Shown here: piece by piece, positions 1 to 61,441 of the stretch
Position numbering within the stretch: position 1 is the first letter of the stretch
Layout of the letters: each line of letters begins with the position of its first letter
Assembly: GCA_001516125.1 (NCBI GenBank)
Contig: LOEX01000076.1
Location: forward strand, 1-61,441
Direction of reading: 5' to 3'
Origin: Sphingomonadales bacterium BRH_c42
Lineage (GTDB): Bacteria > Pseudomonadota > Alphaproteobacteria > Sphingomonadales > Sphingomonadaceae
Length of the DNA stretch: 61,441 bases
Made by a program: the position numbers and the translations under genes
Notes under the pieces: generated by a model
Seen by the model: only the letters and a program-made list of their open reading frames with translations
Database searches by the model: none
What the model was told of the DNA's origin: nothing

Positions 1-1755
<1,755 letters not shown>

Positions 1756-1768
1756 TTATCCACAGGGT

Positions 1769-1890
1769 GAGTCCCCCAAGCCCGGGCGTCAAGCACAAAT
1801 TCTGGGGCAATATGGTTAACGGCGCGTTAGTGACGAAGAACGAAAAGAGTCCGTCACAAGATGTTGAGTCTCAATCGATTCAACAGACTC
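1769..1890. promoter_or_regulatory. cluster of five GANTC sites plus CtrA-like box in ccrM leader
   Basis: GAGTC 1769, GAGTC 1847, GAGTC 1866, GATTC 1877, GACTC 1886; ttaa-N7-ttag at 1816-1830. Confidence 0.6.
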
Positions 1891-1941
1891 GACATGATGG
1901 GGTGTTGCTGCAAGGACTCGCACCCGCGCAATTCTCGCGGC

Positions 1942-2565
1942 TCAGATCAGCAGTGCCTGTGCAACCGGCGCGAAGCTGCGGCGATGGAGCGGGCAAGGCC
2001 CATGAATGCGCAGCGCCTCCATGTGCTCCGCCGTGCCATAGCCCATGTTGCGGTCCCAGCCATATTGCGGATGGTGTGCCGCAGCCTCGATCATCCTCCG
2101 GTCGCGCCACTCCTTGGCGACGATCGACGCCGCCGAGATCGCCGGTTCGCTGGCATCGCCGCCCACGATTGCGCGCGCGGGCCAGCGCCAACCATCGCAG
2201 CGGCCCGCAGGCGTCATGTTCCCGTCGATCAGCACAATCTGCGGCGCCCTGCCCGATTTGCCGCAAAGATCGGCCACCGCGCGGGTCATCGCCAGCATTG
2301 TCGCCGCGAAGATATTGATCCGGTCGATCTCGTGAACGTCGGCGATTCCAACGCCCCACATGCAGGTGGCGCGTATCGCTTCGTCGAGCACGGCGCGGCG
2401 TTTGGCGGAAATTCGCTTGGAATCATCGACGCCCTGCGGATAGTCTGCGCCCAGAACCACCGCCGCTGCCACCACCGGCCCGGCCAGCGGCCCGCGGCCC
2501 GCTTCATCGACTCCGATTACAACGGGGTGATCCGAACATATCTCTTTGGGAGTTTCCACCGCCAT
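1942..2565 (-). CDS. rnhB: ribonuclease HII
   Basis: [24 protein letters not shown]...[11 protein letters not shown]. Confidence 0.95.
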
Positions 2566-3709
2566 GCCCAGCTTCACCAAATCAGCGCTCAACCTATCCC
2601 TTGTCCCGCTCATGCTCGCAAGCTGCGGGGCGACGACGGATGTGGAAAGCAGCGACGCCGCAATCGCCGTCGAGGAGCGCGGCACATTCGACGAGCCGTG
2701 GGCTGCGGCGTTCGTTCCCGGCACGCAGGTGCTGGTCGTGACCGAAAAGGCCGGTCAGTTGCGCGGCTTTGACACGGCGAGCGGTCGCCGTTTCGACATT
2801 GCAGGCGCGCCGCAGGTCGATTTCGGCGGACAGGGAGGGCTCGGCGATGTGGCCTTTCTGGCCAGCGAAAGCGACAATGCCATCGGCAGGCGAACCATCT
2901 ATCTGAGCTGGGCCGAAGCTGGTGAAGACGGAACGCGCGGGGCTGCGGTCGGCAAGGGCACGCTGGTGTGCGGTGCCGCACTCGACTGCGCGGTGAGCGG
3001 CCTTGCTGTGATCTGGCGGCAGACACCAAAGGTGACGGGCCGCGGCCATTACTCGCATCGGCTGACCTTTTCTCCCGATGGGCAATACCTGTTCGTCACC
3101 AGCGGCGAGCGGCAGAAGTTCGATCCCGCGCAGGATACCTCGAACACTCTGGGCACGATCGTCCGCCTCAACCTCGACGGCACGCCGGCGGAAGGCAATC
3201 CCCTTGCCGACGCGGGATCGCCGACCGACCAGATCTGGTCATACGGCCACCGCAATATGTTGGGCATCGGCTGGGACGCGCAGGGCCGCCTGTGGGAAGT
3301 CGAACACGGCCCCGATGGCGGCGACGAGTTCAATCTGGTCAAGCCGGGGCAGAACTATGGCTGGCCGGTGGTTTCCAATGGCAGTCACTATGACGGCAAG
3401 CCCATTCCCGATCACATCACCAGGCCTGAATTCGCTGCGCCCGCGGTCAGTTGGACCCCGGTTATCGCCCCGGGCGGGATGATCTTCTATCGCGGCGACC
3501 TGTTTGCGGGCTGGAAGGGCGATGCGCTGATTGCGGGCCTGGGCGCACAAGGGCTGGTGCAGGTCAGGATCGAGGGCGATAGCGCGCGCGAAGTGGCGCG
3601 GCACGATCTCGGCAACCGTATCCGCGCCGTAATCGAGGCTCCGGACGGCGCGATCTGGGTGCTCGAGGATGGCCCGGGCGGTCGATTGCTCCGCCTGACA
3701 CCAGGCTAA
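2564..3709 (+). CDS. PQQ-dependent sugar (glucose/sorbosone) dehydrogenase, lipoprotein signal
   Basis: [59 protein letters not shown] lipobox. Confidence 0.85.
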
Positions 3710-3758
3710 GCGATTTTGCATCGACAGGATGTGCAGGCGCCCCTAAGCGCGCTCGCCT

Positions 3759-4298
3759 ATGGCGAGCCTCATCCCCCTGGCGAATGTCGAACCGGCGTTG
3801 ATCGAGCAATTGCTCGACCGCGCTTTCGGGCCTGACCGCTTCACGCGCACCGCCTACCGCATCCGTGAGAGCACCGATTGGCTGGAAGGGCTGAGCTTTG
3901 CAGCGCTCGACGAGGACGAACTTCTGGTCGGCACGATCCAGACCTGGCCTGTCGCCCTGACCGATCCTGACGGCCGCCGCCACCCGCTGCTGATGGTGGG
4001 GCCAGTCGCGGTCATACCCGAGGCTCAGGGCCAGGGTTATGGCAAGGCGCTGATGCTGGCGGTGCTTGACGCAATCGAGCGGGCCGAGCCGCGTTCGGCC
4101 ATCCTGCCGCAGGTGATGATCGGCGATCCCGAATACTATGGCCGCTTCTTCGGCTTCAGCGCCAGCCACACCGGCGGCTGGCAGTGCCCCGGCCCCAACG
4201 ATCCCACGCGGCTGTTGCTGCGCTATGGCAATCCAGCAATCCTGCCCACCTCTGGAATGCTTGGCCCGTGGGTGCAGAACTTGGCGGATCGTCCCTGA
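3759..4298 (+). CDS. GNAT-family N-acetyltransferase
   Basis: LLMVGPVAVIPEAQGQGYGKALM motif. Confidence 0.85.
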   Translation: MASLIPLANVEPALIEQLLDRAFGPDRFTRTAYRIRESTDWLEGLSFAALDEDELLVGTIQTWPVALTDPDGRRHPLLMVGPVAVIPEAQGQGYGKALMLAVLDAIERAEPRSAILPQVMIGDPEYYGRFFGFSASHTGGWQCPGPNDPTRLLLRYGNPAILPTSGMLGPWVQNLADRP

Positions 4299-4318
4299 TC
4301 TGGCATCGAGCGCTTGCC

Positions 4319-4867
4319 ATGCCCTTCGAACCGCCTCCCTATCTGTCTGAACTGACGCTGGAACAGATCGCCGGGGAAGTTGCCGCGCGCAAACTTCCGC
4401 CGCTCGAAAACTGGAATCCTGAGCGCGAGGGCGAAAGTCAGATGCGCATTGCCGCTGATGGGCGCTGGTTTCACGAAGGCTCACCGATCAAACGCGAGGC
4501 GATGGTCCGCGCCTTTTCCACGCTCCTCAGCCGCGACGCGGAGGGGCGGCACTGGCTGGTCACCCCTACTGAACGGCTGGAAATCGAGGTCGAGGATGCG
4601 GCCTTCATCGCCACCGATGCGGCGCAAAAGGACGGCAATCTGGCCTTTCGCCTCAATACCGATGAACTGGTTATCGCCGGACCGGAGCATCGCCTGCGCG
4701 CTGCGGGAAGCGTGAACGCACCCGCGCTGTACCTCCACGTCAGGCGCGGATGCGAGGCGCGGCTCAACCGCAGCACATGGCAGCAATTGGCGGAAATCGC
4801 GCTGGCGCAGGGCGATGGCGGCTTTGTAGAAAGCGGGGGAACGCGGTTTTCCCTCCTGCCGCAATGA
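4319..4867 (+). CDS. DUF1285 family protein
   Basis: MRIAADGRWFHEGSPIKREAMVRAFSTLLSRD...YWLVTPTE-like pattern. Confidence 0.8.
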   Translation: MPFEPPPYLSELTLEQIAGEVAARKLPPLENWNPEREGESQMRIAADGRWFHEGSPIKREAMVRAFSTLLSRDAEGRHWLVTPTERLEIEVEDAAFIATDAAQKDGNLAFRLNTDELVIAGPEHRLRAAGSVNAPALYLHVRRGCEARLNRSTWQQLAEIALAQGDGGFVESGGTRFSLLPQ

Positions 4868-5472
4868 GCGCTCTGTTCGATCGCCTCGCAGCCTCGCTGG
4901 TCGAAGGCCACCGCCGGGAAATTCCCGATTTGCTGAGCGATGCACGTTTCGCCGATGCGGACCGCACCGCACAGGCTGCGGTTCTGATCGCGATAACCGA
5001 CCGGCCGCAGCCCGGATTGATCCTGACGCAGCGCCCACAGGGGATGCGCGATCATCCCGGTCAGGTCGCGTTTCCAGGCGGCAAGCTGAATCCGGGCGAG
5101 GATGCGGTAACGGCCGCGCTGCGTGAAGCACACGAGGAACTGTCGCTCGATCCGCAGAACGTGCGCGTGATCGGCGCCACCGATCGTTACCATACCGGCA
5201 CCGGCTTCGACATTACGCCAATTGTTGCGGTGGTCCCGCCCGATCTCGACCTGACGCCAGACCCGCGCGAGGTGGAGGCATGGTTCGAGGCCCCGCTGTC
5301 GCTGCTGCTGCGGAGCGAGAACTGGCAGGAGCAAGAGGTTTTCTGGCGCGGAAACACGCGCAAATATCTCGAATTGCATTATAAGGGCTTCCGGATCTGG
5401 GGCGTGACCGCGGCGATCATCGCCAACCTTTCGCGCCGGATAGGGACCGAGGGGCAGATCGATGAGCGCTGA
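4864..5472 (+). CDS. NUDIX hydrolase (CoA pyrophosphatase-like)
   Basis: HPGQVAFPGGKLNPGEDAVTAALREAHEELSL NUDIX box; ATGA overlap with upstream gene. Confidence 0.9.
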   Translation: MSALFDRLAASLVEGHRREIPDLLSDARFADADRTAQAAVLIAITDRPQPGLILTQRPQGMRDHPGQVAFPGGKLNPGEDAVTAALREAHEELSLDPQNVRVIGATDRYHTGTGFDITPIVAVVPPDLDLTPDPREVEAWFEAPLSLLLRSENWQEQEVFWRGNTRKYLELHYKGFRIWGVTAAIIANLSRRIGTEGQIDER

Positions 5473-6655
5473 CCTGCACAATGCCGAATGGACCGGGCGA
5501 TCCGGGCTGGCGGCACTGGCACGCGCGCTGGGGCCTGAAAACATTCGCTGGGTCGGCGGTGCCATTCGCGACAGTCTGTTGGGCCTGCCGGTGAACGATA
5601 TCGATTGCGCCACCCGGCTGCTGCCCGATGCGGTGATAGACCGCTGCCGGGCTGCGGGCATCCGCACCGTCCCTACCGGGATCGACCACGGAACCGTTAC
5701 TGCCATCCTGAAGGACGGTCCGGTCGAAGTGACCACGTTGCGGCGCGACGTTTCGACCGATGGCCGCCGGGCGACGATCGCCTTTTCGGACAACTGGCAC
5801 GATGATGCCGCGCGCCGCGATTTCACCATCAACGCGCTCTACGCCCATCCTGAAACACTGGAAATTTCGGACTATTTCGGCGGACTGGACGATTTGCGCA
5901 ATCGGCGCGTGCGCTTCATCGGCGATGCCCACCAGCGCATCCGCGAGGATCACTTGCGGATTCTGCGCTATTTCCGCTTTCAGGCGCGCTTCGGCGCAGA
6001 ACCGGACGAGGAGGCCGAACGCGCCTGCGCGGAGCTCGCCGCGACGCTCAAGGGCCTCAGCCGGGAACGGGTGGCGATGGAGCTTCTGGGATTGCTCAAT
6101 CTGCCAGACCCATTGAAGACGCTGCGACAAATGAAGTCGCTGGGGGTATTGGGCGTGGTCCTGCCCGAGGCCTGCAAACCGGGCCTGGCAGCGCTCGAAC
6201 GGCTGCTGGAATGCGAACTCACCGCCGGAGTAGCGCCAGAGCCGATCCGGCGTCTGGCCGCACTGTTACCGCCGCATGAGGAAACTGCCGAGGCGGTAGC
6301 GGCACGGTTGCGCCTTTCGCGCGGCCAACGGGCAAAGCTGATCAGCCTGGCAGGGCGTGAGCCCGGCGATATCGAGTCCCCGAAGGCGCTGGCCTATTGC
6401 GAAGGCATCGGCAACGCCGTCGACCGAATTTTGCTCCAGCAGGGGGATGTGACGGTGTTGAGCGGTTGGGAGATTCCGCAATTCCCGCTCAAGGGCGGTC
6501 AGATCATTGCCCACGGCGTCGCTGCCGGGCCCCGCGTTGCCAGCCTGCTGCGACAAATCGAGCAAAACTGGATAGATGAAGGCTTTCCCGACTCCGGCCG
6601 CGTTAACCAACTGCTCGATGAAGCTCTTGCGCGCGAAAATCCGCCAAGCGCATAG
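5462..6655 (+). CDS. cca: CCA tRNA nucleotidyltransferase
   Basis: RWVGGAIRDSLLGLPVNDIDCATRLLP; RRDFTINALY; RFIGDAHQRIREDHLRILRYFRF. Confidence 0.9.
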   Translation: MSADLHNAEWTGRSGLAALARALGPENIRWVGGAIRDSLLGLPVNDIDCATRLLPDAVIDRCRAAGIRTVPTGIDHGTVTAILKDGPVEVTTLRRDVSTDGRRATIAFSDNWHDDAARRDFTINALYAHPETLEISDYFGGLDDLRNRRVRFIGDAHQRIREDHLRILRYFRFQARFGAEPDEEAERACAELAATLKGLSRERVAMELLGLLNLPDPLKTLRQMKSLGVLGVVLPEACKPGLAALERLLECELTAGVAPEPIRRLAALLPPHEETAEAVAARLRLSRGQRAKLISLAGREPGDIESPKALAYCEGIGNAVDRILLQQGDVTVLSGWEIPQFPLKGGQIIAHGVAAGPRVASLLRQIEQNWIDEGFPDSGRVNQLLDEALARENPPSA

Positions 6656-6698
6656 CCAGAACGGTGCGGCGTCAATTTCCGCCGAAAGGTTGATCGGT

Positions 6699-6756
6699 GG
6701 CCCAAAATATGGTTTAGGGCCGCCGACCTTTCGCGGCCCTAAACCATATTTGGGCC
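6699..6756. repeat. long near-perfect hairpin (about 24-25 bp arms, 9-nt loop)
   Basis: ggcccaaaatatggtttagggccgc / gcggccctaaaccatatttgggcc. Confidence 0.95.
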
Positions 6757-6875
6757 GCGTTTCCGCTCCGGAATCTGGTCCAAATCGCCCTGGCATTGCT
6801 CAGGGTTTCAGCCCCTCCCGGCGTTCCTTGACCGCTTGCTGGTCTTGCCGGTTAATGAATCGAATTTGGAGAGAA

Positions 6876-7391
6876 ATGATGAATTTTGCAAAGCTCGCCG
6901 TCATGGCCGCCGCGATCGCGGCGACCCCGATTGCAGCAAACGCCGCCGGCCCCGCAGCTGGTGCGACAGTCTATGGCCCGCAGGGCAACCCGGTTGGCAC
7001 GATAGAAAGCGTTGCCGATGGCCATGTGGTTCTCGACACCGGCAAGCACAAGGTTCCGCTGGGCGTCGAATCGTTCGGCGAAAGCGAAGCCGGCCCCACG
7101 ATTACCGTGACCAAAGAACAGCTCGATGCCCTGATGGATCAGCAGATCGCCGCTGCCAACGCGCAGCGCGACGCCGCACTGGTTGTCGGTGCCGCAGTTG
7201 TCAGCGCGGACGCTCAGCCAGCCGGAACGGTCAAGGAAATCGACGCCGACGCAGACGCTGTGGTGGTTGAACGCGATTCCGGACTCGTCACGCTCAAGCG
7301 CGAACATTTCGCGGTTGACGGCAACGGCGCGCTGATGGCGCTGTTCACGCTGGAGCAGATCGACGGCGCAACGGTCAGCACTGGCGGATAA
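6876..7391 (+). CDS. secreted hypothetical protein (signal peptide)
   Basis: MMNFAKLAVMAAAIAATPIAANA signal; no family recognised. Confidence 0.7.
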   Translation: MMNFAKLAVMAAAIAATPIAANAAGPAAGATVYGPQGNPVGTIESVADGHVVLDTGKHKVPLGVESFGESEAGPTITVTKEQLDALMDQQIAAANAQRDAALVVGAAVVSADAQPAGTVKEIDADADAVVVERDSGLVTLKREHFAVDGNGALMALFTLEQIDGATVSTGG

Positions 7392-7410
7392 GCGCAGCGT
7401 CAACTTCAAC

Positions 7411-7450
7411 GAGAGGGCCGCTGGTACAGATACCGGCGGCCCTTTTGTTT
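7411..7450 (+). terminator. probable rho-independent terminator
   Basis: gggccgctgg-tacagata-ccggcggccc followed by ttttgttt. Confidence 0.7.
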
Positions 7451-7484
7451 GCCCACCCCCTGCAATCAGAACCGCCCCCTGCGA

Positions 7485-9776
7485 TCAGAACCGGTTGTCC
7501 TTGGGGAAACCCTGCGGCGGCAGGCGGCCGGCGGCACCGCGCGCGACCTTCCACTGCCAGATATCGGTTTCGGTGCGGGTGCGCTCACCCTTGCCGCCCA
7601 TCTGCCAGCTTAGCCCCTCAGCCAAAGTAAATGTCCGCGCGTCCGACAGGCCGCCATCGCGGTAGCGTTGCAGCGTGACCCCCTGCCCGCGGCTCATCAC
7701 CGGCACCTCCTCGAGGTTGAAGACGACGAGCTTGCGGTTGTCGCCCACCGCCGCGACGTGATCGTGCCCGGTATCGACCTCGCGCACGACGATCAGGCGC
7801 GCGGCGTCCTTCAGATTGACGACCTGTTTGCCCTTGCGCGTTTCGGCGAGCAGCTCGGCGGTTTGCGCGATGAAGCCCTTGCCGTTCGTCGCGGCGAGCA
7901 GCAGCCTGCCGTCGGGCCGGTGCACCATCAGGCCGACAATCCGCGTTTCCGCCTCGAGATCGATCATCGACTGCACCGGCTCACCAAAGCCGCGCGCTCC
8001 GGGCAACTTGTCGGCACCCAGCGTATAGAACCGGCCATTCTCCGCCGCGAGTAACAGCTTGTCGGTCGTCTGGGCGTGGAGAATGAAGGCGAGATCATCG
8101 CCTTCCTTGTACTTGAATTCCTGATCGAGCGGCATGTGCCCCCTCGCCGCACGGATCCAGCCCTTTTTCGAGAGGACCACCGTCACCGGTTCCTTCTCGA
8201 TCATCGCGTCCATGGTGAATTCGACCGCGGGCGCGGCTTCCTCGATCCGCGTGCGGCGGCGGCCCAGCCTGGTATCCTCGCCATATTCCCTGCGCAGGGC
8301 ATTGAGATCGCGCTTCAATCGCGTGCGCTGGCGCGCCGGGCTCTCGAGCAGTTTCTCAAGCTCGTCCTGCTCCTTGAGAAGTTCGTCCTTCTCCTGCCGC
8401 AGCTGCATTTCTTCGAGCTTGCGCAGGCTTCGCAGCCGCATGTTGAGGATCGCTTCGGCCTGCCGGTCGGTCAGGCCGAACTCGGCCATCATCACCGGCT
8501 TCGGCTCGTCCTCGCCGCGAATGATTGCGATCACCCGGTCGAGATTGAGGAAGGCGATGATATAGCCTTCGACCAGTTCCAGCCGCCGGGCAATCTGGTC
8601 AAGCCGGTGCTGGCTGCGCCGCTGGAGAATATCGATCTGGCTGTGGACCCAGTTCTGAAGCAATTCCTTCAGCCCCATGACCAGCGGCGCCCGGCTGGCA
8701 TCGAGCACGTTGAGGTTGAGGCCGAAACGGGTTTCGAGATCGGTCAGGCGGAACAGCGATTCCTTGAGCAGATCGGGATCGACATTGCGGCTGCGCGGGA
8801 CCAGCACGATGCGGATCTGCGTATCGGACTCGTCGCGCACATCCTCCAGAATGGGTAACTTCCGGTCGGCGATGGCCTGCGCAATCTGCTCGATCAGCTT
8901 GCCCTTGGGCACCTGATAGGGAATTTCCGATATGACCAGTTGCCACTGGCCGCTACCCAGCCGCTCGATCCCGGCCTGCCGGTCGGCCTCGTCCTTCGCC
9001 TCGGCGGCATGGAACACGCCGCGCACGCGGAACGATCCGCGCCCTGTTGCATAGGCATCGGAAATTGTCCGGGCGCTGTCGATGATGTGGCCGCCAGTGG
9101 CGAAATCCGGCCCGCGGAACAGCTCCATCAACCGTTCGTGCTCGACATAGGGATTGTCGATCAGCTCCAGCGTCGCATCGATGATCTCGGCAACGTTGTG
9201 GCTGGGGATATTGGTCGCCATGCCCACCGCGATCCCGCTCGATCCATTGGCCAGCAGGTTGGGGAACAGGCCGGGGAAGATTTCGGGCTCTTCCTCCTCG
9301 CCGTTGTAGGTCGGAATGAAATCGACCGTGCCTTCGTCCAGCCCCTGCATCAGGAGCAGCGCGGTACGGGTCATCCGCGCTTCGGTATAGCGGTAGGCCG
9401 CGGCATTATCGCCGTCGATATTGCCGAAATTGCCTTGCCCCTCGACCAGCGGATAGCGCAGCGCAAAGTCCTGCGCGAGGCGGACCATCGCGTCATAGAC
9501 CGAGGCATCGCCGTGCGGGTGATACTTGCCGATCACATCGCCCACCACGCGCGCGCTCTTCTTGAAGGCGCTCGACGGATCGAGCTTCAACTGCCGCATC
9601 GCCCACAGCAGGCGGCGGTGGACCGGCTTCAACCCGTCGCGCAGATCGGGCAGCGAGCGCGCGGTGATCGTCGAGAGCGCATAGACGAGGTAACGCTCCT
9701 CCAGCGCGGAATCGAACGGCGCATCGACAATTGCATCGAACGGATCGGGAGTGGTCATTTCAACAGTATCGGCCAT
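7485..9776 (-). CDS. parC: DNA topoisomerase IV subunit A
   Basis: [61 protein letters not shown]. Confidence 0.95.
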
Positions 9777-9868
9777 CCGGGGCGCTTAGCAATGCACGCC
9801 GCGCTAGGGGAGAGGCGTTTCCACAGGAACGGCGAAATGTCGGGCGCTGCGCGGAAAAGATACGCTAT

Positions 9869-10105
9869 TCAATATCCGCCAGGCGGGTCGCTTGCCGGGA
9901 AACTCTCGTCCAGGTTCTCGTCAATTTCGGTCCATTCACCTTGGGGTGGATCGCGCATTGCCTGGGGACCTGCATCCCGAATTTCGGTGTAGTAGTCGTG
10001 GGGTTGTCCATCGGCATAGGCAGCGTTCGCAGCGCGATCCTTTGGCTTCAGCAGTTTGTAACCGACAAAGCCCAATAGGCCGAGACCGAGCATTTGACGG
10101 ATCAT
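9869..10105 (-). CDS. small membrane protein with C-terminal DESFPASDPP motif
   Basis: MIRQMLGLGLLGFVGYKLLKPKD...ENLDESFPASDPPGGY. Confidence 0.65.
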   Translation of the reverse strand: MIRQMLGLGLLGFVGYKLLKPKDRAANAAYADGQPHDYYTEIRDAGPQAMRDPPQGEWTEIDENLDESFPASDPPGGY

Positions 10106-10260
10106 GGTTGACCTCCACTCATCCAATTTCCGCAGCGAGCCAATGCAGTGAACCAATCCAATCTGCATGCGTGCGGATGGCCGTCCGGCCAGTTTACCAG
10201 TGTACCTTGCAAGAGGGCGAGTGTCATGAGGGGCTTTCCGACGATATTTCAGGACTCCCC

Positions 10261-10596
10261 TCACATCCGCCGCATGTCATGCGCCTGCGATGGGACGGTA
10301 ACGCTCATCCCGTCGAGTTCCTCGCTCAGCACGATCTGGCACGAAAGGCGGCTGGTCCGGCAGGCTCCGGCGGCGAAATCGAGCATGTCCTCCTCTTCCT
10401 CGCAGGCGGCGGGCAGGCGATCGAACCATTCGGGCGCGACGATCACATGGCACGTCGAACAGGCCATCTGCCCCTCGCATGTCCCCTCGATCGGCAGGCC
10501 CAGCGCCTGACCGAGCGCGAGCAGCGACTGGCCGGTTTCGCCCGTGCCTTCGGCCTCGTCTCCGTTGGAGGTGATGAATTTCACCGTCACGCTCAC
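10261..10596 (-). CDS. [2Fe-2S] ferredoxin, adrenodoxin type
   Basis: GTCEGQMACSTCHVIV...EEEDMLDFA...SRLSCQIVLSEELDGM. Confidence 0.9.
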   Translation of the reverse strand: MSVTVKFITSNGDEAEGTGETGQSLLALGQALGLPIEGTCEGQMACSTCHVIVAPEWFDRLPAACEEEEDMLDFAAGACRTSRLSCQIVLSEELDGMSVTVPSQAHDMRRM

Positions 10597-11666
10597 AATG
10601 CCTGCTCCTTCGCCGCCGCGTTGATCGCCTGCGCGGCCCGCTCGATCTCGTCAAGCGTGGTATAGCGCCCGAAGCCAAGCCGGATCGAGCTTTTCGCCTG
10701 CCTGTCCGAAAGACCGATGGCCTTGAGCACATGGCTTGGGCGGCCCGACCCGCTGGCACATGCGCTTCCGGCGCTGAACATGACATTGCGGCAATCGCTC
10801 ATCAGGCGGTTTACGTCGAGCCCATCGCGGCGAATGTTGAGATTGCCGTGCCAGCGCGCGTCTTCGCTGCCGTTGAGCGTCCATCCGGCGAAGGCTTCGC
10901 GCGCACGCACCCACAGCGCCTCGACATGCGCCGCGTCCTCTTCCATCCGTTCCTTCGCCAGCTTCGCCGCCGCGCCGAACCCGGCGATCAGCGCCGGACT
11001 AAGCGTGCCCGAACGCAGCCCGCGTTCCTGCCCGCCGCCGGTCTGCACTTCGTTGAGCCGCACTCCGTCGCGCAGCCACAATGCGCCCACGCCCTTCGGC
11101 CCGTGGAACTTGTGCGCCGATACGGCGATCATGTCGGCCTGCGCCACCGCAATCTTGCCATAGGCCTGCACAGCATCGCACAGATAGAGCGCGCCCGCCT
11201 GCCGCGCACGGCCCATCCACTCAATAAAGGGCTCGATCATGCCGATCTCGTTGTTGACCTGCATCACCGCGATCAGCCGGGTGTCGGCAGGCAAAACCTG
11301 CGCGGGATCGCACACTCCGTCGGGCGAGACATCGAGCATGTGCACCGGCCCGGTTGCGCTGGCAGTGTCGAGCACGGCTGCATGTTCGATTGGCGAGACG
11401 GCGACAGGCCCCACTCCGCTGCCGCGAATGGCGAGATTGATCGCCTCGGTCGCGCTGCCGGTGAAGATCACCTTTCCGCCGGGCGGGAACAGTGCCGCAA
11501 CCTCCTCGCGCGCGACTTCGATCGCGGCGGCGGCCATGCGGCCCATCCGGTGTGAGGAATGCGGATTGCCGAAGCAGTCGCTATCAGGCCCGCCCAGCCA
11601 GCGCATCATGGCCTCACGCGCTTCGGGCGCAAGCGGCGTTGTGGCCTGATAATCGAGGTAGATCAT
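10593..11666 (-). CDS. cysteine desulfurase
   Basis: IYLDYQATTPLAPEA; SAHKFHGPKGVGALW; SAGSACASGSGRPSHVL. Confidence 0.9.
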   Translation of the reverse strand: MIYLDYQATTPLAPEAREAMMRWLGGPDSDCFGNPHSSHRMGRMAAAAIEVAREEVAALFPPGGKVIFTGSATEAINLAIRGSGVGPVAVSPIEHAAVLDTASATGPVHMLDVSPDGVCDPAQVLPADTRLIAVMQVNNEIGMIEPFIEWMGRARQAGALYLCDAVQAYGKIAVAQADMIAVSAHKFHGPKGVGALWLRDGVRLNEVQTGGGQERGLRSGTLSPALIAGFGAAAKLAKERMEEDAAHVEALWVRAREAFAGWTLNGSEDARWHGNLNIRRDGLDVNRLMSDCRNVMFSAGSACASGSGRPSHVLKAIGLSDRQAKSSIRLGFGRYTTLDEIERAAQAINAAAKEQAL

Positions 11667-12730
11667 GTCAACTGCTTCCAGGCCTCGGCAAACCGGTCCA
11701 ACTCCTCAGCCGTGGTATTCCAACCGAGCGAGACGCGGATGGTGCGCCGGGCGGTGTCGTCGTCCACGCCCATGGCATCGAGCACACGGCTCTTCTTGAG
11801 CGTTCCTGACGAACAGGCGCTACCCGCCGAAACCGCAAAGCCCATGGCATCGAGCCGGATCAGCAACGCCTGCGCGCTCAACGATGGATGTACCAGCGCG
11901 AGGATATGCGAACACTGGGAACCCGGTGCCAGAACCTGGCCATGTTCGCAAAGCCGAGCCTTGAAGGCGAGATGATCTTCGGCGCTGGTCGCCCAGCGTT
12001 CGATCCCGCCGCATTCGAGCGCGGCGGCCATCCCCAACGCGCCGGGCAGGTTCTCGGTCCCCGCACGGTAACCGCGCTCGTGCCCGCCGCACGGCTCGAT
12101 CATCGCGAAATCGCGCACCAGCAGCGCGCCGATGCCGATTGGCCCGCCGAACTTGTGCGCAGCGAGCACGACCATGTCGGCTTCGGGCAGCGGGGCCTTG
12201 CCCGCCGATTGCGAACAGTCGGACAGCAGCCAGCCCCCTGCCTCGCGCACGCGCCCGGCAACGGCGCTCTCCGCATTAGGCAGGAGGAAGGTTCCCGTTT
12301 CCGAGTTGAGATGCTGGACGGCAACGAGCGGCTTGCCCGCGCCCGCCATCAACCCATCGAGCGCGGCAAGGTCAGGCTCGCCGCCAACGATTGGCAATAC
12401 ATCCGCATTGGGCGCGGCGCACAGTACCGCGTCGTGCTCGACCGCGCTGGTCACCCGGCGATCCGCTTTCGCCCTGCCTAGTCCGATGGCCAACGCCTCG
12501 CTCGCGCCGCTGGTGAAGATCAGTTCGCCGTTCCAGCCGACTGCCGCTTTGATCCGCTCCCGCGCGTCCTCCAGCGCAGCGCGAGCCTTGCGCCCTTCGG
12601 CATGTGGGCTCGAAGGATTGGCCCAGATGGAAAAGCCCTGCTCCATAGCCGCCATGGCTTCTGGGCGCAGCGGCGAGGTAGCGGCATGATCGAGATAGAT
12701 GCGCGGCGGAATGGGAGGTGCCCTAAACAA
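11663..12730 (-). CDS. cysteine desulfurase (second, paralogous)
   Basis: IYLDHAATSPLRPEA; AAHKFGGPIGIGALL; SAGSACSSGTLKKSRVL. Confidence 0.9.
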   Translation of the reverse strand: MFRAPPIPPRIYLDHAATSPLRPEAMAAMEQGFSIWANPSSPHAEGRKARAALEDARERIKAAVGWNGELIFTSGASEALAIGLGRAKADRRVTSAVEHDAVLCAAPNADVLPIVGGEPDLAALDGLMAGAGKPLVAVQHLNSETGTFLLPNAESAVAGRVREAGGWLLSDCSQSAGKAPLPEADMVVLAAHKFGGPIGIGALLVRDFAMIEPCGGHERGYRAGTENLPGALGMAAALECGGIERWATSAEDHLAFKARLCEHGQVLAPGSQCSHILALVHPSLSAQALLIRLDAMGFAVSAGSACSSGTLKKSRVLDAMGVDDDTARRTIRVSLGWNTTAEELDRFAEAWKQLT

Positions 12731-12820
12731 TTGCGATTTTGCGTTGGCACACTATATAGGCCGCCACTTCACTTGCGCCACCCGCCTGCGCAATCCGCCA
12801 CTTATCAGACAGGTTTTTCG

Positions 12821-13477
12821 ATGCCCTCAGTCATCTTTCCCGGCCCCGAAGGTCGTCTTGAAGGTCGTTTCACACCACCGCCGCGCCCACGCGCCCCGGT
12901 GGCGATGATCCTGCATCCGCACCCCGAAGGCGGGGGCACGATGAACGACCGGATCGTTCAGCGGCTCTACAAGACCTTTGCCGATCGCGGCTTTGCCGTG
13001 TTGCGGTTCAACTTTCGCGGTGTCGGCCGCAGCCAGGGCAGTTTCGACAACGGCATTGGCGAGCTGTCCGATGCAGCGGCCGCGCTTGACTGGATCCAGG
13101 CGATCCACCCTGAAGCGCAGACCACATGGGTTGCCGGATACAGCTTTGGCGCATTGATCGCGATGCAGCTGCTGATGCGGCGGCCCGAGGTGCGCGGTTT
13201 CATTTCGGTCGCCCCGCCCGCCAACATGTACGATTTCGGCTTCCTTGCGCCCTGCCCGGCCAGCGGGTTGTTCGTGCAGGGTGCAGCCGACACGGTGGTA
13301 CAGCCGATCGCGGTGCAGAAGCTGGTCGATAAGCTGCGCACGCAGAAGCACATCACCATCCATCACGACGAGATTCCGCGTGCCAACCACTTCTTCGAGC
13401 ACGAAATCGAAGAGATGATGCTGTCGGTCGACAACTACCTCAACTTCCGCCTCTCGCCCGATTGCCCGATTAAATAG
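12821..13477 (+). CDS. alpha/beta hydrolase
   Basis: LHPHPEGGGTMNDRIVQRLYKTFADRGFAVLRFNFRGVGRSQG; AGYSFGALIAMQ. Confidence 0.85.
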   Translation: MPSVIFPGPEGRLEGRFTPPPRPRAPVAMILHPHPEGGGTMNDRIVQRLYKTFADRGFAVLRFNFRGVGRSQGSFDNGIGELSDAAAALDWIQAIHPEAQTTWVAGYSFGALIAMQLLMRRPEVRGFISVAPPANMYDFGFLAPCPASGLFVQGAADTVVQPIAVQKLVDKLRTQKHITIHHDEIPRANHFFEHEIEEMMLSVDNYLNFRLSPDCPIK

Positions 13478-13655
13478 GCAGCGCTCGATCGGGCCTGGAT
13501 TGCGGTCCCGATCAAGACTGAGGAACCATCGGCACCTGCGAACCCATCTGGCCGGTCGATCCCGGCTTGATCCCCGTTATGTGATGTTGTATCATTTCGC
13601 TCGAGGGTCGCTCATGGCCCATGCGGCGCCCCTCCCTGGAGAGAGGAGCATTGCA

Positions 13656-14309
13656 ATGAGCTATCTCACGCAGTCACAAACGAACCGCCCCGCCGCGATA
13701 CTCGGCGTCATCGTCGTCCACGCCGGGCTTGCAGCACTGGTGGTGGCCGGACTGACGGTTGCCGGTATCGTCCGGCCGCCAACGCCGCCAATCATCGGTG
13801 TGCAGCTTCCCCCCGCTCCGCCGCCGCCCGATCCGCAAGTCGATCAGACGAAGGAGCCTGCCGCCAGGTCAGTCGTCTATGTGCCGCCGCAGCCTGACGA
13901 TCTGACAAAGCCCAATTTCGTCGACACCGTGATCGTGCTGCCGCCGCTTGGCGGGGATGTGATCCGTCTGGACCTGCCGCCGCCCGAAGTCGGCGGGGCC
14001 GGCAACTCGTTTACCCCGGCGCAAGCCGCGCCCCGCAACGATCCAGCCCGCTGGGTCACCGATAGCGACTATCGCAGCCGCTGGATCCGCGAGGGATTGC
14101 AAGGCACCGCGAATTTCCGGCTCGAGATCGCGGCCAATGGACAGGTCAACGCCTGCAAGATCACCCGGTCGACCGGCCACGCGGCGCTCGATCTGGCGAC
14201 CTGCGAGTTGATCACCAGGCGTGCCCGCTTCACACCGGCAACCGACGGCAACGGGGCAGCAGCGAGAGGGGTCTATACCAGCTCAATCCGCTGGCAATTG
14301 CCTGACTGA
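13656..14309 (+). CDS. TonB family protein
   Basis: N-terminal TM, proline-rich PPAPPPPDPQ, C-terminal VNACKITRSTGHAALDLATCELITRRARFTPA. Confidence 0.8.
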   Translation: MSYLTQSQTNRPAAILGVIVVHAGLAALVVAGLTVAGIVRPPTPPIIGVQLPPAPPPPDPQVDQTKEPAARSVVYVPPQPDDLTKPNFVDTVIVLPPLGGDVIRLDLPPPEVGGAGNSFTPAQAAPRNDPARWVTDSDYRSRWIREGLQGTANFRLEIAANGQVNACKITRSTGHAALDLATCELITRRARFTPATDGNGAAARGVYTSSIRWQLPD

Positions 14310-14317
14310 ACGGGTTC

Positions 14318-14515
14318 TCAATCCTGCACCTTTGCGAGCGGCGCGTCGCCGCTCGCATCGGGCAGCGTCCAGATGCCGACATTGACCAGCGCCACTGCCG
14401 CGAGCACCAACATCAGCACCGCCTGCTTGCGAAAGCCTGGCCTGCGCCACAAGACAATCGCCCCCGCCACCAGCGCGATGGAGGCCAGCACAAGAATTGA
14501 AAGCACGGCGTTCAT
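14318..14515 (-). CDS. small two-TM hypothetical protein
   Basis: MNAVLSILVLASIALVAGAIVLWRRPGFRKQAVLMLVLAAVALVNVGIW. Confidence 0.6.
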   Translation of the reverse strand: MNAVLSILVLASIALVAGAIVLWRRPGFRKQAVLMLVLAAVALVNVGIWTLPDASGDAPLAKVQD

Positions 14516-14615
14516 GGGCAGCATCCTCACATCGGAGAGAGTCATAACCGATCGCGCCAATGCGGCCAACCAGGCCTGATTGACTAAGGCTTTGCGCGCG
14601 TTACACCGCTTGCGC

Positions 14616-16448
14616 ATGATACAGCACAGCTTCAGCCTCACCCGCCGCCAGACCCTGCAGGGCCTGGTCGGTGTTTCCGCCATCGCCATGCTTCCCGCGT
14701 GCAAGGGCATGACCGCGCCAACGCTTGCGCCCGACGCCCTGATCGACAAGATCGCCTACAATCTGCTCGCGCATGAGCCCGAACGCGCCACCAGCCTGGG
14801 GGTCGATACGGGGCAATATGCGGCGCTGCGGGGCAAGCTTTCGGATGTTTCATCCGCTGGCCTGGCGGCCTATGCGGCCACGCTCGAGGCCGATCTGGCG
14901 GAAGTGCGCGATTATCCCAGGGACGGCCTCACCCCCGACCAACTCACTGCGTTCGACGTGGTCGAAAGCGCATATGCCAAGGCGCTGGCAGGCTTTGCCC
15001 TGCCTTACGGCAATGTCGCGGTCGGCAGCTGGCGTAACGCGCCCTACGGCGTCATCCAGAATGTCGGCGCCTATCTCGACATGCCGCGCTTCATGGATTC
15101 GACCCAGCCATTGGCCGATGCGGCCGATCTCGATGCCTATGTAGCTCGGGTCGAGGGTCTTCCGGCGATGTTCGACGCCGAACTTGCCCGGATCGGCGAT
15201 GCGCGCGCAATGGGGCTGGTGCCGCCCGATTTCCTCCTCGACCGCGCGATCGAGCAGATGGAGCAGAGCATTGCCGATACGTCGGCGAACTATACCGCGC
15301 CGATCGATCGCAGCGATCTGGCAGGCAAGGCCGAGGCTGAAGCAAATGTGACAAAGCTGGCCAATGAAAAGCTCGTTCCCGCGCTCCAGCGCCAGCTTGA
15401 AGAGCTGAAGGCGCAGCGCGCGGTTGCCAAGGGCGATCCCGGCATGTGGGCCCAGCCACGCGGTGATGAGTGGTACGCCTGGGCGCTCGGCGCCTCGACC
15501 ACCACCAGCATGACCCCTGACGAGGTGCATCAGCGCGGGCTCGAAGAACTGGCGGCCCTGCACGCACGCATGGACCCGATCCTCAAGGAAATCGGCTACA
15601 CCACCGGCAGCGTGGGCGAGCGAATGCGCGCACTGAGCCAGGATCCGCGATACAAATTCGCCGAGGGCGATCCGGGCCGCAAGGAAATCATGGGCACGAT
15701 CCAGGATCGGATCGGCTGGATCAAGGCGCAGATGCCGCGCGCCTTCAACACGCTGGTCGATCCCAATCTGGAGGTCCGCCGCCTGCCGCTTGCGGAAGAG
15801 CCGGGCGCACCGGGCGCCTACGGCGGGGCGGGCAGCAAGGATGGCAAGATACCTGGACGCATGTGGATCAATCTGCGGACCACCGATCTGCACCGCAAAT
15901 ACGATGTCCCCGATCTGGTCTTTCACGAAACCATCCCCGGCCATGTGTGGGAGGGAGAATTCTCTAACCGCCTGCCGCTGATCCGCTCGATCCTGGCGTT
16001 CAATGCTTTCAGCGAAGGATGGGCGCTCTACGGCGAGCAATTGGCCGATGAACTGGGCGCCTATGATGAATTCAAGGTTGGGCGGCTGGGCTATCTGCAA
16101 AGCCTCGCCTTCCGCGCCTGCCGCATGGTGGTGGACACCGGCCTGCACCACAAGCGCTGGACCCGCGAACAGGGCCAGCGCTTCTTCGTCGAGCGCAATG
16201 GTTCAAAGCTTGAAGAGGTGAAGAGCGAGGTTGACCGCTATTGCAGCTGGCCGGGCCAGGCCTGCGGTTACAAGGTCGGCCACAGCGAGATCACGCGTCA
16301 ACGCGCGCGAGCACAGACCGAGCTGGGCACTGCTTATGACGTGAAGGCGTTCAATGACGCGGTGATCCTTGGCGGCAACGCGCCGATGGACGTACTCCCC
16401 AAGAACGTCGACCGGTATATCAAAGGAACGAAAGGTCGTCCGGCGTGA
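14616..16448 (+). CDS. DUF885 family protein (Tat-type signal)
   Basis: TRRQTLQGLVGVSAIAM; HETIPGHVWEGEFSNRLPLIRSI; AFSEGWALYGEQLADELG. Confidence 0.85.
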   Translation: MIQHSFSLTRRQTLQGLVGVSAIAMLPACKGMTAPTLAPDALIDKIAYNLLAHEPERATSLGVDTGQYAALRGKLSDVSSAGLAAYAATLEADLAEVRDYPRDGLTPDQLTAFDVVESAYAKALAGFALPYGNVAVGSWRNAPYGVIQNVGAYLDMPRFMDSTQPLADAADLDAYVARVEGLPAMFDAELARIGDARAMGLVPPDFLLDRAIEQMEQSIADTSANYTAPIDRSDLAGKAEAEANVTKLANEKLVPALQRQLEELKAQRAVAKGDPGMWAQPRGDEWYAWALGASTTTSMTPDEVHQRGLEELAALHARMDPILKEIGYTTGSVGERMRALSQDPRYKFAEGDPGRKEIMGTIQDRIGWIKAQMPRAFNTLVDPNLEVRRLPLAEEPGAPGAYGGAGSKDGKIPGRMWINLRTTDLHRKYDVPDLVFHETIPGHVWEGEFSNRLPLIRSILAFNAFSEGWALYGEQLADELGAYDEFKVGRLGYLQSLAFRACRMVVDTGLHHKRWTREQGQRFFVERNGSKLEEVKSEVDRYCSWPGQACGYKVGHSEITRQRARAQTELGTAYDVKAFNDAVILGGNAPMDVLPKNVDRYIKGTKGRPA

Positions 16449-16677
16449 TCCATCCGTAAATGTAATTGAGGACGTAGAGCGTCGTCAGCACGCCGGCCAG
16501 CACGGTTGCGCGCAGCACCAGGCGGCCAGGGCGGAAATTCGCCGGGGCGCTGTCGGCCTGGCCGGGAGTCTTTTCGAGTCCCAATTCCTCGTGCGTCCTG
16601 ATCCCGAAGGGCAGCAGCACGAAGGCCGACATCACCCAGAACAGCGCGTAGATTGCGATGACGGAGGTCCAGTTCAT
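16420..16677 (-). CDS. DUF1467 family protein
   Basis: MNWTSVIAIYALFWVMSAFVLLPFGIRTHEE... Confidence 0.8.
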   Translation of the reverse strand: MNWTSVIAIYALFWVMSAFVLLPFGIRTHEELGLEKTPGQADSAPANFRPGRLVLRATVLAGVLTTLYVLNYIYGWITPDDLSFL

Positions 16678-18332
16678 CAGCGTTCCTCGCCCAGCAGGAT
16701 GACCTTGACCTGGGGCCGCTTGCCCGACCATCTTTGCGCCGCGCGCCTTGCCGCCATGCGCGCGGCTTCGCGCACTGCCTCACGGTCTTGCCCGGTGCGG
16801 CCCTTGAGCGAAGCGACCGCCTTGGTCACGTCGGCGGCGGCCTCGGCGACAAATCCGGCCATGTCCTCCTCCAGCGGAAGCCCCCAGCTTTCGACCGTCA
16901 CCGCGCCCTTCGTGTCAAGAACCACGATCATCGCGCCATCGCGGGCAATTCGCCGCCGCATGGTGATCGCATCGCCACCGGCAGGTGCAATGATGTCGCC
17001 ATCGAGCAGCAACCGCCCCGCACCAATTTCCGCCAGCTTGCCCGGCTCGCCCGGCGCCAACCGCACGATATCGCCATTCTTCTGCACCACGGCCTTGGGA
17101 ATGCCCGAGGAGCGCCCGAGCCTGGCCTGTTCCTGCATGTGCCGCATTTCGCCGTGGACCGGCACCAGGATTTCGGGACGCAGCCAGCCGTAAAGCGCCT
17201 CGAGCTCAGGCCGACCGGGGTGGCCCGAAACGTGGATTTCGCTCTGCCGGTCGGTCACCATCACGATCCCGCGCGCGGCAAGCTGGTTCTGGACGAAACC
17301 GATCGCCAGTTCATTGCCCGGGATTTGCCGCGAAGAAAACAGCACCACATCGCCTGACACGAGTTCGATCGGATGGCCACCATCGGCAATCCGCGCCAGC
17401 GCCGCGCGCGGTTCGCCCTGCCCGCCGGTCGCCAGGATCAGTACTTCGCCGCGCGGAAGCGCCATCGCGGTGTCGAAATCGACGGTCTCGGGAAAATCGC
17501 CGAGATAGCCGTTGTCCTGCGCCACCTCGATGATGCGATCGAGCGAGCGCCCGGCGACGCAGACCCGTCGCCCGGTTTCGCGAGCCACATCGCCCAGGGT
17601 CTGAAGCCGCGCGACATTGGAGGCGAAGGTGGTGACGACCACGCGCCGCCCGGTGTGCCGAGCGACTTCCTCCATCAGCCCGCGATGGACCGCGCCTTCC
17701 GATCCGCTGGCCTGATGATTGAAAACGTTGGTCGAATCGCAGACCAGTGCGAGAATGCCCTCATCGCCGATCGCGGTCAGCTCTTCCTCGCTTGTGGGAA
17801 CGCCGACGATCGGCTCCTCATCGAGCTTCCAGTCGCCGGTGTGGAACACGCGGCCATAGGGCGTGTCGATCACCAGCGCATTGCCCTCGGCAATCGAATG
17901 CGCCAGCGGAATATAGGTGATCGAAAACGGCCCGAGATCAAGCCTGCCGTGGTCCTCCTCGATGATGAACAGCTCGACTGCATCGGCAAGCTCTGCCTCT
18001 TCCAACTTGCGCATCACCAGATCGGCGGTGAAAGGCGTGGCATAGAGCGGAACGCCGAGCTCACCGGCGAAATAGGGGACTGCGCCAATATGGTCCTCAT
18101 GCGCGTGAGTGAGGACGATGCCGACCAGATCCTTGGCGCGTTCCTCGATGAAGGCCAGATCGGCAAAGACCAGGTCGACTCCCGGATATTGATCGCCGGA
18201 AAAGGTCATTCCCAGATCGACCATCAACCATTTGCCTTCACAGCCATAGAGATTGACGTTCATGCCAATCTCGCCCGAACCGCCCAGGGCAAGGAACAGC
18301 AGCTCCTGCTGCGGGGTGAAATCCTTCTTCAT
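16677..18332 (-). CDS. rnj: ribonuclease J
   Basis: LALGGSGEIGMNVNLYG; VLTHAHEDHIGAVPYF; STNVFNHQASGSE; VHGEMRHMQEQA. Confidence 0.93.
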   Translation of the reverse strand: MKKDFTPQQELLFLALGGSGEIGMNVNLYGCEGKWLMVDLGMTFSGDQYPGVDLVFADLAFIEERAKDLVGIVLTHAHEDHIGAVPYFAGELGVPLYATPFTADLVMRKLEEAELADAVELFIIEEDHGRLDLGPFSITYIPLAHSIAEGNALVIDTPYGRVFHTGDWKLDEEPIVGVPTSEEELTAIGDEGILALVCDSTNVFNHQASGSEGAVHRGLMEEVARHTGRRVVVTTFASNVARLQTLGDVARETGRRVCVAGRSLDRIIEVAQDNGYLGDFPETVDFDTAMALPRGEVLILATGGQGEPRAALARIADGGHPIELVSGDVVLFSSRQIPGNELAIGFVQNQLAARGIVMVTDRQSEIHVSGHPGRPELEALYGWLRPEILVPVHGEMRHMQEQARLGRSSGIPKAVVQKNGDIVRLAPGEPGKLAEIGAGRLLLDGDIIAPAGGDAITMRRRIARDGAMIVVLDTKGAVTVESWGLPLEEDMAGFVAEAAADVTKAVASLKGRTGQDREAVREAARMAARRAAQRWSGKRPQVKVILLGEER

Positions 18333-18341
18333 TGCGTGTGT

Positions 18342-19118
18342 TTACCTTGTGGCGCGCGCTGCCAGGATCGCCAGCCCGTCTAATGTGAGATCGTGATCGA
18401 CCTCGTCGAAAATGTCTGTGTGCTGGTCGAACAGGATCGCCAGCCCACCGGTGGCAATCACCCTTGCAGGCCTGCCGATTTCTGCCTTCATCCTATGGAT
18501 GAGGCCCTCCATCAGCGCGACATAGCCCCAGAACACGCCGATCAGCATCTGGTCCTCTGTATTCCTGCCGATCACGCTCTTGCTGTGCGGTGCCTCGATG
18601 GCAATGCGCGGCAGTTTTGCCGTCTTGCCCACCAGCGCGTCGAGCGAAAGGTTGATGCCCGGCGCGATGATTCCGCCCTTGTAGGTTCCATCGGCATCGA
18701 TGGCGTCAAAAGTGGTGGCCGTCCCAAAATCGACGATGATCAGATCGCCAGGATATTTGGCATGGGCGGCGATGGCGTTGAGCGCGCGGTCCGCACCCAG
18801 CGAACGCGGCTGTTCCACGTCGATGTCGATCGCCCAATCAGCCTCCCCCTGCCCGGCGACCAGCGGGGTGACGCCGAAGTATTTCTCGCCCAGCACGGTC
18901 AGGTTGTGCAAGGCGCGCGGGACCACCGAACCGACGATGAGCTGCGTCACGTCGCTGCGCGCATAACCCTCTATCTCGAGAAGTTGCAGCAACCACACGG
19001 CATATTCGTCAGCAGTGCGGCGCGGATCGGTGGCAATCCGCCAGCGCGCACGGATTTCGAGCCCTTCGAACAGGGCAAAAACGACATTGGTGTTTCCGAC
19101 ATCGGCTGCCAGCAGCAT
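18342..19118 (-). CDS. coaX: type III pantothenate kinase
   Basis: [53 protein letters not shown]. Confidence 0.93.
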
Positions 19119-19128
19119 AGGGCTTTCC

Positions 19129-19851
19129 TCAATCGAGCGAGACGTCGCCGGCGTGGATGGCACGGGTTTGGCCATCCGCCAAGCGGAGCAATAGGGAACC
19201 TTCGCCCGAAAGACCACCGAATGTGCCCTTGACCACGCCCGCATCGCCATCATGGACCGCCAGCGGCGTGCCCAGCGGGTGCGCGCAGTCGCACCAACGA
19301 CGAACGAGCAGATCGAGCCCGAATTCGCGCCAGCGCTGCAACTCCAGATCAAGGCAATGCGCCAGTCTTTCGGCGAAAACCTCGATCGACGGCGGCTTGG
19401 TGACCTGTGCCAGCGCAATCGTCTTGCGGTCGGGCAACTGCGGGGCGACAGCGAGATTTACGCCGATGCCGATGACGATCGACTGCGCGCTTGTCCCGCC
19501 CACCGCCTCGAGCAGGATGCCGCTGATCTTGGCGTGACCCAGCAGCACATCGTTGGGCCATTTGAGCGAAAGCTGCGCGGGATCGGGGCACCAGGTCAGC
19601 AATGCTTCGTAAACGGCCAGCCCGCTCGCCAGCGCCAGCGTGTGCGCCGGGGGATCGCTTGGCGCGGGGTGGACCACGCTTGAGCCCAGGAAGTTGCCGC
19701 TTCCATCAAACCATTCGCGGCCCTGCCGCCCGCGGCCAGCGGTCTGGCGCCGGGCGACCAGCCAATCGCCCTCGGCAATGCGGTCGCCCGCGTTCAGCCG
19801 TTCGATGAGATCGGCATTGGTCGAACCGGTTTCCTCGACGATCCGGATCAA
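19129..19851 (-). CDS. birA: biotin--[acetyl-CoA-carboxylase] ligase
   Basis: [38 protein letters not shown] start overlapping nuoN stop. Confidence 0.88.
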
Positions 19852-21311
19852 GACGCGATCAGCAGCGCGGCAGCCGCCTTGCCAGCCAGAACATCGAGCG
19901 CAGGCGTAAGCAGATAGCCCAGCGGTGAGACGATCAGCGTGCAGATCGCCAGCACGGCCCAATGTCCGCGTCCGCCCTTGCCGGTAACCACGCCCGCCGG
20001 TTCATCGAAGAACATCACCTTGACGAACTTGATGTAATAGAATGCGCCGATCACGCTGGCTGCGATGGCGATTGCGCCGAATGCGACAAGCCCCGCCTCG
20101 ACCGTCGCCTGGAATACCACGAACTTGGCCCAGAATCCCAGCAACGGCGGAATCCCCGCCAGGCTAAACATCAGCAGCAGCAGGCACCAGGCCATGAGCG
20201 GCCGGGTGGTCGAAAGCCCGCTGATGTCGGCAAAAGTCTCGTAGAGATTGCCCTCTGTATCGCGCAGCATCAGCAGCCCAACGAAGCTACCCAGCGACAT
20301 GGCGACATAGATGAACAGATAGACCAGCATCGCCGCCGCGCCCGCCTCGTTCGCCACGACCAGCCCCAGCAGGATGAAGCCGACATTGTTGATCGAAGAG
20401 TACGCAAGCAACCGCTTGAGGTTTTCCTGCCCGATCGCGCCCAACGCGCCGATTACGATCGATAGCAGCGCGGCAGTCATGACGATCTGGCGCCAGGCAT
20501 CGGATTGGCTGCCGAACACCTCCATCGCTACGCGCGCGGTCAACGCCACGGCGGCAACCTTGGGCGCGGTGGCGAAGAACGCGGTCACCGGCGTCGGCGC
20601 GCCTTCATAGACATCGGGCGTCCACATGTGGAACGGCGCCGCCGAAATCTTGAAGGCAAGGCCAGCAAGGACAAACACGATGCCGAACAGCTGGCCGGTC
20701 GAAAGATCGCCTGCCATTGCGGCGCCGACCCCGATGAAGGTCGTGCTGCCCGTAAATCCATAAAGCAGGCTGATACCGTAAAGCAGGATGCCACTCGCCA
20801 GAGCGCCCAGCACGAAATACTTGAGGCCTGCCTCGGCCGATTTCTGGTCGCTGCGCAGGAATGCGGCGAGCACATAGGACGACAGGCTCGACATCTCGAG
20901 CCCGATGTAGAGCGTGATAAAGTCCACTGCGGAGACCATCATGCTCATGCCGACCGCATTGAACAGTATGAGCACCGGATATTCGCCGCGATAGCCGCCC
21001 CGCTCCTCGAAATAGCGCGGTGCGATGACTAGGCAGGCTGCACTCGCCAGGAAGACCAATATCTTGGCGAAACTGCCGAAGGCGTCCATGCGGTAGAGCC
21101 CGCCAAAGGCATCGCCGCCCAGTTCATACGATGGGTTGGTCAGCAGGTCGTAACTGAAGATCGCGCCGCCGATCAGCGCCGCACAGGCCAGCGCCGTGAC
21201 GAGCCGCGCCGACCTGTCGCCGCTCCATGCCGCGAGCATGAGCAGCACCAGCCCGGCCAGCGACAGCAAAATCTCTGCCCCGGTGAAATAGAAGGAGGAA
21301 AAGTTGGCCAT
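19848..21311 (-). CDS. nuoN: NADH-quinone oxidoreductase subunit N
   Basis: [25 protein letters not shown]...; antiporter-like subunit, terminal gene of nuo operon. Confidence 0.95.
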   Translation of the reverse strand: MANFSSFYFTGAEILLSLAGLVLLMLAAWSGDRSARLVTALACAALIGGAIFSYDLLTNPSYELGGDAFGGLYRMDAFGSFAKILVFLASAACLVIAPRYFEERGGYRGEYPVLILFNAVGMSMMVSAVDFITLYIGLEMSSLSSYVLAAFLRSDQKSAEAGLKYFVLGALASGILLYGISLLYGFTGSTTFIGVGAAMAGDLSTGQLFGIVFVLAGLAFKISAAPFHMWTPDVYEGAPTPVTAFFATAPKVAAVALTARVAMEVFGSQSDAWRQIVMTAALLSIVIGALGAIGQENLKRLLAYSSINNVGFILLGLVVANEAGAAAMLVYLFIYVAMSLGSFVGLLMLRDTEGNLYETFADISGLSTTRPLMAWCLLLLMFSLAGIPPLLGFWAKFVVFQATVEAGLVAFGAIAIAASVIGAFYYIKFVKVMFFDEPAGVVTGKGGRGHWAVLAICTLIVSPLGYLLTPALDVLAGKAAAALLIAS

Positions 21312-22858
21312 CAGTGCGATTCCCCTTCGCCATGCGACGCGGCGAGCTGATTGGCCGCAGCGGTGCGCGGCTCTCCTACCTCGAGCAGGCTGTCACCCAT
21401 CGGTGCGGCGCGGGCCAGGCGCGCATCAAGCGCGGCAATGTCGGCGCGCATCGGTGCCATGAAGCTTTCCGGATAAACGCCCATCCACAGCACTGCCGCC
21501 GCAATCGGTCCCAGCATCAGCCATTCGCGCAGGGACAGGTCCGGCATGGCGGCGGCATCGGCGTTTTTCTGGACGCCAAAGGCAACGCGGCGATAGAGAT
21601 AGAGCATATAGGCTGCACCCAGGATAATCCCCGTGGCGCAGAGCAGCGTTACCAGCGTCGAAACCTGATACGCGCCCACCAGCGAGAGGAACTCGCCGAC
21701 AAAGCCGCTCGTTCCCGGCAGCCCGACGCTGGCCATGGTGAAGAGCATGAACAGCAGCGCATATTGCGGCATGTTGATCGACAGCCCGCCATAGCGATCG
21801 ATCTCGCGCGTATGCAGCCGGTCATAGATCACGCCCACGCACAGGAACAGAGCGGCCGATACCAGCCCGTGGCTGAGCATCACCACCATCGCCCCTTCGA
21901 GCCCCTGCACGTTGAACGCGAAAAGGCCGACCGTGACGATGCCCATGTGCGCGACCGAGGAATAGGCGATCAGTTTCTTCATGTCGTGCTGAACCAGCGC
22001 GACCAGCGAGGTATAGACCACCGCCACCATCGACAGCGCGAAGATCAGCCAGGCGAACTGCGCGCTGGCTTCGGGGAACATCGGCAGGCTGAAGCGGATG
22101 AAGCCGTATCCGCCCATCTTGAGCAGTACGCCCGCCAGGATCACCGACCCGGCGGTGGGTGCCTGCACATGCGCATCGGGCAGCCAGGTGTGTACCGGCC
22201 ACATCGGCATCTTCACCGCAAAGCTGGCAAAGAATGCCAGCCACAGCCAGCTTTGCGCGCCGGCCGGGAAATCGTGCTGCATCAGCGTGGGAATATCGGT
22301 CGTGCCAGCCTCGGCCACCATCCAGAACATCGCGATCAGCATCAGCACCGAACCGAGCAGCGTGTAGAGGAAGAACTTGTAACTCGCATAAATGCGGTCC
22401 GCCCCGCCCCACACGCCGATGATGAGGTACATCGGGATCAGGCCTGCCTCGAAGAAGATGTAGAACAGGAACAGGTCCTGCGCCGCGAACACGCCGATCA
22501 TCAGCGCTTCCATGATGAGGAAGGCTGCCATGTATTCGCCGACACGCCGGGTGATCGATTGCCAGCTGGCCAGAATGCAGATCGGCATCAGAAACACCGT
22601 CAGCATGATCAGCATCAGCGCGATGCCATCGATCCCCAGCGCATAGCTGAACCCGGCGAACAGATCGGCCTGTTCGGTGAACTGCCACTGCGCTCCGCCG
22701 ATGTCGTAACCCGCCCACAGCATAATGCCGAGCGCCAGATCGGCGAGCGTCGCGGCCAGCGCAATCCAGCGCGCCTGCCGGGCATCGGCGAGGAAGCAGG
22801 CGAATCCGGCTGCGAACGGGATCAACAGCATGATCGAAAGCATGGGGAACCCGCCCAT
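21311..22858 (-). CDS. nuoM: NADH-quinone oxidoreductase subunit M
   Basis: [10 protein letters not shown]...; [30 protein letters not shown]. Confidence 0.95.
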
Positions 22859-24849
22859 CAGAAAAGCACCCAGGTGATTGCCGCGACCAGCCCGATGAGC
22901 ATGATCAGCGCGTAGCTGTAGAGATAGCCGGTTTGCACCTTCTTCGCCGCGACCGCACCGCGCGCCACGACCCAGGCGGCTCCGTCGGGGCCGAAGCGGT
23001 CGATCAGCCCGATGTCACCGCGCTGCCAGAACAAACGGCCGATCGCAAAGGCCGGCTTGACGAACAGCAGGTTGTAAAGCTCGTCAAAGTACCATTTGTT
23101 GAACACGAAGCGGTGCACCAGCGTGAACTGCGCCACGAACTTGCCGGGAAGCGAGGTGTCGCGGAGATAGGCGAGCCACGCGCCGAACAGGCCCAGCACC
23201 ATCACGATACTGGCCGCCAGCTTCACCGGCAGGGGTACGCCGTGCATCGCGTGCAGCAATGCCTCGTTGTAATAGATCGAGCCGCCCCAGAACGCCTCGC
23301 TGTCAAGGAAGGCGTGGCTGAAAATCCAGCCCGCGAATATCGCGCCCAGAGCCAACCCACCCAAAGGCACCAGCATCGATCCCGGGCTTTCATGCGGGTG
23401 ATAGCCGCCGGTAGTATCCTCGCCCGCCTGCTGCGGCGTCTTGTGGACCGAATGCTGGATATGCTCGCTTTCGATCCAGCGCGGCTTGCCCCAGAAAGTC
23501 AGGAACATCAGCCGCCAGCTGTAAAAGCTGGTCAACAGAGCGGAAATTGTGCCCAGCCAGAAGGCGAACGTGCCCAGCTCCGTCCCGCGTGCGAACGCAA
23601 CCTCGATAATGGCATCCTTCGAATGGAAGCCCGCAAAACCGGCGTGGAGCCAATAAATCCCCACACCCGTGATCGCCAGCGTGCCCGCCATCATCGCCCA
23701 GAAGGTGAGCGGGATATGCTTCCTCAGGCCGCCGTAAAAACGCATGTCCTGCTCGTGGTGCATGGCGTGAATCACGCTGCCCGCCCCCAGGAACAGCAGA
23801 GCCTTGAAGAAGGCATGCGTGAACAGGTGGAACATCGCCGCGCCATAGGCGCCCACGCCCGCAGCAAAGAACATGTAGCCCAGCTGCGAACAGGTCGAAT
23901 AGGCGATCACCCGCTTGATGTCCCACTGCGTGGTGCCGATGGTGGCCGCGAAGAAACAGGTCGCCGCGCCGACGAAGGTGACCATGGCCAACGCCACCGG
24001 CGCGGTTTCGAACATCGGCGACAGGCGGCAGACCATGAACACGCCCGCGGTCACCATGGTCGCGGCATGGATCAGCGCGGAAACCGGCGTCGGGCCTTCC
24101 ATCGCGTCGGGCAGCCAGGTGTGAAGGCCAAGCTGCGCCGACTTGCCCATCGCCCCGATGAACAGCAGGATGCACAGGAGGTCCATCGTGGGCACACGGT
24201 ATCCGAGGAAGCCGATTGTCGCGCCGCTCATTCCGGGAGCCGCCGCCAGAATGTCAGGGATCGAAGTGGTCTGGAACACCAGATAAGTGCCGAAAATTCC
24301 CAGCATGAAGCCGAGATCGCCCACGCGGTTGACTACGAAGGCCTTGATCGCGGCGGCATTGGCACTCGGTTTCCTGAACCAGAAACCGATGAGCAGGTAG
24401 CTGGCGAGGCCCACGCCTTCCCAGCCGAAGAACATCTGCACCAGATTGTCTGCGGTCACCAGCATCAGCATGGCGAAGGTGAACAGGCTGAGATAGGCGA
24501 AGAAACGCGGCTGATCCGGGTCCTCCTCCATATAGCCCCAGCTGTAGAGGTGGACGAGCGCGGACACGGTGGTGACAACCACCAGCATCACCGCCGTCAA
24601 CGCATCGACGCTCAGCGCCCAGTCGAACGTCAGTGAGCCTGATTGCACCCACTTGAGCACCGGGACGACCTCAGGCTGCGCGGTGCCTGCAACGAAGCCG
24701 AGGAAAATCGGCCAGCTGAGCGCGCAGGATATGAACAGCGCGCCGGTGGTCAGCGACTTGGCGATGGTATTACCGAGCGCGCGGTTGCCCAGCCCCCCGA
24801 CTATGGCCGCAAGCAAGGGCAGGAACACGATGAGGATGATGGAGTTCAC
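22858..24849 (-). CDS. nuoL: NADH-quinone oxidoreductase subunit L (GTG start)
   Basis: [32 protein letters not shown] start with GGAGG upstream. Confidence 0.95.
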
Positions 24850-24956
24850 TTGATCCTCCAAAACCGCTCGTGCTGAGCCTGTCGAAGTACGATTGGTTCG
24901 CGCATTGCCTTCGACATGCTCAGGCTGAGCGGATGCTGGATGCTGAACATGTTCAC
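24846..24956 (-). CDS. 36-aa repeat-derived small ORF between nuoK and nuoL (GTGA overlaps at both ends)
   Basis: [36 protein letters not shown]. Confidence 0.5.
24866..24937. repeat. repeat family C (tgctgagcctgtcgaag ... cttcgacatgctcaggctgag)
   Basis: Inverted repeat in the nuoK-nuoL junction. Confidence 0.8.
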
Positions 24957-25273
24957 CCCTTCATCCGGTTGACATCGTCGACTGCGATCGTGCCGCGATT
25001 GCGGAAATAGATCACCAGGATTGCCAGCCCGATGGCGGCCTCCGCAGCGGCAACCGTCAGCACCAGCATGGCGAAAACCTGCCCCGTCAGGTCGCCCAGA
25101 AAGGCGCTGAAAGCGACCAGGTTGATGTTCACCGCGAGCAGGATCAACTCGATCGCCATCAGGATCACGATCACGTTCTTGCGGTTGAGGAATATGCCCA
25201 GCACGCCCAGCACGAACAGCGCCGCGCCGACCACGATATAGTGCTCGATCCCGATCCCCGAGAAACTGGTCAC
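24953..25273 (-). CDS. nuoK: NADH-quinone oxidoreductase subunit K
   Basis: [55 protein letters not shown]. Confidence 0.95.
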
Positions 25274-25914
25274 AGCGCGACCCCCTCACCCACTTTGGGC
25301 TGTTTCATCACCGTTGCATCGCCGGGACGGCGACGGTTCTGCCTGCCGATGTCCTGCTGGCTGCGTTGTGCGTCGGGACGGCGCCGGTGGGTCAGCACGA
25401 TCGCGCCGATCATCGCCACCAGCAGGATCAGGCCCGCAGCTTCGAACAGGAACAGGTAACGCTCGTAGAACAGCGCACCGAAAGCCTCGATATTGCTCAT
25501 GCTGGCGCCGCCAGCGTCAATCGCGCCTGCCGCCTGCGCAGCCGCCGCTGCACTATCGGGCACAAGCCCGCCGGCATTGTACGCGACCAGCCCCACGAAC
25601 AGTTCGACGAACAGGATCAGCGCAACCAGCAGGCCCAGCGGGAAATTGCGGACAAATCCGGCGCGAAGCTCGGCAAAATCGATGTCGAGCATCATCACCA
25701 CGAACAGGAACAGCACCGCGACCGCGCCGACATAGACGATCACCAGCAGCATCGCGATGAATTCCGCGCCCAGCAGCACCATCAGCCCCGCAGCGTTGAA
25801 GAACGCGAGGATCAGCCACAGCACCGAATGCACCGGATTGCGCGCCATGATGACCATCACCGCGCTGGCGATGACCATGAAGGCGAACAGATAGAACGAG
25901 AGGAGCTGGATCAC
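25270..25914 (-). CDS. nuoJ: NADH-quinone oxidoreductase subunit J (GTG start)
   Basis: [71 protein letters not shown]. Confidence 0.95.
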
Positions 25915-26039
25915 GAAGGCATCCTCCCCCATTGGGGGCGGTGGCAGCGCGAAGCGCTGACGGTGGGGGCCCCCTCCGCCCCTGCGGGGCACCTCCCCCG
26001 GCGGGGGAGGGTCTGTTCTGTTGCTGGCTTGCCAAACAT
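25911..26039 (-). CDS. 42-aa repeat-derived small ORF between nuoI and nuoJ (GTGA overlap with nuoJ start)
   Basis: [42 protein letters not shown]; start lies 10 nt after nuoI stop. Confidence 0.4.
   Translation of the reverse strand: MFGKPATEQTLPRRGRCPAGAEGAPTVSASRCHRPQWGRMPS
25923..26010. repeat. GC-rich repeat family D (cctcccccattgggggcggtggcagcgcgaagcgctgacggtggggg...cccccggcgggggagg)
   Basis: Nested inverted repeats in the nuoI-nuoJ junction. Confidence 0.8.
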
Positions 26040-26049
26040 CGCGCGGCCC

Positions 26050-26538
26050 CTATCGATACGGCGCATCGGCTTCAAGGTTCGCGGCAATCGCCCGCTCCCA
26101 CTTGTCCCCGTTGGCCAGCAGTTTCGCCTTGTCGTAGAGCAGTTCCTCGTGCGTTTCGGTCGCGTATTCGAAGTTCGGCCCCTCGACGATGGCATCGACC
26201 GGGCAGGCTTCCTGGCAAAAACCGCAATAGATGCACTTGGTCATGTCGATGTCATAGCGCGTGGTGCGGCGGCTGCCGTCCTCACGCGGTTCGGCCTCGA
26301 TCGTGATCGCCTGCGCCGGGCACACCGCTTCGCACAGCTTGCAGGCGATGCAGCGTTCCTCGCCATTGGGATAACGGCGCAGCGCGTGCTCGCCCCGGAA
26401 ACGTGGGCTGATCGGGTTCTTCTCGAACGGGTAGTTGATCGTCACCTTGGGCTTGAAGAAATACTTCAGCGTCAGCGCATGCGCCTTGAGGAACTCCCAC
26501 AGCGTGAAGCTCTTGATGAGGTGGGCGATACTGCTCAT
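26050..26538 (-). CDS. nuoI: NADH-quinone oxidoreductase subunit I
   Basis: [23 protein letters not shown] and [20 protein letters not shown]. Confidence 0.95.
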
Positions 26539-27587
26539 CCGAAATGTCCCGTCCACATCAGCCACCCGCTCACCAGCACCACGAACAGCAGGCTCAGCGG
26601 CAGGAACACTTTCCAGCCCAGACGCATCAGCTGGTCATAGCGATAGCGCGGCACGGTCGCCTTGACCCAGCTGAACACGAAGAAGAACACGAAGATCTTG
26701 CCGAACAGCCAGATCCAGCCCGGGATGTAGTATCCCGGCAGCCAGTCGACATCGAGCGGCGGCAGCCACCCGCCGAAGAACAGCACCGCGTTGAGCGTGC
26801 ACATCAGCAGCACATTGGCATATTCGCCCAGCCAGTAGAGCGCGAAGCTCATCGAGCTATATTCGGTCTGATATCCGGCGACGAGTTCGCTCTCCGCCTC
26901 GGTCAGGTCAAACGGCGCGCGCGCGGTTTCGGCCAGCGAGGATATCAGGAACATCACCCACAGCGGGAACAGCAGCGGGTTGAAGGCAAAGCCGTTGAGC
27001 AGGCCGAATACATGGCCCTGTTGCGCGGCGACGATGGCGTTGAGGTTGAAGCTGCCCGCCCACAGCACCACGCAGATGAGGATGAAGCCGATCGAGACTT
27101 CGTAAGAAATCATCTGCGCCGCTGCACGCATCGCGCTGAAAAATGGGTATTTTGAGTTCGACGCCCAGCCCGCGATCACCACCCCGTAAACGCCGAGCGA
27201 GGAAATCGCGAGGACATAGAGCAGCCCGACATTGATATCCGCCAGCACAGCCTCCGGCCCGAAGGGGATGACGGCCCAGGCCATCAGCGCCACGGTGAAG
27301 GTGATGATCGGCGCGATCAGGAACAGGCCCTTGTTCGCAGCGGAGGGCACGATGGTTTCCTGCAGGAACACCTTCAATCCGTCGGCAAAGCTTTGCAGCA
27401 GGCCCCACGGGCCGACCACATTGGGCCCGCGCCGCAGCGCCATCGCCGCCCATACCTTGCGGTCGACATAGATTATCATCGCAACGGCCAGCATCAGCGG
27501 CAGCGCGATCAGCAGGATGCCCGAGACCGTGGCAGTGAACCACGCCCATTCGTAGGGCATGCCAAGCGATTGGAAGAAGGAGGTCAT
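26535..27587 (-). CDS. nuoH: NADH-quinone oxidoreductase subunit H
   Basis: [53 protein letters not shown]. Confidence 0.95.
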
Positions 27588-27850
27588 TCCGCCTTGCTCC
27601 CAATCTTGTCGTAGATGGCAATTAAGACATGGATCATCACCCCGGAACCAAGCAAATAAGCAGCTTCTACCACACCCCAATAAAGGGCCGTGGAGCGCGC
27701 GAGCATGATGAACGGGCCGCCGTCCTCTGCGTATAACATAGACGCTGTAGCGGTTGCGTAGTCGTTATAAAAACGCCAAATGCCAACGATCACTGCAATA
27801 GCGTAAAACACGAACGGTGCGCGCCGAACGAACTGCGGGAGCGATTTCAT
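27584..27850 (-). CDS. 88-aa hypothetical membrane protein inside nuo operon
   Basis: Overlaps nuoG stop and nuoH start by 4 nt each; two hydrophobic segments. Confidence 0.75.
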
Positions 27851-29844
27851 TCCGCCGCCTCCCGAATATCATCGCCGTGGAGCAATTCGGCGCTGCATTG
27901 CTGCATCACCGCGCTCGCCCGCGCGATCGGGTTGGTGAGGTAGAAGTCCTTTATCGGATAGCTCTCGATCATGCCCTCTGCCTTGGCCTTGGCGTCCGGC
28001 TTGGGCAGCGCGCCGTAATTGGCGAGACCTTCCACGCCCAGCGCGGGCACCTCTGCGATCATCGCCGCCTGCAACTGCGCAAAGCTGTCAAACCCGACGG
28101 ACACACCCAGGCTATCCGCCAGCGCGCGCAGGATCGTCCAGTCCTCGCGCGCATCGCCGGGCGCGAACACGGCCTTCTCGGCATATTGCACGCGCCCTTC
28201 GGTATTGACGTAGGTGCCATCCTTCTCGGCAAACGAGGCTGCGGGCAGCACGATATCCGCTGCATGCGCGCCCTTGTCGCCGTGGTGGCCGATATAGACC
28301 TTGAGCGCGTCGGCAAACGGCTCAAAATTCATCTCGTCCGCGCCCAGCATCAGCAGCACCTTGGGCTTGGCAGCCACAATGTCCTTCATTCCTTGCCTTT
28401 GCGCGAAGCCGAGCATCAGCCCGCCCATCCGCGCGGCAGAGAAATGCAGCACGTTGAAATCCGCGCCCCATTCGCTTGCCAGCGCCAGCGCCCGGGCATG
28501 TGCGCGCTTGAGAGCCGCGCCGCCCACGATGATCGCGGGGCGCTGAGCCGCCTTGAATGCTTCGGTCACTTCCTTGGGCAGCTTGTTCAGCACCGCGAGA
28601 TCACGCCCGAGGAAAGTCGCGGGATAGGTGGTTTCCCATTCGGGCCCGATCAGGAACACCTTCGCGCCGCGCTTCGCCGCCTTGCGCAGGCGAGTGTTGA
28701 TCAGCGGCGCTTCCCAGCGAACGTGGCTGCCCACGATCAGGATCGCGTCGGCATTCTCGATCCCGGCAAGCGTCGAATTGAAGTTCACAGCCGCAAGATT
28801 GCCGACGTCATAGTCCATGCCGGTCTGGCGGCCTTCGAGCAGCGTCGATCCGCAGGCCCCCAGCAGCGCCTTGGCCGCGAACATCGTCTCGCAATCGACC
28901 ATGTCGCCCGCGACTGCCGCTATTGCAGACTTGCCCTTGCCTTTCAGCTGTTTGGCGATGGCTTTGAAGGCTTCATCCCAAGTCGATTCGGCCAGCCCAC
29001 CGCGCTTCCTCATGAACACCTTGTCGAGCCGCCGCTTGCCTAGGCCATCGACCATGTAGCGGCCCTTGTCGCTAAGCCACTCCTCGTTGACGTCATCGTT
29101 GACGCGGGGCAGCGCGCGCATCACCGCGCGGCCGCGGCTGTCGAGCCGGATATTGGCGCCCACCGCGTCGGACACGTCGATGCTCAGTGTCTTCTTGAGC
29201 TCCCACGGGCGCGCCTCGAACGCATAAGGGCGGCTGGTGAGCGCGCCGACCGGGCACAGATCGATCACGTTGGCGCTCAGTTCATGCGCCGCCGCACGTT
29301 CGAGATAGGTGGTGATCTGCATATCCTCGCCGCGATACAGCGCGCCGATTTCGTCCACGCCCGCCACTTCCTCGCTGAAGCGGACGCAGCGGGTGCAATG
29401 GATGCAGCGGGTCATCACCGTCTTGATGAGAGGCCCCATGTATTTCTCGGTCACCGCACGCTTGTTCTCGTCATAGCGCGACCCGCCCCGGCCATAGGCC
29501 ACCGCTTGATCCTGCAAATCGCACTCGCCGCCTTGATCGCAGATCGGGCAATCGAGCGGGTGGTTGATGAGCAGGAACTCCATCACCCCCTCGCGCGCGG
29601 CCTTGACCATTGGCGTGTCGGTGCGGATTTCCTGGCCCTCGGCAACGGGCAGCGCGCAGCTTGCCTGCGGCTTGGGCGGCCCGGGCTTCACCTCGACCAG
29701 GCACATGCGGCAATTGCCCGCGATGCTCAGCCGCTCGTGATAGCAGAAACGCGGGATTTCCTTGCCCGCAAGCTCGCACGCCTGCAGCACGGTGGCGCCC
29801 TGCGGGACTTCGATTTCCTGTCCGTCGACGGTGACCTTAGGCAT
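27847..29844 (-). CDS. nuoG: NADH-quinone oxidoreductase subunit G
   Basis: GNCRMCLVEV; CPICDQGGECDLQDQAVAYG; CIHCTRCVRF. Confidence 0.95.
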   Translation of the reverse strand: MPKVTVDGQEIEVPQGATVLQACELAGKEIPRFCYHERLSIAGNCRMCLVEVKPGPPKPQASCALPVAEGQEIRTDTPMVKAAREGVMEFLLINHPLDCPICDQGGECDLQDQAVAYGRGGSRYDENKRAVTEKYMGPLIKTVMTRCIHCTRCVRFSEEVAGVDEIGALYRGEDMQITTYLERAAAHELSANVIDLCPVGALTSRPYAFEARPWELKKTLSIDVSDAVGANIRLDSRGRAVMRALPRVNDDVNEEWLSDKGRYMVDGLGKRRLDKVFMRKRGGLAESTWDEAFKAIAKQLKGKGKSAIAAVAGDMVDCETMFAAKALLGACGSTLLEGRQTGMDYDVGNLAAVNFNSTLAGIENADAILIVGSHVRWEAPLINTRLRKAAKRGAKVFLIGPEWETTYPATFLGRDLAVLNKLPKEVTEAFKAAQRPAIIVGGAALKRAHARALALASEWGADFNVLHFSAARMGGLMLGFAQRQGMKDIVAAKPKVLLMLGADEMNFEPFADALKVYIGHHGDKGAHAADIVLPAASFAEKDGTYVNTEGRVQYAEKAVFAPGDAREDWTILRALADSLGVSVGFDSFAQLQAAMIAEVPALGVEGLANYGALPKPDAKAKAEGMIESYPIKDFYLTNPIARASAVMQQCSAELLHGDDIREAAE

Positions 29845-30031
29845 TATTCCGCAGCCTCCCGCACAAAATCGTCATGCTGAACTTGTTTCAGCATCCATCG
29901 TGCCCCATCCGCCGAAGCCCGCGTCAAATGCGCGACGGTCAGGTTTGTGCCGCCCACCACGCATCGGCGCGACACGAGGAATGGACCCTGAAACGAGTTC
30001 AGGGTGACGGTGGGGCAGATGTCAGCCAACT

Positions 30032-30035
<4 letters not shown>
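29844..30035 (-). CDS. 63-aa repeat-derived small ORF between nuoF and nuoG (ATGA / TAATG overlaps)
   Basis: [63 protein letters not shown]. Confidence 0.5.
29871..30009. repeat. repeat family B (gtcatgctgaacttgtttcagcatcca ... tggaccctgaaacgagttcagggtgac)
   Basis: Second copy at 34835-34924. Confidence 0.9.
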
Positions 30036-31314
<1,279 letters not shown>

Positions 31315-31315
<1 letters not shown>

Positions 31316-31353
31316 TACGCGAGCGTCCCAACGATAGCATCAGCGAGGGTCAT
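31315..31353 (-). CDS. 12-aa mini-[15 protein letters not shown] coupling upstream ORF to nuoF
   Basis: ATGA overlap with the 50-aa ORF stop; TAATG overlap with nuoF start. Confidence 0.4.
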
Positions 31354-31502
31354 GCGAAGCCTCCCTGCGTAACGAACCAGGCGGCAGCGATCACGATAAC
31401 AGCGATCAGGCCGAACTTGACGATGCCCTTCAGCACCTTCCACGCGACGAAGGCGATAACCAGCGCGACGATCAGTGTGATGATGATGGTGGCGATGCTC
31501 AT
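31350..31502 (-). CDS. 50-aa single/double-TM small protein between nuoE and nuoF
   Basis: [50 protein letters not shown]. Confidence 0.65.
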   Translation of the reverse strand: MSIATIIITLIVALVIAFVAWKVLKGIVKFGLIAVIVIAAAWFVTQGGFA

Positions 31503-31669
31503 CGGCCCGACTCCCCTTCTCCCTGGAGGGAGAAGGATACGCAGCCTTGCGCCTGCAAGGCGCTAGGCGAAGTTGGATGTGGGTGTGCTGCGGTACGAAA
31601 AAGCGGACCGCCGTACCCCCACCCCCGGCCCCTCCCCATGGGGAGGGCGGATTTGCGTGCGGTGCCCAT
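31499..31669 (-). CDS. 56-aa repeat-derived small ORF after nuoE (TGATG / ATGA overlaps)
   Basis: MGTARKSALPMGRGRGWGYGGPLFRTAAHPHPTSPSALQAQGCVSFSLQGEGESGR*. Confidence 0.45.
   Translation of the reverse strand: MGTARKSALPMGRGRGWGYGGPLFRTAAHPHPTSPSALQAQGCVSFSLQGEGESGR
31508..31650. repeat. repeat family E (ccccttctccctggagggagaagg ... cccctccccatggggaggg)
   Basis: Composite inverted repeats in the nuoE-nuoF junction. Confidence 0.75.
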
Positions 31670-32337
31670 CACCAATCCCCCCGGTAATCGCGGTTTTCGG
31701 TAACCATTTCCTTGAGCGTGGTCGGCCCGCCGCTGGGCTCGGACGTGTGCCGCCCTGGCTCCTGCGTCCCGGCCTTGGGCTGTTCGCCGCGCGCCAGCGC
31801 ATCGAGCACTGCATCGAGCCGTTCGGGCGTCAAATCCTCGTAATTGTCGTCATTGATCTGGACCATCGGCGCGGTCGCGCAATTGCCCATGCATTCGACT
31901 TCGGTGAGCGTCCACATCCCGTCATCGGTGGTGTGGCCCTTGGCCATGCCCCGGCTTTTGCAGGCGGAGATGATGTCGTCGCTGCCGCGCAGCATGCACG
32001 GCGTCGTGCCGCACACCTGCACGTGGAATTTGCCCACCGGCACGAGGTTGTACATGAAATAGAAGGTCGCAACCTCGAGCACGCGGATCGCCGGCATGTC
32101 GAGATATGCGGCGACATATTCGATCACCGGAATCGGCAGCCAGCCCTGCGTGCCGGTCTCCGCGCCAACCTGCCGCTGGGCAAGATCGAGCAATGCCATC
32201 ACCGCCGAACGCTGGCGGCCGGCAGGGTACTTGGCGATGTGCCAGTCTGCCTTCTTGCGGTTCTCGTCCATCCACGCGAACGCGCCCCACCGGGCGCGAA
32301 GTTCAGGGGTGTCGGGTGCAGGGGTACGGTCAGCCAT
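31669..32337 (-). CDS. nuoE: NADH-quinone oxidoreductase subunit E
   Basis: VEYVAAYLDMPAIRVLEVATFYFMYNLVPVGKFHVQVCGTTPCMLRGS; ECMGNCATAPMVQIND. Confidence 0.95.
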   Translation of the reverse strand: MADRTPAPDTPELRARWGAFAWMDENRKKADWHIAKYPAGRQRSAVMALLDLAQRQVGAETGTQGWLPIPVIEYVAAYLDMPAIRVLEVATFYFMYNLVPVGKFHVQVCGTTPCMLRGSDDIISACKSRGMAKGHTTDDGMWTLTEVECMGNCATAPMVQINDDNYEDLTPERLDAVLDALARGEQPKAGTQEPGRHTSEPSGGPTTLKEMVTENRDYRGDW

Positions 32338-32720
32338 CAAATCTGCTCCAACCGATCGCGCCTGAGCTCAGAATCTATTCCACCGGTAGTCGGCTCGCCT
32401 TCTTTGTCCATTACCAGAACCTGGCACTCTTTCTCGCAGAACGGGCGATGTTCGACGCCATTGGGCACGACCAGCATGTCGCCCGCATTGAGCAGGCGGG
32501 TAATGCCGTCGCGAAACTCGATCTTGAGCTGCCCTTCGATCACTAGGAACAGCTCGTCCGTTTCGGCATGGCTGTGCCAGACGAAATCGCCCTTCAGCTT
32601 CGACACGCGCACGTCATTGCCATTGTATCCGGCGACGATGCGCGGATGCCAATGGTCCGAGAAACTGGCGAGCTTCTCCGACAGGTCGATTGCTTTTGGT
32701 GCGGAGGAACGGTCAGCCAT
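32337..32720 (-). CDS. cupin-domain protein inserted in nuo operon
   Basis: GDFVWHSHAETDELFLVIEGQLKIEFRDG...LLNAGDMLVVPNGVEHRP cupin motifs. Confidence 0.85.
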   Translation of the reverse strand: MADRSSAPKAIDLSEKLASFSDHWHPRIVAGYNGNDVRVSKLKGDFVWHSHAETDELFLVIEGQLKIEFRDGITRLLNAGDMLVVPNGVEHRPFCEKECQVLVMDKEGEPTTGGIDSELRRDRLEQI

Positions 32721-33261
32721 CGAACTTTTCCGTGTCGAGAGGAGGCATTATTGCTATTCGCTCCACAGCCCACCTCACCCAATCTTCGCCTGTCTCATAC
32801 ACGCCAGCCTGATAGTACAGGTCAACCCGCTCCTCATTCCGCGTGGGTCCGCAGGAAGTCTCAATCTCGTCATCTTCTGCAAAGAGCAATTCGATCCGGT
32901 TCATCCGCCCTTGCTGTTCGCTTCCAACTATCTTTGCGTCCATCAACCTACGAGGGCCATTATTTGCTGTCTGAGTAAGATAGCTGCGAAATGAAAGCAT
33001 GGCCTCCTTGACACCTTCAGATCCAGAAAATTGGAGCTGAGAATCAGATTGGACAAAATGTGTGTCAAATGACACCAATGAACTGAAATTATGAAATAGA
33101 CCCGATAAGTGATCAGCACGTCCAGAATTCATAAATTCTATCAGCCTCTTGCCCCATTCATCCGGCTCGTACTCCACCCAACTGCAGGCAGATACCGCCT
33201 GTGCTGAGAGAGCAGTTGCACAAAGGGCAGCACCACGCAGCAGTTCTCGACGTTTGATCAC
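32713..33261 (-). CDS. 182-aa exported hypothetical protein inserted in nuo operon (GTG start)
   Basis: MIKRRELLRGAALCATALSAQAVSACS signal; GTGA overlap upstream and 8-nt overlap with cupin start. Confidence 0.7.
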   Translation of the reverse strand: MIKRRELLRGAALCATALSAQAVSACSWVEYEPDEWGKRLIEFMNSGRADHLSGLFHNFSSLVSFDTHFVQSDSQLQFSGSEGVKEAMLSFRSYLTQTANNGPRRLMDAKIVGSEQQGRMNRIELLFAEDDEIETSCGPTRNEERVDLYYQAGVYETGEDWVRWAVERIAIMPPLDTEKFDG

Positions 33262-33401
33262 CGGTCGCACTCCCCGAACATGCTCGTCATTGCGAGGAAC
33301 GAAGTGACGAAGCAATCCAGTCCCGGCGCTTGACCGCTCTGGATTGCCGCGCCTCGCTGCGCGAGGCCCGCAATGACGGGTGCGGGGGTACGGTCAGCCA
33401 T
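33258..33401 (-). CDS. 47-aa chimeric small ORF: nuoE-like start + repeat A + nuoD-like end
   Basis: [47 protein letters not shown]. Confidence 0.5.
   Translation of the reverse strand: MADRTPAPVIAGLAQRGAAIQSGQAPGLDCFVTSFLAMTSMFGECDR
33284..33379. repeat. palindromic repeat family A, second copy
   Basis: cgtcattgcgagg...gaagcaatccag / ctggattgccgcgcctcg...gcaatgacg. Confidence 0.85.
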
Positions 33402-33609
33402 TGTTCACCTTCGAATTATGGCCGCGCCGCCGCCAGAACCACCAAACCGCCTGACCCGTCCATAGCAGCACCAAAGCTCCGAAAATGACGTTGTTCCACG
33501 TGGTGGGCAGAGTAGGAAGGATGTCAAATCGCATGTCGACCCACATGACCAAGACGAAAAAGGTCGTGGCCGCCCAAGCGTAAATCGAATTCCTCGCGTC
33601 TTGCGTCAC
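33394..33609 (-). CDS. 71-aa hypothetical membrane protein inserted in nuo operon (GTG start)
   Basis: [31 protein letters not shown]...; GTGA overlap with nuoD stop. Confidence 0.7.
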
Positions 33610-34817
33610 CGGTCACACTCCCCGAACACCACGTCGATCGCGCCGAGGATGGCGGTCGCGTCGGGCAGCATGTGGCCCTTGCACATCATGTCCATCGCCT
33701 GAAGGTGGCTGAAGGCGGTGGGGCGGATCTTGCAGCGATACGGCTTGTTGCTGCCGTCGCTGACCAGATAGACGCCGAATTCGCCCTTGGGGCTTTCGGT
33801 CGCGACATAGACCTCGCCCGCGGGCACATGGAAGCCTTCGGTATAGAGCTTGAAGTGGTGGATCAGCGCTTCCATGCTCTGCTTCATCTCACCGCGCGTG
33901 GGCGGTGAAACCTTGCCGTCGGTGCTGGCAACCGGACCCTGCGGCATTTCCGCCAGGCACTGCTTGATGATCTTCGCGCTCTCGTAAACTTCCTTCACGC
34001 GCACCATGAAGCGGTCATAGCAGTCCGAATTGGTACCGACCGGAATGTCGAACTCCATCCGGTCATAGACTTCGTAAGGCTGCGATTTGCGCAGGTCCCA
34101 CGGAATGCCCGCCGCGCGGATCATCGGGCCGGAAAAGCCCCAGGCAATCGCATCATCGCGGCCGACGATCGCGATATCGACATTGCGCTGCTTGAAGATG
34201 CGGTTGTCGATCACCAGGCTCATCGCATCGCCGAACAGTTCGGGCAGCCGCGTATCGACCCAGTGGCCGATATCGACCAGCAGCTTCTCGGGCACGTCCT
34301 GATGCACGCCGCCGGGGCGGAACCAGGCGCTGTGCATGCGCGCGCCGCTGGCCCGCTCGAAGAAGTTCATGCAGTCTTCGCGCAGCTCGAACACCCACAG
34401 GTTGGGCGTCATCGCGCCGACATCCATCACATGCGCGCCGATGTTGAGCATGTGGTTGGAAATGCGCGTCAGTTCCGCAAACAGCACGCGCAGGTACTGC
34501 GCGCGGATCGGCACTTCGAGATTGAGCAGCTTCTCGATCGCCAGCACATAGGAATGTTCCTGGCACAGCGGCGAGACGTAATCGAGCCGGTCGAAATAGG
34601 GCAGCGCCTGAAGGTAGGTCTTGTGCTCGATCAGTTTTTCGGTGCCGCGGTGGAGCAGCCCGACATGCGGATCGATCCGCTCGATCACCTCGCCGTCAAG
34701 CTCCATCACCATGCGCAGCACGCCGTGCGCGGCGGGATGCTGCGGGCCGAAGTTGATCGTGTAATTGGTGATGACCTCGTCACCGGTGGTGGGCGACTGT
34801 TCGAGCTGGATGCTCAC
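33606..34817 (-). CDS. nuoD: NADH-quinone oxidoreductase subunit D (GTG start)
   Basis: [59 protein letters not shown]. Confidence 0.96.
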
Positions 34818-34945
34818 AGGGCACCTCCATGTTCGTCATGCTGAACTTGTTTCAGCATCCATCGCGCCCCACATACCGAAGGTGCGGTAGGAGAAATGGA
34901 CCCTGAAACGAGTTCAGGGTGACGAAGAGTGGGTGAATGGCTCAC
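34814..34945 (-). CDS. 43-aa repeat-derived small ORF between nuoC and nuoD (GTGA overlaps at both ends)
   Basis: [43 protein letters not shown]. Confidence 0.5.
34835..34924. repeat. repeat family B, second copy
   Basis: gtcatgctgaacttgtttcagcatccatcg...aatggaccctgaaacgagttcagggtgacg. Confidence 0.9.
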
Positions 34946-35568
34946 TTCTTCTCCTCCGCCTTTTCATCACCAGGCAGAACGTATTCGGCGCCTTCCCACG
35001 GGCTCATGAAATCGAACTGGCGCAAGTCCTGCGGCAATTCGACCGGCTCGTAAACCACGCGCTTGTCCTCTTCGGAATAGCGCAGCTCGACATAGCCGGT
35101 GAGCGGGAAATCCTTGCGGAACGGGTGCCCTTCGAAGCCGTAATCGGTGAGGATGCGGCGCAGATCGGGATTGCCCGCGAACTTGACGCCGTAAAGGTCG
35201 AACACTTCGCGCTCGAGCCAGCCAGCGACGGGCCACAGCGTGGTGACGGTGGGAACCGGAGTATTCTCGTCGGTCGCAACTTTCACCATCACGCGGTGGT
35301 TGCGGGTGAGGCTGAGCAGCATGTAGACCACTTCGAACCGCTCGGCGCGGCTCGGGTAATCGACCCCTGCGATTTCCATCAACTGCTGATACTGATGATC
35401 GTCGCGCAACCGCCGCAGCGCATCTTCGATTGCCTCGCGCTTCACAGTGATGACGATCTCGCCGTGCTCTTCTTTCGAGGCGAGCACCATCTTGCCGAGC
35501 GCCTTGGTCAGCGCCTTGCGCACGCCTTCGTTCGAGGCGAATTTCGGGGCGGAATGGACCACGCTCAT
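34942..35568 (-). CDS. nuoC: NADH-quinone oxidoreductase subunit C
   Basis: [20 protein letters not shown]...[38 protein letters not shown]. Confidence 0.95.
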
Positions 35569-36110
35569 CGCTCGATCGTCCCCACGCGGCGGATCTTGCG
35601 CTGGAGCTGCATCACGCCATAGAGCAGCGCCTCTGCCGTGGGTGGGCAGCCCGGCACATAGATATCGACCGGCACGATCCGGTCACACCCGCGCACCACC
35701 GAATAGCTGTAGTGGTAATAGCCGCCGCCGTTGGCGCAGCTGCCCATCGAGATGACGTATTTGGGCTCGCTCATCTGGTCATAGACCTTGCGCAGCGCCG
35801 GGGCCATCTTGTTGCACAGCGTTCCCGCCACGATCATCACGTCGCTCTGGCGCGGGGAAGCGCGCGGGGCAACGCCGAAACGCTCCATGTCGTAACGCGG
35901 CATGTTGACGTGGATCATCTCGACCGCACAGCAGGCAAGGCCGAACGTCATCCACCACAGGCTGCCGGTGCGGGCCCACTGGAACAGGTCCTCGGTACTG
36001 GTGACGAGAAAACCCTTGTCGTTCACCTCGCCCTGCAAGGCAGTGAAGTAGTCGGCATCGGGCTGGCGCAGTTCGCCGGGCCGGGCTGCGGGTGTGGTCG
36101 CGGTATTCAT
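35565..36110 (-). CDS. nuoB: NADH-quinone oxidoreductase subunit B
   Basis: [48 protein letters not shown]. Confidence 0.96.
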
Positions 36111-36481
36111 TCCCAGTCCAACGCCCCCATTTTCCAGGCATAGGCGAGGCCGATCGCGAGTTCGCCCAGGAACACCATCATGGTGATCCAGCCCGTCCAG
36201 CCGGTATGTTCAAGGCTGACCGCCCAAGGGAACAGGAACGCCGCCTCAAGATCGAAGATGATGAACAGGATTGCTACCAGATAGAACCGCACGTCGAACT
36301 GGCTGCGCGGATCCTCGAACGCGGGGAAGCCGCATTCATACTCGCTGTTCTTCTCCGTATCGGGTTTGTGCGCGCCGGTAAGCCGCGCCACGCCCATCGG
36401 CAGGAACACGAACAGCGCCGACAATCCCACCGCGATGAACAGGAATATGAGGATCGGCAGATACTGACTGAGATCGACCAC
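36107..36481 (-). CDS. nuoA: NADH-quinone oxidoreductase subunit A
   Basis: [40 protein letters not shown]. Confidence 0.95.
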
Positions 36482-36681
36482 GCGAGAATCCTTGGGGGGC
36501 TCAAATTCGTGCCGCCTCTAGGCCCGTCAATTGCATGACGCAAGGCTGCGAATCGGCGATACCTGCGATGGTAGCGAATTCGCGGGCGCGTTAAATGGCA
36601 AGGTCATGGGGGCGGACGGACGAACGGGCTATGATGGCGGCAGGTTCAGGGAAAATCCGATCATGCGCGGCATACAGCCCA

Positions 36682-37632
36682 TCATTCCCACACCACACCG
36701 TCCTGCGCGCCGGTATTGACGTGCAACGCAAACACATCGGGACGGCTGTAATGGCCATCGGTGTCGAGCGCGGCGAGCGCTTCGCGGGTGGCGGCGAGGT
36801 CGAGAGTGGCGGACAGATACTCCTCGCCTTCGCCCGCCTGCGCCAGCACGGCGCCATCGGGGCCACAGATCAGGCTGCCTCCCTTGTTGAGCACGCCGTC
36901 GGGGATCGTGCGCAGCATCGCCTCCGCCTCGGCATCGCCGCCGACGCGGGCGAGGCCGTCGATAATCTCTTGGCGCTCCTGGATCAGGCCCGCCGCGAGG
37001 ACGAAGCAACGTCCCTCGAACGCATAATGACGCGACGCGATGGCATAGGCGTCGCGCACCGTCGGCCAGGCGGCGACATGGACCAGCTCCTGCTGGTTGT
37101 GCATTGCGGCGCGGGCGAGTGGCATCCAATGTTCCCAGCAGATCAGGCTGCCCACCGCACCCCAATCGGCATTATGGACACCGAGCGTCGACCCGTCGCC
37201 GCGTGCCCACACCAAACGCTCGCCATGCGTCGGCACGAGTTTACGGTGGAGCAAGGGCGGTGCATCGGGGCGGAAGAGGAACTGGGTGTTGTAGAGGCTG
37301 GCACGGCGGCGTTCGTGGGCGCCGATCGAGATTAGCGCACCCGATGCATCGGCCATATCCTGAAGCGGGGCGAACCGTGCGTCATCGGCGGTCACGGCCT
37401 GTTCGAGCAAAATGCGGTGCAGCGCCCGCGTCCCGGGATGGTCCCACAGTGCCGCCCCCGGTGCCTCGTCGAGCCACAAGGGATAGCCGCCCAGAAACGT
37501 TTCGCCGAACGCGACGATCTGTGCGCCATCGGCAATTGCGCGGGCAACATGCCCGGTCGCGGCAACAATCCCGTCTGAAATGGCCAGCGGCACCGGTGCG
37601 GCCTGAACGATGGTGGCTTGGATCTTGGTCAT
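36682..37632 (-). CDS. carbon-nitrogen hydrolase (nitrilase family)
   Basis: FGETFLGGYPLWLDEAPGAALWD; HRKLVPTHGERLVWARGDGSTL; LICWEHWMPLARAAMH. Confidence 0.9.
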   Translation of the reverse strand: MTKIQATIVQAAPVPLAISDGIVAATGHVARAIADGAQIVAFGETFLGGYPLWLDEAPGAALWDHPGTRALHRILLEQAVTADDARFAPLQDMADASGALISIGAHERRRASLYNTQFLFRPDAPPLLHRKLVPTHGERLVWARGDGSTLGVHNADWGAVGSLICWEHWMPLARAAMHNQQELVHVAAWPTVRDAYAIASRHYAFEGRCFVLAAGLIQERQEIIDGLARVGGDAEAEAMLRTIPDGVLNKGGSLICGPDGAVLAQAGEGEEYLSATLDLAATREALAALDTDGHYSRPDVFALHVNTGAQDGVVWE

Positions 37633-38005
37633 CGGCCCTCATCGGCAATGCGGCGCACGAAGGCAAGTAAAGGCTGAGCGCAGCGCATCGTCCGCCGCCA
37701 TGTTGCCCAATAACCAGCGACTTGGCCCCTCTATCTATACGATCGAAATGCGGGGAATTTCATGCGGCAATGGGAGGCATGGCGCGGGGCGCTTCGCGCC
37801 TTCGTGTGTTAGCGCCTCCGTGTAAAGCCAGACTGGACCCCGGCCTGCGGTGACAGTTTACTGAATCCAGCAATCTCGTTAGGCCCTGGCAATGGCCCGC
37901 CCCCCTCGCCTTGTTCAACCTGCCAGGCCAAAAAGGGATGGCGCGGTGAGAATTAGGTATTCCCTCCCCAAATTATCCACGCAGTGACCCCAGGACTGAT
38001 AAACA

Positions 38006-38335
38006 TTGGATGAATTACAGCATCTTAACCTGAAGCGAAAGGCTCTAGCGGAATTTCTCTTAGGCCACGCGCTCGATGATTCAGTCGGATTCGCGGCTAT
38101 GGGCGATGGCGGCATGGGGAGCTACGTGGTGGTTCAAGGAGATGCAAAACCTGGAGAAAGAGTTTGGCCTTTCCGAGAGGCTAAATATGTCGATGAAGAT
38201 GGCGTAGAAGTATTTATTACACTTTCGTGCGACCAAGCCAAAAGACCTGTGGAAGTCTCATTTTGGAAGGTGGATTTTGAAGAATTAATTAGATTTCCAA
38301 CATCAAATGATATTGAAATCATAGAATTACGGTAA
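38006..38335 (+). CDS. hypothetical protein (TTG start, lower GC)
   Basis: MDELQHLNLKRKALAEFLLGHALDDSVG...; family not identified. Confidence 0.5.
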   Translation: MDELQHLNLKRKALAEFLLGHALDDSVGFAAMGDGGMGSYVVVQGDAKPGERVWPFREAKYVDEDGVEVFITLSCDQAKRPVEVSFWKVDFEELIRFPTSNDIEIIELR

Positions 38336-38339
38336 CAGT

Positions 38340-38745
38340 GCGCTTTTGCGCCGGAACCTTCAAGTGCCGGGGACGCTGGCTCAATTTCTCTCGCAAAGGC
38401 GCAAAGACGCGAAGAGAAGTGTGGCCTTGCCGCAGGCATAAAATCTTCGCGTCTTCGCGTGAAACCAAGCTGAACCCCGGCCTGCCCGCTGGGCAGTTTA
38501 TCCTGGGCGCCTGCCTTGGCAGGCAGTCGAAGGGCCGGGGTGACGAAGGGGTAGGCGCCCACCCCCTCCGACCGAGTGCGATGGGGAGGATCACACCTTT
38601 GCGCCTTCGCGCCTTTGCGTGAGAAAATCCCTTCCATCTTGAGGGGAGGACGGGTGGGGGCGTGCCCACCATGGGTGTTGAGCACCCACCCCTCGATCCC
38701 CTCCCTCAAGGGAGGGGAGAATTTGGAGAGTAGCAGACCCGCAAA
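38340..38745. repeat. composite intergenic repeat island
   Basis: tctcgcaaaggcgcaaagacgcgaag vs cttcgcgtcttcgcgtgaaa and tttgcgccttcgcgcctttgcgtgaga; ccccggcct/ggccggggtgacg pairs; flanking ccctcaaggg. Confidence 0.75.
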
Positions 38746-38778
38746 CTTGCGGTGGCCCGGAAGGCTCAACCCGCCCGT

Positions 38779-40209
38779 CTATTTCATCAGCGTCTTCGCC
38801 GCCCGCGCGCTCGCCTTGCCATAGGGCGGCTTGAAACCGCCCAGCTTGGCAATGTCGATCCTGGGCTGATGATAGACCGCGCGCGCATGGCTGAACTCGC
38901 GGAAGCCCTCTATGCCGTGATAGGCCCCCATGCCCGATGGGCCCACGCCGCCGAACGGCAAGTCCTCCATCGAGACATGGAAGATCACGTCGTTGGTGGT
39001 GACACCGCCCGAAATGGTGCGCGTCAGCACCTGCTCCTGCTCACGCCGGGCATGGCCGAAATAATAGAGCCCCAGCGGGCGATCATGCGCGTTCACATAA
39101 TCGATCGCCTCGTCGATCTTCCCGTAAGTCACGACCGGCAGCACCGGCCCGAAAATCTCCTCCTGCATGGCCAGCATGTCGTCATTGACGTTGCGCAGGA
39201 TGGTGAGCGGCATCTTGCGGGCATTGGCGCCCGAAAAATCCTCGCCCGCCGGATTGACCTCGATCACCTCGGCGCCCTTGCTGCGCGCATCGGCGACCAG
39301 CCCCTGCAAACGCGCAAAGTGCCGGTCGCTGACGATCGAGGCGTAATCGTCGTTCTCCAGCAGCGCGGGATACATGCGCTCGACGCCCCGGCTTACCCCG
39401 GCGATGGCCTCGCTCTCCTTGTCTTCGGGCACGATCATGTAATCGGGGGCAAGGCAGATTTGCCCCGCGTTCATCATCTTGCCCAGCGCAATCCGTTCGC
39501 CAGCCCTGGCGAAATTGGCGCTGCGGCCCATGACCACCGGGCTCTTGCCGCCCAGTTCCAGCGTCACGGGAACCAGATTTTCGGCCGCCGCCGCCATCAC
39601 CCTGCGCCCCGTGGCGGTCGATCCGGTGAAGACCAGATGATCGAACGGCAGCGACGTGAACGCCGCCGCCACTTCGGGGCCGCCGGTGATCACCACCACT
39701 TCGTCGGGCGTGAAGTATTCGCTCACCAGTTCCTTCATCAGCAGCGACGTGCGCTCGGTGAATTCGCTCGGCTTGATCATCGCGCGGTTGCCCGCCGCCA
39801 GTACCTGCATCAGTGGGCCGAACGCCAGATTGACCGGGAAATTCCAGGGGCTGAGGATGCCGATCACGCCCTTGGGTTCATAGCGCACCTCGGCCTTCGC
39901 CCCCAGCAGGCCAAGCGGAAACTGGACTTTGCGCCGCTCGGTCCGTGCCCAGGCATCGATGTGCGCCAGCGCATCCTTGCCCGCGCTGACCGTGGCGGCG
40001 ATGTCGGTGATCATCGACTGATGTGCGCTGCGGCTGCCGAAATCGGCGCTCATCGTCTTGGCGAGGGTATGCCCGTGCTCTTTCAGCAAGGCCATCGCGC
40101 GCTTGATCCGGTCCTTGCGCATGGCCATGCTCTCGGGCCGCGAAGCGGTGAAGGCATCGCGCTGCAAACGCAGCAGTCGTTCCATCTCGTGGCGCTGATC
40201 GACTGCCAT
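38779..40209 (-). CDS. aldehyde dehydrogenase, coniferyl aldehyde dehydrogenase type
   Basis: GVIGILSPWNFPVNLAFGPLMQVLAAGNRAMIKPSE; TLELGGKSPVV; AGQICLAPDYMIVP. Confidence 0.88.
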   Translation of the reverse strand: MAVDQRHEMERLLRLQRDAFTASRPESMAMRKDRIKRAMALLKEHGHTLAKTMSADFGSRSAHQSMITDIAATVSAGKDALAHIDAWARTERRKVQFPLGLLGAKAEVRYEPKGVIGILSPWNFPVNLAFGPLMQVLAAGNRAMIKPSEFTERTSLLMKELVSEYFTPDEVVVITGGPEVAAAFTSLPFDHLVFTGSTATGRRVMAAAAENLVPVTLELGGKSPVVMGRSANFARAGERIALGKMMNAGQICLAPDYMIVPEDKESEAIAGVSRGVERMYPALLENDDYASIVSDRHFARLQGLVADARSKGAEVIEVNPAGEDFSGANARKMPLTILRNVNDDMLAMQEEIFGPVLPVVTYGKIDEAIDYVNAHDRPLGLYYFGHARREQEQVLTRTISGGVTTNDVIFHVSMEDLPFGGVGPSGMGAYHGIEGFREFSHARAVYHQPRIDIAKLGGFKPPYGKASARAAKTLMK

Positions 40210-40363
40210 GATGCTCTCCGGTTTGTCTGAATTGCGTTTCGAATTGCGATTGGTTCTTGCCGATGGATTTCCGTCTGACAAGCGAATACGCATTCCGATT
40301 GCCAATGCCGCAGTGCAGCATTAGACTGGTAAAAACCATCCAGCCATCACCCGAGGAAATAGA

Positions 40364-41563
40364 ATGCCCCAGTTCTCCGCAGCCGATCCGATTGTCATCC
40401 TGTCCTATGCCCGCACGCCCATGGGCGCGATGCAGGGCGCCTTGGCCGATGCTTCGACCACCGACCTTGGGGCCACGGCAGTCAAGGCGGCGGTCGAACG
40501 ATCGGGCGTCGATGGCGCAAGTTTTGACCGCATCTACATGGGCTGCGTGCTTCCCGCCGGGCTCGGCCAGGCTCCCGCCCGCCAGGCCGCGCTCAAGGCC
40601 GGTCTGCCCAAATCGGTGCAGGCAACCACGGTCAACAAGGTTTGCGGATCGGGCATGCAGACCGTGATCATGGGTTCCGAGGCGCTGGCATCGGGATCGG
40701 TCGATTTCGTCATCGCGGGCGGTATGGAGAGCATGACCAACGCGCCATATCTGCTCAAGAAGCACCGCTCCGGCGCGCGGATCGGCCACGATACCGCCTA
40801 TGACCACATGTTCCTCGACGGGCTGGAAGATGCCTATGAAGCGGGCCGGGCAATGGGCACCTTCGCGCAGGATACCGCGAACGAATACCAGCTCACGCGC
40901 GAGGACATGGACGCCTTTTCGATCGAATCGCTGCGCCGCGCCAATGCCGCGATCGAAAGCGGTGCCTTCGCTGGCGAAGTGGTGCCGGTAACGGTTGCGA
41001 CCCGCACGGGCGAGGTCTCGGTCGATACCGACGAATCGCCTTCGAAGGGCAAGCCCGAAAAGATCCCCACCCTGCGCCCCGCCTTCGCCAAGGACGGGAC
41101 GATTACCGCCGCCACCTCGAGCTCGATCTCGGACGGCGCCGCGGCGGTTGTCCTGACCCGTTCGAGCACCGCCAGCGAGAAGGGGCTGAGGCCTGTTGCA
41201 AAGGTGGTTGCGATGGCGGCCCACGCGCGTGAACCGAAGGACTTCACCGTGGCTCCTGTCGGCGCGATCGGGAAAGTTCTCGAACGCGCGGGATGGAGCG
41301 TTGACGATGTCGATCTGTGGGAAGTGAACGAGGCATTCGCCTGCGTCGCCATGTTCGCCATGCGCGACATCGGAATTTCGCACGATCGGATCAACGTCAA
41401 CGGCGGCGCGACCGCGCTCGGCCACCCCATCGGGGCCAGCGGGACGCGCATCATCGTCACGCTGATCAACGCCCTGCGCGAGCGCGGCAAGACGCGCGGC
41501 GTCGCCAGCCTGTGCATCGGCGGGGGCGAGGCGACCGCGATCGCGGTAGAGCTGGCGGACTGA
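40364..41563 (+). CDS. acetyl-CoA C-acyltransferase (thiolase)
   Basis: TTVNKVCGSGMQTVIMG; GGMESMTNAPYLL; NVNGGATALGHPIGASGTRI; SLCIGGGEATAIAVE. Confidence 0.93.
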   Translation: MPQFSAADPIVILSYARTPMGAMQGALADASTTDLGATAVKAAVERSGVDGASFDRIYMGCVLPAGLGQAPARQAALKAGLPKSVQATTVNKVCGSGMQTVIMGSEALASGSVDFVIAGGMESMTNAPYLLKKHRSGARIGHDTAYDHMFLDGLEDAYEAGRAMGTFAQDTANEYQLTREDMDAFSIESLRRANAAIESGAFAGEVVPVTVATRTGEVSVDTDESPSKGKPEKIPTLRPAFAKDGTITAATSSSISDGAAAVVLTRSSTASEKGLRPVAKVVAMAAHAREPKDFTVAPVGAIGKVLERAGWSVDDVDLWEVNEAFACVAMFAMRDIGISHDRINVNGGATALGHPIGASGTRIIVTLINALRERGKTRGVASLCIGGGEATAIAVELAD

Positions 41564-41642
41564 TTCCCGGCGATTTCCTGCGGCCCCCGATTGTGATAGG
41601 CGTCCGTGCAGGGACGCATGTTTGCGAGGGGGAGTCGATCTT

Positions 41643-42053
41643 ATGAAAAGATTGCTGATGGTGTCGCTTGCCGGCACACTTGCCGGAACGCTGGCTGCTT
41701 GCCAGCCCGAACCGGCTGCGGAGCCTGTGGTCGAAGAAGCAGCAGAAGCTGCACCTGTAACCGTGGCCAATGGCACGCCCGTGGGAACCTTTGCGGTCAC
41801 GAATGCGGACGGCACGGCGGGAACGACGGTAATCAATGCCGATGGCACTTATACCGATACCGATTCCGAAGGGAATCTGGTTGCGGAAGGCACCTGGGCG
41901 GTGGTGGAGGGCAAAACCTGCTTTACGCCAACTACAGAGGGCCAAACGGCAATGTGCTACACCGAATCGGCACCTGCCGAGGATGGTTCGTTCACCGCCA
42001 CGCCCGATGAAGGTGACCCGGTGACGGTGCGACCCGCAGCTGCAGCGCAATAG
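41643..42053 (+). CDS. hypothetical lipoprotein
   Basis: MKRLLMVSLAGTLAGTLAACQPEP lipobox. Confidence 0.7.
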   Translation: MKRLLMVSLAGTLAGTLAACQPEPAAEPVVEEAAEAAPVTVANGTPVGTFAVTNADGTAGTTVINADGTYTDTDSEGNLVAEGTWAVVEGKTCFTPTTEGQTAMCYTESAPAEDGSFTATPDEGDPVTVRPAAAAQ

Positions 42054-42096
42054 TTGCCGAGTGCGCAAGGGCGGCTTTCGGGCTGCCCTTGCCCGC

Positions 42097-42567
42097 TCAG
42101 GGCTCGCCGGCGCCCCAAAGCCGGTCTGCGCGGATCCATCCCTTGTGGCCATTGGTGTCGAATTCGCACCAACCCGCCGTGCACTTTCCCAACTGGCCGA
42201 CGACCCCGGGTTCGGCGTTCCATTTCAAGGCGGACGATGCCACGGGTTCCTCGAGGATCGCGGCCAGGCCATTGCCGATCACAACCGCCGTGCGCTGCGG
42301 ATCGAGCAGGCGGGCGACGACCCAGCCCTGTGCGCCGTCGGGATCGCGGACCAGCCGCCAGCCCTCGACCACGCGGACCACCATCACCGGCAGCCCCTTG
42401 CGCCGATATACCCATTCGATCGGGTAGTCCTGGCTGGGGCCGACGCGCATATTGACCGGTTCCGCGCGCAGCGAAGCCCAATACGGCGCCTCGCGCGTCT
42501 GGGCCATTGCCGGTTGGGGCAGGCCAAAAGCGAGCAGGGCCGCGAAAGAGACGAGAATCGAACGCAT
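42097..42567 (-). CDS. secreted SH3-domain protein
   Basis: ASLRAEPVNMRVGPSQDYPIEWVYRRKGLPVMVVRVVEGWRLVRDPDGAQGWV. Confidence 0.85.
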   Translation of the reverse strand: MRSILVSFAALLAFGLPQPAMAQTREAPYWASLRAEPVNMRVGPSQDYPIEWVYRRKGLPVMVVRVVEGWRLVRDPDGAQGWVVARLLDPQRTAVVIGNGLAAILEEPVASSALKWNAEPGVVGQLGKCTAGWCEFDTNGHKGWIRADRLWGAGEP

Positions 42568-42663
42568 TTCGACCAGATACCGGTGTTTGCCAGGGACCTT
42601 CAAGCCCGCCTCGACACACTCTGCCGCTTGACCGCGCCACCCTGCCCGCATTAGCGCAGCAAC

Positions 42664-43680
42664 ATGCCCGCGAACGCGACATTTTCCGAACGGCCCATCG
42701 ATCACAAGCCCAAGGTCGTGGTCACGCGCCATCTCATGCCTTCGGTTGAAGAGCGCATGTGCGAATTGTTCGATACCACTCTCAACCGCGCGGACATTCC
42801 ATTCACCCGCGATCGGCTGATCGCCGCGATGCAGGGCGCGGACGTGCTGGTTCCCACCGTCACCGACCGGATCGACGCGGAGATGATCGAACAGGCCGGG
42901 CCGCAATTGCGCCTGATTGCCAACTTCGGTGCGGGAACCGAACATATCGATCTGGCGGCAGCGGCGGGGCGCAAGATCATCGTCACCAATACACCCGGCG
43001 TGTTCACCGACGATACGGCAGATATTGCCATGTGCGGGATTATCGGCGTTCCGCGGCGCATCCGCGAAGGGGTGGCGCTGGTCCGCAGCGGGAAATGGAG
43101 CGGCTGGGCCCCATCGGGCATGCTGGGGCGCAGGCTGGGCGGCAAGGTCCTGGGCATCGTCGGCATGGGCCGGATCGGCCAGGCTGTCGCCTTCCGCGCG
43201 CGCGCTTTCGGACTTACGGTGATCTATAACAACCGCAAGCAGCTGCCATCCGCCATCGAGACCATGCTTGGCGCGCGCTTTGTCGGCGATCTGGATGCGC
43301 TGCTTCGGGAGGCGGACATCGTAACCCTGCATTGCCCGTTGAGCGAAGAAACGCATGGGCTGCTCGATGCGCGGCGGATCGGCCTGATGAAGCCAGGTGG
43401 GTCGATCATCAACACCGCGCGCGGCGAACTGATCGATCAGGAAGCGCTCATCGCCGCGCTCGAGAGCGGTCATCTCGCGGGGGCCGGGCTCGACGTCTAT
43501 CCCGACGAGCCCAGGGTCGACAAACGCCTGCTCAAGCACCCCAACGTCATGACCCTGCCGCATATCGGCAGCGCGACCGCAGAGGGGCGCGAGGCTTCTG
43601 GCGAAAAGGTAATTGCCAATATCCGATTCTGGATGGACGGGCACCGCCCGCCCGACCAGGTGCTGGAAGGCCTGGTCTGA
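42664..43680 (+). CDS. D-2-hydroxyacid dehydrogenase (glyoxylate/hydroxypyruvate reductase-like)
   Basis: LGRRLGGKVLGIVGMGRIGQAVAFRARAFG; NTARGELIDQEALIAALESGHLAGAGLDVY. Confidence 0.9.
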   Translation: MPANATFSERPIDHKPKVVVTRHLMPSVEERMCELFDTTLNRADIPFTRDRLIAAMQGADVLVPTVTDRIDAEMIEQAGPQLRLIANFGAGTEHIDLAAAAGRKIIVTNTPGVFTDDTADIAMCGIIGVPRRIREGVALVRSGKWSGWAPSGMLGRRLGGKVLGIVGMGRIGQAVAFRARAFGLTVIYNNRKQLPSAIETMLGARFVGDLDALLREADIVTLHCPLSEETHGLLDARRIGLMKPGGSIINTARGELIDQEALIAALESGHLAGAGLDVYPDEPRVDKRLLKHPNVMTLPHIGSATAEGREASGEKVIANIRFWMDGHRPPDQVLEGLV

Positions 43681-43681
43681 C

Positions 43682-44197
43682 TTGAACCGGCACGCCAGGA
43701 TCGAACCGGGTGTCCTGTGCCTCGATTGCGGGATGTGCTGCACCGGTGCCGTATTCACCCATCTCGACCTGACCGGGCCCGACAAGGACCGGCTGCACGG
43801 CGCAGGGCTTGGCGATGCCGCCACGCAGCACCGGCTCGATTTCCCCTGCCGGTTCCTCGACGGAGCGCGGTGCTCCATCTACGCTTCGCGGCCCGCAGTC
43901 TGCGCATCCTATCGTTGCAAGACGCTGGCGCAGGCGCAGGATGGCATGATCGACCTCAGCGAAGCGAAGGACAGGCTTCACAAGGTGGTCGAACTGCGGC
44001 GCGCGTTCGAGGCGCAAATCCCGCCAGGCATGGCTATCAAGGATGCGATTGTTGTGGCAGCGCGTGAGCCATCCACCGAATGGGAACTGCCGAAAAATCA
44101 TCTGGAACTGAAGCTGGCCTTTGTCGCGCTACAGGCGATCATCGACCGGTATCTTCGAGCGGACGGAGACGGAATCGTTCGCCAGCGCGGCGATTGA
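43682..44197 (+). CDS. YkgJ family cysteine cluster protein
   Basis: LCLDCGMCCTGAVFTHL...FPCRFLDGARCSIYASRPAVCASYRCK; TTG start. Confidence 0.8.
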   Translation: MNRHARIEPGVLCLDCGMCCTGAVFTHLDLTGPDKDRLHGAGLGDAATQHRLDFPCRFLDGARCSIYASRPAVCASYRCKTLAQAQDGMIDLSEAKDRLHKVVELRRAFEAQIPPGMAIKDAIVVAAREPSTEWELPKNHLELKLAFVALQAIIDRYLRADGDGIVRQRGD

Positions 44198-44206
44198 GAC
44201 GCTGAC

Positions 44207-45610
44207 TCAATCCCCAGTCAGTATCCGATCGACCAGCTCCTTCACCGTGGGGGTGAAGTTGTTCGAATAGAACGGGTCCTGCTTGAAGCGGTAGGCGGCG
44301 TGCCCCGCAAACATCAGATTTTCGTCCACCGGCCCGCCATGCGCGATATCCTGCAAGGTCTTCTGGATACAGAAGCTGCGCGGATCGACCAGCCGCCCGG
44401 TGGTGTAATCGTCATGGTCCTTCCAGCTTGAAAACTGGCAATGCGACAGGCAGCCCATGCAATCCTTCTGGTCCTGCTGGATCGCCTTGCGGCTTTCGGG
44501 CGTGACATAAACGATCGTGTCATCGGGCGTCTTGAGTGCATCGGTATAGCCTTGGGAAAACCAGGCCTTGGCTCGCTGATAGTCGGCAGGCGCGACCCAG
44601 AAATTCTTGCCGCGCACCCCAATATCGAGCTGCGCCGTGTGCACTCCTGCCTCGACCTTGCTGTAGGGAATCTGCCGTTCGGAACGGTGAATCAGATCGT
44701 ACAGGAATTCGGTCTTGACCGCCGACGAATAGAATCCGGTGGGCGAGAACTTGTGCAGCAGCACGTCGCCATCGTCGAGCGTGCGCAACCGGTCTTTCCA
44801 ACCCTGGGGGATCGGGCTTTCCTGCGTCAGCAGCGGCCGCGTGCCGAACTGGAAGGCGATCTTGCCAAGCTCGGGATTGTCGATCCAGTCGTTCCATTCG
44901 CGCAGGAACCACACCCCGCCAGCCATGACGATAGGAACATCTTCCGAAACGCCTTCAGCGCGCATGGTTTCGCGCAGCAGCTTGACGCGCGGATAGGGAT
45001 CCTCCGGCTTCAGCGGGTCTTCGGCGTTGGACAGGCCATTGTGCCCGCCTGCCAGCCAGGGGTCTTCATAGACCACCGCCGCCATCAGTTCTGCAACCTT
45101 GTGATAGCTGCGCTTCCACAGCGCCCGGAATGCCCGCGCCGAGCTGATGATCGGCAAATAGGACACGTTGAAATGAGCCGCGATCTCGGCCAGCTTGTAG
45201 GGCATGCCGGCACCGCATGTGACCCCGGTCACCATGCCCTTGGTGCGTTCGAGCACACCTTCAAGCACTGCCTGCGCGCCGCCCATTTCCCACAGCACGT
45301 TGATGTTGATCGCGCCCTTGCCATTCGAAATGTCGAACGCGCGGCGAACCTGTTCGGTCGCTCCGTCGATCGCATAGCGGATCAATTGCTCGTGGCGTTC
45401 CCGGCGGGTGAGCTGTTTGTAAACCTGCGGAATGATCTTGCCTTCGGCGTCATAGCTGTCGGCATTGACCGCGCTGACGGTGCCGATACCGCCGGCAGCA
45501 GCCCATGCGCCAGAGCTGGCATGGTTGGTCGCAGATACACCTTTGCCGCCTTCAACAAGCGGCCAAACTTCACGCCCGCCATAAACGATCGGGCTCAATC
45601 CCTTGAACAA
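44207..45610 (-). CDS. nitronate monooxygenase / NAD(P)H-dependent flavin oxidoreductase
   Basis: GVSATNHASSGAWAAAGGIGTVSAVN; GVTCGAGMPYKLAEIAA. Confidence 0.85.
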   Translation of the reverse strand: MFKGLSPIVYGGREVWPLVEGGKGVSATNHASSGAWAAAGGIGTVSAVNADSYDAEGKIIPQVYKQLTRRERHEQLIRYAIDGATEQVRRAFDISNGKGAININVLWEMGGAQAVLEGVLERTKGMVTGVTCGAGMPYKLAEIAAHFNVSYLPIISSARAFRALWKRSYHKVAELMAAVVYEDPWLAGGHNGLSNAEDPLKPEDPYPRVKLLRETMRAEGVSEDVPIVMAGGVWFLREWNDWIDNPELGKIAFQFGTRPLLTQESPIPQGWKDRLRTLDDGDVLLHKFSPTGFYSSAVKTEFLYDLIHRSERQIPYSKVEAGVHTAQLDIGVRGKNFWVAPADYQRAKAWFSQGYTDALKTPDDTIVYVTPESRKAIQQDQKDCMGCLSHCQFSSWKDHDDYTTGRLVDPRSFCIQKTLQDIAHGGPVDENLMFAGHAAYRFKQDPFYSNNFTPTVKELVDRILTGD

Positions 45611-45736
45611 TGAAACGCTCCCCTGGAGGCGGCGCCAACTGATTGCGCGGCCTCACCGATCCGTATCCCTAGACCAATTCCACCCCGATTGCGTAGAACT
45701 TTATTCACAAATGCCGGCCACGGCCCGGTGACGAAT

Positions 45737-46453
45737 TCACCGCGTCAGTGCGCAAGCCGCGATCCTTTCCGGCTCCGTCCGGGTATCGCCGCGCTCGAAG
45801 CGGGCAAAATATCCGCGAATATCAGGTTTCTCGACATACTCGACCAGCTTGAAGCCTACCGCCTCGAACTCGCATGAGAGCAACAACGGCGGAATCCCGT
45901 GCTGATCGGTCGGGCGATCCGAATCGACCACGATCACTTGCCCATTGCTCGTCAGCGCCGGCCAAAGGCGCCACAGGAAGGCATATGGTTCCGCAACCTC
46001 GTGATACATGTGCACCAAGAATATCCGGTCGAAGCTGTCGGCGGGCAATTGCGGATCGTCGCCGCTGCCCAGCTTGATCGAGACATTGTCGAGCCGTTCA
46101 CGCTCGACCCGCCTGCCCAGCCGCTCGAGCGCCTCGCGGTCGATATCCTGCGCCAGCACCCGCCCCTCGCTGCCGACACGTTCGGCGAGGCGCACGGTAT
46201 AATACCCCGCGCCCGCACCGATATCGGCAACGGTCATGCCCTCATGCAATTCGGCCAGGTCCATGACCTTTTGCGCTTCACCGCGGCTGTCGCGTGCATC
46301 TTCGGACGAAACCACCGCCTTGCTTTGAGCGGATACGGGGCGATGCGGACGCGGAAATTCGAGCGAGCTCTCGGGCCGTCCACTTGTATCCTCGACCGGC
46401 TGGCAGCCCATCAACAGGGCGAGCGATACCAAAACAGACGTGATGCGCATCAT
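45737..46453 (-). CDS. class I SAM-dependent methyltransferase with lipoprotein signal
   Basis: MGCQPVED lipobox; GMTVADIGAGAGYYTVRLAERVGSEGRVLAQDID. Confidence 0.85.
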   Translation of the reverse strand: MMRITSVLVSLALLMGCQPVEDTSGRPESSLEFPRPHRPVSAQSKAVVSSEDARDSRGEAQKVMDLAELHEGMTVADIGAGAGYYTVRLAERVGSEGRVLAQDIDREALERLGRRVERERLDNVSIKLGSGDDPQLPADSFDRIFLVHMYHEVAEPYAFLWRLWPALTSNGQVIVVDSDRPTDQHGIPPLLLSCEFEAVGFKLVEYVEKPDIRGYFARFERGDTRTEPERIAACALTR

Positions 46454-47577
46454 TCGATGTCCTCCACCTGCCCTGCCTCCCCAGTAACGCGTAGCGCAAG
46501 TGCAGCCGAAATGAACGCATCGATATCGCCGTCAAGAACGTTGTCGGGCGATGTCGAGACCACACCCGTGCGCAGATCCTTCACCATCTGGTACGGCTGC
46601 AAGACATAGGAGCGGATCTGGTGGCCCCAGCCGATTTCGCTCTTTTCCTGGTATTCGCCGCTCGCCACCGCCTCGCGCTCGGCCATCTCGCGCTCGAACA
46701 GCCGTGCCTTGAGCATGTTCATCGCGGTAGCGCGGTTCTTGTGCTGGCTGCGGTCGTTCTGGCTGGCGACGACGATGCCGGTGGGCATATGCGTGATGCG
46801 CACCGCCGAATCGGTGGTGTTGACGTGCTGCCCGCCCGCCCCGCTGGCGCGATAGGTGTCGATCTTGAGGTCGCCCTCGTTGATCTGGATGTCGATGTCG
46901 TCATCGATCACGGGATAGACCCACACGCTGCTGAAGCTGGTGTGGCGCCGCGCCGAACTGTCATATGGGCTGATACGGACCAGCCGGTGCACGCCGCTTT
47001 CGGTCTTGGCATAGCCATAGGCGTTTTCGCCCTTGATCAGCAGCGTGGCCGACTTGATCCCCGCCTGCTCGCCCGCCTGATACTCCACCGTCTCCACCTT
47101 GAAGCCGCGCTTTTCGGCCCAGCGGGCATACATGCGCAGCAGCATTTCCGCCCAGTCCTGACTTTCGGTGCCGCCCGCGCCGGCGTGGATTTCAACGTAG
47201 GTATCGTTGGCGTCGGCTTCGCCTGAAAGCAGCGCCTGGACCTTGTCGGCGTCGGCGCGGGCGGCAAGCTGTTCGAGCGATTTCAGCCCATCGAGGACGA
47301 TTTCCTCTTCGCCCTCGGCTTCGCCCATCTCGATGAACTCGACCGCGTCGGACATCTGCGATGATATGTCCCTGACCGTGTTCACAGCCGATTCAAGCTG
47401 CTTCTGCTCACGCGAGATAGCCTGCGCCTGTTTTGGATTGTCCCACAGCGCCGGGTCCTGCACCCGGGCATTGAGTTCGTCCAACCGGCGCAGCGAGCGC
47501 TCCCAGTCGAGTGACTGGCGCACGAGTTCGAGCGCTGCATTGATACGGTCGATATGGGCCTGCCCTTCGGCACGCAT
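46450..47577 (-). CDS. prfB: peptide chain release factor 2
   Basis: HAGAGGTESQDWAEMLLRMY; TYRASGAGGQHVNTTDSAVRITHMPTGIVV. Confidence 0.95.
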   Translation of the reverse strand: MRAEGQAHIDRINAALELVRQSLDWERSLRRLDELNARVQDPALWDNPKQAQAISREQKQLESAVNTVRDISSQMSDAVEFIEMGEAEGEEEIVLDGLKSLEQLAARADADKVQALLSGEADANDTYVEIHAGAGGTESQDWAEMLLRMYARWAEKRGFKVETVEYQAGEQAGIKSATLLIKGENAYGYAKTESGVHRLVRISPYDSSARRHTSFSSVWVYPVIDDDIDIQINEGDLKIDTYRASGAGGQHVNTTDSAVRITHMPTGIVVASQNDRSQHKNRATAMNMLKARLFEREMAEREAVASGEYQEKSEIGWGHQIRSYVLQPYQMVKDLRTGVVSTSPDNVLDGDIDAFISAALALRVTGEAGQVEDIE

Positions 47578-47659
47578 GACATTTCCTTTGTAAGATCTGC
47601 CGCCCGATTAGCGGACCGCCCGTGATTGTAAAGAAGCCGGACGGCGCGGCCGCGGCGAC

Positions 47660-48208
47660 TTAACGGCCCAGCTTTTTCACCGCCTCGAGCGAAAGCCGCA
47701 CATGATCGCGGTAATCCATGTCCGAATGCACCATGGCAATGCGGCCATCGGGCGCAATCACATAGCTGGTGCGACTGGTCACGCCCAGATCCTTGCCCTC
47801 GCGGACCAGGTTCACATCGTAGGCGTTGATCAGTTCAGCCGAAGCAACGCCAACGGGAAAGGCGTTGCGGCATTCGAGCACCGAAAACTCCTTGAGCGTG
47901 CCGATATCGTCTGCCGACAGGCCGATGACCGTAGCGCCCATGGCCGCAAACTCGTCCATCGCTTCGGCAAAGGCATTGGCCTCCAGCGTGCAGCCCTTGG
48001 TGAAAGCCTTGGGATAGAAATAGAGCACCACCGGCCCGCGCGCGAGCGCAGCGCCAAGCGAGAACCCGGTCTCCTTACCCGCCAGCGCAGCCTGGGTCGC
48101 AAATACCGGCGCACGCGCACCTACCGGCAATTCTGCCGCCGCCGGAATGGCCAGAAATCCGAGCAATGCTGCGCCAAGCGCCTTAACCGGAACCGTCATC
48201 TGCCTCAT
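47660..48208 (-). CDS. peroxiredoxin, exported
   Basis: VLYFYPKAFTKGCTLEANAFAEAMDEFAAMGATVIGLSADDIGTLKEFS. Confidence 0.88.
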   Translation of the reverse strand: MRQMTVPVKALGAALLGFLAIPAAAELPVGARAPVFATQAALAGKETGFSLGAALARGPVVLYFYPKAFTKGCTLEANAFAEAMDEFAAMGATVIGLSADDIGTLKEFSVLECRNAFPVGVASAELINAYDVNLVREGKDLGVTSRTSYVIAPDGRIAMVHSDMDYRDHVRLSLEAVKKLGR

Positions 48209-48246
48209 CCTCCGCCGATCGGGGTTCTGAACATGGCGCGGGCGCA

Positions 48247-50760
48247 TCAATAGATTCCGCCCTGATCTTCCACGAAGTCCCTTGGCTGACCATCGCCTGC
48301 ACCAAGCCCCCCTTCGTCAACTCCTTTTATCCCGCGGCGGATCAGACGGAGCATCTCATCACGCATTGCAGAGATCTCGTCCTGCCGCGTTTCGCGACCT
48401 GGTTCGGTATCGGGCTTGAACGCTTCCCATATCACCGGGGCGAGCGGCTCGTCGCTCGGCCAGGCGTCGAACACGCGCTTGCCGGTGCGGCGGTCGATCC
48501 GGACCATGCGGATGCCCGGCGGGGCAATATATGGCCCGGCATCCCAGCGGGCGCGCGAATGCTCGACAAACTGCTTGAAGATCGGCGCGGCGGTATTGCT
48601 GCCCTGAACATATCCGCCCAGATTACGTGGCTGGTCATACCCGAGATAGACCCCGGCAACGATTTCTGGCGATCCGCCGACGAACCAGGCATTGGTCGGT
48701 CCGGAGGTGGTGCCGGTCTTCCCGAACAACGGCAGGCCAAGGTCACGCAGTCGCACGGCAGTGCCGCGCTGCACCACGCCTTGCAGCATGTGGATGACCT
48801 GGAAGGCGGTGCGCGGATCGAGCACTTCGCGCCCCATCGCGCCAAATCTCGGCATGGGCTTGCCGTCCCACTTTGCCATATTGCAGTTTTCGCATTTGCG
48901 CTTGTCGGCGCGCCAGATGACCTTGCCGCGCCGGTCCTGGATAAAATCGATCACGCTTGGCTCATGCAGCCGCCCGTGGTTGGCCAGCGCGGCATAGGCG
49001 TTGACCATCTTCAGCACCGTCGTGTCCCCTGCCCCCAGCGCAAACGAGGGATAGGAATCGTATTTGCCGATCCCAAGCCTATCGAAGGTACCCACCACCT
49101 TCGGCATCCCGGCTTCCATCGCGATGTGCACCGTCATGAGGTTGCGCGACTGCTCCAGCCCCCAGCGCATGGTGTGGACGCCGCCGCCCTTGCCATCGAA
49201 ATTGCGGAAGCACTTTTCGCCCAGGATCGAACCCTGGTAAAAGCAAAAGGTTTCATCGGGCACTTCGCTGGCCGGGGTCATGCCGTTGTCGAGCCCGGTC
49301 GCGTAAACGAACGGCTTGATCGTCGATCCCGGTTGACGGACAGCCTGCGTTGCACGGTTGAAATCGCTCAGCCGCGAATCGAACCCGCCCTGCATCGCCA
49401 GCACCCGCCCGGTCTGCACCGCCTCCGCCAGGAATCCGCCCGAGACTTCGGGGATGGTACGCACGCTGTAGCCGCCGCCCTGCCGTGCTACCGCGATGAT
49501 ATCGCCTGGCCGCAGCGCGTCGGGCAGGCCCGACAGCGGAAATTCCTGCCCGTCGGAAAAACCCACGCTGGCGCTTTCGCCCGCCCGGCGGGTGACGACG
49601 CCTACGCGCCAATCCTTGTAATTGACCGCCAGAAATGAACTGGCGAGCTGACCCGCCCAGTCGCCATCGTCGATATCGATCCTGGCAATCGGCCCTGCCC
49701 ACCCGCGGTTTCCGTGATAGCGCAGCAGGCCGTCGCGCAGCGCATCCCTGCCTGCTTTCTGCAACACCCGATCGAGCGAGGTACGCACCCATAAGCCGCC
49801 GGCATAGACGCTGTTTGGCCCATCCTCCGCCGTTTCACCGAATTGTTCGATCAGTTGGCGGCGCACTTCTTCAAGGAAATAGCCCGATTCGACCGAACTG
49901 GCGGGCTCCTTCTGCCGGACAAGGCCAAGCGGCATGGCCCGGGCGGCAAGCTCCAGCTGCCTGGTGATGAAGCCGTTGCTTTCCATCTGGCCAAGAACGA
50001 AGTTGCGGCGCTCGATCGCCAGCGCGCGGTTTGCGGCGCGGCCATAGCGTTCGGGGGCCTTGGGCAGGATCGCCAGGAAGGCCATTTCATGCAGCTCCAG
50101 GTCGCCCACATCCTTGTCGAAATAGGCGCGCGCAGCGGCCTGCACGCCGAAGCTGCGCCGTCCCAACGGAATTTCATTGAGATAGAGCTCGAGGATTTCC
50201 TGCTTGGAGAGGACCCCTTCGATCCGCCGCGCGAGGATCATCTCCTTGAGCTTGCGCGTGACCGAATATTCGTCGCCCAGAAGCAGGTTCTTGGCCACCT
50301 GCTGCGTGATCGTGGAGCCGCCAACCGCGCGTTCGCCAGAGCCCAACTTTGTCGCGTAATCGAATACCGCGTTGAGCGTGCCGGTAATATCCACTCCCGA
50401 ATGGCTGAAGAACGTTCTGTCCTCCGCCGCCAGGTAGGCCTCTATCAGCTTTTGTGGAAAATCGGGGTATTGCAGCGCCACGCGGCGATCGCGCGCGTAG
50501 GAGTGGACAATCTCGCCATCGATGTCGCGGACCGTCGTGGGCAGCGGCGTCTCGTACTCGAGCAGTACCTCGGCGTCGGGAAGATCGCGGCCCAGCCATG
50601 CCCAACTGGCCAGCCACACGATGATGAACGCCAGCAGGCCACGTGCGCCCCAGCGGAAACCACGCCTGTCGTTCCAGTTGTGGCGAAACCACTCCACCGC
50701 CGCCGCACTGTCGCGGCGCAGGCGAAACCGGAAATAGTCGCGAAAGGATTGCTCTGCCAT
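48247..50760 (-). CDS. mrcA: penicillin-binding protein 1A
   Basis: AAEDRTFFSHSGVDITGTLNAVF; GGSTITQQVAKNLLL; QPGSTIKPFVYATGLD; FGKTGTTSGPTNAWFVG. Confidence 0.92.
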   Translation of the reverse strand: MAEQSFRDYFRFRLRRDSAAAVEWFRHNWNDRRGFRWGARGLLAFIIVWLASWAWLGRDLPDAEVLLEYETPLPTTVRDIDGEIVHSYARDRRVALQYPDFPQKLIEAYLAAEDRTFFSHSGVDITGTLNAVFDYATKLGSGERAVGGSTITQQVAKNLLLGDEYSVTRKLKEMILARRIEGVLSKQEILELYLNEIPLGRRSFGVQAAARAYFDKDVGDLELHEMAFLAILPKAPERYGRAANRALAIERRNFVLGQMESNGFITRQLELAARAMPLGLVRQKEPASSVESGYFLEEVRRQLIEQFGETAEDGPNSVYAGGLWVRTSLDRVLQKAGRDALRDGLLRYHGNRGWAGPIARIDIDDGDWAGQLASSFLAVNYKDWRVGVVTRRAGESASVGFSDGQEFPLSGLPDALRPGDIIAVARQGGGYSVRTIPEVSGGFLAEAVQTGRVLAMQGGFDSRLSDFNRATQAVRQPGSTIKPFVYATGLDNGMTPASEVPDETFCFYQGSILGEKCFRNFDGKGGGVHTMRWGLEQSRNLMTVHIAMEAGMPKVVGTFDRLGIGKYDSYPSFALGAGDTTVLKMVNAYAALANHGRLHEPSVIDFIQDRRGKVIWRADKRKCENCNMAKWDGKPMPRFGAMGREVLDPRTAFQVIHMLQGVVQRGTAVRLRDLGLPLFGKTGTTSGPTNAWFVGGSPEIVAGVYLGYDQPRNLGGYVQGSNTAAPIFKQFVEHSRARWDAGPYIAPPGIRMVRIDRRTGKRVFDAWPSDEPLAPVIWEAFKPDTEPGRETRQDEISAMRDEMLRLIRRGIKGVDEGGLGAGDGQPRDFVEDQGGIY

Positions 50761-50838
50761 TACCTGCCCGAAGTTGATGGGGCCGCCTCTAGCATGGGGA
50801 ATCCTGCCCGCGCCAGAACCAATCGGGCCAGAGCGCCA

Positions 50839-51717
50839 TCAGCCCGGCCGTACCGGAGACTGCCGCGCGAAGTAGATGCGGATCGCACGCGCCATCATCC
50901 GGGCAAACTTGCTGCGCCCTTGTTCGGACATCAACCGTGCGGCGTCTTCCTGATTCGAAACGAAACCCGATTCGAACAGGATCGAAGGCATGTCGGGCGC
51001 GCGCAGGACCACCAGGTCGGCCGCGCGGCGCATATCGGGTACGAAAGCATACTGCCCTTCACCCTCGCGCAGGATCAGATCGACCAGCGTAGTCGCCTGT
51101 TCCTGTGCGCGGCGCTGCGAAAGGTCGACCAGGATCGCGCTGACTTCCTGCGATTGCCCGTCGATCGAAACCCCGTTGAGCCGGTCTGCATCGTTTTCGC
51201 GCCGGGCAAAACGCGCGGCCGCCTCGCTCGAAGCCTCACCCGAAAGCGTATAGACGCTCGCTCCGCTCAGCGCGCTCTTCTCACCGGCAGAATCCGCGTG
51301 GATCGATATGAACAGATCCGCGCCCAGCCGGCGGGCAATGTCGGGGCGTTCGCCGAGCGCGAGGAACCGGTCATTCTCCCGCGTGAGGGCGACCCGGACA
51401 TCTCCCTGCGCCACCAGTTCGTCGCGCAGCCTCAGCGCCAGGGCGAGTGTGATGTCCTTTTCGCGGGCATCTTCGCCCGTTGCACCCGGATCGCGCCCGC
51501 CATGTCCGGCATCGATCACCACCAGCGGGGCGCGTTCGTCGGAAGTGCCGTGAATCCGCGGAAGGTCTGCGTCCGCGGCAGGCCCGGGCAGCAGGAAGCG
51601 CAATATGTAATCCCGGCCGAAAACCGGAACGGGAATCCTTGTCCCCGAAGCAGCCAGCGCGGCAACTGCAACCAGTGGCAGCACGACGGCCAGGGCAATA
51701 TGCTTGCGCAAGTTCAT
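50839..51717 (-). CDS. N-acetylmuramoyl-L-alanine amidase
   Basis: PLVVIDAGHGGRDPGATG; LFISIHADSAG; SILFESGFVSNQEDAARL. Confidence 0.9.
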   Translation of the reverse strand: MNLRKHIALAVVLPLVAVAALAASGTRIPVPVFGRDYILRFLLPGPAADADLPRIHGTSDERAPLVVIDAGHGGRDPGATGEDAREKDITLALALRLRDELVAQGDVRVALTRENDRFLALGERPDIARRLGADLFISIHADSAGEKSALSGASVYTLSGEASSEAAARFARRENDADRLNGVSIDGQSQEVSAILVDLSQRRAQEQATTLVDLILREGEGQYAFVPDMRRAADLVVLRAPDMPSILFESGFVSNQEDAARLMSEQGRSKFARMMARAIRIYFARQSPVRPG

Positions 51718-52145
51718 GGCGCGGACTTGGTAAAGACCTAACCGCCATGTACGCAATATGGTTGCGGGTATTAACCCACGGTGCTAGCAGCCTTGAACCG
51801 GACGGGAAACCACCTGCGCGCCGGTTGGCGCGCTCGGTGATCGACTCCTTCCGCACTTTGCGCTCTGTAATCGCAAAGAATTGCAACAGGTTGACGCAGT
51901 GATGAGTTGTTACGCCCCGCCCTTTTCCGCGCAGTGCCATCCGCACGCCGGGAAATTCGCGGGCAAGCCTCTTTTGGATTGGTGTCCATCCATCACAGCA
52001 GACACAGCACTAATGCGCCGCCATCATTCGATGCGGCGCCTGATCGAAACCGCCGACCTTTCTCAAGGCAGGGTCGGCTCCCTTACATTTGCGTGCTTGG
52101 GCGGTGGCAGTTTGGCCAATCCGCTCCGCGCATGGAGAATATTTA

Positions 52146-54962
52146 ATGGCAACGCGCATGCTCATCGACGCGCGCCACCCGGAAGAAACGCGGGTGGCGG
52201 TGCTCAAAGGCAACCGGATCGAAGAATTTGATTTCGAATCCGACGAACACCGACAGATCAAGGGCAATATCTACCTTGCAAAGGTAACCAGGGTAGAACC
52301 GTCGCTGCAAGCGGCATTCGTGGAGTTTGGCGGCAACCGCCACGGTTTCCTGTCGTTCAACGAAATCCATCCGGATTACTACCAGATCCCGCGGGAGGAC
52401 CGGGAGGCATTGCTGGCCGAAGAGGCCGCTGCCGCCGAGGAGGAGGAACGCCTTCGCGCCGAAGACGATGACGACTACGAAGACGAAGACGGCGCACGCG
52501 GGGACGAATACGGCACCGACGACGAACCCGGCGCCGACTTTAGCGAAAACGGGGTCGAGGAAATCGACACCAGCGAAAAGGACGAAGTCGCCACCATCGA
52601 AGATGGTCACGTCGATAACGGAGACTATGACGACGATGGCGATGGCGAGTATTCGGCAGACCGCCCTGACCTGAACAGCTCCGAAAGCGCCGAAGACGAT
52701 GGCGATGGCGATGGCGATGCCGGCCCCGATACGGGCGAGGAATCGGACCGTTCGCGCCGTGATCGTGGCCGCAAGGGCCGCCGCCGCCAGGGATCGGGCC
52801 GCAACCGCGCCAAGAAGGCCGACGAGGCGCGCGAGCGCCGTATGGCGCTGCGGCGCCGCTACAAGATCCAGGACGTCATCCAGCGGCGGCAGGTGCTGCT
52901 GGTCCAGGTGGTCAAGGAAGAACGCGGCAACAAGGGCGCGGCTCTGACCACCTACCTCAGCCTGGCTGGCCGTTACACCGTGCTGATGCCCAATTCATCG
53001 CATGGCGGCGGAATCAGCCGCAAGATCAGTTCGGCCAGCGATCGCAAGCGTTTGAAGCAGATCGTGTCAGACCTTGTTCTGCCCAAGAGCATGGGCCTGA
53101 TCGTGCGCACTGCCGGTCTCAGCAGGACCAAGCCCGAGATCAAGCGCGATTTCGATTATCTTGCCCGGCTGTGGGACGAAATCCGCGAAAAGACGCTGTC
53201 GTCCTCCGCGCCCAAGCTGATCCATTCGGATTCGGACCTGATCAAGCGCGCCATCCGCGACATCTACAACCGCGACATCGAGGAAGTGGTGGTTGAAGGC
53301 GAGGATGGCTACAAATCGGCCCGCGAATTCATGAAGCTGCTCATGCCCAGCCATGCGCGGCGGGTGAAGGCCTATACTGACCCGGTGCCGCTGTTCCAGC
53401 GCTATGGCGCGGAAGATCAGCTTCGCGCCATGTACGACCCGGTGGTCCAGCTGAAATCGGGTGGATATCTAGTCATCAACCCGACCGAAGCGTTGGTCTC
53501 GATCGACATCAACTCGGGAAGGTCGACCAAGGAGCACGGGATCGAGCAGACCGCGCTCAACACCAACCTCGAAGCGACGAAGGAGATCGCCCGCCAACTG
53601 CGTCTGCGCGACATGGCGGGGCTGGTTGTGATCGATTTCATCGACATGGAGTACGGCTCCAACGTCCGCAAGGTTGAAAAGGCGATGAAGGACGCGCTGA
53701 GGAACGATCGCGCGCGCATCCAGGTCGGGCGAATTTCAGGATTCGGCCTGATGGAAATGAGCCGCCAGCGCCTGCGCACCGGCGTACTCGAGGCAACCAC
53801 GCGCCATTGCCCGCATTGCGACGGGACGGGGCTGGTGCGCACCGCTTCGAGCGCAGGGCTTTCTGCCTTGCGCCTGATCGAGGAAGAGGCCGCTCGCGGC
53901 AAGGGTTCGATGATCCGCCTGGAGGCAAGTACCGAGGCGGCAATCTATCTGCTCAATGCCAAACGGGCCGATCTGGCCGAAATCGAGGCTCGCTATGGCG
54001 TGGCAGTAGAAGTCATCCCCGAGGGCGAGGATGAAGGCGCCAAGATGGCGATCACCAGCTCAGGTCCGAGGCCGACCCATGTTCCCGCGCCTCGCCCGAT
54101 TATCGACGAAAGCGTAGAGATGGACGACGAGGACGACTTCGAGGATGAAGTCGACTTCGAGGACCAGCCGGAAGAAGAGGAACGCGATGGGGATCCGGAC
54201 AAGAAGCGCCGTCGCCGCCGTGGCGGCCGCGGTCGCAACAAATCCCGGCAGGAGCGGTTAACCTCTGCGGACGAAGGTGACGACGAACAGGCAGATTCTG
54301 CCGAACGGAACCAGGTCGCGGATGATGAAACCGGCGGCGACCGGCCCAAGAAGCGCCGCCGGCGTGGCGGACGGCGCAGGCGCAAGGATCGCGGCGACGG
54401 CGAAGTGCAAGCAGGCACCGGCGAACAGACCGAAGCAGGCGACGCCGATACCGCTGAAGCAGGCTCGCCGCAGGATCAGGCTGAAGATGCGGCCGATGTT
54501 CCCACCGGGGCCGACGAGGAAACCCCTGCGCCAAAGCGCAAGCGTGCCCCGCGCAAGGCCAAACCGGCCGCCATCGAGTCTGAAGCGCCTGAACTGGCAG
54601 AAAAGCCCGCGGACGTGGAGGCAGAAGCGCCAAAGCGCAAGCGCGCCCCGCGCAAGGCCAAGGCAGCCGTCGATGCTGAGGCGGCCTCTGCCGCCGAACC
54701 CGACACTGCACCTGCCGAAGATGCCCCGGCTGAAGATGCCCCTGCCGAAGATGTTGCGCCTGTGACCAAGGCAAAGCCGGCGCGCAAGAGCGCGGCGGCC
54801 AAGCCGAGAAAGTCCGCCAGCCGCGCGAAAAACGCCGCAACGGGTAGTCCGGAGGGCGACCTGGCTGTTGGTGCCGGACCGGCTTCCGGCAGCGATGCGG
54901 CCAAGCCCGAAAACGGCGAAGAGGGTCGCCGCGGATGGTGGCAACGCACCTTCGGCGAGTAA
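52146..54962 (+). CDS. rne: ribonuclease E
   Basis: MLIDARHPEETRVAVLKGNRIEEFDFE; SIDINSGRSTKEHGIEQTALNTNLEA; VVIDFIDME; CPHCDGTGLVR; C-terminal GRRGWWQRTFGE. Confidence 0.95.
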   Translation: MATRMLIDARHPEETRVAVLKGNRIEEFDFESDEHRQIKGNIYLAKVTRVEPSLQAAFVEFGGNRHGFLSFNEIHPDYYQIPREDREALLAEEAAAAEEEERLRAEDDDDYEDEDGARGDEYGTDDEPGADFSENGVEEIDTSEKDEVATIEDGHVDNGDYDDDGDGEYSADRPDLNSSESAEDDGDGDGDAGPDTGEESDRSRRDRGRKGRRRQGSGRNRAKKADEARERRMALRRRYKIQDVIQRRQVLLVQVVKEERGNKGAALTTYLSLAGRYTVLMPNSSHGGGISRKISSASDRKRLKQIVSDLVLPKSMGLIVRTAGLSRTKPEIKRDFDYLARLWDEIREKTLSSSAPKLIHSDSDLIKRAIRDIYNRDIEEVVVEGEDGYKSAREFMKLLMPSHARRVKAYTDPVPLFQRYGAEDQLRAMYDPVVQLKSGGYLVINPTEALVSIDINSGRSTKEHGIEQTALNTNLEATKEIARQLRLRDMAGLVVIDFIDMEYGSNVRKVEKAMKDALRNDRARIQVGRISGFGLMEMSRQRLRTGVLEATTRHCPHCDGTGLVRTASSAGLSALRLIEEEAARGKGSMIRLEASTEAAIYLLNAKRADLAEIEARYGVAVEVIPEGEDEGAKMAITSSGPRPTHVPAPRPIIDESVEMDDEDDFEDEVDFEDQPEEEERDGDPDKKRRRRRGGRGRNKSRQERLTSADEGDDEQADSAERNQVADDETGGDRPKKRRRRGGRRRRKDRGDGEVQAGTGEQTEAGDADTAEAGSPQDQAEDAADVPTGADEETPAPKRKRAPRKAKPAAIESEAPELAEKPADVEAEAPKRKRAPRKAKAAVDAEAASAAEPDTAPAEDAPAEDAPAEDVAPVTKAKPARKSAAAKPRKSASRAKNAATGSPEGDLAVGAGPASGSDAAKPENGEEGRRGWWQRTFGE

Positions 54963-54990
54963 TCGAAATCGGCGACGCAAAGCCGGGGGC

Positions 54991-55626
54991 TCACGCTCCG
55001 GCCTTGCGCGCCACTCCCCACTCCATCCATCCGGCAAAACGCGGGGTTCCGGGCAGGTATCCCTGGCCCAAAGGCTCGACAGCAAAGCCGGCTCCGCGTA
55101 GCGCCGAGCCGATCGGGCGGGTCAGGTGGCATCCCCCCGCAATCTGCTTCCACACGGGCTCGATCCGCTGCTGCCAGCGTTGCACGCCTGCATCGGGCGC
55201 GCGGCCATGCTCGAGAAACAGCATCCGACCGCCCGGTTTGAGTATGCGCCGGATTTCCGAGAGCACGCGCTCGGGATCCTCGACCGAGCACAATGTATAG
55301 GTGCATACCACCGTATCGAACTGCCCGGACGCAAACGGGATGTGTTCGCCCACGCCTTCGAGGATCTGGGTATCCCAGCCCTTTTCGCTGGCGCGCAGGC
55401 GTGCCCCTTCCAGCAGCCCGGCATGCGGGTCGATGCCAGAAAAGGCGGTGACTGCCGCCTCGTTATAGAATTGCTGGTTGAGGCCGCCGCCGCAGCCCAG
55501 CTCGAACACCTTACCTGTCGCCAGCGGTACCACTTGCGAACGGCGCTTCATTATCTGCCCCTGGCTGCATGCCAGGGTGACAAGGCGCGGCATCACATGC
55601 CTGTCATACCACTGCTTCAACCCCAT
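54991..55626 (-). CDS. class I SAM-dependent methyltransferase
   Basis: GKVFELGCGGGLNQQFYN; CTYTLCSVEDPERVLSEIRRILKPGGRMLFLEHG. Confidence 0.88.
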   Translation of the reverse strand: MGLKQWYDRHVMPRLVTLACSQGQIMKRRSQVVPLATGKVFELGCGGGLNQQFYNEAAVTAFSGIDPHAGLLEGARLRASEKGWDTQILEGVGEHIPFASGQFDTVVCTYTLCSVEDPERVLSEIRRILKPGGRMLFLEHGRAPDAGVQRWQQRIEPVWKQIAGGCHLTRPIGSALRGAGFAVEPLGQGYLPGTPRFAGWMEWGVARKAGA

Positions 55627-55773
55627 GCTCGCCTCTTCAAATCCGGTAAGGGCCCAGCCTATCTCAACGCGGGGCAAAGGGAACGAGAATCTGTGCAAGG
55701 CGGGGTCAAGGCTTGACTTGCCCTTGGCGCAAGAGGCGCTAGATAGGTCGCAAAGCAAGAGGACTGATCCACC

Positions 55774-56556
55774 ATGGCCACCTTCACCCTTCCGAAAAAT
55801 TCGCGAATCAGGAAGGATGGGAAAGTCCATTCCGCCACCGGCGGTGGCCGTATCAAACGATTCAAAGTCTATCGCTTCGATCCCGATAACGGCGAAAACC
55901 CGCGATACGACACGTTCGAGATCGATCTCGACCAGTGTGGACCGATGGTGCTGCACGCGCTGATCAAGATTAAGGACGAGATCGATCCGACGCTGACTTT
56001 CCGCCGCTCGTGCCGCGAGGGGATTTGCGGATCGTGCGCGATGAACATGAACGGCAGCAATGGCCTCGCCTGCACCACCGCGATCGAAGACCTTGCGGGC
56101 GAAATCCGCATCACGCCGCTGCCGCATATGGATGTGATCAAGGACCTGGTGCCCGATTTCACCCATTTCTACGCGCAATACTCGTCAATCCGCCCGTGGC
56201 TGCAAACCGTCAGCCCCACGCCCAGCGGCAAGGAGCGGCTGCAAAGCCCCGATCAGCGCGCCAAACTCGATGGCCTTTACGAATGCATCCTGTGCGCCTG
56301 CTGTTCGACGGCGTGCCCTTCCTATTGGTGGAATTCGGACAAGTTCCTGGGACCGGCGATCCTGCTTCAGGCCTATCGCTGGCTGGCTGACAGCCGTGAC
56401 GAGATGGCAGGCGAGCGGCTCGATGAACTCGAGGACCCGTTCCGCCTCTATCGTTGCCACACGATCATGAACTGCGCCAATGTCTGCCCCAAGGGTCTCA
56501 GCCCAGCCAAGGCGATCGCGGAAACCAAGAAGCTGATGGCTGAACGGGCAATCTGA
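55774..56556 (+). CDS. sdhB: succinate dehydrogenase iron-sulfur subunit
   Basis: [54 protein letters not shown]. Confidence 0.95.
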
Positions 56557-56564
56557 CGGCAAGC

Positions 56565-57020
56565 ATGGCACTGGCGAACGATGTTTTCGAGAGCGGGCCG
56601 GACCCGGAAAATCCCGGCTGGCGGCTGTGGAATCTGAAGGACCAGACGCTTTTCAACGGGGCAGTGATGGGCAAGCTCATCACCCGCGTCGAGGATGGCA
56701 AATGTCGCCTGCGGATGTTTCCCGAACGCAGGCATGAAAACCTGCAAGGCATCATCCACGGCGCAGTCACGCTGTCGCTGATCGACATTTCGCTGTTCAC
56801 CACGATGCACACCATCGGCAGCGGCAATGCAGGGCCTTCCGTGACGCTGGAGCTTTCGACCCAGTTCGTCGGCGGCGGCGATCCGAAGCGCCCGCTCGAC
56901 GCGGTGACAGAAATCGTGCGCGAAACCGGCTCGCTCGTATTCGTGCGCGGCACGGTCGAGCAGGAGGCGGAGCGGATTGCAGCGTTTTCGGGCATCGTGA
57001 GAAAATTCCAACCCAGATGA
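56565..57020 (+). CDS. PaaI-type hotdog thioesterase
   Basis: HENLQGIIHGAVTLSLIDISLFTTM. Confidence 0.82.
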   Translation: MALANDVFESGPDPENPGWRLWNLKDQTLFNGAVMGKLITRVEDGKCRLRMFPERRHENLQGIIHGAVTLSLIDISLFTTMHTIGSGNAGPSVTLELSTQFVGGGDPKRPLDAVTEIVRETGSLVFVRGTVEQEAERIAAFSGIVRKFQPR

Positions 57021-58132
57021 GCGGCTTGCTTGCACGCTACGAGCGACTGGTGGCGAATGGCGAGCTGCGGGCCGATCCGGCGCAGCGCAAGGCCGCGGAA
57101 CGCCTCCACATGCTGGAAAAGGACCTCGAGGCAGAAACCTCGGGCGGATTGCTCAGCCAGTTGTTCGCCCGCAAGCCGCAGGCCCCGCGCGGCGTGTATC
57201 TGTGGGGCGATGTCGGACGCGGCAAGTCGATGCTGATGGACCTGTTTGTCGATACGCTTTCAATCAGGGAAAAGCGCCGCGTCCATTTTCACGAATTCAT
57301 GCTCGAAGTTGACCGGCTGCTGCGCGAGGAGCGCCGCAGCGAGGCAGGCGATCCGGTGGCGCGGGTCGCATCAAGGCTGGCCGCGGACTTGCGCTGCCTC
57401 GCCTTTGACGAGATGGTCGTCACCAATACGGCGGATGCGGCGATCATGGCGCGGCTGTTCACCGCATTGATCGTAGATCACGGGGTGAGCATGGTCACCA
57501 CCAGCAACCGCCCTCCGCGCGATCTTTACAAGGACGGGCTCAACCGCTCGCTATTCGTGCCGTTCATCGACCTGATCGAGCAGCGGCTCGACGTGCTCAC
57601 GCTTGACGGGCCGGTCGATTATCGCATGGAGCGGCTGGGCGGGCTCGCCTGCTGGCATTCGCCGTTGGGCGACGGTGCCACGGCGCAGGTGCGCGAGGCC
57701 TTCTTTCGGCTGACAGACTTCAAGCCCGAAGATGCCGAGCACGTCCCTTCGGCGGAGCTTGATCTTGGCGGGGGCCGCGCGTTGCATGTGCCCAAGAGCC
57801 TTAAGGGCGTGGCGGTGTTCAGCTTCAAGCGGCTGTGCGGCGAAAATCGCGGTGCGTCCGACTATCTGGCCGTCGCCCGCGCCTATCACACCGTGATCGT
57901 GGTGGGCATTCCGCAGATGGGGCCGGACATGCGCAACGAGGCGATCCGCTTTACCAAGCTGGTGGACGCGCTCTACGAACACAAGGTCAAGCTGTTCGCC
58001 ACCGCAGCAACCGAACCGGGCAATCTCTACCAAAAGGGCGACGGGGCGTTCGAATTCGACCGGACGGTGAGCAGGCTGTGCGAGATGCAGAGCGCGCGTT
58101 ACATGGCGCTCGGACACGGCCTGCAAGCCTGA
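57017..58132 (+). CDS. zapE: cell division protein ZapE (AFG1-like ATPase)
   Basis: PRGVYLWGDVGRGKSMLMDLF; LAFDEMVVTNTADAAIM; TTSNRPPRDLYKDGLNR. Confidence 0.92.
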   Translation: MSGLLARYERLVANGELRADPAQRKAAERLHMLEKDLEAETSGGLLSQLFARKPQAPRGVYLWGDVGRGKSMLMDLFVDTLSIREKRRVHFHEFMLEVDRLLREERRSEAGDPVARVASRLAADLRCLAFDEMVVTNTADAAIMARLFTALIVDHGVSMVTTSNRPPRDLYKDGLNRSLFVPFIDLIEQRLDVLTLDGPVDYRMERLGGLACWHSPLGDGATAQVREAFFRLTDFKPEDAEHVPSAELDLGGGRALHVPKSLKGVAVFSFKRLCGENRGASDYLAVARAYHTVIVVGIPQMGPDMRNEAIRFTKLVDALYEHKVKLFATAATEPGNLYQKGDGAFEFDRTVSRLCEMQSARYMALGHGLQA

Positions 58133-58147
58133 ATTCCGGCCTGAAGA

Positions 58148-59071
58148 TCAGGCAACCGCAACCCGGCTCGAAAGCCGCGCCTGCGCCGCCACAAGCCGGT
58201 TCATGACCTTGAGATCCTGGTCGCGCAATTCAAGTGCGGTATCCGCCCACATTTCGGTGATGCGGTTGAGCTCGTCCAGTTCGAGTGCCCAGGCATGCTT
58301 CATCGCCCGGCGCGAACCTACCAGCCCGGCGTGCCGGCGATCGGACTTGCGGATGAATTCGCGGCAGGCCTCAAGCCCGTCGCCCGGTTCGGCCAACTGG
58401 TGGACAATGCCCAATTCGTACATCTCTTCGGCCGAATAGGTCTCGTTCGACACGATCAGCCGGTCCGCCATGGCACTGCCGATCTTGCGAGAGAGCAGCG
58501 CATGCGCGCCCATTCCCGGGAAGAGGCCGAACATGATTTCGGGCATGCCGAAAGTGGCGCTGCGCTCGGCCACGATATAGTCGAACGACAACAATGCCTC
58601 GAACCCGCCGCCCAGCGCCGCACCCTGCACCAGGCCGATTGTCAGCATCGGAATGCCCAGCGTATGGATATTCCGATGCAGTATCTCGCAGCAGCGATGG
58701 CCATAACTGACCAGGCCCGCACGGTCACGCTGCTGTATCAACCGCTGGAACAGCTCAAGGTCACCGCCAAAGCAGAATACTTCGGGCGAACGGCTGCCAA
58801 GAATGAGATATTTGAGCGGAACCTTGCCCGGTCCGAAACCCTGCGCGATCAGACGTTGCCAGCTTTCGAAATCGCGCAGCATCGGCGGCGTGAAACTGGG
58901 CCGACCGACCGGGTTCATAAATGTCCACAGCGCACTCAACCGGTCATCATATAGTACGTCAAGTTCCTGCAACTTGAACAATTCTTCCGGGATAGCGGAA
59001 TGCAACGCACTTTCGGCGTAGAATTCGCCCTCGTCCGTGAGGGGAATAGCCCTGCTCACTCCACCATCCAT
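58148..59071 (-). CDS. rpfF: RpfF-like crotonase (diffusible signal factor synthase homologue)
   Basis: FGGDLELFQRLIQQRDRAGLVSYGHRCCEILH; LVQGAALGGGFEALLSFDYIVAE; MPEIMFGLFPGMGAHALL; RITEMWADTALEL. Confidence 0.8.
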   Translation of the reverse strand: MDGGVSRAIPLTDEGEFYAESALHSAIPEELFKLQELDVLYDDRLSALWTFMNPVGRPSFTPPMLRDFESWQRLIAQGFGPGKVPLKYLILGSRSPEVFCFGGDLELFQRLIQQRDRAGLVSYGHRCCEILHRNIHTLGIPMLTIGLVQGAALGGGFEALLSFDYIVAERSATFGMPEIMFGLFPGMGAHALLSRKIGSAMADRLIVSNETYSAEEMYELGIVHQLAEPGDGLEACREFIRKSDRRHAGLVGSRRAMKHAWALELDELNRITEMWADTALELRDQDLKVMNRLVAAQARLSSRVAVA

Positions 59072-59363
59072 TGCGCGACGCTCCTTAGTTGCGTGACCCA
59101 AGTACCTGAATTTTTTTATAATATTGGTACTTTTAGCGTGGCAAATCACTCGTGTTCGGAGGAATCTAGGCGAGCCGGGAGTCCCTTGGCAAACAGATTT
59201 TTAACCATGTCTGTCGCCAGAACGACCTTTTTCGCCATTCTACCCACCAGATGTGGTTCCGCAGGCCAGCTCCACTCACAAGATATATGGCTGTGTTGCC
59301 AAAATGTCTGGAATCTCGGAAATTTTCCGGTAGCCGACGGCGCCGGAAGGGCATCGCAGGCAC

Positions 59364-59454
59364 GCTAACGCACGAACAGGCTCGCCAGTTCGACATGCGT
59401 TGACCAGCGAAACTGGCCGACCGGACGCAGCTTTGCGAGGGTGAGCCCGGCGTC
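59364..59454. repeat. duplicated 3' end of the 60023-61222 methyltransferase gene (copy 1)
   Basis: 78 nt identical to 60022-60099, then a few mismatches. Confidence 0.95.
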
Positions 59455-59546
59455 GGGGAACCTGAACGACTGGCTCGCACGCTAGCCACTTTCGGCGTAC
59501 GTTCTGGCGCGCGACTCGTTTGGGATGTCGCTCAGGGGATGGAACG

Positions 59547-60008
59547 ATGCGTGTTTTCCTTGCGGCCATGCTGCTCGTCGTTGCCTCCACCCCGGCGGCG
59601 GCAGAAAAGTGGTACTATGTCAGCGAGCGCGGGGACGAGGGCGACTTGATCGTCTTGGCCGATGCGGACAGCGTGCGGCAGACTGGAGAAGCCGTCTCAG
59701 TGCTCGCCTTCGCCGGCTCAGACTGGCCGCTGGATTTCATTGGCAAGCCTCCGGTCGATATCTGGTATCAGATAAAGCAGTTCGAGTTCCTCTGCTCGAG
59801 CGGCCAATACCGCACCACGCGCACCGATTCATATGACGAGTTTCGCGTTCTCAGGTATTCGACCAATCATAACGATGCATGGGCTCCCGTCCCGCCAGAA
59901 AGCATCGTCTACGGACTGCGGCAATTCGCCTGCGAGGGCACCCGCTTCGCAGAGTCCGGCGATCCGTTCGATTTTACCGATGAGGTCTTTTTCGGCCCTG
60001 ACAAATAA
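59547..60008 (+). CDS. secreted hypothetical protein (surface-adhesin E-like?)
   Basis: MRVFLAAMLLVVASTPAAAEKWYYVSERGDEGDLIVLADADSV. Confidence 0.65.
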   Translation: MRVFLAAMLLVVASTPAAAEKWYYVSERGDEGDLIVLADADSVRQTGEAVSVLAFAGSDWPLDFIGKPPVDIWYQIKQFEFLCSSGQYRTTRTDSYDEFRVLRYSTNHNDAWAPVPPESIVYGLRQFACEGTRFAESGDPFDFTDEVFFGPDK

Positions 60009-60021
60009 AGTCATGTCGGGT

Positions 60022-60112
60022 GCTAACGCACGAACAGGCTCGCCAGTTCGACATGCGTTGACCAGCGAAACTGGCCGACCGGACGCAGCTTTGCGAGGGC
60101 GAACCCGGCATC
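60022..60112. repeat. direct repeat copy 2 (native 3' end of methyltransferase gene)
   Basis: gctaacgcacgaacaggctcgccagttcgacatgcgttgaccagcgaaactggccgaccggacgcagctttgcgaggg. Confidence 0.95.
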
Positions 60113-61222
60113 GATCAGCACCCTTGCATCGCGCGCCCAACTCGCTGGATTGCAGCTGACATAGACCACCCGATCGAGCTTGCTCGCCGCGATCTGAGCG
60201 ATCTGATCGCGCGCACCCGCACGCGGCGGATCGATCAACACTCCATCGAACTTGTCCAGTTCGTCGGGCTGAAGCGGGTTGCGGAACAGATCGCGATGTA
60301 GCGCATGCACGGGTAGATTCGCCCCTGCCGCCGCCGATTTGCAGGCCAGATGCGCATCGCGCGCGGCCTCTGCTGCCAGCACCCTTGAATTTTTCGCAAA
60401 CGCGAAGGCAAAGGTGCCAAGCCCTGCGAACAGATCGGCGATTGTCGGGCAATCTTGCAACCAATCTACCGCATCGCTGACCAGTATTTGCTCACCGTCC
60501 TCGGTCGCCTGCAGGAATCCGCCCGTTGGAAAAGCGACGGAGCATCCCGATAGAGTAACCGTGACCGGTGCTGGCTCCCACAGGGCTTCGCCGCCATAAC
60601 CCTGATCGATCGCCAACCGGGCAAGACCGGAAGCTTGTGCAAATTCGAGCGCGCCCTCGGTCGCCTCCAACCCCTCAAGCGCAAGGTTGCCGATCATGCA
60701 CGCCACGCCCTGATCGGTCAGCGTCAGTTCGATATCCATTCCGCCCTTCAGCGCGCCGTATCTGGCCAGGAATTGGCGCAGGGCGGGCAACTGCCGGGCA
60801 AGTTCGGGGTGCAGGATATGGCACTCGGCCATATCGATGATGCGGTGCGAAGCGGCCTCACGAAAGCCGATCACCGCGCCTTGCCGCGTTCGCAAGGCAT
60901 GCAGCGTGGCGCGCCTGCGCGATCTGGGCGGCGAGACATGCGTGGCGAGCAGTTCGCCCACGGCGATCCCTTGCCCCTCCGCTGCATTGACGACGCGGCT
61001 GGTCACGAAATCGCGCAGCGCATCCTCGTCGAGCTGTTGCAACTGGCAGCCGCCGCATGAACCGAAATGCCGACACGGCGGCGCGGCATGGTGCGGTCCA
61101 TGCTCGATCGTCCCGTCTGCGCGCAGTATATCGCCTGGGGCAACGCCTGCGACATGCCGCCCGTCACCGGTCACACCGTCGCCGCGCGCGGCAATACGGA
61201 TGATGCGCCCTGCCTCGCTCAC
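60023..61222 (-). CDS. TrmA/RlmD-type class I SAM-dependent RNA methyltransferase
   Basis: CRHFGSCGGCQLQQLD; ADLFAGLGTFAFAFA; LIDPPRAGARDQI; VYVSCNPASWARDAR; GTG start. Confidence 0.9.
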   Translation of the reverse strand: MSEAGRIIRIAARGDGVTGDGRHVAGVAPGDILRADGTIEHGPHHAAPPCRHFGSCGGCQLQQLDEDALRDFVTSRVVNAAEGQGIAVGELLATHVSPPRSRRRATLHALRTRQGAVIGFREAASHRIIDMAECHILHPELARQLPALRQFLARYGALKGGMDIELTLTDQGVACMIGNLALEGLEATEGALEFAQASGLARLAIDQGYGGEALWEPAPVTVTLSGCSVAFPTGGFLQATEDGEQILVSDAVDWLQDCPTIADLFAGLGTFAFAFAKNSRVLAAEAARDAHLACKSAAAGANLPVHALHRDLFRNPLQPDELDKFDGVLIDPPRAGARDQIAQIAASKLDRVVYVSCNPASWARDARVLIDAGFALAKLRPVGQFRWSTHVELASLFVR

Positions 61223-61441
61223 AAGGTCGCTGCCAATGCTCTGCTTACCGCGCCCGCCAGATCGTCCGCCGAAAATGCCGGGCCAGCCAGCCGCGCGGCC
61301 TCGCCGTGTAGCCACACCGCCTCACATGCAGCCGAAAAGGCATCGCTCCCGCATGCCATGCGGCTGGCGGCGATTCCGGCCAGCACGTCGCCGCTGCCAG
61401 CCACCGAGAGCCAGCTTGAGGCGGGCGGAGCCAGCGCCAAC
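61219..61441 (-). CDS. NAD(P)H-hydrate dehydratase/epimerase, C-terminal part (partial)
   Basis: SWLSVAGSGDVLAGIAASRMACGSDAFSAACEAVWLHGEAARLAG. Confidence 0.8.
   Translation of the reverse strand, partial: LALAPPASSWLSVAGSGDVLAGIAASRMACGSDAFSAACEAVWLHGEAARLAGPAFSADDLAGAVSRALAATL

What the first reader, a model, noticed from the sequence alone, without database searches (positions are those of the whole stretch)
24846..34945. Complex I operon in which unrelated intergenic repeats all form coupled 'translated spacer' ORFs
Seen directly: at nuoC/D, D/E, E/F, F/G, I/J and K/L, repeat-type palindromic elements from five unlike families (A-E) interrupt an otherwise gapless chain of overlapping stop/start codons. 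Every one reads as an uninterrupted small ORF (43, 47, 56, 63, 42 and 36 aa) on the nuo strand. All but the I/J element overlap the upstream stop and the downstream start (GTGA, ATGA, TGATG, TAATG); I/J overlaps only downstream and starts 10 nt after the nuoI stop. The start/stop context is duplicated at the edges (e.g. GTGAGC..GTGAGC at C/D, GTGAAC..GTGAAC at K/L). Inference: insertion at a 4-nt stop/start overlap with duplication of that overlap gives the element its own start and stop. Only frame-compatible, stop-free insertions survive, so ribosome hand-over from nuoA to nuoN is kept. Because the peptide sequences are unrelated, selection seems to act on the fact of translation rather than on the peptide.
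Basis: partly seen in the sequence, partly recalled or inferred. Interest (0 to 1): 0.87.

Follow-up and report, generated by a model that had tools for sequence, protein, structure and literature searches.

The report
Repeats bridged by translated spacer ORFs
In the respiratory complex I operon of this bacterial group, repetitive DNA that has landed between tightly coupled genes is always kept as a small readable frame that touches both neighbours, which suggests that evolution keeps only insertions that let ribosomes pass straight from one gene to the next.

Summary
I compared 149 distinct nuo operons from Sphingomonadales. At junctions that natively overlap, 37 of 37 repeat-only insertions (several unrelated families) form one ORF whose start and stop both lie within 8 nt of the flanking stop and start codons. 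Chance predicts 8-12 (P about 1e-20). At nuoI/nuoJ, which natively does not overlap, only 2 of 11 do (Fisher P 3e-8). Elsewhere in the genomes, repeats behind a stop codon carrying an overlapping ATG/GTG are bridged in 11 of 17 cases (5.0 expected); those without, in 0 of 61. The same repeat families are read in two or three frames, codon usage is not gene-like, and an orthologous spacer has pN close to pS with no stop or indel. Selection therefore appears to act on keeping an overlapping stop/start chain, not on the peptide.

Translation itself is inferred. The likely mechanism is termination-reinitiation hand-over, which published experiments show is lost at gaps of about 20-38 nt.

The parts
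34814..34945 (-). C/D translated spacer, 43 aa, overlaps nuoC stop and nuoD start by 4 nt each (GTGA...GTGA); repeat with CGTC at both ends (34834-34837 and complement at 34921-34924)
   Evidence: repeat copies elsewhere in the genome; hairpin z -4.8
33258..33401 (-). D/E spacer, 47 aa, between two accessory ORFs; copied nuoE head + CGTC-tagged repeat (33285-33378) + copied nuoD tail
   Evidence: shared with L032; copies elsewhere
31499..31669 (-). E/F spacer, 56 aa, overlaps nuoE stop by 1 nt (TGATG) and the 50-aa ORF start by 4 nt
   Evidence: no such spacer in L015
31315..31353 (-). 12-codon ORF linking the 50-aa ORF to nuoF (ATGA / TAATG), with a short copy of the nuoF head
   Evidence: absent from L015
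29844..30035 (-). F/G spacer, 63 aa, same repeat family as C/D; ends in a copy of the nuoF tail (VREAAE-stop)
   Evidence: empty site in L015
25911..26039 (-). I/J element, 42-aa ORF, overlaps only nuoJ; natively uncoupled junction, serves as control and not as a translated spacer
   Evidence: fold not unusual, z -0.7
24846..24956 (-). K/L spacer, 36 aa, overlaps nuoK stop and nuoL start by 4 nt each
   Evidence: orthologous spacer of equal length in L015; copies elsewhere
33394..33609 (-). 71-aa accessory ORF after nuoD (-4), with hydrophobic stretches
   Evidence: no Pfam match
32713..33261 (-). 182-aa accessory ORF (-4 from the D/E spacer)
   Evidence: no Pfam match to the longer 200-aa reading
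32337..32720 (-). 127-aa cupin, start resembles the nuoE start, overlaps nuoE by 1 nt
31350..31502 (-). 50-aa accessory ORF of membrane type; a relative with the same stretch VIAFVAWKVL follows nuoE directly in L015
27584..27850 (-). 88-aa accessory ORF filling G/H (-4/-4)
   Evidence: empty site in L015

Best explanation
Palindromic repeats (CGTC-tagged REP-like dimers and other families) insert now and then between nuo genes. Where the two genes natively share stop and start codons, the downstream gene depends on ribosomes handed over from the upstream one (termination-reinitiation). An insertion of 100-200 nt would break this, so only insertions that form a stop-free frame from the upstream stop to the downstream start survive. 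Each such insert then acts as a translated spacer that relays ribosomes. Shown: position, frame, overlaps, restriction to natively coupled junctions, several families and frames, and a Shine-Dalgarno-like site before the downstream start in most cases. Inferred: that the spacers are translated, that hand-over is what is selected, and that insertion duplicates the shared codons.
For: 37/37 repeat-only gaps at coupled junctions bridged against 12.2 (frame/orientation variants) or 7.8 (transplanted real copies) expected; I/J 2/11; Fisher P 3e-8. Native state: I/J never overlaps in 138 operons, the others mostly do. Outside nuo: 11/17 bridged (5.0 expected, P 4e-4) where the upstream stop carries an overlapping ATG/GTG, 0/61 where it does not. 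92.7% of 1,160 links in filled nuo gaps lie within -8..+10 nt, the window in which reinitiation is predicted (PMC10666635). Same families read in several frames, non-gene-like codon use, pN 0.141 vs pS 0.176 without indel or stop in the K/L spacer. SD-like site at the downstream start in 88% vs 24% of random positions.
Against: No expression data. SD-like sites mean downstream genes could also start on their own. Outside nuo 6 of 17 are not bridged. The dcw cluster gave no cases. I/J has no start codon at its stop, so it is not a control for frame alone. Some of the 37 are shared by descent, and downstream starts are inferred.
Confidence: 0.75

Rival explanations
1. Untranslated, strongly folded repeat RNA is harmful in itself (Rho-dependent polarity, RNase cleavage, transcription stops), so translation through it is selected, not hand-over to the downstream gene.
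For: Five of the six window spacers fold better than shuffles (z -2.4 to -4.8); Huber et al. note that untranslated stretches destabilised reporter mRNAs (PMC6728339).
Against: 9 of 11 repeats at I/J of the same operon are not bridged, and 0 of 61 repeats between same-strand genes elsewhere are bridged when no start overlaps the upstream stop.
Confidence: 0.13
2. The spacer peptides are functional small proteins, for example complex I accessory factors.
For: The operon does contain many gene-like accessory ORFs.
Against: Same repeat families in two or three frames; codon use unlike genes and no predicted membrane segment in 50 of 50; pN close to pS; no Pfam match in the four spacers scanned.
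Confidence: 0.05
3. Insertion mechanism alone: the repeats move as units that bring their own start and stop or always insert in one phase, so bridging needs no selection.
For: Some junctions show real edge duplications (GTGAGC at C/D of the window; 11 nt at J/K of L086).
Against: Edges beyond the shared codons match no better than permuted pairs; families appear in several frames; the same families are unbridged at I/J and elsewhere.
Confidence: 0.05
4. Chance: GC-rich palindromes are often open, so small ORFs are expected.
For: A third of frame/orientation variants are also bridged (12.2 of 37); the I/J ORF of the window is of this kind.
Against: 37/37 against 7.8-12.2 expected, and the contrast with I/J.
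Confidence: 0.02

Closest known systems
Translational coupling by termination-reinitiation at overlapping gene pairs (Huber et al. 2019 PMC6728339; 2023 PMC10666635)
   Same: Same -4/-1 overlaps, same distance window, same class of genes (subunits of a complex).
   Different: Known pairs join two functional genes; here the middle ORF is repeat-derived and apparently serves only as a relay. Coupling was not measured here.
CGTC-tagged REP repeats (Di Nocera et al. 2013 PMC3733652)
   Same: CGTC ends, inverted dimers, dispersed copies near the 3' ends of genes; families are reported from a sphingomonad (S. wittichii).
   Different: That work treated REP ORFs under 120 aa as plausibly spurious and did not relate frame to junction type. 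The E/F, I/J and K/L elements do not show the CGTC ends.
Rickettsia palindromic elements (RPE; reviewed in PMC10969869)
   Same: Palindromic repeats kept in frame and stop-free because they are translated.
   Different: RPEs lie inside genes and change the protein; these are separate ORFs between genes, in several frames and without a conserved peptide.

Membership tests
Termination-reinitiation coupled gene pairs | stop and start overlap or lie within about -8 to +10 nt | tested here: met
   37/37 repeat-only spacers within -8..+8 at both ends; 92.7% of 1,160 links
Termination-reinitiation coupled gene pairs | intragenic SD-like motif before the downstream start | tested here: met
   88% of spacer-preceded starts vs 24% of random positions
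Termination-reinitiation coupled gene pairs | a stop in the upstream frame lowers downstream translation | not testable with these tools
   needs reporters
CGTC-tagged REP | CGTC at the ends of an inverted dimer | tested here: met
   read directly for C/D, D/E and F/G; not seen for E/F, I/J, K/L
CGTC-tagged REP | dispersed copies in the genome | tested here: met
   pattern search
CGTC-tagged REP | stem of 8-9 bp, loop of 4-5 nt | not tested
   monomer folds were not measured
CGTC-tagged REP | no association with transposase genes | not tested
   two Y1_Tnp ORFs exist in the genome; their flanks were not examined
Rickettsia palindromic elements | insertion inside a protein-coding gene, changing its product | tested here: not met
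   each spacer has its own start and stop between intact genes

The most novel reading that the evidence does not exclude
Coupled junctions turn inserted DNA into obligately translated proto-genes. Selection for ribosome relay, blind to the peptide, would make the complex I operon of Sphingomonadales a standing nursery for new small genes, and would help explain why its gaps hold 214 clusters of accessory ORFs, 167 of them found once, with a predicted membrane segment in 68% of those of 40 aa or more. Cassettes would also be stacked by recombination that joins copied gene ends (nuoE head to nuoD tail). No intermediate between a repeat spacer and a gene-like ORF was shown.
Probability: 0.15. 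Interest if true: 0.88.

Novelty: new variant of a known kind. Interest (0 to 1): 0.68.

Why it matters
It is a natural mutagenesis experiment on translational coupling: many independent insertions into one operon, with an uncoupled junction (I/J) of the same operon as internal control. It suggests that hand-over at 4-nt overlaps is under strong selection, gives a simple rule for which insertions coupled operons tolerate, and implies that small repeat ORFs set aside as spurious can matter as translated DNA without any role for their peptide. It also offers a route by which non-coding DNA becomes regularly translated.

Tried and rejected
A/B as a second uncoupled control: its long gaps proved to be a start-calling artefact, since nuoB can start upstream, and it was dropped.

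General target-site duplication: tested by position and by permutation, not found beyond the shared codons.

Replication in the dcw cluster: in 20 loci and 219 junctions no repeat-only insertion was found between natively overlapping genes, so it neither supports nor refutes.

Indel phase across orthologous gaps: uninformative overall, because of alignment noise and multi-ORF gaps.

Rfam: no hits in the region. Pfam: no hits for the four spacers scanned.

Full report
WHAT IS THERE. The window holds the nuo operon on the minus strand. The description needs corrections. The C/D and F/G elements are one family. The D/E gap is 1,268 nt and holds four ORFs, one of which is the spacer; the E/F spacer stands between nuoE and a 50-aa membrane-like ORF; G/H is filled by an 88-aa ORF. 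I/J is not overlapped on its upstream side. A 12-codon ORF links the 50-aa ORF to nuoF. The operon is thus a chain of overlapping frames with both gene-like and repeat-like insertions.

COMPARISON SET. I collected 80 named loci by nuoF and 80 loci from genomes of the same GTDB genus, removed duplicates and annotated nuoA-N by homology in 149 operons. Without insertions, C/D, F/G, G/H, H/I, J/K and M/N mostly overlap by 1-4 nt, D/E and many E/F sites overlap where they are empty, I/J never overlaps (0 of 138), and K/L is mostly 1-20 nt apart. The relative L015 (NuoF 94% identical) has empty F/G, G/H and I/J sites and no E/F spacer, and shares the K/L spacer.

IS IT MORE THAN CHANCE. Gaps above 60 nt at coupled junctions are almost always filled by a chain of ORFs: D/E 119/119, E/F 120/122, F/G 83/85, G/H 54/55, H/I 46/46, B/C 29/29, J/K 8/8. 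Many of these are gene-like, so I isolated gaps of at most 240 nt made mostly of sequence that recurs in other contexts. For each I asked whether one ORF starts within 8 nt of the upstream stop and ends within 8 nt of the downstream start, and compared this with both orientations and three frames of the same insert. First pass: 34 of 37 at coupled junctions, 11.0 expected, P 1e-18; I/J 2 of 11, 1.3 expected. The three misses are linked at an in-frame start slightly upstream. The 37 come from 27 operons and eight junctions; a few are shared by descent.

OUTSIDE THE OPERON. Copies of the repeat families elsewhere in the window's genome and its relatives lie mostly between same-strand genes. Excluding nuo, 11 of 17 are bridged when the upstream stop carries an overlapping ATG/GTG (5.0 expected, P 4e-4), and 0 of 61 when it does not. 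Unbridged repeats between genes are therefore common, and bridging goes with overlap. In 20 dcw clusters I found no repeat-only insertion between natively overlapping genes.

WHAT IS SELECTED. The repeat families are read in two or three frames: the CATTGCGA arm occurs 8, 5 and 4 times in frames 0, 1 and 2. Codon use of repeat spacers is unlike genes (median -0.195 per codon against +0.07 for the other inserted ORFs of 40 aa or more), and none of 50 has a predicted membrane segment, against 68% of the others. The K/L spacer shared by the window and L015 differs at 16 of 111 sites with pN 0.141 and pS 0.176, no indel and no stop; about 0.5 nonsense changes were expected, so the absence of stops in this pair alone is weak. 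The D/E spacer shared with L032 differs by two 3-nt indels. The frame is kept; the peptide is not.

MECHANISM. Published reporter work shows that reinitiation falls steeply with distance, to near zero by about 22 nt in H. volcanii and 38 nt in E. coli, and takes -8 to +10 nt as predictive of coupling; overlapping pairs are enriched in subunits of complexes (PMC10666635). Insertions here obey this window at both ends: 92.7% of 1,160 links in filled gaps, 82% exactly -4, -1 or -8. The spacer tails carry an SD-like site at the downstream start in 88% of cases, against 24% of random positions, as native junctions do. The alternative that untranslated hairpin RNA is itself harmful is weakened by I/J and by the 61 unbridged repeats elsewhere, though most window spacers do fold strongly. 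Translation of the spacers is inferred, not shown.

HOW THEY ARISE. With -4 overlaps the start codon lies inside the upstream gene's last bases and survives any insertion behind the stop. The downstream gene needs its own copy, so duplication of at least the shared codons is required (inference). Beyond that, edge identity across 37 spacers is close to the permuted background. Longer duplications are real but few: 11 of 544 gaps reach a score that the null reached twice. They include the nuoF tail at F/G of the window, and a recurrent scar in D/E in which a copied nuoE head runs in frame into a copied nuoD tail between two accessory ORFs (window, L032, L156, L171). I read these scars as joins between two D/E cassettes brought together by recombination (inference).

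KNOWN AND NEW. The C/D, D/E and F/G elements fit CGTC-tagged REP dimers; the paper that defined these set aside REPs within hypothetical proteins under 120 aa, regarding the short ORFs as plausibly spurious (PMC3733652). RPEs are kept in frame too, but inside genes (PMC10969869). Nine literature searches of open-access papers found no description of translated spacers between overlapping genes; most subscription papers were not searchable. I rate it a new variant of a known kind: termination-reinitiation relayed through repeat-derived ORFs.

LIMITS. I/J lacks a start at its stop, so it controls for coupling and element type but not for frame alone; the frame/orientation and transplant nulls cover that.

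Noticed in passing
nuo gaps of 149 operons; in the window 33394-33609, 32713-33261, 32337-32720, 31350-31502, 27584-27850: The nuo operon of Sphingomonadales is rich in lineage-specific accessory ORFs: 613 non-repeat ORFs in 214 clusters, 167 found once, many with a predicted membrane segment.
   Followed up: partly
window 33258-33401; L032, L156, L171 D/E gaps: A copied nuoE head runs in frame into a copied nuoD tail between two accessory ORFs, with or without a repeat in between, as if two D/E cassettes had been joined.
   Followed up: partly
L081 D/E gap, gap positions 302-390: An 88-nt near-copy of the nuoD tail stands as its own short ORF before another accessory ORF.
   Followed up: no
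L171 and L159 D/E gaps, L180 F/G gap; window cupin 32337-32720: Accessory ORFs begin with a copy of the first 25-50 nt of the next nuo gene (nuoE or nuoG), giving near-identical N-termini.
   Followed up: no
A/B junction in 149 operons: The distance from nuoA to the conserved nuoB start varies in steps of 3 and upstream in-frame starts exist, so nuoB seems to have a variable N-terminal extension.
   Followed up: no
L375-L394 (dcw clusters): No repeat-only insertions between natively overlapping dcw genes, but a 160-aa accessory ORF is inserted at -4/-4 in three of them; nuo looks more permissive.
   Followed up: partly
G000:C111:1524-2213: Two adjacent matches to Y1_Tnp (the REP-type transposase family) in the window's own genome, possible movers of the repeats.
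   Followed up: no
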